A stretch of DNA of 64,000 nucleotides, taken from the NCBI RefSeq assembly GCF_019320115.1, contig NC_089584.1, positions 55,982,852 through 56,046,851 of the forward strand. Direction: 5' to 3'. The position numbers and the translations under genes were made by a program. Shown here piece after piece: positions 1 to 64,000 of this stretch. The notes under the pieces were generated by a model. That model did no database searches. It was given only the letters and a program-made list of their open reading frames with translations, and was not told where the DNA came from. Numbering within the stretch: position 1 is the first letter of the stretch; every line of letters begins with the position of its first letter. This DNA comes from Miscanthus floridulus. Its lineage: Eukaryota > Streptophyta > Magnoliopsida > Poales > Poaceae.

Positions 1-861
1 ACCTACTACTCCCAAATCCAGAAACTCCTCTACACCATCCTCATCACCAAAAGGAAGCTACGCCACTACTTCGAGTCACACCCCGTGATAGTAGTAACAT
101 TGTTCCCCCTCAGCGAGGTCATCTGTAGCCATGATGCTACAGGAAGAACCACAAAGTGGGCACTCAAGCTGATGGATTAGGGCATTTCTTATACCCCCCG
201 AACAGCAATCAAATCCTAGGTACTAGCTGACTTTATCGCGGAGTGGACCGAGGTTCAGATGCCATCGGCAGCCGTCGATCAAGAGTACTGGACAATGTAC
301 TTCGACGGATCGCTGATGAAGAAGGGCACTGGGGTAGGACTAGTTTTTGTATCTCCCCTCGGGGTCCACATGAGGTACATGGTTCGACTCCATTTCCCCT
401 CATCAAACAATACTGCAGAATACGAAGCGCTCATCAACGGCCTATGAATCGCCATCGAGCTGGGCATCCGATGCCTCGATGTCAGTGGCGACTCTTAGCT
501 GGTCGTCAACTAGGTCATGAAAGAGTCATGCTACCATGACACCAAGATGGAGGCATACTATCAAGAAGTCCGATGGCTAGAGGACAAGTTCAATGGCCTC
601 GAACTCAATCACATCCCAAGGAGCCTCAACGAAGCAGCCGACATGCTTGCGAAAGCAGCATCCGGCCAAGAGCCAGTCCCAGCAGGCGTCTTTGCCAGCG
701 ACCAACAAAAACCCTTGGTATGCTATACGGGGTTAGAACAAGCCAATGATGGCCCATCTAGTCTGACCCTAGGGGCCGATCCTCTAACTGCTCTGACCAA
801 CCCTGAGGTCATGGAGCTTGAAGAGGACCCAGCAGCAGAGTCTGACCCTCCTGATGACTAG
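1..861 (+). pseudogene. Tat pol remnant: RNase H end plus second RNase H
   Basis: The first ~130 bases encode the end of the pol RNase H (pattern SQIQKLLYT-ILITKRKLRHYFESH). From about 250 a second RNase H follows: FDGS (first Asp) near 301, NNTAEYEAL (Glu) near 410, GDS (Asp) near 490 and NEAADMLAK (Asp) near 630, so the four acidic positions of the fold can all be found. The frame is broken by TAG near 178 and 495, TGA near 445 and TAG near 511. Copy B still has CAG at two of these TAG positions, which shows the decay directly. Not functional as it stands. Confidence 0.8.
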
Positions 862-2011
862 AGAATGCTTTACCTCGACTACCTCCTCCATGACATACTA
901 CCGGTAGACAAGACGAAAGCTCGACGGCTCACACGATGCGCCAAGTCCTTCGTTCTTATAGAAGGCGAACTCTACAAATGGAGTCACATCGGGATTCTGC
1001 AACTCTGTTTCCTTGGTGAATAGGGAAAACTCCTACTGGGCGACATCCATGGTGGAGTCTACGGTCATCATGCCACACCAAGAACTTTGGTTGGGAATGC
1101 ATTCCGATAAGGTTTCTACTGGCCCACTGTAGTAGCCAATGCCGAGCAAATTGTACGCACCTGCGAAGGGTGCCAGTACTATGCTCGGCAAACACACCTC
1201 TCGGCCTAGGCTTCACCCACCTGCTTGTCACCATAGACAAGTTTACAAAATGGATTGAAGCTCGACCAATATCCACGATCAAATCTGAGCAAGTGGTGCT
1301 GTTCTTCCTCGACATCACCCATCGCTTTGGAGTACCAAACTCCATCATCATAGACAACAGCACGCAGTTCACCGGTAGGAAATTCATTCAATTCTGTGAT
1401 GAACAACACATTCGAATTGACTAGGCAGCCATCGCACACCCCCGGACGAATGGGCAGGTTGAGCGCGTAAATGGCATGCTCCTTCAAGGCCTCAAACCCA
1501 GAATTTTCAACCAGTTGAACAAGTTCGGCACGCGCTGGCTCACTGAGCTCCTGGCCGTGCTCTGGAGTCTAAGGACAACTCCTAGCTGGGCCACCGGCTA
1601 CACACCCTTCTTCCTGGTCTATAGTTCCGAGGCCATTCTTCCAACGGACCTTGACTATGGAGCACCAAGAATCAGAGCATATGACGAACAGGGAGCCGAG
1701 GCATCCCACCAAGACGCCATGGACCAGCTAAAGAAGCCCACAACGTTGCCCTCCTCTGTTCGGCCAAGTACCAGCAGGCATTGCGACAGTACCACAGCCG
1801 ACGGGTGCGGGCTCGAGCCTTCAATGTCGGAGACCTTGTCCTCCGTCTTGTGCAGAGCAACAAGGACCGCCACAAACTCTCCCCACCCTGGGAAGGGCCC
1901 TACGTTGTCGCGGAAGTACTTCGCCCAGGCGCCTACCTGTTAAAAACCATCAATGGTGAGGTCTTCACCAACGCCTGGAACATTGAGCAGCTACATCGTT
2001 TCTATCCTTAA
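862..2011 (+). pseudogene. Tat integrase remnant with an 80-bp core deletion
   Basis: The HHCC zinc-binding region is readable at about 1060-1190 (GHHATPRTL, then RTCEGCQYYARQ). The catalytic core continues with FTHLLVTIDKFTKW, then IIIDNSTQF (second Asp) and NGQVERVN (Glu). The C-terminal domain ends with IEQLHRFYP and TAA at 2009-2011. Relative to copy B, 80 bases are missing at 1209-1212. The deletion lies between two GGCT direct repeats and removes the start of the core with its first catalytic Asp. Several stops and frame changes also interrupt the reading. The integrase is dead in this copy. Confidence 0.85.
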
Positions 2012-2601
2012 AATAAGCATACACTCTTCCTTATCAGATTTTGTCATAACAAAACCCTGATCCTTAGTGACTTCTGACCCCTACAAGTCGCGAGGGGTCA
2101 GACCTCACTCAGGGGCTGGCATGTGATCATAACATGTGACATATGTAATACAAGTATTGCGCTTGCAAAAACCTCCTGTGTTATATTTATAAGCATTCTT
2201 TAAGTTTTCCATTCCTTTCATAAACGAGTCCTAAGGGCTAAGATTTTGGGAACCAATTCTGAATACGACTGGTAGGACTGTGGGACACCCATGCCCCAGT
2301 GGCTACAACCTCTTTGCTCACCAGCTCAATCAGAATTAGTTTGCCCATGTTCCTAGTTTATTATGACTTAGACCGTGAGAGGGGTCGGAAAGCACTAAAA
2401 TCTTTTCTACAAAAAGGAGAAAGATAAAAAATTGCTTGCCATAAGCAAAAGATGTAAATTTGTTCATTTTTTGCACAAATTCGTCACTTACAAAGCGATT
2501 TCATTACAAAAAGGAACAATATACTTGTAAATTCAGAGGACTGTTTACTCGAGGGCTTCCCCACAAAGTTATTCAATTACAGTCTTTGCTTAGCTCTACT
2601 A

Positions 2602-2850
2602 CAAGTACTACTACGGTCGCCGCGCCACGCTCTCCATCGGCGACACCTGGGGCGTGTACACGGACCAGCTCGTCTACTGCGGTCGCCACGCCACGCTCTC
2701 CATTAGCGATGCTCAAGGCGTGTACACGGGCTAGCTCGTCTACTGCGGTCGCCGCGCCACGCTCTCCATCGGCGACGCCTGGGGCGTGTACACGGGCCAG
2801 CTCGTTTACTATGGTCACCGCGCCACGCTCTCCATCGGTGACATCCTGAT
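2602..2850. repeat. 66-bp tandem repeat, about 3.7 units
   Basis: The unit contains GGTCGCCGCGCCACGCTCTC followed by CATCGGCGACGCCTGGGGCG. The period of 66 is a multiple of three. On the minus strand one frame reads 22-residue repeats with the core VADGERGAATAVDELARVHA. The array overlaps the 3' end of the antisense ORF at 2815-3243 but is out of frame with it. Copy B has the same array with small indels that break the phase. Confidence 0.85.
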
Positions 2851-3243
2851 ATCCCACCGCTTCATAGGATCCTCGAAGGCGCCACCATCTGCAATGCCTC
2901 CACCGGGGCGTCCGGGGACTACGCCATCGTCGTCAGCCACAACCCCGACAACGGTGCCTCCGCCGGGGCGTTTGGGGACTACGCCATCATCGTTAGCCGC
3001 AACCCCGATAGCGATGCCTCCAACAGCACGTCCGGGGACTATGCCATCATCACCAGCCACAACCCTAACAATAGCATAAGGGTAGGAAATGCCTCCTGCC
3101 AAAGGAGGAGCACAGCGGACGACGGCGTAGTCAACGACGTACGATGCCCACCGGCGCCTCTTCTCCTTCAGCAGCAGTGACTCCTCAGCAAGGGCGGCAT
3201 GCACCATCTCATCTATGCTGGATAACCTTCGACTCGACATCAC
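2815..3243 (-). CDS. Antisense ORF, 142 aa, Gly/Asp/Val repeats, unknown function
   Basis: ATG at 3243 on the minus strand, stop TGA at 2815-2817, open throughout. Copy B (23618-24046) has the same start, stop and length, although most other reading frames here are broken. Residues 1-35 (MMSSRRLSSIDEMVHAALAE, then a basic KEKRRRW patch) are non-repetitive. Residues 60-120 are three 20-residue repeats with core GVVADDDGVVPGRPGGG. A TATA-like TATTTAAA lies about 240 bases upstream at 3483-3490. I recognise no domain. GC-rich repeats can stay open by chance, so coding is possible but unproven. It could also be an exon of a longer antisense transcript. Confidence 0.4.
   Translation of the reverse strand: MMSSRRLSSIDEMVHAALAEESLLLKEKRRRWASYVVDYAVVRCAPPLAGGISYPYAIVRVVAGDDGIVPGRAVGGIAIGVAANDDGVVPKRPGGGTVVGVVADDDGVVPGRPGGGIADGGAFEDPMKRWDIRMSPMESVAR
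2885..3070. repeat. 60-bp tandem repeat, 3 units
   Basis: Three units beginning GCCTCCACCGGGGCGTCCGG, exactly 60 bp (20 codons). They are open on both strands: plus-strand reading DYAIVVSHNPDNG, minus-strand reading GVVADDDGVVPGRPGGG. They encode the repeat part of the 142-residue antisense ORF. Confidence 0.85.
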
Positions 3244-3482
3244 GCTCTAGATTCATGAGCAAATCTGTGAGTTTTCTCTCTCTCTGGCATTACTCTTCCT
3301 CACTCAGGAACCGCCGCGACGCATGGATGCATTTGGCGAAAAGGAAGGAGAAGGAGAAATAGCGGCTTAGAGGCAGAAGAGGAGGTGGGACGAGAACTCC
3401 CCTCCCCCTCCCTATTTAAAGAGGAGGCACTATAGCTAAGGAAAGGCGAAAGGTTGGACGAAAAACCCTCTCCCTTCCCCTC

Positions 3483-3490
3483 TTTAAATA
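3483..3490 (-). promoter_or_regulatory. Antisense TATA-like box (copy A)
   Basis: TATTTAAA on the minus strand, followed by AGAGGGGAAGGG. It lies about 240 bases upstream of the antisense ATG at 3243. A mirror-image TATTTAAA on the plus strand sits at 3413-3420, so the pair forms an inverted arrangement. Copy B keeps both. Position and motif only; no expression evidence. Confidence 0.35.
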
Positions 3491-5280
3491 CGGAATCAAT
3501 GCTGATTGATACCTGAGGGGACATGCCAAAACTGACGGGATGCGCCCCGGTCGATGAGGCATCCCCCTTGGTCAAACTGAACACTGCCAGGGTATGGCCC
3601 ACCATTGACCCGCTCCAGACGCGACAATTAAGGTGCCCACATAGGCAGACAACCCTTCGCCTCCCCATGCAGGACCATGGGACGATCCGATGACAGGACC
3701 TTTTGGATCTCCTAGGCCGGCCATTTGGCCCAGAAGAGATGGCGAACAAACGTCTAAAGAAAGATAAGCATCTCAGCCTTCTTACTTTACACGTTAAAAT
3801 TCATTCTCGAGCTTCCAACCCCGTCAAATGGCGGGAACACGAACATCACTCGGGGGCTGCCGAGGATGTCTACCAATCTAGACATCCTCCTCACCCGACC
3901 CCCTCCGTACACTTGAAACTAAGGACGTGAAATACGGGCATAAAACTTTGAGTAAAATTGGACAAACAAGTAGACCCTACGCCTCGGTAGCTACGGTGTT
4001 TCTGTTCACCAGAAAAATCATGCTCAACACCCCTCACGTCTCTAGCTTCAATGTCTGCCTTCTCAAGAAGGGTTCGGAGGGGTCTGCCTACAGAATCTCC
4101 CCCAAAGGAAAAGCTGTCAGGTTGCCCAAGTTAATTAAACGGCTCGGACCGCCACCGAGATACGAAAAACAAAGAATAGTGATTCTTATGCAGGTTACTC
4201 CAACCTCATCGCAAACATCAGGGTCCGAACCCCTCACGGACACATCTGGTAGGAGCTTTTCATCACTCATACCGCCAAGGTAATGTTACCGACCCCGCCT
4301 TCATTTCAATTATATTATACATATGCAAAACATCCCAATGCTTCGTGTCGCATCACGAAACGGCTGTCGCCTCATTCGATATAGGCGACCACAGGCCAAG
4401 GTTTGAAGGTCGGCCCGCGAAGGGCTCGAGGCCGCCTCATGCCGAACAGAGCCAGGGAGAAATAACCGAGACAAGCCCCAGCAGCCCTACCTGACCCTGC
4501 TTAGAAGCGGATAGGGACGTCTCGACCTTTTCTCGTTTGATTCTAACCTTGAGCCAAACCCACATAATCTCCATCGAGGAGAGGCCATCGGGCCTCCTGA
4601 GCCTATCGAATGGCTTGAGCATCTGCTGGGAGGCGGTTAAGAAGTTGTGGAGTGCCACCAGAGGGCTCTGTCGACCCCATCAGCAAATAATGGACCCGGA
4701 TTCCACACAAATGTACCCGTTAGTGAGCTCGTTGAGCGCGATACTCGAGCCATCGAGGCAAGTGTCGTTTACTCAGCCCCTCCAATTGCGAAAATCGAGG
4801 ACGGGGTAGCACGCAAATTATGGCTGATCCCTATCAGACCCTAACAACGCCTGGGGGCTCGAGCCAATCAATACAGGGACATAGGTTCAAAGGCCCCACC
4901 TTGTCGAGCCCATAGAGTCCCCGGTTGGGGATTTATGTTGGAAGACAGGGCAGGGAATAGTGCAATGTCATCCAAGGACTTCGTTGACCCTGTCACCAAA
5001 ACAACAGTTCTGATCTCTAGTAACCCCCGACCCCAGCAAATGCAGCGGGTCGGACCTTACTCGGGGGCTAGTTAAGGTACGGCTACCTCCTTTCTTTCTT
5101 TCAAAACAATCTCCTCGCATCAAGACCAGCAGCAAGATTCAGGGAACAGATTGGTAAGATCGCAAAAAATCAAACAAAACGAAATTATGAAGCAAAATCA
5201 CGAAATCGCATCCAGACTCGAAAAATACCGACACTTGTCCACATATTACATATAAGTTGTTCTCAAAATTATTCGACTAA

Positions 5281-8200
5281 CTACTCCCGCGAAGGGAGAA
5301 CCATCTCTTTCAGATTATCTGCTAGGTTTTTCGCAAGGGGAGCAACCATCTTCTCCATTTCCTCTAGCTCATCATCTTCATAGGTGGAGGGGAAACCTTC
5401 GCTCATCACCTTTAGGTTGATTTCCTTCTCATAATGGGCATGGGCAACGGTGAAGGCTTGGGTAATCCTGGCGTGAAAAGCACTCTCCTCAAGCTGGCCC
5501 ACCCGAGCCATGATACCTGCAGCACGACCCACGAGCGGGCTGGTCTCCACCGGCTCCACCACCTTCAGGGCATTAAGGACCACCCCGACCGTAGCTTGTA
5601 GAAGATCATGCTCATTGCTCTCAACCTGAAGGGCCCTTCGTGCATAGGTAGCCTCTTTTTCCAACTTGATGGAGACGTTTTCGGCACTCAACCTTCGGCT
5701 CACTGCGTCACTGAGCTCTGCCCGGAGAGAGCGGACCACCTCGACGTCCTTGTCCACCTTCTGCTAAAGGGCCGTGGCCCTACTCTCGGCCTTCTGCCGG
5801 AGGTCCCACTCCATCTCTAGCTCCTTCAGGACCGCGCCGGCCTTCTCATTAGCCGTGGCATTCCTCTGTAGTAGCTCATCTCGCTCCTTTTGGAGCCTGG
5901 CGATCTCCTCCCCATCCAGCTTGGACCTCGCCGACAAATCCTCGAACATCCCATGGGCCTCCTCCACATCTTGACATGCCTGGGCCTCCCACTCCTAGGC
6001 GGCAGCAAGCTGTGCAACCATGTTTGCTCATAGCCGGGCCTCCTCGAAGAGGCGATCCCACTCCATCTTCTGCTCATGGAGGAATTAGGATTTATTCTAG
6101 CTACGAGCAACAAGAACCTAAAGAGGAAGAAGACTGGTATCAAAAATGAGAAAACACAAAAACATGCGAAGAAGGAAGAAAATCAAACGGATACCTATGT
6201 AGTAGGAACAACAATTTCATGTAGGGCTCCTCTGGCTTGGTCTAGGGCCTCCAGCATGGTCGAAATTCCGATGTCAAGACCATCCCGCTCCATGCTCTCG
6301 GAATGATCATTGAGCAAGAAAAGAGCTGACATCGGGTCCTGAGCGGCCATCCACTGAAGTGGCGGCTCCCCCTGCGCGGGAGAGCGGCTTCCTCCGAACA
6401 AAGGGGCCAGGGGTGGCTCCCTCCTGACCCTATGCGGCACCACTGCTGCCCTCGAGGACCCTCCGACTGGACCGTCCTCCATCTGGGCTGCTTCGAGCGC
6501 CACGGGCGGATCCACCTGGGCCCCTGGTGGCGTGGATTGCACTATGCCCTCAAGCGCCACCACGACCATGCCCGGCTGATCCTGGCTTGGCGCGGTCACG
6601 ACCACCTCCACCGGCAGTATGCGGCCCTCGGCCGGCTGTACCACGTCTGCCATGGAGGAGGCCGCCTACTCAGTAACCTCCGCGGGCATGGGTGCCACCA
6701 CAGACACCGTCAGGTTGGCCAACGCAGATCCAACATCGGCACCACTCCCACCTGAAACAGGGGTGACACCAGGCGATGCCATCTATCCCACTTGAATGGC
6801 GAGACTCTTCTTGGGCGCCAGCCCTAGGGGGTGACCCGTCCGCAAGAACTTGCACAAAGGTATTAATCATTAGATCAAAATAGAAATGGAAAAAGGATGA
6901 AAACAGGGGAATCAGCAGCTCACGTTGATGTCCTCGACCGGCGGAAGCATTTTGGGGACGGATCCCTAGATCCCTGCCCCGACTCATCTAGGTAGGACCA
7001 TTTCGAGCCTACCCCCTGCTCCAGGGCAGGGGGCTCACCTCGTGGGGTGCGGCACCAGAGCCGCTCCTCTCCATCGTCTCATGGGGCGTGGCACCAGAGC
7101 CACTCCCCTCCCCCGTTGCTTTAGGGTCGACAGCGGCAGGCCCACTTTCCTCCATCCACCGGTCCTCGGCCCGCACGCCGTGCGAAGCGGTAGACTCACC
7201 GGCCTCCACCAACCTCACCGATTCACTTCCCTCCGCGTGGAACAGGAAGGGTCCCTGCATGGATGGGTGGCCACTTGTCAGCGTGTCCTCATCCTCCAGG
7301 ACGTCCCAATCCATGCCGACGGCTACCTCATCATCATCGTCATCGTCATCATCATCATCCTCACTGCTCACGTCCTCCCCCCGATCCCGTGCCTCCTACT
7401 TCAGTCGTTTCGCCTTCTTCATCTCCTCCCTTGCTTTCTTGTCCCGCTCGGCTGCGAGTCGATTCGCCACCACCACGGCATTGTCCTTTGGTAGCGGAAC
7501 TGGACTATCCTTGAAGACTAGCCCCCTCGGCTAGTCCCAATGTCACAAAAGCAAGTATTAAAAAATGGAGATTCAGGAGAAAGAAAAGAGCATGGGAGAA
7601 GAGGGCTTATGAATTCAAAGAACCTAGGTTCTGGCCACATTGGAGGATGTCCGGGCATCGGATACACAATGTCGAGGATGCTACCTTTGGAATCCTTCGT
7701 TGGCTCCGTCGCCTCCTTAATGCGCTGCGCCACTTCTAAAAAAGGGAGTGCCTCATCAATAAGCACCGTCCCCTCGAACGACATTCTGGGCATCATCCGA
7801 TGCAGGGGGACCACGCGCGCCATTAGCGGCGCCACCCTCCTCGCATGATAGGCGCCGATAATCCCCGTCCCCTTTATGCCCCAATCCTTTAGGGCTTGAA
7901 GGCTGGAAAGAAGGTCGGAGAGGTGTTTCTTGTCTTTGGACTAGATGCCCTAGCTCCACGACTCCGAAGCCTCTTGAATAAGGCGTCTAGTGTACCTCGG
8001 AAGGGTGGCACTTGCATCGTCCCTAACATAAAACCACTGCGAGTGCCATCCCTTGTTGGATGTTGCCAGATGCATGTATGGATAACCCCTCAACTAGGTA
8101 TGGCGCAGATGAATGCTGGCACATCCCATTGGCGCATTCACATCTTTCCCCCCAATCTTCCTCTTCGACAAACTAATCTTAAAGAAATACCGCCACAAAT

Positions 8201-8520
8201 CAAAATGGGGATCGATCCCCAAGAAACCCTCGCACAGGGCAACAAATGCTGCCATGTGTTGAACCCCATTGGGAGTTAGATGCTGCAGCTCCACCTCATA
8301 AATAATCCAGCAGCCTCCGAAGAAATCTATGCGTGGGTACTGTGAATCCCCGCTCATGGAAGATGGCAAAAGAAACAACATACCCTTCAGGCGGCACCAG
8401 CTCACCCTCGTTGCTAGGTAGCAGCCACTCCTAGATGGTGGACAGCGGGCGAAGAAGGCCATGGCGGATGAGGCCCTCCAAACGCCGTGGGGTGATGCTA
8501 GATCTGCCCCACAACTCCAT
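5281..8520 (-). pseudogene. Tat antisense gene: PF04195-like domain plus coiled coil (copy A)
   Basis: Minus-strand gene inside the Tat 3' region, from an ATG at 8520 to TAG at 5281-5283. The N-terminal part (about 8520-7900) carries the pattern of the plant family called putative gypsy type transposon (PF04195): YEVELQHLTPNGVQHMAAF, LCEGFLGIDPHFDLWRYFF. A middle part has an acidic run of about ten Asp and Pro/Gly-rich sequence (7371-6195). The C-terminal part (5967-5281) is a heptad-rich coiled coil (LRAELSDAVSRRLSAENVSI). Short GT-AG introns seem to separate the parts (see copy B). An in-frame TAG near 8430 and further breaks mean it is not intact. Antisense ORFs are known from Grande-type Tat elements; their function is unknown. 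Confidence 0.6.
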
Positions 8521-8690
8521 CAAGGCAATTGGGGAAAAAGGTGGGCGCGAGCTTGATGGCAGCTACGACACGGATGCAAGTAGGCTGACGGTGGCGGCGT
8601 GAGCGTAGGAGGCTAGGGTGATTAGCGGTAGGTGTTTTGAGATGTAGAGACAAGGGAGCAAAATACAGAACCATGGGGGCGAACCCCGTG

Positions 8691-8697
8691 ATTTATA
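8691..8697 (-). promoter_or_regulatory. TATA box of the Tat antisense gene (copy A)
   Basis: Minus-strand TATAAAT within CCCCTATAAATCACGG, about 170 bases upstream of the antisense ATG at 8520. Copy B has a better TATAAAA at the matching place. The spacing fits a plant core promoter with a short leader. Confidence 0.45.
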
Positions 8698-9237
8698 GGG
8701 GCGATGGATGCAAGAAGGGCAACCATCTGCCTCGATCTCCGGGCCTACCACGTGCCCCGCCATGTCATGTTGCGGGACATGCGCGTGCAGTCCCTATCCT
8801 CTCACCCCAAAAATCACGGTGGACGGTTCACCTTCATTAGGCGAATCCAGACTCTCTACCCGCCTAGGAAACACAAGCCACGAAGACCTTTTTTCTCTTT
8901 GGCCCACCTAGGGCCCAGAAGCTCGACGGCCGGCCCAACTGAGGAAGGGTCCATGAACAATCTGAAATCAAGGGCGCAAGCACCAGATAGGCCAGCCCTG
9001 AATAAATTCCCTATGAACAGGATGCCACAATCCCCTCGAGAAAACATCCACTTGATGAAAAACTAAGTCCTTCAGCCTTACCCGCGAAGGGACCAATACA
9101 ACCCCCTGGGCGACTCTACTCGAATCACCCAGGGGCTCAGGGGCTACACCCGTCAGGTGCGCTCGTGCGCACCCTTTGGCAAAGTAACTTCGATGAAATA
9201 AAAAAACAGCCTCCAGGCGGTTCTACCCGAATCACCT

Positions 9238-9254
9238 AGAGGCTCGGGGGCTAC
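9238..9254 (+). other. Polypurine tract of the Tat element (copy A)
   Basis: AGAGGCTCGGGGGCTAC lies directly before the TGTCGGGG start of the 3' LTR. This is the usual place for plus-strand DNA priming in Ty3/gypsy elements. A second similar tract (AGGGGCTCAGGGGCTAC) lies about 110 bases upstream. Confidence 0.7.
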
Positions 9255-9384
9255 TGTCGGGGACCTAATACCGGGGTACCCCAGAAGGTAGAACCAATAA
9301 CCACCAAACGTTAAAAACTTCTAGACGCATGAGAGCGCCATTTCATCTCTTGTTCGAATGATAGGAGTTTGGTTCCACCTAGCC

Positions 9385-9690
9385 CGACGCCTTTTGAGAT
9401 AGCTCTGCCTCACCCGAGGGCTCAGGGTTAGTCTCCGTCTCACCCAATGCCTTTGGGGTAGGCTTGGTCTCGCCCAAGGGCCGAGGGATAGACTCTATCT
9501 TGCCCGACGCCTTTGAGGTGGCTCTACCTCGCCCAAGGGCTTAGGGATAATCTCTGTCTCGCCCGACGCCTTTAGGGTGGGCTCGGTCTTGCCCGAGGGC
9601 TGAGGGATAGATTCCACCTCGCCCGACCCTAGAGGGGTAGGGTTGGTCTCGCCCAAGAGATAGGGATGGGTCTCTATTTCGCCCAACGGC
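9385..9690. repeat. Alternating ~30-bp repeats in the Tat LTR upstream part (copy A)
   Basis: Two related half-units alternate: one of type GCCCGACGCCTTTGAGGTGG, the other of type GCCCGAGGGCTTAGGGATAA. Each ends in a variant of CTCTGTCTC. About five of each are visible, so the compound period is near 60 bp. The array lies about 700 bp upstream of the LTR TATA box, where retrotransposon enhancers often lie. Confidence 0.8.
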
Positions 9691-10382
9691 AAGGAACGAG
9701 CCTCACCCTGCTCCATATCTAAAAGACTGGATTCATCTTACCTAACAACTTCTCCCCATTCCCTCAAGATGATAGGTACAGGGCGAGACAAGATGTTCGG
9801 GTCAACCATGGCTCCAAGGACCATACCCTGCACCCTGGTAGGAAAAGTACTACTAGGGGATGACGGGACAGGTGCTTTAGACCCTTCCAGGCACCGCAGA
9901 GCCCGAAAGGTTGTATAGGTGCGTGCTCCTCGCCCTGTAGAGTTGTAGGCGCCACCTTTAGCCCTAGGACATGGAACCCGATGAAGATATATGACAACCA
10001 CTACGCTCTAGAGAAGGATTTGCTATCTCCACAAATGATGGATATTCCATCACCATGCTATGGACCCGAGGGAGCGGCGCCCGCTTCCTGACCCCTTAGG
10101 TCCACCAAGTCAGAAGGCCTTGACCACAGCGTTATGCCAGACCCTGACCCCTCATCCCTCTGACAAAGACTAGGAGAGGCTAATAAGTCAAAACCACTAT
10201 ACTACAGCCCATACCCTACATAGGGAAGCATTCTGTAATCAACCTGACATCCTACAGGGACATCGATAGTATTGTAGGCACTTATCTTCCTTCGCACTCA
10301 TCAGGATGAAAAGCAAGGCCAGGTAGATGTGAGCCACAAGATTAGGTAAAGCCCTCATCCTTGTAAAGCCAGCCCCTTCATC

Positions 10383-10390
10383 TATAAAAG
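10383..10390 (+). promoter_or_regulatory. TATA box in Tat 3' LTR (copy A)
   Basis: TATAAAAG within CCCCTTCATCTATAAAAGGG, in the last quarter of the LTR. Copy B has the same sequence at 31210-31217. Confidence 0.6.
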
Positions 10391-10707
10391 GGGATGCGCT
10401 TCTCCCATCAAAGTAGGGACTTTTGACCGAACAATACAAGAACACACACATACAAACACTCAAGCGGCTACGAAGCTCTTGACCTCTTTTCGACCCTTCC
10501 ATCAGAGACTTGGGACTAGTCCCTCTCTCGATCATTTGTACCCCTTACTACAGATCATTTACAATGCTAATAACACGAGCCGCAACAAACTAGATGTAGG
10601 GACATTCGGCTCGAACCAGTATAAATCTTGTGTCCTTTAGCGCACCATCCGAGCCCAACACGCATTACTATAAATTTACTTGCCGGTGCTCGTACGAAAC
10701 ACCGACA

Positions 10708-11474
10708 GCACTCTAGAAGGACTCACCAGCGTTGATCCAATGTCATTGTGACCAATGGCCAAGATGAAGCTGCCTAGGATCCATGGGCCCACTATCATTG
10801 ACTTGGAGGGCTAAACCAACCTATAGACCCCCTTTCTAACCAAAGTAATCGACCTACCTTCCATGAAACCGCCTTTGAGGAGCAATCAAGGGCCTACGAT
10901 GCAAAGGCGGTGACATCCAACATTGATCGACACCCAAGGACATTGTCAGACGCCTAAGGAAGCTCCACTACCTTCCTTGATGGCCTATAAGTATCTCCAC
11001 TGCCTCTACACACTATAAAAGGTGCAGTGGTGCTCAGTGGAGAAGGGCCCCATTCATATTCATGCATTCCAATCTTCTCCAAGCTCTCTAGTTTAGAGTA
11101 GTTCTAGAGTAGTAGCTTAGGAGTTGAAGTAGAGCTAGAGTGGAGCTTCTTTAGAGTCCAAAGAGTCTTCTGGGTTTGGTATAGCCCTTTTGTAATTCTT
11201 TCATTTAGCCTTTACTTTACTTAGTACTTTATTCAGTATTATTGCTTTGCTTTGTTTGAGTTCTAGTTCATTAGTGTTCATTATCATAGTGAGCTTAGGT
11301 GCTTGCTCTTAGCATTAGTATCATAGGTTACCTTTTGTTTAGTGTTCATTCATTAGTACCGGTTCCATTGTCTGGTTAGGGTGCTTTGATCTCATTTCAT
11401 CAGAGCTTGGATCAAAGTAGTAAGTTTATAGATTAAGCATGGTGCTTAGGCTATAGATAACCTATGGATATGAC
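10708..11474 (+). other. LTR-like segment with TATA box, interrupted by the Athila-like element (copy A)
   Basis: No ORF. TATAAAAG at 11014-11021 is followed by an A/T/G-rich leader of the kind seen in plant LTRs. Its right end and the bases after the inserted element (18193-18275: GGTAGTTGGCAAGTGGTGAT) resemble the inserted element's own LTR (GGTAGGCAGCAGGTGGTGAT near 17852). It is therefore probably an older LTR of a related family, used as a target. Confidence 0.5.
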
Positions 11475-12823
11475 TGTTGGTGGTCCTTAACTCCTATTTC
11501 TAAACACCAACTCTCAAATAAAATCTACACAAATGGTCACCAAACTTAGAATTAAGGCTTAAAACAAATCTTTTCCACAAGTTTTGGTGCTTATTCATTT
11601 GCAGGAGGACATGTCAGGATTACATAGAAGAGCCTAAAGTATACAAGAAATGCAACATTGTAAACATCCGACATGAGCCAAAGGGGACATAGCCCACTTA
11701 CCGACAGAATTAAGGCCCAAAGAAATGGAGAACAAGGCCAAATTCCAACCAAACCATCTCAACTCCATGCAACACCACCATGGGCCAAGTCTAGGTTATC
11801 ATAGAAGATAGCCCAACAAAGCTAGGCCAATTTGGAGCAAGCCATGGTGCCACCACACCCCCCACTAAGACCATTTGGCCCTAGCTTTGGTCGGTGGACT
11901 CATACCACCTTGCCCAACATCGGTGGCAAGGTGCTCGATAGATTCAATGTACCTAAATGATGGTTTGAGGTCAGTTTGCTCCTTCCATATGGGGATCAAG
12001 CACATTTCCAAGGACCCCCCTCCTCTCCATCTATAAAAGGAGGACCTCTCCCCTCCTCACAACAACAACACACAAGAGAGGAAGAGCACCATAGAAAGAG
12101 CAAGAGCAACACTGCTCAATGGGCTTATGCCCTAGCTAGCTCTAGAAGAGAAATAGGGAGAGATGTGAGGGAAGAGTTTGGGGAAGAAGTGTTGGGCTTG
12201 TTAGTAACCTTCCCCCGCTTGTACCTTGACAAACACAAGCTTGTAATTCCATGGGTATTTAGTAAGTGTTCGTGATTCTTATGATTCAAAGCCTTTGAGT
12301 AGTTATGTTATACTCTTACTTGTTTGGGGTTCGTCATCCATCCCCATGGTAGATGCTCTAGTATAGGACTCCTTATAAAGATGGGTGTTCCTAGCTGATG
12401 CTAGAGTAGTAGTCGATAGCGTAGACATGGTGTCTAGGCTAGCGGTTACCTTAGTTTTCCTCATACTCTTCGGTTGACGGGTAGGCAGTAGGTGGTGATA
12501 GCCCTATCCATCCCTTGTAATCTCCCACATTCGAGTATGATGTAGAGCCATAGACTGGCATCGACCAACAGACTAGTTGCAATCCGGTGCCCGAAGTAAG
12601 CAAGTAGAAGTAGAGTTTATCATCTTATTGACCCAAAAGCCATAGGAATCCATCTCTACCTTTTCCAACTTTACCCCTTGTGTTGTCCTTGGACAAATTA
12701 GCTAGAAGAAATACCTCCAATCCCTATGGAAATATGATACCCTGAATACTTCCAGGTGAAAGCTACAATGGTAATTCCGTATGCTTATGGATTAACTTCT
12801 GTAGACGTTAAGAAACACCAACA
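11475..12823 (+). repeat. 5' LTR of Athila-like element (copy A)
   Basis: Starts TGTTGGTGGTCCTTAACTCC and ends AAACACCAACA. Length 1349 bp. TATAAAAG at 12032-12039 within CCATCTATAAAAGGAGGACC. A short ORF in this region (MLLPYGDQAHFQG...) is part of the LTR promoter region, not a gene. Confidence 0.9.
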
Positions 12824-12830
12824 AGTTTTA

Positions 12831-12848
12831 TGGCACCATCGTCGGGGA
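12831..12848 (+). other. Primer binding site, tRNA-Asp type (copy A)
   Basis: TGGCACCATCGTCGGGGA begins 8 bases after the LTR. It matches the complement of a tRNA-Asp 3' end (TGGCGCCGTTGCCGGGGA) at most positions; the differences are mainly transitions. Athila and Tat elements commonly use this primer. Confidence 0.7.
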
Positions 12849-12917
12849 ACGATTGCTATTTTCTTCAAACCTAGTTTGTCCTAAAAATATTTTCTCTTAC
12901 CTCTTTCACCACGAAGC

Positions 12918-13488
12918 CAACCTCAACTTCATACCCTTCCACTTCAAAGGAGGAGTTCCCTAAGCCTCTTTCAAAACCTAACCGTTCATCTGGCTATGAA
13001 CTCCACACTAGTCTAAAAGCCGTGGTTCGGGCACAACCCTTCTCTAGTCTTGATAGCGAAAACACATGCAATCACCTGCTAGAGTTCAAGGAAATATGTT
13101 CATGCCTGAGCATCTTAGGCATGACACAAGAAAATCTAAAGTGGACATTGTTTCCCTTCTCTCTCATAGGGAAGGTGAAACAATGGTACACATTTTCCCC
13201 ATGTCCCATATCGTCTCTCAACCAAGGGCGATCCAGTGCGAGAAGGAGTCTATAGGTGTAGCATGGGCCTGGTTTTCAATGTTAATACAAGACGGCCCAA
13301 ATTTGTCTTTACCCAATGGTGTGATTTTGCATCTCTTTTGTTTGAGTCTCCACATAGATGCTGACCTACGGCTAGACGTGACTGTCGGAGGTCAGCTTAT
13401 GCATAAACCTATGATGGAGCAAGTGAAGTTCCTTGGAAACTTCCTAAAAAGGCATGCTTCCTTCGTCATGGAAACTAGAACCTTCTAG
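12918..13488 (+). pseudogene. gag remnant of Athila-like element (copy A)
   Basis: Typical Retrotrans_gag reading: FSSLDSENTCNHLLEFKEIC, then LKWTLFPFSLIGKVKQWY, then LSLPNGVILHLFCLSLHIDA and LDVTVGGQLMHK. The first half is in one frame to about 13255. The second half continues in another frame to TAG at 13486-13488, so there is at least one frameshift near 13210. A clear start codon is not visible. In life this protein would form the particle that packages element RNA. Confidence 0.75.
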
Positions 13489-14224
13489 GCAAAAGTCATG
13501 TCGAGTGTTGAGGAATCCTCATTAGTCAAATACAAACTCATACCACCTTAGGTTTGACTTATGAGCCCTCACCCAAACCACAAACATCAAAGGAAAGAAT
13601 GCTTCATCCTTCAGAGGTTAATATCATGTCTGAATTCCATGCGAAAACCCTTTTGGGCAAAATGTCGCTAGTCTCGACCAACAAACTCTTCAAAAGTCCA
13701 TCAAGACTCATTTTTAGTGTTGTGGGATTTCCAAGGCCATACCCATCATAATAGATAAAATCGAGGTTCAACTAGTCTTCCATGTTTTTGCCATCCTCGA
13801 GTTTGATCTTCTCATAGTATACCCTTTTGAAAAGTTTTTACAAAAAGAACCAGGGAGCCTAAAAGACCTATTCAAGTAGGTGAAGTTCATATCCTCGTCC
13901 ATTTCCCAAGAGTTTCCTTGTGAAATAGAACATCCTTCATCACCCTCGCTCAAACTTAAGCAATGTCCCTCTAGCCGCCAAAACGTTGTTCTCGATAGTG
14001 GTCGAGATTCAACGTTAATCATGCATGATTTATCTCTTGAGATCGTAAACTCCTATGCCATGGACATCTTGCTTAGTGGCATGTGCTCCTATGAGGATTC
14101 CAACCATCTCCTAATCCTTGTTTCAAAACTATTTAGGAGAATGGTTGTGGATGCATATGTTTATCAAAAATATTGCAAATCCCATAGTTGCATCGTGGCA
14201 TTTACCTTGCAGCTTGAGCGATAA
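13489..14224 (+). pseudogene. Decayed region after gag, possible protease/linker remnant (copy A)
   Basis: Short readable blocks in changing frames: LTYEPSPKPQTSKERMLHPS near 13555, a block reading IVYPFEKFLQKEPGSLKDLF near 13815, then EIEHPSSPSLKLKQCPSS and QNVVLDSGRDSTLIMHDLSL from 13925, ending TLQLER at 14221. The ELKP-like piece resembles the linker between protease and reverse transcriptase in Athila/Tat polyproteins, but no catalytic DSG or RT motif can be seen. The block is kept nearly unchanged in copy B, as expected from duplication alone. Confidence 0.4.
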
Positions 14225-16840
14225 TGCTTTATGCTTGGTGGTGAAGCTAGGAACTACACCACCATTGATTGCTATAGGATGAAGTTCCCATGGTCGAGCT
14301 TAAGACCATAAATCAAGCATTGCTAGGAGATACCCCAAATTATCATAAAAAACTAATTTCTTCTTTAATAAAAGCAAGAACATGTTATCAAGTTAGTATG
14401 CACCTTTCGGTATTCTTGGTCGCTAACCATTTTAGGGTGAGATTAAGAAGAACAAGGGGCATACAATGCTCGAGAATGTGGGAGCTACATCAACTACAGA
14501 CCTTGATACTCTTTGGTGATGGAACACACTCAAAAGGAGACCCCCAACATTATGCACTTGACTTTTACACAAAATTCCAAGTGTGGGGGAGGATGGTGAA
14601 AACACTCACTACATGTTCTATCCATACCAAAGGATATCTAGGTTAAAAAAGAGATGATGCCAGCTCTACCTCACTAAAAAAAGAGAAAGAGTTGAAAAAA
14701 AGAAGAGAAAAATATATATGATAAAAAAAGGGGGAGAAAAAAGAAATGATATATAAAAAAAGAGAAAGAAGAAGAAGATGGAGAAGGATCATTCTCCTCT
14801 TCTAGAACTTTTCTACCACTAAGGCCCTTGGTCCATACACACTAGTTGTGTGTGTGCCCTAAGCCTTATGGCTCCCATGAGTTGCACCATATGCCACTAC
14901 TATAGCAGGCTCAGTGCATCCATCCACATACGCTGGCGGTAAGAATGCTCAGGTATGCAAAGGTAAATAAAATGTTCACCATGAGATCAATACTAGTTCA
15001 TGCTTCCCTTGTTTATGTTATAATGCTCTAGTTTGGATGTATTCTCTAGAGGTACATCCATAGGCTTTTAAAATTAAGATTGGTGCTTAGGTTAAAATAG
15101 CCTTCCTTAATCAAAATTTAACATGGTGTTGAATTCTGATTAATGAACTTTGAGGTATTATTTTCGTAACTAATGGAAGTATTCTAAAATGGAGATGAAT
15201 CAAGGCTTGGTTTATACTACAAAGTTTACATTAGCCTTGATTGAGTATACAAAGTCTAGTGAACAAATAATAATAATAAAATAAAGATAATAGATTAATA
15301 GATAATAATACTGATAATAATTAATACTAATAATGAAAAAATAGGCTTCTCGGTGTTCAAACCGGTAGAGCCTTTGTTATTCCTTTATTTTTGTTTCCTG
15401 ATCAAATAAATAGGCACAAGAATAAGTGTGGGGGAGATCTATAGGCGCAACTAGCACACATTCGAAGATCTCCCACCAACATGTTGCACAACCATTAGAC
15501 GATTCATCATGAAAGAGGGATAAGACAAAAGGTACCAGAGAGGATTGGCTAAACATTAGGTTAAGCCAAACCACCTCTGATCCCCTCAGCTCCTTCTTCC
15601 TCTTCAATGTTGGTGTGTGCAACATTACTCCTCATCTCTCCTAAATTTTGGAGTTTAAAATTTAAAATTTGCATACTTTTTATTCCTTGCTAATATTCCT
15701 ATAACTTGTGAACAACAATCATAGGAACCCCATGTTATCTAAGTAATTGGAATATGAGATATAGTGGGATGAAAATGAACCTTGCTCTCTCATGTGAAGA
15801 CCTTGGGATTTATTTTGCAAAATCAAAATTCAAATAGCATGCTCCTCAATGATATTCAAATTCCTACCAAAGCCATATCTAGTGAATAGAACTTAAAACT
15901 TCCAAATTTATGCTACTTATTCCTACATTGAGTTTTATCAAGTCTTGTTGACCCTTGTTGAGAAAGTTATCATGCCCCCAAGATCAAGATCATGTACACC
16001 CACATACAAAAGCTATTACTACTCTGGGAATACGCTAAAACATGCCTCTATCCACCCAAAATTCTGCTCCTACACTTGGAGTAGACAAAAAAAATTTATT
16101 AGAAAAATACTCCATGTTTTACAAGATAGTGATCTCTCTCAATATATGGTTTAACAGACATGGGCTATGCAAAAGTATGTAAAACAAAAAAAAATTGGAC
16201 ACATGAAGGTCCAAAAAGGGATACATGAAGGTCCCAAGGTATTGAAATAAAGAGAAGATGAGCACATGAAGGCTCATAAAAAGAAATGAAATGATAGCCA
16301 TGTCTCAGAATAAAACGCTAGAGAGAGATCACTCATACAAAAGGAGTATAGTATAGATTTAGAAATATTTTATCCACACATTTGCACTTCTTGATCTAAG
16401 GGTATGACATCTTTCTCCTTGGATCTAAGCTTTGATTCAACAAAATATGCAGAGTAAGTATGCCTTCATATCTTTTCATACCCAAAGATCCATATAAGCT
16501 TTTTAGAAATAGGAAAGAAAGAAGGCAACAATATGATATGCCTTGGTGAGGAACCAAACACATATATGAATGATTTGAGAGAATCATTTGAGGAGCTAAG
16601 CTATGATTACATTTTCAAAATCAAATGAAAACCCAAGTTTCTAAGCTGCTTGATGCAAAGGGATTTGAATCCATGCTATTCCATTAATGAATTACCCAAG
16701 ATAATGTGGTAGACACTTCAAAGTTCATAAGTTTAGGTGAAGCTTGGAATAACTTGTATGCAGATGTCATATCAAGGAGATGACCCACCTTAGCCCTCAA
16801 CTTTACTCGAGGACATGCAAAGGGCTAAGTGCGGGGGAGT
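14225..16840 (+). other. Non-coding interior of Athila-like element (copy A)
   Basis: No supported gene. It holds an A/G-rich tract (14645-14785, runs of AAAAAAGAGAAAGA type), a TAA-rich microsatellite-like stretch (15265-15340), AT-rich sequence, and the polypurine tract GGGCTAAGTGCGGGGGAGT directly before the 3' LTR at 16841. This is where pol would lie in an autonomous element. Confidence 0.6.
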
Positions 16841-18192
16841 TGTTAGTGCTCCTTAACTCCTATTTCTAACTACCAACTCTCAAATAAAATCTACACAACT
16901 GGTCACCAAGCTGAGAATTAGAGCTTAAAACTAATCATTTCCACAAGTTTTGCTGATTATTCATTTGTAGGAGGACATGTCAGGATTATATAGGAAAAGA
17001 GCCTAAAGTATACAAGAAATGCAACATTGCAAACATCTAACATGAGCCAAAGGGAACAAAGCCCACTTACCAGTAGAATCAAGGCCCAAAGGAATGGAGA
17101 ACAAGGCCAAATTCCAACCAAAGCATCTCAACTCCGCGCAACACAACCATGGGCCAAGTCTAGGATATCATAGAAGATAGCCCAACAAAGCTGGGCCAAT
17201 TTGGAGCAAGCCATGGTGCGGCCGCACCACCATCAAGCCCATTTGGCCCCAGCTTTGGTCGGTGGACTCATACTGACTTGCCCATCATCGGTGTCAAGGC
17301 GCTTGCCATATTCAATGTACCTAAATGATGGTTTGAGGTCAGTTTGCTCCTTCCATATGGGGATCAAGCACATTTCCAAGGACCCGCCTTCTCTCTAACT
17401 ATAAAAGGAGGACCTCTCCACTCCTCACAACAACAACACACAAGAGAGGAAGGGCACCATAGCAAGAGCAAGAGCAACACTACTCAATGGGCTTGTGCCC
17501 TAGCTAGCTCTAGAAGAGAAATAGGGAGAGATGTGAGGGAAGAGTTCGGGGGAAGAAGTGTTGGGCTTGTCAGTGACCTTCCCCCGCTTGTACCTTGGCA
17601 AACACCGGCTTGTACATCCATGGGTATTTAGTAAGTGTTCATGATTCTTATGATTAAAAATCTTTGAGTAGTTAAGCTATACTCTTACTTGTTTGTGGGT
17701 TTGTCATCCATGGCCATGATAGATGCTCTAGTAGAGGTCTCCTAATAAAGATAGAGGTTCCTAGCTGATGCTAGAGTAGTAGTCGATAGCGTAGACATAG
17801 TGTCTAGGCTAACGGCTACCTTCGTTTCCCTCGTACTCTTCGGTTGAGGGGTAGGCAGCAGGTGGTGATAGCCCTATCTGTCCCTTGTAACCCCCATGTT
17901 TGGGTACGACATAGAGCCATAGACTGGCATTGACTGGTAGACCAGTTGCAATCCAGTGCCCGAAGTAAGCAAGTAGAAGTAGATTTTATCTTCTCATTGA
18001 CCCAAAAGCCATAGGAATCCATCTCTACCTTTTCCAACTTTACCCCTTGTGTTGTCCTTGGACGAATTAGCTAGAAGAAATACCTCTGTTCCCTGTGGAA
18101 ATACTATACCCTAAATACTTTTGGGTGAAAACTACAACGGTAATTCCGTATGCCTGCAGATTAACTTTTGCAGACATTAAGAAATACCAACA
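16841..18192 (+). repeat. 3' LTR of Athila-like element (copy A)
   Basis: Starts TGTTAGTGCTCCTTAACTCC, ends AAATACCAACA. Length 1352 bp. About 24 differences to the 5' LTR in the first ~238 bases by eye. TATAAAAG at 17401-17408. Confidence 0.9.
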
Positions 18193-20666
18193 ACGGCTAG
18201 GCCTCTGTATAGATTGTGGTAGTTGGCAAGTGGTGATAGCCTTGTCCATCCTCTGTATTCCACCATGATAGGTCTAGTTATTAAATCGTACGGCTCATGG
18301 CAATCCTCGTGTCATCCACCAAAATTCCTATTTTGGGATGTGACTTAGAAAACACTAAATAACATTAAATGGTTTTATTATTTTTCTAAAATTTCCCAAC
18401 ATTAGTTAAGTTGTTGATATTCTAGATAGTGGAAAATGTGAGTTTCTAAAATTTTTGCAACTCAATTTAATGGTTTGTTTATGCCTTTTCATAGTGTTTA
18501 TGTTTGAAAAATAAATTTAAATGTTTTCAAATATGCCTAGGGTTTGATCCTAATTTCATCTCCCCAAATACCAAATCAATATCTAAAACTCCAATCAACT
18601 CTTTTGCTGACATCCTACAAAAATCTAGCATGACCCGTTCTCTCTTTCTCTCCTTTCTTTTCATTCTCAAGCTCTTAGCCAATTTGGTGTCCATGAGTTC
18701 TTTGGGCCAATCTTTTCTCCTCTCTCATACACTCATACAAATGAATCTCAAATTGAGTTGAAGACCACACTTTCACCTATCCCAGCATGGCAACCCATAC
18801 TTCTTCTTTCCTTTGCTAATGGACCAAAGCCATTTGTTCATGCACCTTCTCCCATCTCATGCCCAAATCCATAATATTAGCCCACTTCCAAACCTACCCT
18901 GCAACCCCTCTTTTCACTAATGGATCTAGCCAAGTGTCTTCTCTTGTTTTGGGCCAAGTCCGGATCAGGCCAACACACCTCTTGTAACAACATGGGTTTT
19001 TGGTGCAACCCAAAAATACGAACTTTTTAAATTTTTCCATGCAATGTGTGTTGAATGTAGTCGCTAGGTCAAATCCAAGTAAAACTATTCCCATCCTGAC
19101 CTAACTTCAAAATCCAAATTTCAAAATCATTTTTGCAACAAGCCACTTATCATGGAGTTGACCAAGTCAACAACATGACAAGAGGTATTTTCTAAACAAA
19201 ATATTTTTGGAAGCAAATAAGCGTTGGTCGAACTCAAGCTCCGCTCCAATTCAACTTGTCAACTCTCATGATTTTGATTTATATCTAAACCAAAAACCCT
19301 AACTCTATTCCCTCCCCTTAGTTCAAAGAGACTTTGCAATATAACTTGATGCACTCATATAATCTAGTTGCATATTGGAGTGCCTTGAGTTAGTTTTTAT
19401 TGGGTGTTTATTGTTTGATTGTAGGACAAAATAGTTGTAGAAGAAATAGAAAATCCATTAGAAGAAAAGGAAAAACCCTTTATCCTTTACCCCTAAACCA
19501 GCCCCGCCTACCCTCCTTTTCCCTCATCCCACATTGGGCTAGCAAGCCCCGCTCGCCCACGAGCAGCCCTACTGGCCCAACCCATCCTGCACCTTCCCTC
19601 TTGGGCCTCGGCCTCCCTCATGGCCCAGCCATAGCCCAGCTGACCCAAGCCACGAGCGCACCCATGCTAAAACCCTAGAGTCACGTCGACGTGCACCCAA
19701 GAGCTACCGCCACTGCTACCTATCTAATCCCGTGCCTTGGTGTCCATATCAGCAGCCGCGGGATTGACACCGCTTGTCCTAGAGCTTGCATACATGCCAG
19801 AGATGGCCGCTCTACCCTAGAACCCTAGCATGGCACCACTATAAGAAGAGCAGCCACCATCGCCCTCACTCTTTTCCCCATCAACCACCATGAGCTCCCT
19901 CACCTCCACCCTCTTCCTCATCATGAACTGGAGCATTGCTGCTCCTTGTTGAGGGCAGCACCACCCTAACGTGTCCATGCCTCACCGTGCCACCATGACC
20001 CTACTTCGACACCACCCGAGCTTGCCACAGCATCGAGCCACATGACTTCATGATGTAGGAGCCCTACCTTGCTGTCATGCTGGACCTCATTAGCAATACA
20101 CCGAAGCCCATGCTCCATCCCTACAACACTGAGGTAGGGACCTAGAGTGACATCTCTACACCTCATCGTCATAGCCGAGCCAAGCCCAAGAACCTAATGC
20201 GCCCTCTGCTTCAACACATGGCCATGCTTTCACCATCAAGCCCTGGCGACATCCGTCTCATCGCCTCAACCCCAAGCCTACCTCCATGACACCGAGCTGC
20301 TCTCCATGGCCATGAGAAGCATCGATTGCCCATGACCACGCTGTCGACCTCACCATGCTCTGCCTCATCCTTAAGCTCCTACACCAGCACACCAGCCTCA
20401 CCATGGAGGAGTTGCACCAAGCCCCTAAGCACCCTAGCACCCTCTACTTTGGCCTATACCACATCACTGAGCCAAGCCATGATGACCAAGCCTTGACCTA
20501 AGAATGTCCTACTAATAGTGATCACGATGATGACCTAGCAGCGACCTACCTCAACCTAGCCACCCTACTCTGCCATCGGCCACCACGGCGTCACCTAGAC
20601 CACCCCTGACAAGCCTCGACCTCTCCAAGCCACGATCGTGGACATCATGTCTGGTTGCTACCCCTT
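18193..20666. other. Unassigned repeat DNA flanking the Athila-like element (copy A)
   Basis: The first ~80 bases resemble LTR sequence. 18280-19480 is AT-rich without ORF, and 19490-20666 is GC-richer with CATGCC/AAGCC-type sequence and many stops. The compositional change resembles that inside large grass Tekay-type LTRs, so a decayed LTR is possible. No protein motif is seen. Compared with copy B it has one extra 28-base piece near 19145 and lacks about 6 bases near 18480. Confidence 0.4.
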
Positions 20667-21500
20667 GGTGCAGCGCCCTGTATATTTCATCAGCGAGGTG
20701 TTATCCGACTCCAAAACCCTACTCCCAAATCCAGAAACTCCTCTACACCGTCCTCATCACCAAAAGGAAGCTATGCCACTACTTCGAGTCACACCCCGTG
20801 ACAGTAGTACGTCGTTCCCCCTCGGCGAGGTCATCCGTAGCCATGACGCTATGGGAAGAACCACAAAGTGGGCACTCGAGCTGATGGATCAGGGCATTTC
20901 TTATACCCCCCGAACAGCGATCAAATCCAGGTACTGGCTGACTTCATCGCGGAGTGGACCGAGGTTCAGATGCCACCGAGCGCCGTCGATCAAGAGTACT
21001 GACAATGTACTTCGATGGATCACTGATGAAGAAGGGCACCGGGGTAGGACTAGTTTTTGTATCTCCCCTCGGGGTCCACATGAGGTACATGGTTCGGCTC
21101 CATTTCCCCTCATCAAACAATACTGCAGAATACGAAGCGCTCGTCAATGGCCTATGAATCACCATCGAGCTGGGCATCCGACGCCTCCTTGATGTCAAGG
21201 GGGCGACCTCAGCCTGGTCGTCAACCAGGTCTTGAAAGAGTCATGCTGCCACGATGCCAAGATGGAGGCATACTGTCAAGAAGTCCGACGGCTAGAGGAC
21301 CAAGTCGACGGCCCTCAAACTCAATCACATCCCAAGGTGCCTCAACGAAGCAGCCGACATGCTTGCGAAAGCAGCCTCCGGGCCGAGAGCCAGTCCCGGT
21401 AGGCGTCTTTGCCAGCGACCAACAAAAACCCTCGGTACGCTATACAGGGTCGGAACAAGCCAATGATGGTCCATCTAGTCCGACCTAGGGGCCGATTCCT
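20667..21500 (+). pseudogene. Tat pol remnant: RNase H and second RNase H (copy B)
   Basis: VQRPVYFISEVLSDSK marks the end of the RT/RNase H connection. It is followed by LLYTVLITKRKLCHYFESH. The second RNase H is readable (FDGS near 21011, NNTAEYEAL near 21116), but several one-base indels break the frame near 20725, 20930, 21000, 21195 and 21300. CAG codons are kept at 20888 and near 21226, where copy A has TAG. Confidence 0.78.
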
Positions 21501-22814
21501 CCAACTGCTTCCGCCCAACCCTGAGGTCATGGAGCTTGAGAAGGACCCCCAACAGCGGAGGTTTGACCCTCCCGATGACTGGGAGAACGCTTTACCTCGA
21601 CTACCTCCCTCCATGACCTTACTACCGGTAGACAAGACGAAAGCCCGACGGCTCGCATGACGGCCAAGTCCTTCGTTCTTGTAGAAGGCGAACTCTACAA
21701 ACGGAGTCACATCGGGATTCTGCAACTCTGTATCCCTGGTGAACAGGGAAAACTCCTACTGGGCGATATCCACGGTGGAGTCTACGGTCATCATGCCGCA
21801 CCAAGAACTTTGGTTGGGAATGCATTCCGATAAGGTTTCTACTAGCCCACCGCAGTAGCCAATGCCGAGCAAATTGTACGCACCTACGAAGGGTGCCAGT
21901 ACTACGCTCGTCAAACACACCTCTCGGCCCAGGCTCTCTAGATGATCCCCATCACGTGGCCCTTTGTGGTCTAGGGGCTCGACCTGGTTGGGCCACTCAA
22001 AAGGCACCCGGGGCTTCACCCACCTGCTTGTCACCATAGACAAGTTTACAAATGGATGAAGCTCGACCAATATCCACGATCAAATCCGAGCAAGAGGTGC
22101 TGTTCTTCCTTGACATCACCCATCGCTTTGGAGTACCGAAACTCCATCATCACAGATAATGGCACGTAGTTCACCGGGCAGGAAATTCATTTGATTCTAT
22201 GATGAACAACACATCCGAATCGACTGGGTAGCCGTCGCACACCCCCGGACGAATGGGCAGGTCGAGCGCATAAACAGCAGGCTCCTTCAAGGCCTCAAAC
22301 TAGAATTTTCAACCAGTTGAACAAGTTCAGCGCGCGCTGGCTCGCTGAGCTCCTGGCCGTGCTATGGAGTCTAAGGACAACTCCTAGCTGGGCCACCGGC
22401 TACACACCCTTCTTCCTAGTCTATAGTTCGAGGCCGTTCTTCCAACGGACCCTTGACTATGGAGCCACAAGAATCAGAGCATACGACGAATATGGAGCCG
22501 AGGCATCCCACCAAGACGCCATGGACCAGCTAGAAGAAGCCCGCGACGTCGCCCTCCTATGTTCGGCCAAGTACTAGCAGGCGTTGCGATGGTACCATAG
22601 CCGACGGGTGCAGGGTCGAGCCTTCAATGTCGAAGACCTCATCCTCTGTCTTGTGCAGAGCAACAAGGACCGCCACAAACTCTCCCCGCCCTGGAAGGGC
22701 CCTACGTTGTCGCGGAAGTACTTCGCCCAGGCACCTACCGGTTTGAAAACCATCAACGGCGAGGTCTTCACCAACGCCTAGAACATTGAGCAGCTACGTC
22801 GTTTCTATCCTTAA
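21501..22814 (+). pseudogene. Tat integrase remnant (copy B)
   Basis: Zinc-binding region at about 21770-21910, then the piece deleted in copy A (21936-22015) with GLDLVGP, which holds the first catalytic Asp. The core continues with FGVP...SIITDNGT near 22150 and NGQVERIN near 22255. The C-terminal part ends at TAA 22812-22814. Stops and frameshifts are scattered along it. Confidence 0.82.
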
Positions 22815-23409
22815 AATAAGCATACACTCTTCCTTATCAGATTTTGTCATAACAAAACCCCGATCCTTAGTGACTTCTGACCCCTGCAAGTCACGAGGGG
22901 TCAGACCTCACTCGGGGGCTGGCATGTGATCATAACATGTGACATATGTAATACAAGTATTGTGCTTGCAAAAACCTCCTATGTTATATTTATAAACATT
23001 CTTTAAGTTTTCCATTCCTTTCATAAACGAGTCCTAAGGGCTAAGATTTTGGGAACCAATTCTGAATACGATTGGTAGGACTGCGGGACACCCACGCCCC
23101 AGCGGCTACAACCTCTTTGCTCACCAGCTCAATCAGAATTAGTTCGCCCACGTCCTAGTTTATTATGACTTAGACCGTGAGAGGGGTCGGAAAGCACTAA
23201 AATCTTTTCTACAAAAAAAAGAAAGATAAAAAATTGCTTGCCATAAGCAAAAGATGTAAATTTGTTCATTTTTGCACAAATTCATCACTTACAAAGCGAT
23301 TTCATTACAAAAAGGAACAATATACTTGTAAATTCATAGGACTGTTTACTTAGGGGCTTCCCCACAAAGTTATTCAATTACAGTCTCTGCTTAGCTCTAC
23401 TACAAGTAC

Positions 23410-23650
23410 TACTACGGTCGCCACGCCATGCTCTCCATCGGCGACGCCTGGGCATGTAACATGGACCAGCTCGTCTACTGTGGTCGCCGCGCCCGCTCTC
23501 CATCGGCGATGCCCGGGGCATGTACACGGGCCAGCTCATCTACTGCGATCGCCGTGCCACACTCTCCATCGGTGATTGGCCCGGGGCATGTACATGGGCC
23601 CAGCTCGTTTACAGTGGTCACTGCGCCACGCTCTCCATCGGCGACATCCT
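23410..23650. repeat. 66-bp tandem repeat (copy B)
   Basis: Same unit as at 2602-2850, but three units carry small indels, so the 22-codon phase seen in copy A is lost here. Confidence 0.8.
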
Positions 23651-24046
23651 GATATCCCGCTGCTTCGCAGGATCCTCGAAGGCGCCGCCATCTGCAACGC
23701 CTCCACCAGGGCGTCCGAGGACTACGCCATCGTCGTCAGCCACAACCCCGACAGCGACGCCTCCGCCGGGGCGTTCGGGGACTACGCCATCATTGTCAGC
23801 CACAACCCCGACAGCGACGCCTCCACCAGGGCGTCTAGGGACTACGCCATCATCACCAGCCACAACCCTGACAATGGCGTAAGGGCAGGAAACGCCTCCT
23901 GCCAAAGGAGGAGCACAGCGGACGACGGCACAGTCGATGACGTACGATGCCCACTGGCACCTCTTCTCCTTTGGCAGCAGCAACTCCTTAGCAAGGGCGG
24001 CACGCACCATCTCATCTACGCTGGATAACCTCCGGCTCGACATCAC
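23618..24046 (-). CDS. Antisense ORF, 142 aa (copy B)
   Basis: Same start, stop and length as the ORF at 2815-3243, with no stop in either copy. N-terminus MMSSRRLSSVDEMVRAALAK, then three 20-residue repeats (core GVVADDDGVV and RPGGGVA). By eye about 20 residues differ from copy A, so the nucleotide changes are not mainly silent, which argues against current protein-level selection. TATA-like box at 24287-24294. Function unknown. Confidence 0.4.
   Translation of the reverse strand: MMSSRRLSSVDEMVRAALAKELLLPKEKRCQWASYVIDCAVVRCAPPLAGGVSCPYAIVRVVAGDDGVVPRRPGGGVAVGVVADNDGVVPERPGGGVAVGVVADDDGVVLGRPGGGVADGGAFEDPAKQRDIRMSPMESVAQ
23697..23880. repeat. 60-bp tandem repeat, 3 units (copy B)
   Basis: Three units of exactly 60 bp (core GACTACGCCATCGTCGTCAG), in phase with the antisense ORF at 23618-24046. 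Confidence 0.85.
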
Positions 24047-24286
24047 ACTCCAGATTCACGAGCGAATCTGTGAGTTTTCTCTCTCTCTAGCATTACTCTT
24101 CCTTACTCAGGAAACCACCGCGACGCATGGACGCATTCGGCGGAAAGGAAGGAGAAGGAGAAATAGCGGCTCAGAGGTAGAAGAGGAGGTGGGACGAGAA
24201 CTCCCCTCCCCCTCCCTATTTAAAGAGGAGGTGCTGTAGCTAAGGAAAGGTGAAAGGTTGGACGAAAAACCCTCTCCCTTCCCCTC

Positions 24287-24294
24287 TTTAAATA
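24287..24294 (-). promoter_or_regulatory. Antisense TATA-like box (copy B)
   Basis: Minus-strand TATTTAAA in CATATTTAAAGAGGGG, 240 bases upstream of the antisense ATG at 24046. The mirror-image plus-strand copy is at 24217-24224. Confidence 0.35.
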
Positions 24295-26087
24295 TGGAAT
24301 CAATGCTGATTGATACCTAAGGGGACGCGCCGAAACTGACGGGACGTGCCCCGGTCGATGAGGCGTCCCCCCTTGGTCAAACTGAACACTACCAGGGTAT
24401 GGCCTGCCACTGACCCGCTCCGGACGTGGCAATTAAGGCGCCCACATAGGCAGACAACCCTTTGCATCCCCATGCAGGACCACGGGACGATCCAACGACA
24501 GGACCTTTTGGATCTCTTGGGCCGACCATTTGTCCCAGAAGAGACGGCGAACGAACGTCCAAAGAAAGATAAGCATCTCAGCCTTCTTACTTTACGTGTT
24601 AAAATTCATTCTCGAGCTTCTGACCCCGTCAAACGGCGGGAACACGAACATCACTCGGGGGCTGTCGAGGATGTCTACCAATCTAGACATCCTCCTCACC
24701 CGACCCCCTCCATACGCTTGAAACTAAGGATGTGAAATACGGGCATAAAACTTTGAGTAAAACTGGACAAACAAGCAGACCCTACGCCTCGGTAGCTACG
24801 GTGTTTCTGTTCGCCAGAAAAATCATGCTCAACGCCCCTCGCGTCTCTAGCTTTGATGTCTGCCTTCTCAAGAAGGGTTCGGAGGGGTCCGCCTACAAAA
24901 TCTCCCCCAAAGGAGAAGCTGTCAGGTTGCCCAAGTTAATTAAACGGCTCGGACCACCACCGAGATACGAAAAACAAAGAATAGCGATTCTTATGCAGGT
25001 TACTCCAACCTCATCGCAAACATTAGGGTCCGAACCCCGCACGGACACATCTGGTAGGAGCTTTTCATCACTCATACCGCCAAGGTAACGTTACCAACCC
25101 TGCCTTCATTTTGATTATATTATACATATGCAAAACATCCCAATGCTTCATGTCACATCACGAAACGGCCATCGCCTCATTCAATATAGGCGACCATAGG
25201 CCGAGGTTCGAAGGTCGGCCCACGAAGGGCTCAAGGCCACCTCATGCCGAACAAAGCCAGGGAGAAATAACCGAGACAAGCCCCAGCGGCCCTGCCCGAC
25301 CCCGCTCAGAAGCGGACAGGGACGTCCCAACCTTTTCTCGTTCAATTCTAACCCCAAGCCAAACCCACAGAATCTCCATCGAGGAGAGGCCATCAGGCCG
25401 CCTGAGCCTATCGAACGGCTCGGGCATCTGCCGGGAGGCAGGTTAAGAAGTTGTGGAGTGCAACTAGAGGGCTCTGGCGACTCCATCAGCAAATGGTGGA
25501 CCCGGATTCCACACGAACGTACCCGTTAGTGAGCTCGTTGAGCGCGATACTCAAGCCGTCGAGGCAAGTGTCATTTACTCAGCCCCTTCGATTGCGAAAA
25601 TCGAGGATGGGGTAACATGCAAATTACGGTCGACCCCTATCAGACCCTAACAATGCCTGGGGGCTCGATCCAATCAATACAAGGACACAGGTTCGAAGGC
25701 CCCACCTTGTCGAGCCCATAGAGTCCTCGGTTGGGGATTTCTGTTGGAAGACAGGGCGGGGAATAGTGCAATGTCATCCAAGGACTTCGTCGACCCTGTC
25801 ACCAAAACAATAGTTCTGATCTCCAGTAACCCCCGACCCCAGCAAATGCAGGGGGTCGGACCTTACTCGGGGGTTGGTTAAGGTACGGCTACCTCCTTTC
25901 TTTCTTTCAAAACAATCTCCTCGCATCAAGACCAGCAGCAAGATTCGGGGGAACAGATTGGTAAGATCGTAAAAAATCAAACAAAACAAAATTACGACGC
26001 AAAATCATGAAACCACGTCCAGACTCGAAAAATACCGACACTTGTCCACATATTACATATAAGTTGTTCTCAAAATTATTCGACTAA

Positions 26088-29000
26088 CTACTCCCGCGAA
26101 GGGAGAACCATCTCTTTCAGATTATCCACTAGGTTTTTCGCAAGGGGAGCAACCATCTTCTCCATTTCCTCTAGCTCATCATCTTCATAGGTGGAGGGGA
26201 AACCTTCGCTCATCACCTTCAGGTTGATTTCCTTCTCGTAATGGGCATGGGTGACGGTGAAGGCTTGGGTAATCCCGGCGTGAAAAGCACTCTCCTCAAG
26301 CTGGCCCACCCGAGCCGTGATACCTGCGGCACGAGCCGCGAGCGGGCTGGTCTCTACCGGCTCTACCACCTTTAGGGCATTAAGGACCACCCCGACCACA
26401 GCTTGTAGAAGATCATGCTCATCGCTCTCAACCTGAAGGGCCCTTCGTGCATAGGTAGCCTCTTTTTCCAGCTTGACGGAGACATTTTCGGCGCTCAACC
26501 TTTGGCTCACCGCGTCACCGAGCTCCACCCGGAGAGAGCGGACCACCTCAACGTCCTCGTCCACCTTCTGCTGAAGGGCCGTGGCCCTACTCTTGGCCTT
26601 CCGCTGGAGGTCCTGCTCCATCTCCAGCTCCTTTAGGACCGCGCCGGCCTTCTCATTAGCCATGGCATTCCTCTACAGTAGCTCGTCTCGGTCCTTTTGG
26701 AGCCTGGCGATCTCCTCCCCATCCAGCTTGGACCTCGCCGACAAATCCTCGAACATCCTGTGGGCCTCCTCTATGTCTTGACGTGCCTAGGCCTCCCGCT
26801 CCTAGGCGGCAGCAAGCTGTGCGGCCATGTCTGCTCGCAGCCGGGCCTCCTCAGAGAGGCGATCCCACTCCGTCTTCTGCTCGTGGAGGAATCAGGATTT
26901 ATTCCGGCTATGAGCAACAAGAACTTGAAGAGGAAGAAGACTGGTATCAAAAATGCGAAAACACAAAAACATGCGAAGAAGGAAGAAAATCAAGCGGATA
27001 CCTGGGTAGTAGGAACAACAATTTCACGCAGGGCTCCTCTGGCTTGGTCCAGGGTCTCCAGCATGGTCAAAATTCCGATGTCAAGACCCTCTCGCTCAAT
27101 GCTCTCGGAATGATCATCGAGCGAGAAAAGAGCCGATGTCGGGTCCCGAGTGGCCATCCACTGAAGTGGCGGCTCCCCCCGTGCGGGAGAGCGGCTTCCT
27201 CCCGACAAAGGGGCCGGGGGCGGCTCCCTCCTGACCCTATGCAGCACCACCACCGCACTCGAGGACCCTCCGACTGGACCCTCCTCTGTCTGGGCCACTT
27301 CGAGCGCCACGGGTTGATCCACCTGGGCCCCCGGTGGCACGGATTGCACTACGCCCTCGAGCGCCACCACGACCGCGCCCGACTGATCCTGGCTTGGCGC
27401 GATCATGACCACCTCCACCGGCGGTATGCGGCCCTCGGCCGGCTGTACCACGTCCACCATGGAGGAGGCCGCCTGCTCAGTAACCTCCGCGGACGTGGGT
27501 GCCACCACAGACGCCGTCGGGTTGGCCAATGCAGATCCAACATCGGCACCACTCCCACCCAAAACAGGGGTGATGCCAAGTGACGCCATCTGTCCCACTT
27601 GAATGGCAAGACTCTTCTTGGGCGCCAGCCCCAGGGGGTGACCCGTCCGCAAGAACCTGCATAAAGGTATTAATCATTAGATCAAAATAGAAATGGAAAA
27701 AGGATGAAAACAGGGGAATCAGCAGCTCACATTGATGTCCTCAGCCGGCGGAAGCGTTTTGGGGATGGATCCCCAGATCCCTGCCCTGACTCATCTGGGC
27801 AGGACCATTTCGAGCCTACCCCTTGCTCCGGGGTAGGGGGGCTCACCTCGTGGGGCGTGGCACCAGAGCCGCTCCTCTCCATCGTCTCATGGGGTGCGGC
27901 ACCAGAGCCACTCCCCTCCCCCATCGCTTTAGGGTCGGCAGCGGCAGGCCCACTTTCCTCCATCCACCAGTCCTTGGCCGGCACGCCGTGCAAAGTGGTG
28001 GACTCGCCATCCTCCACCAACCTCACCGATTCACTTCCCTCTACGTGGAACGGGAAGGGTCCCTGCATGGACGGGTGGCCACTTGTCAGCGTGTCCTCAT
28101 CCTCCAGGACGTCCCAATCCACGCCGATGGCTACCTCATCGTCATCGTCATCATCCTCACTGCTCACGTCCTCCCCCCCGATCTCATGCCTCCTGCTTCA
28201 GTCGTTGTGCCTTCTTCATCTCCTCCCTTGCTTTCGTGTCCCGCTTGGCTGCGAGTCGATTCGCCGCCACCATGGCCTTGTCCTTTAGCAGCGGAACTAG
28301 ACTATCCTTGAAGACTAGCCCCCTCGGCTAGTCCCAATGTCACAAAAGCAAGTATTAAAAATGGAGATTCAGGAGAAAGAAAAGAGCACGGGAGAAGAGG
28401 GCTTATGAATTCAAAGAACCCAGGTTCTGGCCGCATTGGAGGATGTCCAGGCACTGGATACACAATGTCGAGGACACTGCCTTTGGAATCCTTTGTTGGC
28501 TCCTTCGCCTCCTTAATGCGCTGTGCCACTTCTAAAAAAGGGAGTGCCTCATCAACAAGCATCGTCCCCTCGAACGACATTCCGGGCATCATCCGATGCA
28601 GGGGGACCACGCGCGCCATCAGCGGTGCCACCCTCCTCGCATGATAGGCGCCGATAATCCCTATCCCCTTTATGCCCTGATCCTTCAGGGCTTGAAGGGT
28701 GGAAAGAAGGTTGGAGAGGTGTTTCTTGTCTTTGGACTGGATGCCCTAGCTCCACGACTCCGGAGCCTCTTGAATAAGGCGTCCAGTGTACCTCGGAAGG
28801 GTGGCACTCGCATCGTCCCTAACATAAAACCACTGCGAGTGCCATCCCTTGTTGGATGTCGCTAGACGCATGTATGGATAACCCCTCGACCGGGTATGGC
28901 GCAGATGAATGCTGGCACATCCCATTGGTGCGTTCACATCTTTCCCCCCAATCTTCCTCTTTGACAAACTAATGTTAAAGAAATACCGCCACAAATCAAA

Positions 29001-29315
29001 ATGGGGATCGATCCCCAGGAAACCCTCGCACAGGGCAACAAATGCCGCCATGTGTTGAACCCCGTTGGGAGTTAGATGCTGCAGCTCCACCTCATAATAA
29101 TCCAGCAGCCCCCAAAGAAATCTATGCGCGGGTACCGTGAATCCCCGCTCATGGAAGATGGCGAAAGAAACGACATACCCTTCGGGTGACACTGGCTCAC
29201 CCTCGTTGCCAGGTGGCATCCACTCCTAGACGACAGACATCGGGTGGAGAAGGCCACGGCGGATGAGGCCCTCCAAACGCCATGGGGTGATGCTAGATCT
29301 GCCCCACAACTCCAT
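26088..29315 (-). pseudogene. Tat antisense gene: PF04195-like domain plus coiled coil (copy B)
   Basis: Better preserved than copy A. ATG at 29315 (MELWGRSSITPWRLEGLIRR), TATA box 170 bases upstream, stop at 26088-26090. I read four exons with GT-AG borders: 29315-28420, 28327-27731, 27656-27002 and about 26907-26088. The introns are about 75-95 bp, and the frames of the pieces agree with this. Exon 1 carries the PF04195-type pattern (HMAAFVALCEGFLGIDPHFD). Exon 2 has the acidic SSEDDDDDDEV run. Exon 3 is Pro/Ala/Val-rich. Exon 4 is a coiled coil ending MVLPSRE. Premature TAG codons after MSVV (near 29226) and after ESWS (near 28748) break exon 1; copy A shares the first. Role unknown; such ORFs are known in Tat elements. 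Confidence 0.62.
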
Positions 29316-29486
29316 CAAGGCAATTGGGGAGAAAGGTGGGCGCGAGCTTGACGGCGTCTACGACATGGATGCAAGCAGGCTGACGGTGGCGACGCGGGCG
29401 CAGGAGGCTGGGGCGATTGGCGGCGGGTGTTTCGAGATGTAGAGACAAGGGAGCGAAATACAGAACCATGGGGGCAAACCCCATGG

Positions 29487-29493
29487 TTTTATA
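29487..29493 (-). promoter_or_regulatory. TATA box of the Tat antisense gene (copy B)
   Basis: Minus-strand TATAAAA in CCCCTATAAAACCATGG, 172 bases upstream of the ATG at 29315. A canonical plant TATA box. Confidence 0.55.
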
Positions 29494-30032
29494 GGGGCGA
29501 TGGACACAAGAAGGGCAACCGTCCACCTCGATCTCCGGGCCTGCCACGCGCCCCACCGCGTCATGTCGCGGGACACGCGCGCGCAGTCCCTATCCTCTCA
29601 CCCCAAAAATCACGGTGGACGGTTCGCCTTCCCTAGGCGAATCCGGACTCTCTACCCGCCTAGGAAACACAAGCCACAAAGACCTTTTTTCTCTTTGACC
29701 CACCTAGGGCCCAGAAGCTCGACGGCCGGCCCAACTAAGGAAGGGTCCGCGAATGATCTAAAATCAAGGGCGCAAGCACCAGATAGGTCAACCCTGAATA
29801 AATTCCCCGTGAACGGGATGCCACAATCCCCTCGGGAAAACATCCACTTGACGAAAAACTAAGTCCTTTAGCCTTACCCGTGAAGGGACCAATACAACCC
29901 CCCGGGCGACTCTACTCGAATCACCCGGGGGCTCGGGGGCTACACCCATCAGGTGCGCTCGCGCGCACCCTTCGGCAAAGTAACTTCGACGAAATCAAAA
30001 ACACCCTCCAGGCGGTTCTACCCGAATCACCT

Positions 30033-30049
30033 AGAGGCTTGGGGGCTAC
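30033..30049 (+). other. Polypurine tract of the Tat element (copy B)
   Basis: AGAGGCTTGGGGGCTAC directly before the LTR start at 30050. Confidence 0.7.
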
Positions 30050-30175
30050 TGTTGGGGACCTAATACCGGGGTACCCTAGAAGGTGGATCCAATAACCACC
30101 AAACATTAAAAACTTCTGGACGCATGAGAGCGCCATTTCATCTCTTGTTCGAATGACAGGAGTTTGGTTCTGCCT

Positions 30176-30485
30176 CGCCCGACGCCTTTTGAGATAGCTC
30201 TGCCTCGCCCAAGGGCTTAGGGTTAGTCTCTATCTTGCCCAATGCCTTTGGGGTAGGCTCGGTCTCGCCCAAGGGCCGAGGGATAGACTCCGTCTCGCCC
30301 GATGCCTTTGAGGTGGCTCTGCCTCGCCCGAGGGCTTAGGGATAATCTCCGTCTCGCCCGACGCCTTTAGGGCGGGCTCGGTCTCGCCCGAGGGCTGAGG
30401 GATAGATTCCACCTCACCCGACCTTGGAGGGTCAGGGTCGGTCTCGCCCAAGAGATAGGGATGGGTCTCCATTTTGCCCGACGGC
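30176..30485. repeat. Alternating ~30-bp repeats in the Tat LTR (copy B)
   Basis: Same array as 9385-9690: GCCCGACGCCTTT-type and GCCCGAGGGCTTAGGG-type half-units alternate, about five of each. Confidence 0.8.
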
Positions 30486-31209
30486 AAGGAACGAGCCTCA
30501 CCCTGCTCCATATCTAAAAGACTGGATTCATCTTACCTGACAACTTCTCCCCGTTCCCTCAAGATGATAGGTACAGGGCGAGACAAGACGTTTGGGTCAA
30601 CCATGGCTCCAAGGACCATACTCTGCACCCTGGCAAGAAAAGTACTGCCATGGGATGACGGGACAGGTGCTTTAGACCCTTTTGGGCACCGTAGAGCCCG
30701 AAAGGTTGTATAGGTGCGTGCTCCTCGCCATGTAGAGTTGTAGGCACCGCCTTTAGCCCTAGGACACGGAACCCCATGAAGATATACGACAACCACTATG
30801 CTCTAGAGAAGGATTTGCTATCTACACAAACAACGAATATTCCGTCACCACGCTATGGACCTGATGGAGCGGCGCCCGCTTCCCGACCCCTTAGGTCCGC
30901 CAAGTCAAAAGGCCTTGACCACAGCGTTACGCCGGACCCCGACCCCTCGTCCCTCCGACAAAGACTCACAGGAACTAGAAGGCGTGAAGAGCAAGGCCGG
31001 GAGAGGCTAATAAGTCAAAACCACTGTACTACAGCCCATACCCTGCGTAGGGCAGCATTATGTAATCAACCTGACATCCTATAGGGACATCGACAGTATT
31101 GTAGGCACTTATCTTCCTTCGCACTCATCAGGATGAAAAGTGAGGCTGGGTAGACGTGAGCCACAAGATTAGGTAAAGCCCTCATCCTTGTAAAGCCTGC
31201 CCCTTCATC

Positions 31210-31217
31210 TATAAAAG
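31210..31217 (+). promoter_or_regulatory. TATA box in Tat 3' LTR (copy B)
   Basis: TATAAAAG, same context as at 10383. Confidence 0.6.
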
Positions 31218-31534
31218 GGGATGCGCTTCTCCCATCAAAGTAGGGACTTTTGACCGAACAATACAAGAACACACACATACACACAGTCAAGCGGCTACGA
31301 AGCTCTTGACCTCCTTTCGACCCTTCCATCAGAGACTTGGGACCAGTCCCTCTCTTGATCGTTTGTACCCCTTACTACAGATCGTTTATGGTGCTAATAA
31401 CACAAGCAGCAACAAACTGGACGTAGGGACATTCGGCCCAAACCAGTAGAAATCTTGTGTCCTTTAGCGCACCATTCGAGCCCAACGCGCATTACTATAA
31501 ATTTACTTACCGGTGCTCGTATGAAACACCGACA

Positions 31535-32301
31535 GCACTCTAGAAGGACTCACCAGTGTTGATCCAATGTCATTGTGACCAATGGCCAAGATGAAGCTGC
31601 CTAGGATCCATGGGCCCACTATCATTGACTTGGAGGGCTAAACCGACCTATAGACCCCCTTTCTAACCAAAGTAATCGACCTACCTTCCATGAAACCGCC
31701 TTTGAGGAGCAATCAAGGGCCTATGATGCAAAGGCGGTGACATCCAACATCGACCGATGCCCAAGGACATCGCCGGACGCCTAAGGAAGCTCCACTGCCT
31801 TCCTTGATGGCCTATAAGTATCTCCACTGCCTCTACACACTATAAAAGGCACAGTGGTGCTCAGTGGAGAAGGGCCCCATTCATATTCAAGCATTCCAAG
31901 CTTCTCCAAGCTCTCTAGTTTAGAGTAGTTCTAGAGTAGTAGCTTAGGAGTTGAAGTAGATCTAGAGTGGAGCTTCTTCAGAGTCCAAAGAGTCTTTTGG
32001 GTTTGGTATAGCCCTTTTGTAATTCTTTCATTTAGCCTTTACTTTACTTAGTACTTTATTCAGTATTATTGCTTTGCTTTGTTCGAGTTCTAGTTCATTA
32101 GTGTTCATCATCATAGTGAGCTTAGGTGCTTGCTCTTAGCATTAGTATCATAGGTTACCTTTTGTTTAGTGTTCATTCGTTAGTACCGGTTCCATTGTCT
32201 GGTTAGGGTGCTTTGATCTCATTTCATCAGAGCTTGGATCAAAGTAGTAAGTTTATAGATTAAGCGTGGTGCTTAGGCTATAGATAACCTATGGATACGA
32301 C
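31535..32301 (+). other. LTR-like segment with TATA box (copy B)
   Basis: Counterpart of 10708-11474. TATAAAAG near 31841. No ORF. Ends with ACGAC directly before the inserted Athila-like element. Confidence 0.5.
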
Positions 32302-33650
32302 TATTGGCGGTCCTTAACTCCTATTTCTAAACACCAACTCTCAAATAAAATCTACACAAATGGTCACCAAACTTAGAATTAAGGCTTAAAACAAATCTTT
32401 TCCACAAGTTTTGGTGATTATTCATTTGCAGGAGGACATGTCAGGATTACATAGAAGAGCCTAAAGTATACAAGAAATGCAACATTGTAAACATCCGACA
32501 TGAGCCAAAGGGGACATAGCCCACTTACCGACAGAATTAAGGCCCGAAGAAATGGAGAACAAGGCCCAATTCCAACCAAACCATCTCAACTCCATGCAAC
32601 ACCACCATGGGCCAAGTCTAGGATATCATAGAAGATAGCCCAACAAAGCTAGGCCAATTTGGAGCAAGCCATGGTGCCACCACACCCCCCACCGAGACCG
32701 TTTGGCCCTAGCTTTGGTCGGTGGACTCATACCACCTTGCCCAACATCGGTGTCAAGGTGCTCGACAGATTCAATGTACCTAAATGATGGTTTGAGGTTA
32801 GTTTGCTCCTTCCATATGGGGATCAAGCACATTTCCAAGGACCCCCCTCCTCTCCATCTATAAAAGGAGGACCTCTCCCCTCCTCACAACAACAACACAT
32901 AAGAGAGGAAGAGCACCATAGAAAGAGCAAGAGCAACACTGCTCAATGGGCTTATGCCCTAGCTAGCTCTAGAAGAGAAATAGGGAGAGATGTGAGGGAA
33001 GAGTTTGGGGAAGAAGTGTTGGGCTTGTTAGTAACCTTCCCCCACTTGTACCTCGACAAACACAAGCTTGTAATTCCATGGGTATTTAGTAAGTGTTCGT
33101 GATTCTTATGATTCAAAGCCTTTGAGTAGTTATGTTATACTCTTACTTGTTTGGGGTTTGTCATCCGTCCCCATGGTAGATGCTCTAGTACAAGACTCCT
33201 TATAAAGATGGGTGTTCCTAGCTGACGCTAGAGTAGTAGTCGATAGCGTAGACGTGGTGTCTAGGCTAGCGGTTACCTTAGTTTTCCTCGTACTCTCTGG
33301 TTGATGGGTAGGCAGTAGGTGGTGATAGCCCTGTCCATCCCTTGTAATCTCCCACATTCGAGTACGATGTAGAGCCATAGACTGGCATCGACCGATAGAC
33401 CAGTTGCAATCTGGTGCCCGAAGTAAGCAAGTAGAAGTAGAGTTTATCATCTTATTGACCCAAAAGCCATAGGAATCCATCTCTACCTTTTCCAACTTTA
33501 CCCCTTGCGTTGTCCATGGACAAATTAGCTAGAAGAAATACCTCCATTCCCTATGGAAATATGATACCCTGAATACTTCTAGGTGAAAGCTACAATGGTA
33601 ATTCTGTATGCTTATGGATTAACTTCTGTAGACATTAAGAAACACCAACA
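32302..33650 (+). repeat. 5' LTR of Athila-like element (copy B)
   Basis: 1349 bp, starts TATTGGCGGTCCTTAACTCC (TG to TA change), ends AAACACCAACA. TATAAAAG at 32859-32866. Confidence 0.9.
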
Positions 33651-33657
33651 AGTTTTC

Positions 33658-33675
33658 TGGCACCATCGTCGGGGA
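33658..33675 (+). other. Primer binding site, tRNA-Asp type (copy B)
   Basis: TGGCACCATCGTCGGGGA, same as copy A. Confidence 0.7.
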
Positions 33676-33744
33676 ACGATTGCTATTTTCTTCAAACCTA
33701 GTTTGTCCTAAAAATATTTTCTCTTACCTCTTTCACCACGAAGC

Positions 33745-34315
33745 CAACCTCAACTTCATACCCTTTTGCTTCAAAGGAGGAGTTCCCTAAGCCACTTTCA
33801 AAACCTAACTGTTCATCTGGCTATGAACTCCACACTAGTCTAAAAGCTATGGTTTGGGCACAACCCTTCTCTAGTCTTGATAGCGAAAACACATGCAATC
33901 ACCTGCTAGAGTTTAAGGAAATATGTTCATGCCTGAGCATCTTAGGCATGACACAAGAAAATCTAAAGTGGACATTGTTTCCCTTCTCTCTCATAGGGAA
34001 GGTGAAACAATGGTACACATTTTCCCCATGTCCCATATCGTCTCTCAACCAAGGACGATCCAATGCGAGAAGGAGTCTATAGGTGTAGCATGGGCCTGGT
34101 TTTCAATGTTAATACAAGCCGGCCCAAATTTGTCTTTACCCAATGGTGTGATTTTGCATCTCTTTTGTTTGAGTCTCCACATAGATGCTGACCTATGGCT
34201 AGACGTGACTATCGGAGGTCAGCTTATGCATAAACCTATGACAGAGCAAGTGAAGTTCCTTGGAAACTTCCTAAAAAGGCATGCTTCCTTCGTCATGGAA
34301 ACTAGAACCTTCTAG
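33745..34315 (+). pseudogene. gag remnant of Athila-like element (copy B)
   Basis: Same Retrotrans_gag pattern as copy A (FSSLDSENTCNHLLEFKEIC, FPFSLIGKVKQWY, LSLPNGVILHLFCLSLHIDA), with the same frameshift in the middle and the same TAG end. The frameshift is therefore older than the duplication. Confidence 0.75.
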
Positions 34316-35052
34316 GCAAAAGTCATGTCGAGTGTTGAGGAATCCTCATTAGTCGAATACAAACTCATACCACCTTAGGTTTGACTTATGAGCCCTCACC
34401 CGAACCACAAACATCAAAGGAAAGAATGCTTCATCCTTCAGAGGTTAATATCATGTCTGAATTCCATGCGAAAACCCTTTTGGGCAAAATGCCGCTAGTC
34501 TCGACCAACAAACTCTTCAAAAGTCCATCAGGACTCATTTTTTAGTGTTGTGGGATTTCCAAGGCCATACCCATCATAATAGATAAAACCGAGGTTCAAC
34601 TAGTCTTCCATGTTTTTGCCATCCTCGAGTTTGATCTTCTCATAGTATACCCTTTTGAAAAGTTTTTACAAAAAGAACCAAGGAGCCTAAAAGACCTATT
34701 CAAGTAGGTGAAGTTCATATCCCCGTCCATTTCCCAAGAGTTTCCTTGTGAAATAGAACATCCTTCATCACCCTCGCTCAAACTTAAGCAATGTCCCTCT
34801 AGCCACCAAAACGTTGTTCTCGATAGTGGTCGAGATTCAACGTTAATCATGCATGATTTATCTCTTGATATCGTAAACTCCTATTCCATGGACATCTTGC
34901 TTAGTGGCATGTGCTCCTATGAGGATTCCAACCATCTCCTAATCCTTGTTTCAAAACTATTTAGGAGAATGGTTGTGGATGCATATGTTTATCAAAAATA
35001 TTGCAAATCCCATAGTTGCATCATGGCATTTACCTTGCAGCTTGAGCGATAA
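34316..35052 (+). pseudogene. Decayed region after gag (copy B)
   Basis: Same blocks as 13489-14224, including EIEHPSSPSLKLKQCPSS near 34755 and TLQLER at the end. No catalytic motif visible. Confidence 0.4.
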
Positions 35053-37642
35053 TGCTTTATGCTCGGTGGTGAAGCTAGGAACTACACCACCATTGATTGC
35101 TGTAGGATGAAGTTCCCATGGTCGAGCTTAAGACCATAAATCAAGCATTGCTAGGAGATACCCCAAATTATCATAAAAACTAATTTCTTCTTTAATAAAA
35201 GAAAGAACATGTTATCAAGTTAGTATGCACCTTTCGGTATTCTTGGTCGCTAACCATTTTAGGGTGAGATTAAGAAGAACAAGGGGCATACGATGCTCGA
35301 GAATGTGGGAGCTACATCAACTACAGACCTTGATACTCTTTGGTGATGGAACACACTCAAAAGGAGACCCCCAACATTACACACTTGACTTTTACACAAA
35401 ATTCCAAGTGTGGGGGAGGATGGTGAAAACACTCACTACATGTTCTATCCATACCAAAGGATATCTAGGTTAAAAAAGAGATGATGCCAGCTCTACCTCA
35501 CTAAAAAAGAGAAAGAGTTGAAAAAAAAAGAGAAAAATATATATGATAAAAAAGGGGGAGAAAAAACAAATGATATATAAAAAAAGAGAAAGAAGAAGAA
35601 GATGGAGAAGGAGCATTCTCCTCTTCTAGAACTTTGCTACCACTAAGGCCCTTGGTCCATACACACTAGTTGTGTGTGTGCCCTAAGCCTTATGGCTCTT
35701 GTGAGTTGCACCATATGCCACTACTGCAGCAAGTTCAGTGCATCCATCCACATACGCTGGCGGTAAGAATGCTCAGGTATGCAAAGGTAAATAAAATGTT
35801 CACCATGAGATCAATACTAGTTCATGCTTCCCTTGTTTATGTTATAATGCTCTGGTTTGGATGTATTCTCTAGAGGTACATCCATAGGCTTTTAAAATTA
35901 AGATTGGTGCTTAGGTTAAAATAGCCTTCCTTAATCAAAATTTAACATGGTGTTGAATTCTGATTAATGAACTTTGAGGTATTATTTTCGTAACTAATGG
36001 AAGTATTCTAAAATGGAGATGAATCAAGGCTTGGTTTATACTACAAAGTTTACATTAGCCTTGATTGAGTATACAAAGTCTAGTGAACAAATAATAATAA
36101 TAAAATAAAGATAATAGATTAATAGATAATAATACTGATAATAATTAATACTAATAATGAAAAAATAGGCTTCTCGGTGTTCAAACCGGCAGAGCCTTTG
36201 TTATTCCTTTATTTTTGTTTCCTGATCAAATAAATAGGCACAAGAATAAGTGTGGGGAAGATCTTTAGGCGCAACTAGCACACATTCGAAGATCTCCCAC
36301 CAACACGTTGCACAACCATTAGACGATTCATCATGAAAGAGGGATAAGACAAAAAGTACCAGAGAGGATTGGCTAAACATTAGGTTAAGCCAAACCACCT
36401 CTGATCCCCTCAGCTCCTTCTTCCTCTTTAATGTTGGTGTGTGCAACATTACTCCTCATCTCTCCTAAATTTTGGAGTTTAAAATTTAAAATTTGCATAC
36501 TTTTTATTCCTTGCTAATATTCCTATAACTTGTGAACAACAATCATAGGAACCCCATGTTATCTAAGTAATTGGAATATGAGATATAGTGGGATGAAAAT
36601 GAACCTTGCTCTCTCATGTGAAGACCTTGGGATTTATTTTGCAAAATCAAAATTCAAATAGCATGCTCCTCAATGATATTCAAATTCCTACCAAAGCCAT
36701 ATCTAGTGAATAGAACTTAAAACTTCCAAATTTATGCTACTTATTCCTACATTGAGTTTTGTCAAGTCTTGTTGACCCTTGTTGAGAAAGTTATCATGCC
36801 CCCAAGATCAAGATCATGTACACCCACATACAAAAGCTATTACTACTCTGGGAATACGCTAAAACATGCCTCTATCCACCCAAAATTCTGCTCCTACACT
36901 TGGAGTAGACAAAAAAAATTTATTAGAAAAATACTCCATGTTTTACAAGATAGTGATCTCTCTCAATATATGGTTTAATAGACATGGGCTATGCAAAAGT
37001 ATGTAAAACAAAAAAAAATTGGACACATGAAGGTCCCAAGGTATTGAAATAAAGAGAAGATGAGCACATGAAGGCTCATAAAAAGAAATGAAATGATAGC
37101 CATGTCTCAGAATAAAACGCTAGAGAGAGATCACTCATACAAAAGGAGTATAGTATAGATTTAGAAATATTTTATCCACACATTTGCACTTCTTGATCTA
37201 AGGGTATGACATCTTTCTCCTTGGATCTAAGCTTTGATTCAACAAAATATGCAGAGTAAGTATGCCTTCATATCTTTTCGTACCCAAAGATCCATATAAG
37301 CTTTTTAGAAATAGGAAAGAAAGAAGGCAACAATATGATATGCCTTGGTGAGGAACCAAACACATATATGAATGATTTGAGAGAATCATTTGAGGAGCTA
37401 AGCTATGATTACATTTTCAAAATCAAATGAAAACCCAAGTTTCTAAGCTGCTTGATGCAAGGGGATTTGAATCCATGCTATTCCATTAATGAATTACCCA
37501 AGATAATGTGGTAGACACTTCAAAGTTCATAAGTTTAGGTGAAGCTTGGAATAACTTGTATGCAGATGTCATATCAAGGAGATGACCCACCTTAGCCCTC
37601 AACTTTACTCGAGGACAAGCAAAGGGCTAAGTGTGGGGGAGT
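35053..37642 (+). other. Non-coding interior of Athila-like element (copy B)
   Basis: Counterpart of 14225-16840, with the A/G-rich tract near 35475-35600, the TAA-rich stretch near 36090-36165, and the tract GTGTGGGGGAGT before the 3' LTR. Near 37030 it lacks about 24 bases that copy A has as a short tandem repeat (CATGAAGGTCC). Confidence 0.6.
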
Positions 37643-38995
37643 TGTTAGTGCTCCTTAACTCCTATTTCTAACCGCCAACTCTCAAATAAAATCTACACAA
37701 CTGGTCACCAAGCTGAGAATTAGGGCTTAAAACTAATCATTTCCACAAGTTTTGCTGATTATTCATTTGTAGGAGGACATGTCAGGATTATATAGGAAAA
37801 GAGCCTAAAGTATACAAGAAATGCAACATTGCAAACATCTGACATGAGCCAAAGGGAACAAAGCCCACTTACCAGTAGAGTCAAGGCCCAAAGGAATGGA
37901 GAACAAGGCCAAATTCCAACCAAAGCATCTCAACTCCGTGCAACACAACCATGGGCCAAGTCTAGGATATCATAGAAGATAGCCCAACAAAGCTGGGCCA
38001 ATTTGGAGCAAGCCATGGTGCGGCCGCACCACCATCGAGCTCGTTTGGCCCTAGCTTTGGTCGGTGGACTCATACTAACTTGCCCATCATCGGTGTCAAG
38101 GCGCTCGCCATATTCAATGTACCTAAATGATGGTTTGAGGTCAGTTTGCTCCTTCCATATGGGGATCAAGCACATTTCCAAGGACCCGCCTTCTCTCTAA
38201 CTATAAAAGGAGGACCTCTCCCCTCCTCACAACAACAACACACAAGAGAGGAAGGGCACCATAGCAAGAGCAAGAGCAACACTACTCAATGGGCTTGTGC
38301 CCTAGCTAACTCTAGAAGAGAAATAGGGAGAGATGTGAGGGAAGAGTTTGGGGGAAGAAGTGTTGGGCTTGTCAGTGACCTTCCCCTGCTTGTACCTTGG
38401 CAAACACCGGCTTGTACATCCATGGGTATTTAGTAAGTGTTCATGATTCTTATGATTAAAAATCTTTGAGTAGTTAAGCTATACTCTTACTTGTTTGTGG
38501 GTTTGTCATCCATGGCCATGACAGATGCTCTAGTAGAGGACTCCTAATAAAGATAGAGGTTCCTAGCTGATGCTAGAGTAGTAGTCGATAGCGTAGACAT
38601 AGTGTCTAGGCTAACGGCTACCTTCGTTTCCCTCGTACTCTCCGGTTGAGGGGTAGGCAGCAGGTGGTGATAGCCCTGTCCGTCCCTTGTAACCCCCCAT
38701 GTTTGGGTACAACATAGAGCCATAGACTGGCATCGACTGGTAGACCAGTTGCAATCCGGTGCCCGAAGTAAGCAAGTAGAAGTAGATTTTATCTTCTCAT
38801 TGACCCAAAAGCCATAGGAATCCATCTCTACCTTTTCCAACTTTACCCCTTGTGTTGTCCTTGGATGAATTAGCTAGAAGAAATACCTCCGTTCCCTGTG
38901 GAAATACTATACCCTAAATACTTCTGGGTGAAAACTACAACGGTAATTCCGTATGCCTGCAGATTAACTTTTGCAGACATTAAGAAATACCAACA
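37643..38995 (+). repeat. 3' LTR of Athila-like element (copy B)
   Basis: Starts TGTTAGTGCTCCTTAACTCC, ends AAATACCAACA. 1353 bp. Confidence 0.9.
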
Positions 38996-41446
38996 ACGGC
39001 TAGGCCTCCATATAGATTGTGGTAGTTGGCAAGTGGTGATAGCCTTGTCCATCCTCTGTATTCCACCATGATAGGTCTAGTTATTAAATCATACGGCTCA
39101 TGGCAGTCCTCGTGTCATCCACCAAAATTCCTATTTTGGGATGTGACTTAGAAAACACTAAATAACATTAAATGGTTTTATTATTTTTCTAAAATTTCCC
39201 AACATTAGTTAAGTTGTTGGTATTCTAGATAGTGGAAAATGTGAGTTTCTAAAATTTTTGCAACTCAATTTAATGGTTTGTTGCATTTATGCCTTTTCAT
39301 AGTGTTTATGTTTGAAAAATAAATTTAAATGTTTTCAAATATGCATAGGGTTTGATCCTAATTTCATCTCCCCAAATACCAAATCAATATCTAAAACTCC
39401 AATCAACTCTTTTGCTGACAACCTACAAAAATCTAGCATGACCCATTCTCTCTTTCTCTCCTTTCTTTTCATTCTCAAGCTCTTAGCCAATTTGGTGTCC
39501 ATGAGTTCTTTGGGCCAATCTTTTCTCCTCTCTCATACACTCATACAAATGAATCTCAAATTGAGTTGAAGACCACACTTTCACCTATCCCAGCATGGCA
39601 ACCCATACTTCTTCTTTCCTTTGCTAATGGACCAAAGCCATTCGTTTATGCACCTTCTCCCATCTCATGCCCAAATCCATAATATTAGCCCACTTCCAAA
39701 CCTGCCTTGCAACCCCTCTTTTCACTAATGGATCTAGCCAAGTGTCTTCTCTTGTTTTGGGCCAAGTCCGGATTAGGCCAACACACCTCTTGTAACAACA
39801 TGGGTTTTTGGTGCAACCCAAAAATACGAACTTTTTAAATTTTTCCATGCAATGTGTGTTGAATGTAGTCGCTAGGTCAAATCCAAGTAAAACTATTCCC
39901 ATCCTGACCTAACTTCAAAATCCAAATTTCAAAATCATTTTTGCAATCAACACCATGACAAGAGGTATTTTCTAAACAAAATATTTTTGGAAGCAAATAA
40001 GCGTTGGTCGAACTCAAGCTCCACTCCAATTCAACTTGTCAACTCTCATGATTTTGATTTACATCTAAACCAAAAACCCTAACTCTATTCCCTCCCCTCG
40101 GTTCAAAGAGACTTTGCAATATAACTTGATGCACTCATATAATCTAGTTGCATATTGGAGTGCCTTGAGTTAGTTTTTATTGGGTGTTTATTGTTTGATT
40201 GTAGGACAAAATAGTTGTAGAAGAAATAGAAAATCCATTAGAAGAAAAGGAAAAACCCTTTATCCTTTATCCCTAAACCAGCCCCGCCTGCCCTCCTTTT
40301 CCCTCATCCCACGTTGGGCCAGCAAGCCCCGCTTGCCCACGAGCAGCCCTACCGGCCCAACCCATCCTGCACCTTCCCTCTTGGGCCTCGGCCTCCCTCA
40401 TGGCCCAGCCACAGCCCAGCTGACCCAAGCCACGAGCGCACCCACGCCAAAACCCTAGAGTCACGTCGACGTGCACCCAAGAGCTACCGCCACCGCTACC
40501 TATCTAATCCCATGCCTTGGTGTCCATATCAGCAGCCGCGGGATTGACACCGCTTGTCCTAGAGCTTGCATACATGCCAGAGATGGCCGCTCTGCCCTAG
40601 AACCCTAGCATGGCACCACTATAAGAAGAGCAGCCACCGTCGCCCTCACTCTTTTCCCCATCAGCCGCCATGAGCTCCCTTGCCTCCACCCTCTTCCTCA
40701 TCATGAACTGGAGCATTGCTGCTCCTTGTCGAGGGCAGCACCACCCTAATGTGTCCCTGCCTCACCGTGCCACCATGACCCTACTTCGGCACCACCCGAG
40801 CTTGCCACAGCATCGAGCCACATGACTTCATGATGTAGGAGCCCTACCTTGCTGTCATGCTGGACCTCATTAGCAATGCACCGAAGCCCCTTCTCCATCC
40901 CTGCAACACCGAGGTAGGGACCTAGAGTGATGTCTCTACACCTCATCATCATAGCCGAGCCAAGCCCAATAACCTGATGCGCCCTCTACTTCAACACGTG
41001 GACATGCCTTCACCATCAAGCCCTGGCGACATCCGTCTCATCGCCTCAACCCTGAGCCTACCTCCATGACACCGAGCTGCTCTCCATGGCCATGAGAAGC
41101 ATCGATTGCCCATGACCATGCTGTCGACCTCACCATGCTCTGCCTCATCCTTAAGCTCCTACACCAGCACACCAGCCTCACCATGGAGGAGCTACACCAA
41201 GCCCCTAAGCACCCTAGCACCCTCTACTTTGGCCTATACCACATCACTGAGCCAAGCCATGATGACCAAGCCTTGACCTAAGAATGTCCTACTAATAGTG
41301 ATCACGATGATGACCTAGCTGCGACCTACCTCAACCTGGCCACCCTGCTCTGCCATCGGCGACCACGGCGTCACCCAGACCACCCCCAACAAGCCTCGAC
41401 CTCTCCAAGCCATGATCGTGGACATCATGTCTGGTTGCTGCCCCTT
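38996..41446. other. Unassigned repeat DNA left of the Tekay insertion (copy B)
   Basis: Counterpart of 18193-20666, no gene seen. It is interrupted at 41446 by the Tekay element and resumes at 56137, so this repeat continues in 56137 onward. Confidence 0.45.
41442..41446. repeat. Target-site duplication CCCTT, left
   Basis: CCCTT immediately before TGTAATAG. It matches 56132-56136 exactly. Five bases is the usual length for Ty3/gypsy integrases. Confidence 0.9.
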
Positions 41447-44400
41447 TGTAATAGAACCGACCAAATCATAAGAATGTAAGTACAAAAACAATCACCAAAG
41501 CGATCAAATTCCTGTACTTAAGCTCCCATAATCCTGGTAGTCCGGAAATCACGAAGGATTTCAATCAACTCTCGACATACAAACCAAGATCATAGTGATT
41601 CAACACAACACATCATCCATTACAACATTTCATAAGTAGCATTTGACTTACATCCATCAGACTTTAAATAGAATATTACAAACCAAGTTTGAGTGTGCGG
41701 AAGCAACATAGTTTAGTACAAAACATCATAGTTTTCAAATACATTGCCAAGTTTGAGTCATGTTCCCCAAAAGCATTATTAGGTATGAGAATTAGTAGAG
41801 ACCGCGCCCAACGGTCTAGTCTTCATCCCTAGCTGAGAGAAGGCAGTACTTGCAGCAACCAAAGTAGAATTGGTCATCTGCAATAGGTGGGAGATAAACC
41901 CTAAGTACGAGAAGGTACTCAGCTAGACTTACCCGACAAAACCAGAAATAAAAGACACCAAGGATCATGCAAGGCTTATGAGGTGGGCTAGCTTGACACA
42001 GTTGCATAAAAGAGCTTATGATTATAGTAACCAATTTAAACTTAGCATCAAGATTATCATCATTTACCTATCCACTAGATTAGCACCTGTACTAGAGCAC
42101 TCACTTATTAGGAGCAAACAATATTAACCATAGCAGGTATAATAAGGTTGTCATCATCATATCAACATTTCCGAACCATTAGGTTATTTAGTGTATCTAC
42201 ATTGGAGATAAGCCCGTCAAGTTCTCACTAACCGGGAGAGACGGTGACTCGAATCGAATTACAACTCAGCTGAGGGGGTATTCCTAACTCTCACCCTTTC
42301 ATACTTAGCAAGGGTAGCCGTGGGTCACCTTTGGAACAACTTAGGAACCAAATTTGCGGGTTCGATCAGCGCCAGCACTCTCAGGGATTACCCTTCTGCC
42401 AAGACGATCAGGACTTTTAAATCACCTGCCCTTGGACTCACGCCTACGGCTCCCTTCCGAGGCGCACTTTATACTTATCGACTCCCGGCCTAAGGTGAGC
42501 TACTCGGCTTCGCGGTCGGTCTTCAGACACGGCCAACTAAGAGAGAGGCATGCGTTCAACATGAATAGGAAAGGCTCCAAGAATCAGTCCTTAAGTGACA
42601 CAGACGGAGTCACTGCAAACCGGCAAGCCTCCATCCGGTCTTCATTTCAAATTAAGACTGGTTCTTTTCCACGATAGCAAATATAGCCAACCATGCCACA
42701 TGTATCTTCCTATATCTCACAGGTGACAGGAAATCACCTGACTTCTATCATGTTTAAGCAGGGCTAAGCACTACACGAGCCTGAGCTACATAGGATTTAG
42801 GGTAACAATATCTGGACAAGGATTGGGTAACCAATGCAGCAAGTGTTTGCATCCAATACCTAAACTTAATGCAACAACATATATAATAATAATACTGTAA
42901 CTGCATTTCAGAAATTAGGAGGCTTAATATGCTCTAGGGCTTGCCTTTCACAAAGTTGCAAGGACGGTGATCCGGGCACTCAACGGTGACCTCGTCTGGC
43001 ACTTCTCCTAAAGGCTGCTCCTCCTGAATCTTCGGTGTCGGCTGCTGCTGCTCGCTCAGTTCCTCGAATTCCAGCACGGTCACTTCTTCCGGTACACCTA
43101 TTGCATGCTGATGCACAAGATAAATATCATGGATGCATAAGGAATGACATGATGCTCAATGATGAATGAATCACAGTAAGTGTTTACTAAAAACATCACT
43201 GGACACTTGTTTACTGAGTAAGACTAGCCCTATTAAAATCACTTTAAAACAGGTATCTAATTTAACTTGAAGAACAAGATCAACTTACCTAACTTGCATA
43301 ACCTAAGATAAAGATGCTCATCTTCAGTTAAAGGCCTAATACCTAGGAACATTACCACAAACTTAGAAATAGTAAAGGCATACATAAATCAACATTTAAA
43401 GTTTCATATGCACACAAGTAGTCCATTAATTCAATCACAACAAGAGTTATACAAATCCAAATGACTTGCATGAGGACATTCTGGAAAGCTTATGAAATTC
43501 TCTACAAATCATTTGTAAACATCAAAGCATGATTCTTACGTTAACCAAATCGAATTCCAGTAAGCCTAGAATCTGTCCAGAAATAACAGGGTTACTAAAT
43601 TAATTATTTAATGATGATGCAAAAGCATAATTGGACCAACCCAAGTTTACCAACATGTTTTTCATACCCAAGAAACATCAGAAAGTATAGTGCCAACTTC
43701 TAAATAAATTATTTAATATCCTTTTCCAATTTATTTAGTTAATTAGGTGATTAAAGCAATATATAGTAAAACTATTCATAAAAATCTACAAAATTTACAG
43801 TAGCTATCTCATGCTTCACATAGACTACCACAAAAATTTCAAAGCCATTGAGCAAGCAAAACTTGCTGTATCCAAAATAACAGGTGGCATGCCTATTTTT
43901 AGCATAATTAGGAAACCCTAATGAAAAGTGTCAAGCAATAGATTTCACATTTTTCCTAGCATCATTCTAGCATAAGAACCTTACTCACCAAATTTTACCT
44001 ATACTGGATCTATAGAAAAATTATGAAAATTCACACAAGATCCATCCATTAATAAAAAGAAATTCTATAACTCAAAAACTATACATGCACTAGCTCTGAA
44101 ATTTTAACCAAAGCTTCTACTAAGCAGTAATAGATTACCCACAAAATTTCATAATTTTTGGACCACAGAAACTAAAGATAAAATTTAAACAAGTTTGCAT
44201 GCATCTAAAAACACATTTCAAAGTCCTATTTCATTCATCCAAAATTTCTAAAACATGTGCTCATATAATCTTTTTATTAAATACTAGACATTACTAGGAA
44301 CTCAACAAAATTGGAACCATAGCATTTGGATCTACCAAACTTGAGTTACACATTTTTGAATCTATACATAAATCTTGTGAAAAACAATTAAACAAAACAA

Positions 44401-45728
44401 GAAGGAAAACCTAACTCTACTGCTGGGCCAGCCCGAAGGTCATGGCGGTCTCAGCTCTGGCGAGGTCACGCCCATGGCGGTGATGGCGGAAGTGGCCAAA
44501 GCGCCCTTACCATGACTCAAACGGCTCGGAGAAGAGGTGGAGGACGTAGAGGCGAACACGGCGGAGCTACGGTGAAGACGTCGCGCGCGTTTTTGTGGCG
44601 GTGAGCAAGCGAGGCGACGGCGGAGCAATGGCGGAGCGGTGGCTCCGCTGCTTCTGCACTTCGACTGAGTGGAGTAGGTGAAGGAGGAGGGAATAAGAGT
44701 GAATGGAGAGGCAGGAGGATGCGGCTTCAAGTGGAGAACACCGGCAGCGGGTTCAGGCCAGCCACGGGACGTGGCTTGGGCGGTCAGTCAGCCATCGACG
44801 CACGGCGCCATGCGGCCGTCAAATTCTGAATCGGCAGAGCACTGTAGAGTCTGAATTTTTCGTTTCAGTAACCAATTGAACCGACTGACAGGCGATGTTT
44901 GACAGGGATTATCTCCTAAACCGTGACATATTAGTGAAAGAAATGAACATGAAAGTTGTAGCCCGTACTTCCATCTTCAATTTCTATTTAAATACCAAGG
45001 ACTAATTCTCAACGGATACAGAGTAAAATCAAGCCAAAGTTGGCTCGATCAAACTAGAAATGTACTTAGGACTTAGAAATTTTTTCAAATGTTGAATCCA
45101 CCATCAATGCTAACTTGTGGGTCCGTTTTGAACATGTTGTGCACATTTTCATGACTTGGTTTCTAAACAAAGTTTGTTCCTTATTAAATTTGCTACAACT
45201 TTGCTTTAGGTTGCGCAAGCATGCATAGACTCGAAGCTGTACTTTTAAAATAGTCAAACAAAAAGGGTTTAGGGGTCAAAATTGATCAAACCATGACTTG
45301 GGAACCTAATTAGTCAAAATGATCCACATGAACATTGTTCCTAATGACATTCTAGGTGTAACTAAGTTACTTAGGATGATTATTAGCCACACCACACATT
45401 GGTCACACAAGAATCAAGCATTGTATGTACTGAAACAATGAAAAACACATGAATTGTTACATTTGTTTCATAGTCATGTTTCACATGTTTCCTGATCGTG
45501 TTGCATAGTACTACTAACCATGTTTCACTAAAGTGTGTTGCATATGTTGCACTTGAGTGTTGCACCCTATTCATTTCATAAACAAACATCCATGATATAG
45601 GGCAATATAATATGTTACAATGTTTCAAGAGCATGTTTCATGCAATATGAACTCATAATTGGATGAATGATGCTCATGTTTATGAAATGCAAGTGCAAAT
45701 GTGGAAGCCAAACACCTGGGGTGTTACA
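41447..45728 (-). repeat. 3' LTR of Tekay element, 4282 bp
   Basis: In element direction it starts TGTAACACCCCAGGTGTTTG and ends GGTCGGTTCTATTACA. It is 17 bp longer than the right LTR, mainly because of a piece (CGACTGAGTGGAGTAGGTG near 44662) missing there. A small acidic ORF frame in element direction (about 43116-42934) has no ATG. A Ser/Arg-rich frame lies at 44730-44440. Neither is convincing as a gene. Confidence 0.92.
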
Positions 45729-45742
45729 GCCCTCCCCCCTTA
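45729..45742 (-). other. Polypurine tract of Tekay element
   Basis: TAAGGGGGGAGGGC on the minus strand, directly before the 3' LTR start TGTAACACCC. It lies 8 bases after the polyprotein stop. Confidence 0.85.
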
Positions 45743-45750
45743 GAAAAATC

Positions 45751-45924
45751 TCATCCCGAGATTTGGAAAGCGTACCATTTAATATAGAAAGCCGGATAAT
45801 TTTCCTTTAGATAATCTTCCCGCTCCCAGGTTGCATCCCGTTCACTATGATTACTCCAAACTACCTTGTATAACTTAACTACTCGCGTACGAGTCACTCT
45901 TTCTTGAGTATCCAGAACTTGCAT
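45751..45924 (-). pseudogene. Tekay chromodomain at the polyprotein C-terminus
   Basis: In the frame after the 1-bp loss near 45940, the minus strand reads RTRVVKLYKVVWSNHS, then RDATWEREDYLKENYPAF, ending in TGA at 45751-45753. The V-W-x-N/H-H...ATWE..D.....YP pattern is a chromodomain, about 50 residues. In chromoviruses this module is fused to integrase and is thought to steer insertion to chromatin carrying particular histone methylation. The single-base loss puts it out of frame with the integrase here. Confidence 0.82.
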
Positions 45925-47280
45925 GGGCTTCTCTTCATAAGATCAGATTTCAAGTTGACTTTCCTTGTTGCTATTCTTTCCTCGGGAATACGGAGACACT
46001 TCTTCAGCTGGGACACATGGAATACCGGGAATATAGCTCCCATCTCACATGGTAGATCGAGTTTATAGGCTACCCTTCCACTTTTTTCGATAATGCAGTA
46101 AGGCCCCACATATCGAGGCTCAAGCTTCCTTTTGATTCCAAAACGTTTTACTCCTTTCATAGGGGATACCTTCAGATAAACATGATCACCTACTTCAAAC
46201 TCAATAGGTTTTCTTCTCTTGTCAGCATAGCTCTTTTGTCTAGCCTGTGCGGCAGTCATATTCTTCTGTATAGTTTGGACTTGCTCTTCGGCTTCTTTTA
46301 CAAAGTCAATACCATAGAATCTTCTTTCCCCGAGTTCCACCCAGTTCAAAGGAGTTCTACACTTGCGGCCATAAAGAGCTTCAAAAGGAGCCATTTTGAT
46401 ACTCTCTTGATAATTGTTGTTATAAGAGAATTCAGCGAGAGGTAACCAGTCCTCCCAAGAGCCTTTGCAAGAGATAAGACAAGCCCTAAGCATGTCTTCA
46501 AGAATTTGATTAACACGCTCAGTCTGTCCTGATGTTTGCGGATGATAGGCAGAACTGCAGATTAAATGAGTGCCAAGATTCTGATGTAAGCACTCCCAAA
46601 AGCGAGCCGTGAATTGTGGTCCTCTATCTGAAACAATGGATTTGGGTACACCATGGAGATGTACCACTTGTTGAAAATAAATCTCAGCATAATTGTGTGG
46701 GTGATAGGTAGACTTGACCAGAATAAAGTGAGCGGATTTAGTTAGATGATCTACGATAACCCAGATGGAATCACAACCCTTTTTGGTAGTGGATAATCCA
46801 ACAATGAAATCCATGCTAATTTCTTCCCACTTCCAGCCAGGAATAGAGAGTGGCTACAATAATCTGGGCCTCATGTGAATAGCCTTGACTCTACAACAGT
46901 TATCACACCTTGCCACGTAGGCTGCGATTTCTTTCTTCATCTTGGTTCACCAATAATACAGCTTGAGATCTTGATACATTTTATTGCTACCAGGATGGAT
47001 GGACAATTTAGAAGAATGGGCTTCAGCCATAATTTGATTTCTAAGTTCTTTGTCTTTGGGTACCACAAGCCTATCATTAAACCAGAGGATTCCTTTGTCA
47101 TTGACCCTAAAGTGTTTGGTCTCTTTCTCTTTCATCTTCCACTTGATGTGAAACACACCCACATCAGTCTTCTAGAGTTCGATAATTCAACTTCTAAGAG
47201 AGCAATCCACAGTGATATTGTGGAGTACTACAGGATGAAGGAGGTGTGCCAGATGAAAGTCTTCACTAACCAAGGAATTG
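45894..47280 (-). pseudogene. Tekay integrase
   Basis: The HHCC region lies at about 47060-46890 (AEAHSSKLSIHPGSNKMYQD, then ARCDNCCRVK). The core carries MDFIVGL (first Asp, 46814), VSDRGPQFTARFW (second Asp) and TERVNQILEDML (Glu). The GPY/F-type C-terminal part reads RYVGPYCIIEKSGRVAYKLD. The frame from 46814 to 45894 is open for 306 codons. Upstream are TGA at 46947 and TAG near 46855. One base seems lost at about 45939-45942, just before the chromodomain. Confidence 0.88.
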
Positions 47281-48476
47281 CAATGGGCCTTTTTGCTTAA
47301 GGCATCAGCAACCACATTTGCCTTACTAGGATGGTAGTGCACTTGAAGGTTGTAGTCTTTGATTAATTCTAACTATCGTTGTTGACGCATGTTCAACTCG
47401 GGTTGAGTAAAGATATACTTGAGACTTTTATGGTCAGTACAGATGTTGCACACATTACCAAGCAAGTAATGTCTCTAGATCTTTAGGGCATGAACAACTG
47501 TGGCTAGCTCTAAGTCATGGGTAGGATAATTGACTTCATGTTTTCGAAGCTGGCATGAAGCATAAGCAATTACTCGGCCCTCCTGCATCAGAACACACCC
47601 CAAACCGGTGCCACAAGCATCACAATAGACATCAAAAGGCTTCTCGACGTCAGGTTGTTCCAATACAGGAGCAGAGGTTAGTAAGGTCCACAAAGTGTGG
47701 AAAGCCTCTTCACACTTCGGAGTCCACACAAACTTCTCATCTTTTTGAAGTAGTCGAGTCATGGGCTTGGCGATTTTAGAGAAATTCGGGATAAAGCGAC
47801 GATAATAGCCAGCCAAACCCAGGAAACTTCGAACTTCTGTGACCGTAGTAGGTGCCTTCCACTCAAGGACTTCTTGCACCTTAGTAGGGTCAACCAAAAT
47901 TCCATCTCCAGATAACACATGACCTAGAAAAGGTATCTTGTTCAACCAGAATTCGCACTTGCTAAACTTAGCATAAAGCTAGTTGTCACGTAACCGAGTT
48001 AAAACAATTCTCAGATGTTCAGTATGCTCTTCTTCATTATGAGAATATACAAGGATATCATCAATGAACACAATGACAAACTTGTCCAATTCCGACATGA
48101 ATACAGAATTCATTAGGTACATAAAGTGTGCCAGAGCATTTGTCAACCCAAAGGACATGACGAGGTATTCGAACAATCCATAACGAGTAGAGAAAGTTGT
48201 CTTAGGTATATCTTCAGGATGAATTTTGATCTGATGGTAGCCAGACCTCAAATCGATCTTGGAGAATACTTTAGCTTTGGAAAGTTGATCAAACAGAATA
48301 TCGATGCGAGGAAGAGGGTATTTGTTCTTGATAGTAACAGCATTAAGGGGGCGATAATCCACGCACATGCGCAGAGACTCGTCCTTCTTCTTCACAAAGA
48401 TAGCCAGACAACCCTAAGGTGAAGAACTAGGCTGAATCAAACCTTTCTTCAATAGCTCACTCAACTGACTCTTCAG
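47281..48476 (-). pseudogene. Tekay reverse transcriptase and RNase H
   Basis: RT from about 48470: [48 protein letters not shown], and the catalytic [13 protein letters not shown] (FIDD near 48068-48057). The thumb/connection follows ([17 protein letters not shown]). RNase H starts near 47660 with [16 protein letters not shown] and [15 protein letters not shown], ending LSKKAHC near 47300. Frame intact apart from TAG codons near 48415, at 47979 and 47475, and near 47365. All catalytic acidic residues I can check are present. Confidence 0.9.
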
Positions 48477-49085
48477 CTAAGCCAACTCATTGGGCGGCAT
48501 TCTATAGGGCCTTCGAGAAATAGGAGCCGTACCTGGAATGAGTTCTATCTTGAATTCTACATCACGGTCCAGAGGTAATCTAGGCAAGTCATTAGGGAAG
48601 ACATCTGGAAACTCATAGACAACCGGTAGATCCTCAATGGCTTTGGCTATGGTGGCATTGACTGTATTGTGGATAGAGATATCATGAGGTAACTGCACTA
48701 GAAAACCCTTCTTATCCATAGGATCCCTCAACATTACCACACGGGTTGATGTATCGATCAACACTCCATTCCCACTCATCCACTTCATTCCTAGGATTAC
48801 ATCGATTCCTACCCCCGGTAGAACTACAAGATCCATAAGGAACTCTCGATCCCCAATCTCAAGCTTTACATCTTTAACTACTTGGTTAGTCAGGATATTA
48901 TTTCCAGCAGCACTAATACAATACCCACCCTTGACACTTGTAATCACATTCATTTTATGCTCAGATGCAAAAGTAGAACTCACAAAGGAATGTGAAGCAC
49001 CCGAATCAAAGAGCACAACTGCAGGGTGATCATTAACAAGGAACTTACCAGCGATGACCACTTCTCCAGCAGGAATTTCCTCCAC
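48477..49085 (-). pseudogene. Tekay protease and linker to RT
   Basis: Retropepsin with [15 protein letters not shown] (catalytic Asp near 49007), followed by [16 protein letters not shown] (hydrophobic-GMDWL-like motif). The linker contains [20 protein letters not shown]. It ends at TAG 48477-48479. Same frame as gag. Confidence 0.88.
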
Positions 49086-50123
49086 AGTCGTGTAGTGAAC
49101 ACGCCCCTAACGGACGTTTCCTTGAGCATTCTGCTTGGAAGGATAGGGACACTTATTTGCCCAATGACCCGGCTGGTTATAGTTCTAGCATGGCCTGTTA
49201 GCTGGTGGGGCATTGGAGCTGCCCTACCTAGAGGTATTCTTTGGCAAGGAAATTGTGTACCCCTTGTGGAAACCAATTTTAGCTTGATTCTTTTTCTGAG
49301 GTGGGTGGTACCAGACATTAGCATTGGGTGGACGGTACTGGGTCTTGGATACCATTGGAGCCTTAGACTGAGAAGCACCAGCCTCAAAGTTTCTTTTATG
49401 GTTCTTGGAAGCAGCATATATCTTGTCATTGTTCTCCTGGGTTAGGGTGTCACTAATAAACTCATTGAAGGTGACACACTTGCAGTTACCCATAGACTTC
49501 ATCAGTTTAGGGGAAAGTCCCCTCTTGAAGCTAGCTATTCTCTTGGCGTCAGTATCGACGAACTCGGGAGCATACCTTGCCAGGTTGTTGAATGCCTGGA
49601 GGTATTCATTAAGACTCTTGTTGCCTTGGGTTAGCTTCATAAACTTGGTATGCTTAATGGCCATGAGACCAGGAGGGATAAAGTGTCCCCGGAAAGCTGT
49701 CTGGAACTGGTCCCAAACTATCTCAACGTTTGTAGGGAAAGTGGTCCTATGATGGGTCCACCAGATGCCTGCAGGGCCTTGGAGCTGGTGTCCTGCATAC
49801 GAAGCCTTCATTCCTTCAGTCAAATGGAGCAATCCAAACCTTTGCTCTATCATGCTCAACCATTCATCAGCCTGTAATGGTTCTTCTGCCTCACGAAAGA
49901 TAGGAGGCTTTGTGTCCATGAAGTCCTTAAAGCTGTTGTACTGGTTTGGCTCGGGTCCCTGGCGGACATGCCGATCCTCACGGTTAGCCATATGGCGCAT
50001 AGCCTCAGCTAGCATGCGCTGACTTTCCACGACTGTCTGCATTAGCTCAGCTGGTGTGGGCGGTGGAGGAGGTGGTTGTTCCTCATCTCCCATGCTACGA
50101 CTGTGACGAAGGTTATAATCCAT
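49086..50123 (-). pseudogene. Tekay gag with zinc knuckle
   Basis: ATG at 50123 (MDYNLRHSRSMGDEEQPPPP). The capsid part reads FMDTKPPIFREAEEPLQADE, then GPAGIWWTHHRTTF and KSLNEYLQAFNNLARYAPEF. The zinc knuckle near 49195-49155 should read C-x2-C-x4-H-x4-C. Here it reads C, TAG, N, Y, NQPGHWANKC: the second Cys is Tyr and a TAG falls inside. Further TAG codons are at 49224-49226 and near 49107. The start is supported by the clean Pro-rich N-terminus common in this clade. Confidence 0.88.
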
Positions 50124-51850
50124 CTACAAAATGTATAGCCAATGAGCACTAACGATGTGGAAACTTTTGTAGATGAATTGTATAATTATGCCAAACTGAT
50201 TCCATTGGAAAGAATGCATTTAAAATCAACAGAGGCACAATCATTCATCACAATCACACAACTCATCAAGCGCATCAATTGACACATAAATGCGATGAAC
50301 TTAACCAACAACGAGATCCATAGACCGCAAAGATGGAATACATCAAAAGCTCACATACGTGGGGCATAACCCGTTCGATAGGTTACATCGAAGCCATAGA
50401 GGTTCCAAACTTACATCAAGGGTAACATAGGGTTCGATATTACATCCCAACGATTAACTTGATACAAAGCTACTCGTTCATGAATGAGGATCAACAAAAG
50501 ACTAGCTCTAGCGTATTAGCTAAGTAGTAAGCTAAACTACGCATCATCCTCGGAGTCAGTGTCGAAGATCTCTCCTCCATCTTCATCACTAGTAGGCTCT
50601 AACTCCTCATCTTCCTCCTCATTAGGTGGAATGTCCTCAGGTCCATTGACCTCAATGCCATCATCACCTTCAGCCATGATGACACCAGAGCCCATCTCAT
50701 CCTCATCATTAGGTGGCAGGAGAGGGTGAAGTTGATTGTGTAACAGGTGAACCTCCTCATGGAGATGGTCATTGTACTCTTTGGCAACTGCCACTTGTTG
50801 CTCTAGCTCCACCTATCGCGCTCTCAACACATTCTCTTCGTGCCAGGCTTCATTCCATTGGTTCATTACGTGAATCAACATACGTTCACAGTTGCGGTGA
50901 GCAACTATCAACCTCTGAACCTCAAGGGTCTCTTGGTCCCGTTCCTATGTTACTTGCTCCAAACGGTGCTGAGCCGCATTCCTCTCAGCAGTCACCCGGG
51001 CTAGCTCTGTCCTCAGCCTTTCCGCCTCAGTAGGCTCAGGACGGGGCTCATGAGGAGCTAAATGGTGATGAGGTGCCCTGCCTCCAGTGGACTTGCGAGC
51101 AGTGAGTTTCATGCACGCCATCTGTAGTAAAAAGTTACAACGTAAGGGGAGAATTATTTAAGGGATACGAAATTTAATTAGTCGGGACAATCATATTTTA
51201 AAGGAGGGAGTAATGCAAGAAATGCCATGTATGCTTGAACATGATGCATGCACGATCCGTACGTCCTCACAAACCTAGAAAAATTGAAAGGCTAGCAAAA
51301 TATACGGTGGCATACATACGTTCTCTCGTATACGGTAGCTAGTCGATCTACAACGATACGTTGTTAGTGTACCTGCAGAAAATTTCATTTCAGCCCAGTA
51401 ATTTCCCAAAAAGGCATGTAAACTAAATACTTTCATACATACACCCCCCGATGCATATACTCTAGTATCACAGCTACCCATCAGAGATACCCACATTTAA
51501 GTACTCTCATAGATACATGATTGAACATATAAGTATGCGAGCAACCACAACTACTCTCCCCTAGACCGACGGTTGGGCGGTCATGCTCTCACAACTCCCA
51601 CTTACCAGAGCGTAGAGGTATTTTGATCCATACATTACCACCCAAACAGATGGCATCCATACAATAGCACGCCGTATGGACAATGAAACAGAAATAAGCA
51701 GGAACCCCCAAGTTAGTACTTTAATAAGCCACCTAAGAGTCCTTATTTGGGCATAAGGGATATGACCACTGGCAATACTTAGTATTTAATTTAGAATTTT
51801 CACAAATACTTTTGTTTTAAATACACAAATGACATGTTTAGTGTCGAATC
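50124..51850 (-). other. Tekay leader between primer site and gag
   Basis: About 1.7 kb. Apart from the ORF at 51121-50537, I see no gene in 51122-51850 or 50124-50536. A long leader of this kind is common in the clade. Confidence 0.6.
50537..51121 (-). pseudogene. Extra Tekay ORF: histone H3-tail-like N-terminus, coiled coil, acidic tail
   Basis: A 195-codon frame in element direction, ATG at 51121, stop at 50537, ending 413 bases before gag. The N-terminus reads MACMKLTARKSTGGRAPHHH. After Met removal, residues 1-21 align without gaps to histone H3, and 14 of 21 are identical by my count (A1, K4, T6-G13, A15, P16, L20, A21). Codons 2 and 3 (TGC, ATG) are one C-to-T step each from Arg and Thr codons, the H3 residues. 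Residues about 30-130 are heptad-rich (TEAERLRTELARVTAERNAA; VELEQQVAVAKEYNDHLHEE). The last 50 are strongly acidic (DEELEPTSDEDGG). Two in-frame TAG (codons 59 and 103), no frameshift. Function unknown. It would be a nuclear or chromatin-facing accessory protein if the mimicry is real. Confidence 0.6.
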
Positions 51851-51864
51851 TTGCTCTGATGCCA
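51851..51864 (-). other. Primer binding site, initiator-Met tRNA type
   Basis: Minus strand TGGCATCAGAGCAA, two bases (GC) after the 5' LTR end. The common plant iMet site is TGGTATCAGAGC, so one transition separates them. Confidence 0.85.
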
Positions 51865-51866
51865 GC

Positions 51867-54800
51867 TGTAATAGAACCGACCAAATCATAAGAACGTAAG
51901 TACAAAAACAATCACCGAAGCGATCAAATTCCTGTACTTAAGCTCCCATAATCCCGGTAGTCCGGAAATCACGAAGGATTTCAACCAACTCTCGACATAC
52001 AAACCAAGATCATAGTGATTCAACACAACACATCATCCGTTACAACATTTCATAAGTAGCATTCGACTTACATCCATTAGAGTTTAAATAGAATATTACA
52101 AACCAAGTTTGAGTGTGCGGAAGCAACATAGTTTAGTACAAAACATCATAGTTTTCAAATACATTGCCAAGTCTGAGTCATGTCCCCCAAAAGCATTATC
52201 AGGTACGAGAACTAGTAGAGACCACGCCCAACGGTCTAGTCTTCATCCCCAGCTGGGAGAAGGCAGCACTTGCAGCAACCAAAGTAGAACTGGTCATCTG
52301 CAACAGGTGGGAGATAAACCCTGAGTATGAGAAGGTACTCAGCTAGACTTACCCAACAAAACCAGAAATAAAAGACACCAAGGATCATGCAAGGCTTATG
52401 AGGTGGGCTAGCTTGACATAGTTGCATAAAAGAGCTTATGATTATAGTAACCAATTTAAACTTAGCATCAAGATTATCATCATTTACCTATCCACTAGAT
52501 TAGCACCTGTACTAGAGCACTCACTTATTAGGAGCAAACAATATTAACCATAGCAGGTATAATAAGGCTGTCATCATCATATCATCATTTCCGAACCATT
52601 AGGTTATTTAGTGTATCTACATTGGAGATAAGCCCATCAAGTTCTCACTAACCGGGAGAGACGGCGACTCGAATCGAATTACAACTCAGCTGAGGGGGTA
52701 TTCCTAACTCTCACCCTGACATACTTAGCAAGGGTAGCCATGGGTCACCTTTGGAACAACTTAGGAACCAAATTCACGGGTTCGATTAGCGCCAGCACTC
52801 TCAGGGATTACCCTTCTGCCAGGATGATTAGGACTTTTAAATCACCTGCCCTTGGACTCATGCCTACGGCTCCCTTCCGAGGTGCACTTTATACTTATCG
52901 ACTCCTGGCCTGAGGTGAGCTACTCGGCTTCGCGGTTGGTCTTCAGACACGGCCAACTAAGAGAGAGGCATGCATTCAACATAAATAGGAAAGGCTCCAA
53001 GAATCAGTCCTTAAGCAACACAGACGGAGTCACTGCAAACCGGCAAGCCTCCGTCCGGTCTTCATTTCAAATTAAGACTAGTTCTTTTCCACGATAGCAA
53101 ATATAGCCAACCGTGCCACATGTATCTTCCTATATCTCGCAGGTGACAGGAAATCACCTGACTTCTACCGTGTTTAAGCAGGGCTAAGCACTACACGAGC
53201 CTGAGCTACATAGGATTCAAGGTAACAATATCTAGACAAGGATTGGGTAACCAATGCAGCAAGTGTTTGCATCCAATACCTAAACTTAATGCAACAATAT
53301 ATATAATAATAATACTGTAACTACATTTCGGAAATTAGGAGGCTTAATATGCTCCAGGGCTTGCCTTTCACAAAGTTGCAAGGACGGTGATCTGGGCACT
53401 CAACGGCGACCTCGTCTGGCACTTCTCCTGAAGGCTGCTCCTCCTGAATCTCCGGTGTCGACTGCTGCTGCTCTCTCGGTTCCTCGAATTCCAGCAGGGT
53501 CACTCCTTCTGGTACACCTATTGCATGCCGATGCACAAGATAAATATCATGGATGCATAAGGAATGACATGATGCTCAATGATGAATGAATCACAGTAAG
53601 TGTTTACCGAAAACATCACTGGACACTCGTTTACCGAGTAAGACTAGCCCTATTCAAATCACTTTAAAACAGGTATCTAATTTAACTTGAAGAACAAGAT
53701 CAACTTACCTAACTTGCATAACCTAAGATAAAGATGCTCATCTTCAGTTAAAGGCCTAACACCTAGGAACATTACCACAAACTTAGAAAATGTAAAGGCA
53801 TACATAAATCAACATTTAAAGTTTCATATGCACACAAGTAGTCCCTTAATTCAATCACAACAAGAGTTATACAAATCCAAATGACTTGCATGAGGACATT
53901 CTGGAAAGCTTATGAAATTCTCTACAAATCATTTCTAAACATCAAAGCATGATTCTTACGTTAACCAAATCGAATTCCAGTAAACCTAGAATCTGTCCAG
54001 AAATGACAGGGTTACTAAATTAATTATTTAATGATGATGCAAAAGCATAATTGGACCAACCCAAGTTTACCAACATGTTTTTCATACCTAAGAAACATCA
54101 GAAAGTATAGTGCCAACTTCTAAATAAATTATTTAATATCATTTTCCAATTTATTTAGTTAATTAGGTGATTAAAGCAATATATAGTAAAACTGTTCATA
54201 AAAATCTACAAAATTTACAGTAGCTATCTCATGCTTCACATAGACTAGCATAAAAATTTCAAAGCCATTGAGCAAGCAGAACTTGCTGTATCCAAAATAA
54301 CAGGTGGCATGCCTATTTTTAGCATAATTAGGAAACCCTAATGAAAAGTGTCAAGCAACAGATTTCACATTTTTCCTAGCATCATTCTAGCATAAGAACC
54401 TTACTCACCAAATTTTACCTATACTGGATCTATAGAAAAATTATGAAAATTCACACAAGATCCATCCATTGATAAAAAGAAATTCTATAACTCAAAAACT
54501 ATACATGCACTAGCTCTGAAATTTTAACCAGAGCTTCTACTAAGCAATAATAGATTACCCACAAAATTTCATAATTTTTGAACCACATAAACTCAAGATA
54601 AAATTCAAACAAGTTTGCATGCATCTAAAAATAGATTTCAAAGTCCTATTTCATTCATCCAAAATTTCTAAAACATGTGCTCATATAATATTTTTATTAA
54701 ATACTAGACATTACTAGGAACTCAACAAAATTGGAACCATAGGATTTGGATCTACCAAACTTGAGTTACACATTTTTGAATCTATACATAAATCTTGTGA

Positions 54801-56131
54801 AAAACAATTAAACAAAACAAAAAGGAAAACCTAACTCTACTGCTGGGCCAGCCTGAAGGTCACGGCGGTCTCAGATGCGGCAAGGTCACAACCATGGCAG
54901 TGACAGCGGAAGTGGCCAAAGCGCCTTTACCACGACTCAAACGGCTCGGAGAAGAGGTGGAGGACGTAGAGGCGAACACGGCGGAGCTACGGTGAAGACG
55001 TCGCGCGTATTTTTGCGACGGTGAGCAAGCGAGGCGACGGCAGAGCAATGGCGGAGCGGTGGCTCCGCTACTTCTGCGCTTTGAAGGAGGAGGGAATAAG
55101 AGTGAATGGAGAGGCAGGAGGATGCGGCTTCAAGTGGAGAACACCGGCAGCGGGTTCAGGCCAGCCACGGCGCGTGGCCTGGGCGGTCAGTCGGCCATCG
55201 ACGCACGGCGCCACGCTGCCATCGAATTCTAAATCGACAGAGCACTATAGAGTCTGAATTTTTCGTTTTAGTAACCAATTGAACCGACTGACAGGAGATG
55301 TTTGATAGGGATTATCTCCTAAACCGTGACGTATTAGTGAAAGAAATGAACATGAAAGTTGTAGCCCGTACTTCCATCTTCAATTTCTATTTAAATACCA
55401 AGGACTAATTCTCAATGGATACAGAGTAAAATCAAGCCAAAGTTGGCTCGATCAAACTGGAAATGTACTTAGGACTTAGAAAATTTTTCAAATGTTGAAT
55501 CCACCATCAATGCTGACTTGTGGGTCCTTTTTGAACATGTTGTGCACATTTTCATGACTTGGTTTCTAAACAAAGTTTGTTCCTTATTAAATTTGCTACA
55601 ACTTTGCTTTAGGTTACGCAAGCATGCATAGACTCAAAGCTATACTTTTAAAACAGTCAAACAAAAAGGGTTTAGGGGTCAAAATTGATCAAACCATGAC
55701 TTGGGAACCTAATTAGTCAAAATGATCCACATGAACATTGATCCTAATGACATTCTAGGTGTAACTAAGTTACTTAGGATGATTATTAGCCACACCACAC
55801 ATTGGTCACACAAGAATCAAGCATTGTATGTACTGAAATAATGAAAAACACATGAATTGTTACATTTGTTTCATAGTCATGTTTCACATGTTTCCTGATC
55901 GTGTTGCATAGTACTACTAACCATGTTTCACTAAAGTGTGTTGCATATGTTGCACTTGAGTGTTGCACCCTATTCATTTCATAAATAAACATCCATGATA
56001 TAGGGCAATATAATATGTTACAATGTTTCAAGAGCATGTTTCATGCAATATGAACTCATAATTGGATGAATGATGCTCATGTTTATGAAATGCAAGTGCA
56101 AATGTGGAAGCCAAATACCTGGGGTGTTACA
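51867..56131 (-). repeat. 5' LTR of Tekay element, 4265 bp
   Basis: Same ends as the left LTR. A 71-codon acidic frame (53536-53321) parallels that of the left LTR but lacks an ATG. The differences between the LTRs are mostly C/T and G/A. Confidence 0.92.
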
Positions 56132-56136
56132 CCCTT
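56132..56136. repeat. Target-site duplication CCCTT, right
   Basis: CCCTT directly after the element end GGGGTGTTACA. Identical to 41442-41446. Confidence 0.9.
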
Positions 56137-58900
56137 CGAGAATGCTGCTGATCGGATATGGATATGCCATGGTTCACCTCTGTCACCTCCCTATTCTAGC
56201 ATCATGCCTCCTACAGCTAAAGCTACCATCTTTGGGGCACTTACGTGACACCGTTCGTGCCCAGGAATGGTAGCAGTGCTACATCAACACCCTCTACATC
56301 ACCCTGTATCACCACTCGAGACTCAGACTACTGCACAACAAGGGAAAGCCCCCTCCCTAACCAAACTCCTCCCTTTGATTTTGGAAGTGACCCTGACCAC
56401 TACCCACCATAAGCCCAAGGCCATGGCTTTGTAGAACGAATGTCATACTAGAGCTATAGAGCTAACCCAGACACTATGACCAACCCCTACTACAACTATG
56501 GAAAGCATTGAACCAAACCCTAGTGTGCGGCCATGGCAACATAGCTGTGCTGCTAGAATCGAGCCCTACCCGCGTCAGGTGACCTGCCATCTGTAAGCCC
56601 TCGGTGAGACAACCAAAGGCCTAACCTTTCCAACCCCACCTGCAGCCAGCCCAAGGCCAATGACCGCTCTCTGTGTCCAGCCTTTGAGCTATATTTTTTT
56701 GTAGGGTCCTCATCAATTGCTTGTTACCAATTCCTATAGATACATAGCACATACACCCTACGCTCATTGTGTCATTTCGTGGCACTCACACCTCGAACAA
56801 CACCGGCATGAGCATGTTCTTACCGCACTATTGAGAACTCTAGCTTTACCCTCATGGCACAACCATAGGTCACTAATGCCACCCACTGCCACTTGTGCAA
56901 GGCCTAGCCCTACGCTGTTGCAGCCACCATGAACCCAAGTGTACCAAGAACGTCAAGGCCTAGCCATGGCTATGATTGAACCCTTGGAGGTCACCCGTGA
57001 CACTTAGGCCATTCCTATCTAACAAATGCTAAAGCTGATCCTTGCCTTCCCACTTGAGAGGCATAAGGGTGTGTCTTGGCTCTGCCTGAACCTAGCACAC
57101 AAATAACTGAGTTCCCTCACAGGCATGCACAATCTGCCCAAGACCTTGGCTTGCCACTATCATGCACCCAAATGTGCCACCTTGCACACATAGACGCCTT
57201 GGCATTTTGTGGAGTAGTCCATAGACACTACGTGGCCCTCCCCATCACCTCTAGTTTAAGCCCTAACCTTGCATGCCACAAACAAGCAAAGGCTAGGCAC
57301 CGTGAGCAGTATAAACCCTCACCTTTGAGCCTAAGTTGAGCCATGCGAGACCAATACCCTAAGCCTAAGGCATTGCCTTGTTGTCTGTCATGCCAACGTT
57401 GCCATGAACCTTGGATCTTGTCTAAGCCAATTTTTTGCCTTACTATCGGCCTACCCTGCGGGTGCCAATCTTTGCACTGTGCGTTTGTGCTACAAGTATG
57501 TGACATCACGTCTACTGCCTACTCACAAATGTTCAACAAGCTAGAACATTGCGATGCTGCACAGCCTTACCAACCTAAGTTGTCATCACCATGGCAAGCC
57601 TTACCACCAAGTGCAAGACACCAACATAACCGAGTTGAATCACAAGCCTGCTCAGCAGTCGCTCTTCACAGCCTTAGCCATGCTGTCTTCCCATGCCGTG
57701 AACACATGCACGATGCCAAAAGGATTTTCCTATTGCCATGCCTTGCACGACCATGGTCATGCCTCAGTTGCTTGCACATTCAAAGCTAAGGCTTGACCCT
57801 GGTTTCCTCGAACACGCGCAGACACTGGCTTTGGCCTATGCACTCGTGAGCCCCTCACCGTGACCTCGCTAACACAGACATGGCCACATCAAGCTACATG
57901 GCCCAAGAACATCCGCCGTCATGCATGAACACCATGACAATGGCGTTGTCATGACGAGTCAATGTTCCTGCATCGTTGAGCCTAGACCTCTACCTAGACG
58001 CACCCCATGTAACCATAGAACACCCTCATGGCCTCGCCGTGCACGGTATCGCACCACTATGATCGCTGTCGCCAGGCACGGTTGTGCTGAGGCCTAAGCC
58101 AACACCCTTGCCCCATCTACTATCGCCTCCATGGTGCGCAGTGAGTATATGGCTGCATGACCACCACCCATTGAGCTACACATTGCACATGACCATCATG
58201 CTATGTGACCTCCATGCCGAGCCCAACAAGAATCCTTCGCTAGCATTGGAAGCACCTCTGGGTGATTGGTCATTGGACCATGACCACTCGAATACACATC
58301 CGACGAACACATGGACGCTGCATTATGCACTTGCATAGCAGACTCGAACCAATGGGAATACGTTGTTGCCCTTACCCAAACCAAGCATTTGGCCCACATA
58401 GCCAGACCAAGCACAACTGTGTTCACTCAACTTGAGCTAAGCTGAGCCAGGCCTAAGGCCCTTTGTTGCCCTTGTCATGTCACCCAAGTACCCATGACCT
58501 TGCCTGTCCCATTGTTGGAGCTAAGTTGATCATGTATGGCCCTACCATCTAGCCAGCCTACACATGCCCGAGAAGGGTCCCAACCTACAACATGACCGAG
58601 AGGGGTCCCAACCTACAACCCATGCAACCACCTCGGCATTGAAGCGTGGTGATGCAAAGACCAACCTATTCCCAACCCTTGACATAGATGGACCTACACT
58701 TGACCACCTCGCTTTTACCTAGTCCTAACCTAGCTAGCTTTGATGTGTCCAGTTGGACATGCGTCAGCTCTAGAGGAGGACCCATGCAATGGAGCTGACC
58801 TAGGAGGTGGAGGCCCATGCTGATTGACTACATCGACTGATGGAGACTTGTACCACTACTACCTCAACATCGTAGGTGTCATGGCATCACCTTTTATTTA
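56137..58900. other. Unassigned repeat DNA, continuation of 38996-41446
   Basis: Sequence resumes at CGAGAATGCTGCTG. It is moderately GC-rich, with many CATGCC, AAGCC and ACCC words and stops in all frames. Short ORFs of up to about 148 codons look like chance frames: no known motif, odd composition. Two near-identical 25-base pieces (CCGAGAGGGGTCCCAACCTA type) lie at about 58567-58619. It is most like the GC-rich inner part of a decayed large grass LTR. Confidence 0.4.
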
Positions 58901-60180
58901 GAGAATCCCATTAGGCATTGCAAAGTAGAATTGCTAGCACTTTACATTTATTCCTTTGCTAGAATATGTGATGCATGCTATTGCCTGAGCCTTGATTGCC
59001 TTGATTGAAACCACTTCACCCTGATTACCTAGCTTCGCGCTTGCACTTATATATGTTTGTCTGTTTGATTGCATTTTGCTGGAAGGTGCTCGCTCTGGCC
59101 AACCAAAGGGCACATAGTTTGGTGGAAGGTGCTCGCTCTGGCCAACCTAAGGACTAGCATAAGTTGCAACCATAAATCATGGAATATTTTCGTACACACC
59201 ACATGATTAAGTTGGTACAGCCCGTTGCCCTAGTAGTGCAGGCGACCTTCAGTCTCTGTGGGAGTGAGTAGGCACGCAGTCTGTAGCCCTGTGCAATTTG
59301 TGTCAGGAGGGTGGGGGTTACTCCATGCTACCTTGACGACATGACCCCAACTTATATAGTGGCGTCTATATATATTCGCTCTGGCTAGTGGACAGGACTA
59401 TTGTTAGTCAGCCTAGTATGCAGTGGCATTGTTCATCACTGATGGTGATTCACTAGTGGTGTTCATGTGGGGTAACAATGTACTCTCTATAGAGGTTAAT
59501 AATCTATATGTATAGCTATGGTCTCGGATATGATCACTTACCTGTGTGTAGGGTTTAGCTCGCTAGCTTCTCTTGTGCTTTGAATCTCTCCCCCTGAAGA
59601 TAAGGTCTGGCTTGAAGCCATTGAGACAAGGGGCGTGCGGAGTCTGCCTCATTGACTAGACTAAGAGACTGAGGGTGTCATGAGGGATGATGAGTGGTGA
59701 CATGTGATGATGAGTATATGGTGAGAATGAGATTATGGTTTGGGATTACAAAAGATACTTTACTTTTGATGCTATTTCTGCATGCGCTAAGGATCCAAAC
59801 TATTACGATCGCCATATCCCTTTTTTCTATTTTTTCCACTAAAGCTCATTGGTGCTGACCATGGCCTGCACACATCTGGCGGTGTGCAAATTTCTTGACT
59901 TGCAGTGATGTTGAGATTGGTAGTTGGTTTTGTTCTACACTCAAGGATGCCTCTGGATGGGAGATCGCCAAGCTTCGCTTCCATGATAGAATAACGGTAT
60001 TTTGTATGTTGTTAGCTGTATCCAAATATTGTAATATAATTATTTGTGCACTCTGATGTTGTATGACTCTGTAATTAGCTATAAATTATACACCCGTGAT
60101 AGCCAAGATATCCTGGGACTATCATAGAGGGGCCGAAGGATTGGAGTTTCTATTTTAGAAATCCCGGTTTGCTAAACCTC
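58901..60180 (+). other. Degenerate large-LTR-like segment
   Basis: No gene. Features seen in big grass chromovirus LTRs: a GTTGGTACAGCCCGTTGCCC word, GGGATGATGAGTGGTGACAT near 59680, an ATCCTGGGACTATCATAGAG word near 60110 and GAAATCCCGGTTTGCTAA at the end. A 24-base direct repeat (GGAAGGTGCTCGCTCTGGCC) occurs at 59081 and 59124. Assignment rests on resemblance from memory only. Confidence 0.35.
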
Positions 60181-60904
60181 TCTTCCCTTCTCCCAACTCA
60201 TGGCTACCCCTATCCCTCTCTTTCACATGAAGATGCAGCCCTCTCTCATTGTGTCGCCCCTCCTCTTCCCATCATGCAGAAATAACAAAAGCATATATTG
60301 CCTCCTCATTAATTTCTCTCTTCCTCTTCAATTGCATGCACAACAATATCTCCTCTTCCATCCCTCACATGAGAAGATCACCCCCTCTTCCTAATGGCAC
60401 CTCCCTACCTTTACTCTCATGCAAAAACAGCATGCCATCATTTCCTCCTTAATCCCCCACCATAAATTGGCAGAGGTGCTCCATCCTCTCCTTTTTCTGT
60501 TTCTGCATGCATACATGCAACAGAGATGCATCTATCTTTCTTTCCTCCCTCCCTCCACCACGCATAAGCAGATGGGCACCACCTCCCTGGTTTCTCTCCT
60601 CCCTATGCTACGTCCTTCACTTCCTTACATGCAAAACAGCCGCAATTATCTGCCTTAATAACCCTACATGAATCTCCCTTAATCTTTCCATCAATCGAAC
60701 GTTAAACCTTTGATTGCAGCAGGAGCAGTCACACCTCCTCTCTATCTCCTCCCGCTCGACAACCAACACTGCCCCTCCTCCTTTTCACGTAAAGAACAAG
60801 AAGGGTGTGCTCCCTCTATTCCTTATCCTCCCCATGGCTGCCCCCTCCTCTTCCATACTTCCCTCTCCCTTCTCCACAAAAATAGGATGCCCTCATTGAT
60901 CTGA
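60181..60904. other. CT-rich low-complexity stretch
   Basis: Pyrimidine-rich plus strand (CTCCTCTTCC, CCCTCTC words), with loosely repeated phrases around CATGCAAAAACAGCATGCC and TCTCCCTTAATC every ~100-130 bases. No supported gene. It looks like a decayed imperfect tandem repeat or plant 5'-leader-like DNA. Confidence 0.4.
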
Positions 60905-61307
60905 CACTACGTCAGAATAGCACTTCACTGCTGATTCAAAACACCCCATCACTGCCGGATTTTGAACCAGCACAACCATACCGGCAGTGATGAGGTCAGC
61001 TATCACTACGGTTCCTACAAACCGGCAGTGTTCTTCAACTTCACTGCCGGTTCTTTACACCGGCAGAGTTCAGTTCCACCAACACTGCCGGTTCATGAGA
61101 CCACCCGGCAGTGATAAGTGGCCGCCAAAACACTGCCAGTTCAAGCCACAAACCGGTAGTGATATGGTCCTTCACTACCGGTTTTAGCCCAGCCCTAATC
61201 ATTTTCTCATTTTCAAGCTCATAACCGGCAGTGAAGGTACATCACTGCCGGTTCTCACAAATCCGGCAGTGATGAGGCCGGCAGTGATGTCCAAATTTGT
61301 AGTAGTG
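60905..61307. mobile_element. Non-autonomous CACTA (En/Spm) element, 403 bp
   Basis: Begins CACTACGTCAGAATAGC and ends TTTGTAGTAGTG (minus-strand reading CACTACTACAAATTTGG), so both ends carry CACTAC. The flanking trinucleotide is TGA on both sides (60902-60904 and 61308-61310), the 3-bp target duplication of this superfamily. The interior is built from subterminal motifs: ten exact CACTGCCGG or CCGGCAGTG copies and about four variants, in both orientations, the presumed transposase binding sites. No coding capacity. Confidence 0.9.
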
Positions 61308-61310
61308 TGA

Positions 61311-62640
61311 ATTCATCTTGCCTCTCAATTCATCCCTCCAGGCACCTGAGCAAGCAATTGGAGGAGGACATCATTGCTGCTCTGCTATTGTACAGGGCGT
61401 GGTGGCTTCCCTTGGTGCCATGGAGGTGACCCAATCAGTGGCAACGTGAGCAAGGCACCCCACTGTACCATGTCATCGCCGGCGGTCATCGTCGACCGCA
61501 TGTTCTCTCACCACCAAACCCTAACCCTAGGTGAGAACATCCAATCATCTTCCTCATCTTGTTTTCATGTTCCTCGCTGCATATCATATGCCACAGATGA
61601 CATTTGGTTAATCCCCGGCGAAGTTTACCTGCGGATGTGTTGCTGTCCTCGCGGTCAGCAGCACTGCTGCCGATGGAAACGGTGTTCCTTGCTGTTTCGT
61701 TACTCCGACCATCAAACCCTTTAATCAAACTGTAGTTATCATCCTTGAAAACACCTCTGTAAGACGGTTTTGCCATAGGAGTTGAGAAACCAGAGATTTC
61801 AGCATCTCCATGCTCGCTGTTCCTGCTGTCCTGTCAGCTTGTAGCTCTGAATGGCATTGGCGTTCCCCGCTAATCCAATGCCCAAATCACCAAGCCCTTA
61901 AATCTACATATTCATGATATCCCTCCACATGATTCCAAAAGTTGGTTCGTCGCTGCAATCCACGATGGCTGAGATACGAGGCCGTAGTAACTTCTACCCC
62001 TGCTGTCCAAACAGTAGCCACCCTGTTTTTACAATCAGCGTTCCCCAGCTAACCGATGGTCAAAACATCATGTCCTTTTGCCACAGCATACTCCATACAT
62101 TACCTAGCAACCCCACAAAATGGATCACCATTTGGTGCTGTTATAACAATGCAACCGGTCATCATAACTGCCACTGTCCGCCGACGTGCATATCCTGGAT
62201 GCTTCGACGATTCACCGCGTTCCCCGCTAAACCGCTGCATGAATCGCTGAGCCCTCTTACAAGAATGTGTGTTTATTAGTTGCACATCATCCTACCAAGT
62301 TTCAAGCCCATATGTTTAGTGTGGCTCTTCCTTTTCATGGTCACAGCTGCCACTAACCGCCGCTGTCCTGCGTGCCATTGGGTATGCTCAACTGGTGCGC
62401 AAATCGCCATAATCGTGTTTCCCTTTTATCTAGCATTCACCTTAGTGCAGCCACTTATCAAAACATGTTCCATGTGTCCTCTACACAAATCCATAGTCAT
62501 CTACAATTCATCTATAGATCGATTTTGCTCTATAAATCTTCCAAGTTAGCCCATATCCATCATGTTTATTCCATTCCTATCATTTCTCAAAACCTCCTAG
62601 CCTCTACATTAATCTTGCATATCTTTTAAACCATCTTATT
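61311..62640. other. Unassigned stretch right of the CACTA element
   Basis: No supported gene. The longest plus frames (61374-61724, 61914-62279) show no known motif and start in arbitrary context. The word TTCCCCGCTAA or a close variant recurs near 61862, 62040 and 62220, hinting at an old imperfect repeat of about 180 bases. Confidence 0.35.
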
Positions 62641-63956
62641 TTACTTATTTTTGCGCTCAACGATTGTAGTCACAAGGCCTACGTGTTTAAAACCTTTATG
62701 TTTTGTTTCTATAATGATTGGTGTACTGTTTCTAGGATTGTTTAAAGATGCTTGTTTTGGTTGTTGCTGATGTTAGAGTGGAGCTACACGAGGAGCAGAT
62801 CTTTGAGAAGTGGAAACATCAGCAAGTGCTATGGAAGGCAAGTGTAACAAAGGCTTCCTTGTACCTATTAACAATGTTTAATTCATACATATGCATGTGT
62901 CTAATTTGAAATGCCTATAAGGACTTTACCTAGATGATTCTTGTACCACATATCCTTGATTCCTATGGGTTGGTATGCATGTTGGATAGTTGGTGACGCA
63001 CCGAACTAAAGCTAATAATTTAACTTGATTAATGATATATGCAATGTGATAAAATTGTGTCTTTTAGCAACATGGCTCAAGGGGCTAGAGTACTGGGTTT
63101 TGAATGCTCTAGATTCATCTCCCTAAGGACTTAATCCTAAAGCGGCCACCCACGAGGTTCCGTACAACCCCAAGTGTTAAATGGCTCTGACCTTAATCAT
63201 ATAGCTAGTACATCTCTAGCTTTTTAGTGGTTACCCAAAGGCACAAGAGGGGGGTGCCAAGTCAGGTATGGCTCTTGTCCTGCCATGGTGTGTGCTGGGC
63301 TATGAGTCAATAGTGTGCCACTCTTAGAGGAGAGCATCTATATCTACTTGGTCAATCTAAAACCTTAGCGGCTACTAACTTGTTAGGGTGTCTAGTGAAA
63401 GGATACGTAGTGAAACCCTACTTGATCTTCATTGGAAGAAGTGATATGTGGTCGATGGGCCCTTGGCATATGGGAATCACGGCTCGGTGGGTAAAGTTGA
63501 ACAAGTTCTGCTAAATTATTTGAACTGATATATCAGGCTGTGCTCACAGACATGGGTGGCCTAGATCCTTCTTGATTAGTGGTTACTTGGATGGTTTGGG
63601 AGTGATGTTAATATTGAATAATACTTACTTCAAGATGGGTTGGTTTATTACTAAAGTACTGACTCAGGTTTAATAAAATATGACCAACTAAAATTGCTTA
63701 TCATAGTAAACAGTGTCAAGCCTTTGAGCCTTCATGAACCCCTTTGTTATACTTGTTGAGTATGGTGCGCTCACACTTGCTTTACAATCAACAAGAATCC
63801 CGGATGGGTACCAGACGGTGGTTCAAATGAAGAGTTCTTGAGGAGTTCCATGAGTACTAGGTGAGTGCTCCCCCAGTCAACTGTCCCTATGGAGAATGGA
63901 GACCTAAAGAGAAGATATAGAGTAGTTTCCGCTATGCTTTTGTAATAGATGTAAGT
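62641..63956 (+). other. Degenerate chromovirus-type LTR segment (plus orientation)
   Basis: No ORF of note. Long AT-moderate sequence with words I associate with the 3' half of large grass chromovirus LTRs: ACTTGTTGAGTATGGTGCGC and CACACTTGCTTTACAATCAA near 63745-63800, then GAATCCCGGATGGGTACCAG and CCCCCAGTCAACTGTCC. No LTR boundary can be fixed. Confidence 0.4.
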
Positions 63957-64000
63957 TGTCGCTAGAACCGACCAATTTATAAGAGCACAAGTACAAAAAC
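63957..64000 (-). mobile_element. Start of another Tekay-type LTR, cut by window end
   Basis: TGTCGCTAGAACCGACCAAT and the following bases match the left end of the Tekay element (TGTAATAGAACCGACCAAAT, then ATAAGA and AAGTACAAAAAC) with a few changes. A second minus-strand element of the same or a sister family probably begins here. Confidence 0.65.

Follow-up and report, generated by a model that had tools for sequence, protein, structure and literature searches.

An H3 tail-like N-terminus in the ORF0 protein of Tekay-type LTR retrotransposons, a possible mimic of the host histone

In a 64,000-nucleotide stretch of the Miscanthus floridulus genome (hereafter called the window), we found an LTR retrotransposon with an accessory reading frame upstream of gag, ORF0, whose predicted product starts like histone H3. 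Aligned from its Met, this start, MACMKLTARKSTGGRAPHHHLA, shares 14 of 21 residues with H3 1-21, among them the unbroken stretch T6-G13 and the pairs A15-P16 and L20-A21. The resemblance, pointed out in a preliminary description of the window, is real, and it recurs both in database relatives of ORF0 and in further families of elements from this genome. We propose that the N-terminus of ORF0 is an H3-tail mimic and that such tails might occupy host proteins that bind residues 1-10 of H3, an explanation that in our view has about an even chance of being right.

The element lies on the minus strand of the window, as do all features described below for it, and is a Ty3/gypsy LTR retrotransposon with both LTRs, a target duplication, a primer site and the gag-PR-RT-RH-INT order. 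Its 5′ LTR (51867..56131), with TGTAAC...TTACA ends, pairs with the 3′ LTR (41447..45728) at 96.15% identity over 4,287 columns, and AAGGG 5-bp repeats flank both LTRs on their outer sides. A primer-binding site, TGGCATCAGAGC (51853..51864), which we take to be of the initiator-Met-tRNA type, is located between the 5′ LTR and ORF0. Pfam searches identified gag (49224..50123; Retrotrans_gag, 6e-20), an aspartic protease (48477..49085; RVP_2, 4e-30), a reverse transcriptase (47979..48395; RVT_1, 5e-28), an RNase H (47475..47945; RT_RNaseH_2, 1e-25) and an integrase comprising the core and the SH3 part (45894..46814; SH3_Tf2-1, 2e-23; rve, 2.5e-5, below cut-off), all in separate frames. We assign the element to the Tekay type of chromodomain retrotransposons, a name based solely on the presence of a chromodomain, long LTRs and a 5′ ORF. 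ORF0 is found in sense orientation between the primer site and 5′ LTR on one side and gag on the other, an arrangement common to many copies, and the 5′ accessory ORFs (ORF0) published for Tekay-type elements sit at the same location.

ORF0 spans positions 50537..51121 (194 codons and a stop codon), within which the H3-tail-like segment (51056..51121) consists of the Met and the 21 residues that align with H3 1-21. The preliminary description had frame, strand and coordinates right, and our recount of the identities gave the same 14 of 21 at the same positions. It had reported a frame of 195 codons, which is present but not open in the window copy, as translation reveals in-frame TAG codons at codon 59 (50945..50947) and codon 103 (50813..50815). 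Because of these two stops the window copy must be considered dead; its open part in the ORF list consists of the final 91 codons only. The H3-like match is unique within the window. The second-best match to H3(1-21) reaches 7/21 among the 2,934 ATG frames and 8/21 among the 127,870 positions of all frames, and the best matches in ten base-shuffled windows range from 7 to 10.

At E<=1e-3, a protein search with the window ORF0 yielded 177 homologues, and the best of them matches the full length of the query at 91% identity. With two further searches, a total of 221 proteins was fetched, the listings covering the best 120 of 177 matches in the first search and the best 120 of 442 in one of the others. 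Of those 221, 88 fall short of the N-terminal anchor and 11 start after the H3 Met, leaving 122 proteins that extend upstream of the linker by 20 residues or more; since the queries contained the tail, these do not represent an unbiased ORF0 sample. A Met is present at the H3 start in 121 of the 122. The exception, P0206, was misplaced by the anchor and reads MARTKTIARKSTGG after an upstream stretch. The commonest number of identities to H3 1-21 is 16 (35 proteins) and the maximum 18 (2 proteins), and relatives match H3 better than the window copy does. It had been suggested that codons 2 and 3 of the window copy moved away from the H3 residues by C-to-T steps, which fits with the presence of R2 in 90 and T3 in 109 of the 122 relatives.

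At the other positions, the H3 residue is found in the following numbers of the 122 proteins: A1 in 117, K4 in 108 (R in 13), T6 in 112, A7 in 113, R8 in 92, K9 in 119, S10 in 118, T11 in 61 (A in 56), G12 in 91, G13 in 118, A15 in 91, P16 in 114, R17 in 70, Q19 in 67, L20 in 118 and A21 in 112. R, L or T predominate at position 5. K14 is replaced by R in 112 relatives and kept in 2, and K18 is replaced by H in 117 and kept in none. For a group analysis, three indel proteins and P0206 were removed; 111 of the resulting 118 sequences fall into groups of at least four, and the majority sequences of the five groups match H3 at 14-18 of 21 positions. In 233 of 322 cases, departures of the tail from its group majority are one C:G to T:A step away, and much of the scatter of the tail sequences among relatives fits with decay. 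Lysine codons are unchanged by C-to-T decay, and therefore the persistence of K4 and K9 in dead copies proves little by itself. In one relative, P0132, the ORF0 N-terminus is directly followed by residues (QKKNQAKTGFRKGYTISLP) similar to the end of the window gag frame, which may represent either an internal deletion or a spliced product. Scans of viral contigs with P0013, alignment A1 and gag, and a single scan of genome contigs, retrieved no relative.

The relation to H3 was also recovered in the PDB. Searching 177,635 distinct PDB sequences with the relative P0122 returned histone H3 as the top match (E 5e-5), and the best 60 of 132 rows are all H3 or H3-variant chains. A profile, A2 (eight rows, made from 8 of 12 excised pieces), likewise has H3 as its best match in the PDB (E 1.9e-5), and H3 is the top match of the decayed window copy (E 0.041). 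The likeness is one to the H3 N-terminal tail, with up to 18/21 identities among relatives. In five of those (P0001, P0002, P0013, P0122 and P0005), Pfam revealed no domain above cut-off and no histone family, and together with the one long helix that was modelled this indicates that a histone fold after the H3-like tail is absent.

We then turned to a sample of the host genome, comprising 29 stretches (284 kb) taken by position. Using three relatives as tblastn queries, we found ORF0 at L006 (34-37% identity) and L023 (43-46%), as well as a weak match at L005. The ORF0s of L006 (MAKIKITARKSTGPHGVPRHQLAP; 178 codons) and L023 (MARAKMTPHKSTGPKGVPRHQLAP; 189 codons) are open. A scan of ATG frames identified another one at L028, which starts with MARTKQTPRKRT and has a different body and a frame that breaks later. 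Of note, the broken L028 ORF0, at about 3000-4219 on the minus strand of its stretch, contains a run of acidic residues and another stretch that differs from the window copy. The three elements possess downstream, Tekay-like gag genes related to that of the window (33-38% identity); the match is thus not confined to a single decayed copy, being found in database relatives and in three sampled elements. In searches of the PDB, L006, L023 and L028 taken singly gave no H3 match at E<=1.

When all 14,727 ATG frames of the window and the sample were scored against H3(1-11), the four ORF0 starts came out on top with 9, 8, 8 and 7, and the next score was 5. As a control, 300 scrambled H3(1-11) peptides reached scores of 4-7, with 7 in four of 300. 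The ungapped comparison with H3(1-21), in which the window scores 14, L028 10, L006 and L023 9 and the next frame 8, is less clean than that with H3(1-11), as scrambled peptides reached 9 over 21 positions in 6 of 300 cases; an additional residue between positions 12 and 13 of L006 and L023 disrupts the ungapped 21-position count. L006 retains K4 and the TARKSTG motif, not R2 and T3, and L028 retains ARTKQT and K9, with P at position 7 and R at position 10. As read from these sequences, which part of the H3 tail is retained varies between element families.

The ORF0s of L005 and L026 have a coil and an acidic tail and no H3-like start, showing that not every ORF0 requires the tail. Their N-termini read MAAPVGCENFLMVFGTPTLLWRV... 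in L005 (5314-5760, minus strand) and MATPALPP...FLHVFGTPTLLWRV... in L026 (from about 8446, plus strand). The combination of different N-termini with a similar coil and acidic tail suggests that the N-terminal module is exchangeable. In L024, inspected for the ORF0 of the L011 element, helix-like frames without an H3-like start are visible by eye upstream of gag. Altogether, the H3-like tail is present in four of the seven elements whose 5′ region was examined.

In the window, L006, L023 and L028, in-frame stop codons are located 1-13 codons upstream of the H3-like Met with no Met in between, and the H3-register Met is therefore the first start in these four copies. For the same reason, we rejected an extended N-terminus, MILPL...LLQ, as the true start. 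In 55 of the 122 database relatives, an additional in-frame Met precedes the H3-register Met by 4-12 residues, and its use would bury the tail.

An AG ends 0-3 nucleotides before the ORF0 ATG in the window, L006, L023, L028, L005 and L026, and in the latter two the ATG adjoining it is not the first of its frame. In the window, a candidate 3′ splice site, TTTTTACTACAG (51122..51133), ends directly before the ORF0 ATG and ranks 4 of the 111 leader AGs by a simple pyrimidine score. A candidate 5′ splice site, CTG/GTAAGT (51600..51608; 51605), is near-consensus and, scored by its match to the consensus, the joint best of 127 GTs. The presence of AGs directly before start codons and of a near-consensus donor hints that ORF0 may be reached by splicing, and the gag and ORF0 proteins might both be expressed by way of alternative splicing. 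The gag and ORF0 start codons of the window (50123 and 51121, respectively) come directly after an AG, as do the ORF0 ATGs of L028, L005 and L026; the AG before the window gag ATG ranks 14 of 111 by pyrimidine score. We also considered that the tail had been captured along with the splice site of an H3 5′-UTR intron, and we discarded this idea because the tail-less ORF0s of L005 and L026 also have their ATG right after an AG. A host source gene for the tail was dropped from consideration as well, no host H3 gene having been reached.

An AlphaFold2 model of the relative P0013, calculated with 21 sequences (pTM 0.39), predicts that residues 1-31 lack regular structure and that they are followed by a 103-residue helix (residues 32-134) and an unstructured acidic end. 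The means for ten-residue blocks are 94-99 for residues 31-130 and 50-56 from residue 141 on. By correspondence with P0013, the long-helix region of the window copy covers 50720..51028, and according to its sequence and to the block means the acidic C-terminal tail without predicted structure covers 50540..50719. The coiled coil of the preliminary description fits with this predicted single helix, its oligomerization being presumed, and the acidic tail that was placed after it is present.

We next compared the window, L006 and L023 copies by pairs for signs of selection. Synonymous sites are near saturation (pS 0.61-0.80), a level at which NG86 distances are rough, and nonsynonymous differences amount to 0.26-0.32 in the tail and 0.40-0.45 in the body. 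All three pairs show a significant synonymous excess in the tail (p 0.006, 0.019 and 0.0006), and the body has one as well (p 0.0003 or less), in a test in which pairs share sequences, counts are rounded and one of the three copies is dead. This excess indicates that the tail is constrained as protein and that ORF0 is a selected protein. Moreover, tail identity is higher than that of the rest of the protein between L006 and each of four relatives (p 0.0085-0.017, in comparisons that share sequences) and between L006 and L023 (p 0.005), while for L023 against the four relatives the difference reaches 0.05 in one of four only. Within the close family, conservation of the tail does not exceed that of the helix (mean between-group differences of 0.195 and 0.164, respectively), and comparing within-group with between-group changes revealed no extra constraint on the tail. 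The dN/dS check that had been recommended for this region thus yields a synonymous excess in the tail for three pairs but no excess over the helix in the close family. Selection for H3-likeness as such is suggested by these data.

How such a protein might act can be outlined from its layout. An initiator Met before Ala is removed, so that the mature ORF0 protein would begin with A-R-T-K like H3. The long helical stalk may pair two or more copies, which would display several free tails at once, with the acidic tail outside. K14 and K18 of H3 are acetylation sites, and their replacement in ORF0 eliminates both; with K4 and K9 kept, the ORF0 tail would resemble a methylatable H3 tail that is unacetylatable at these two sites. 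The tails might occupy H3K9 methyltransferases of the SUVH4/KYP type, K9me2 readers, for instance ADCP1 or CMT3, or proteins that read the K4 end. H3K9me2 is described as being written by SUVH4/5/6, read by CMT3 and ADCP1, and maintaining transposable-element silencing, and ADCP1 contacts R2, K4 and K9me2 of H3 with no direct contact to A7, R8 and S10 being described (PMC6318295). The ORF0 protein could serve as a pseudo-substrate decoy, with weaker silencing of the element as the outcome, or alternatively as a bait that recruits such host proteins to the element particles. Given that R2, K4 and K9, which ADCP1 contacts, are kept in most relatives and that K14 and K18 are lost, our first choice is a decoy or bait directed at host H3-tail proteins, and the titration of host readers appears the most likely among the mechanisms considered. 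A more general version, in which grass chromoviruses carry a silencing decoy made of multiple copies of a methylatable H3 tail devoid of K14 and K18, diverting K9 methyltransferases and K9me2 readers, with an N-terminal module exchangeable between element families, is put forward tentatively, as we deem it more doubtful than probable.

Among the alternatives, the one that survives best is that of a generic basic tail, acting in nuclear import or nucleic-acid binding, whose likeness to H3 is irrelevant to function. The segment is indeed rich in R, K and H, and 5′ accessory proteins of other Tekay elements are predicted to be nuclear in the published description (PMC11728184). However, uncharged residues (A1, T6, S10, G13, P16, L20 and A21) and the exact N-terminal place are kept in most relatives, and the synonymous excess in the tail also argues against this possibility, which we regard as rather unlikely.

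The ORF0 tail might instead bind the chromodomain of the element's own integrase, methylated or not, and organize the pre-integration complex. Both partners would be encoded by one element, as the chromodomain announced at 45924-45751 is present (45751..45924). It is weak but clear, with a Pfam Chromo score of 19.5 bits (E 1e-3) against a cut-off of 25.1 and with the Clr4 chromodomain as its top PDB match (E 2e-4), and it lies in a frame other than that of the integrase ORF. In the alignment with Clr4 the cage W and TWE are kept and an H occupies the third cage position; the first cage position (Y24) falls outside the alignments, even with six extra residues, and a Y is found near it in the sequence. 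With W45 and TWE kept and Y48 lost, the domain resembles those of group II (CHD_II), a likeness that concerns the integrase and not ORF0. Chromodomains of this group are described as lacking Y24 and usually Y48 (PMC3350952). The H at the third aromatic position and the published absence of the first in group II make the usual reading of methyl-lysine unlikely, contrary to the earlier proposal that the element's chromodomain reads methylated K9 of its own tail. The cpSRP43 chromodomains, in which both cage tyrosines are replaced, have been reported to bind unmethylated, arginine-rich ARKS-like motifs (PMC4660199), and contact may therefore occur without methylation. The changes of A7 and S10 around K9 in L028 speak against a role of this type, and we consider such self-tethering unlikely.

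A tether of another kind, linking particles to host H3-tail binders to steer insertion and not to counter silencing, would agree with the adaptor-like layout of a tail on a predicted helical stalk and with the mostly heterochromatic location of plant chromoviruses as described in PMC3350952. Nevertheless, unless readers are multivalent, an H3 mimic in free form would vie with nucleosomes for a given reader and would not form a bridge to them. Besides, the Tekay group of sunflower that possesses a 5′ accessory ORF, whose sequence is unrelated, is described as having inserted mostly in chromosome arms and the groups without it near centromeres (PMC11728184). This explanation appears quite improbable to us.

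We attach a similarly low probability to the view that a fragment of an H3 gene was acquired once as a start codon and leader, and that its H3-likeness is now without a role. That the tail is not above the helix in conservation in the close family, and that families retain different parts of the H3 tail, would fit with such a fossil. The significant synonymous excess in the tail goes against it, as does the higher tail identity relative to the rest between L006 and the four relatives and between L006 and L023 (for L023, in one of four comparisons only). Finally, chance similarity might be invoked for a short segment of biased composition, whose window copy alone has an E value of 0.041 in the PDB, but it is refuted in our view by the PDB matches of P0122 and A2 to H3, the uniqueness of the match in the window and the top four places for H3(1-11) among 14,727 frames, which leave it a negligible probability.

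Part of this system has precedents. ORF0s were published for Retrosat2, RIRE3 and RIRE8 (PMC3485330) and 5′ accessory ORFs for sunflower and other Tekay elements (PMC11728184), and reviews cover accessory ORFs (PMC7264820) and host factors (PMC12786077). The ORFs described for Tekay-type elements (Retrosat2, RIRE3, RIRE8, ZMsat2, Sorsat2, Brasat2 and the sunflower Tekay group 2) occupy the same place, upstream of gag on the same strand. Retrosat2, RIRE3 and RIRE8 have long LTRs as here, and their ORF0 diverges more than gag-pol (PMC3485330), and the protein of sunflower Tekay group 2 is described as having helices and a biased composition, as is the case here (PMC11728184). The published accounts of Tekay ORF0s, with which ours was compared by description only, propose enzyme folds or dsRNA binding and describe no H3-like N-terminus; the word "histone" does not occur in the main texts of PMC3485330 and PMC11728184. 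Among the open-access titles and abstract openings listed, we found no H3-tail mimic in a retrotransposon.

A viral counterpart is the NS1 protein of influenza A H3N2, a parasite protein with a stretch resembling the H3 N-terminus and a proposed interference with host H3 readers (PMC12937675). As described there, the NS1 stretch is located at the C-terminus of the viral protein, whereas in the retrotransposon ORF0 the 21 residues are found at the true N-terminus, in register and before a long helix. ORF0 and viral histone mimicry are thus already known, and an H3-tail mimic in the ORF0 of a retrotransposon appears to be new. The loop of H3K9me2 and DNA methylation is described as restraining plant retrotransposons (PMC6318295), and our comparisons suggest that the element imitates the mark by which its host silences it. 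If true, an element protein that imitates the peptide of the H3K9me2 loop would represent a direct counter-move by a transposon targeted through chromatin, and the unexplained ORF0 of Tekay-type elements would gain a testable role.

Lastly, a unit of ~20.7 kb is present in tandem in the window (6-20666 and 20719-41446), with blocks that are 91-97% identical. The repeat comes with four copies of a 1.35-kb segment, which may be LTRs, and the homology of the second copy of the unit stops at 41446, precisely where the element is inserted.
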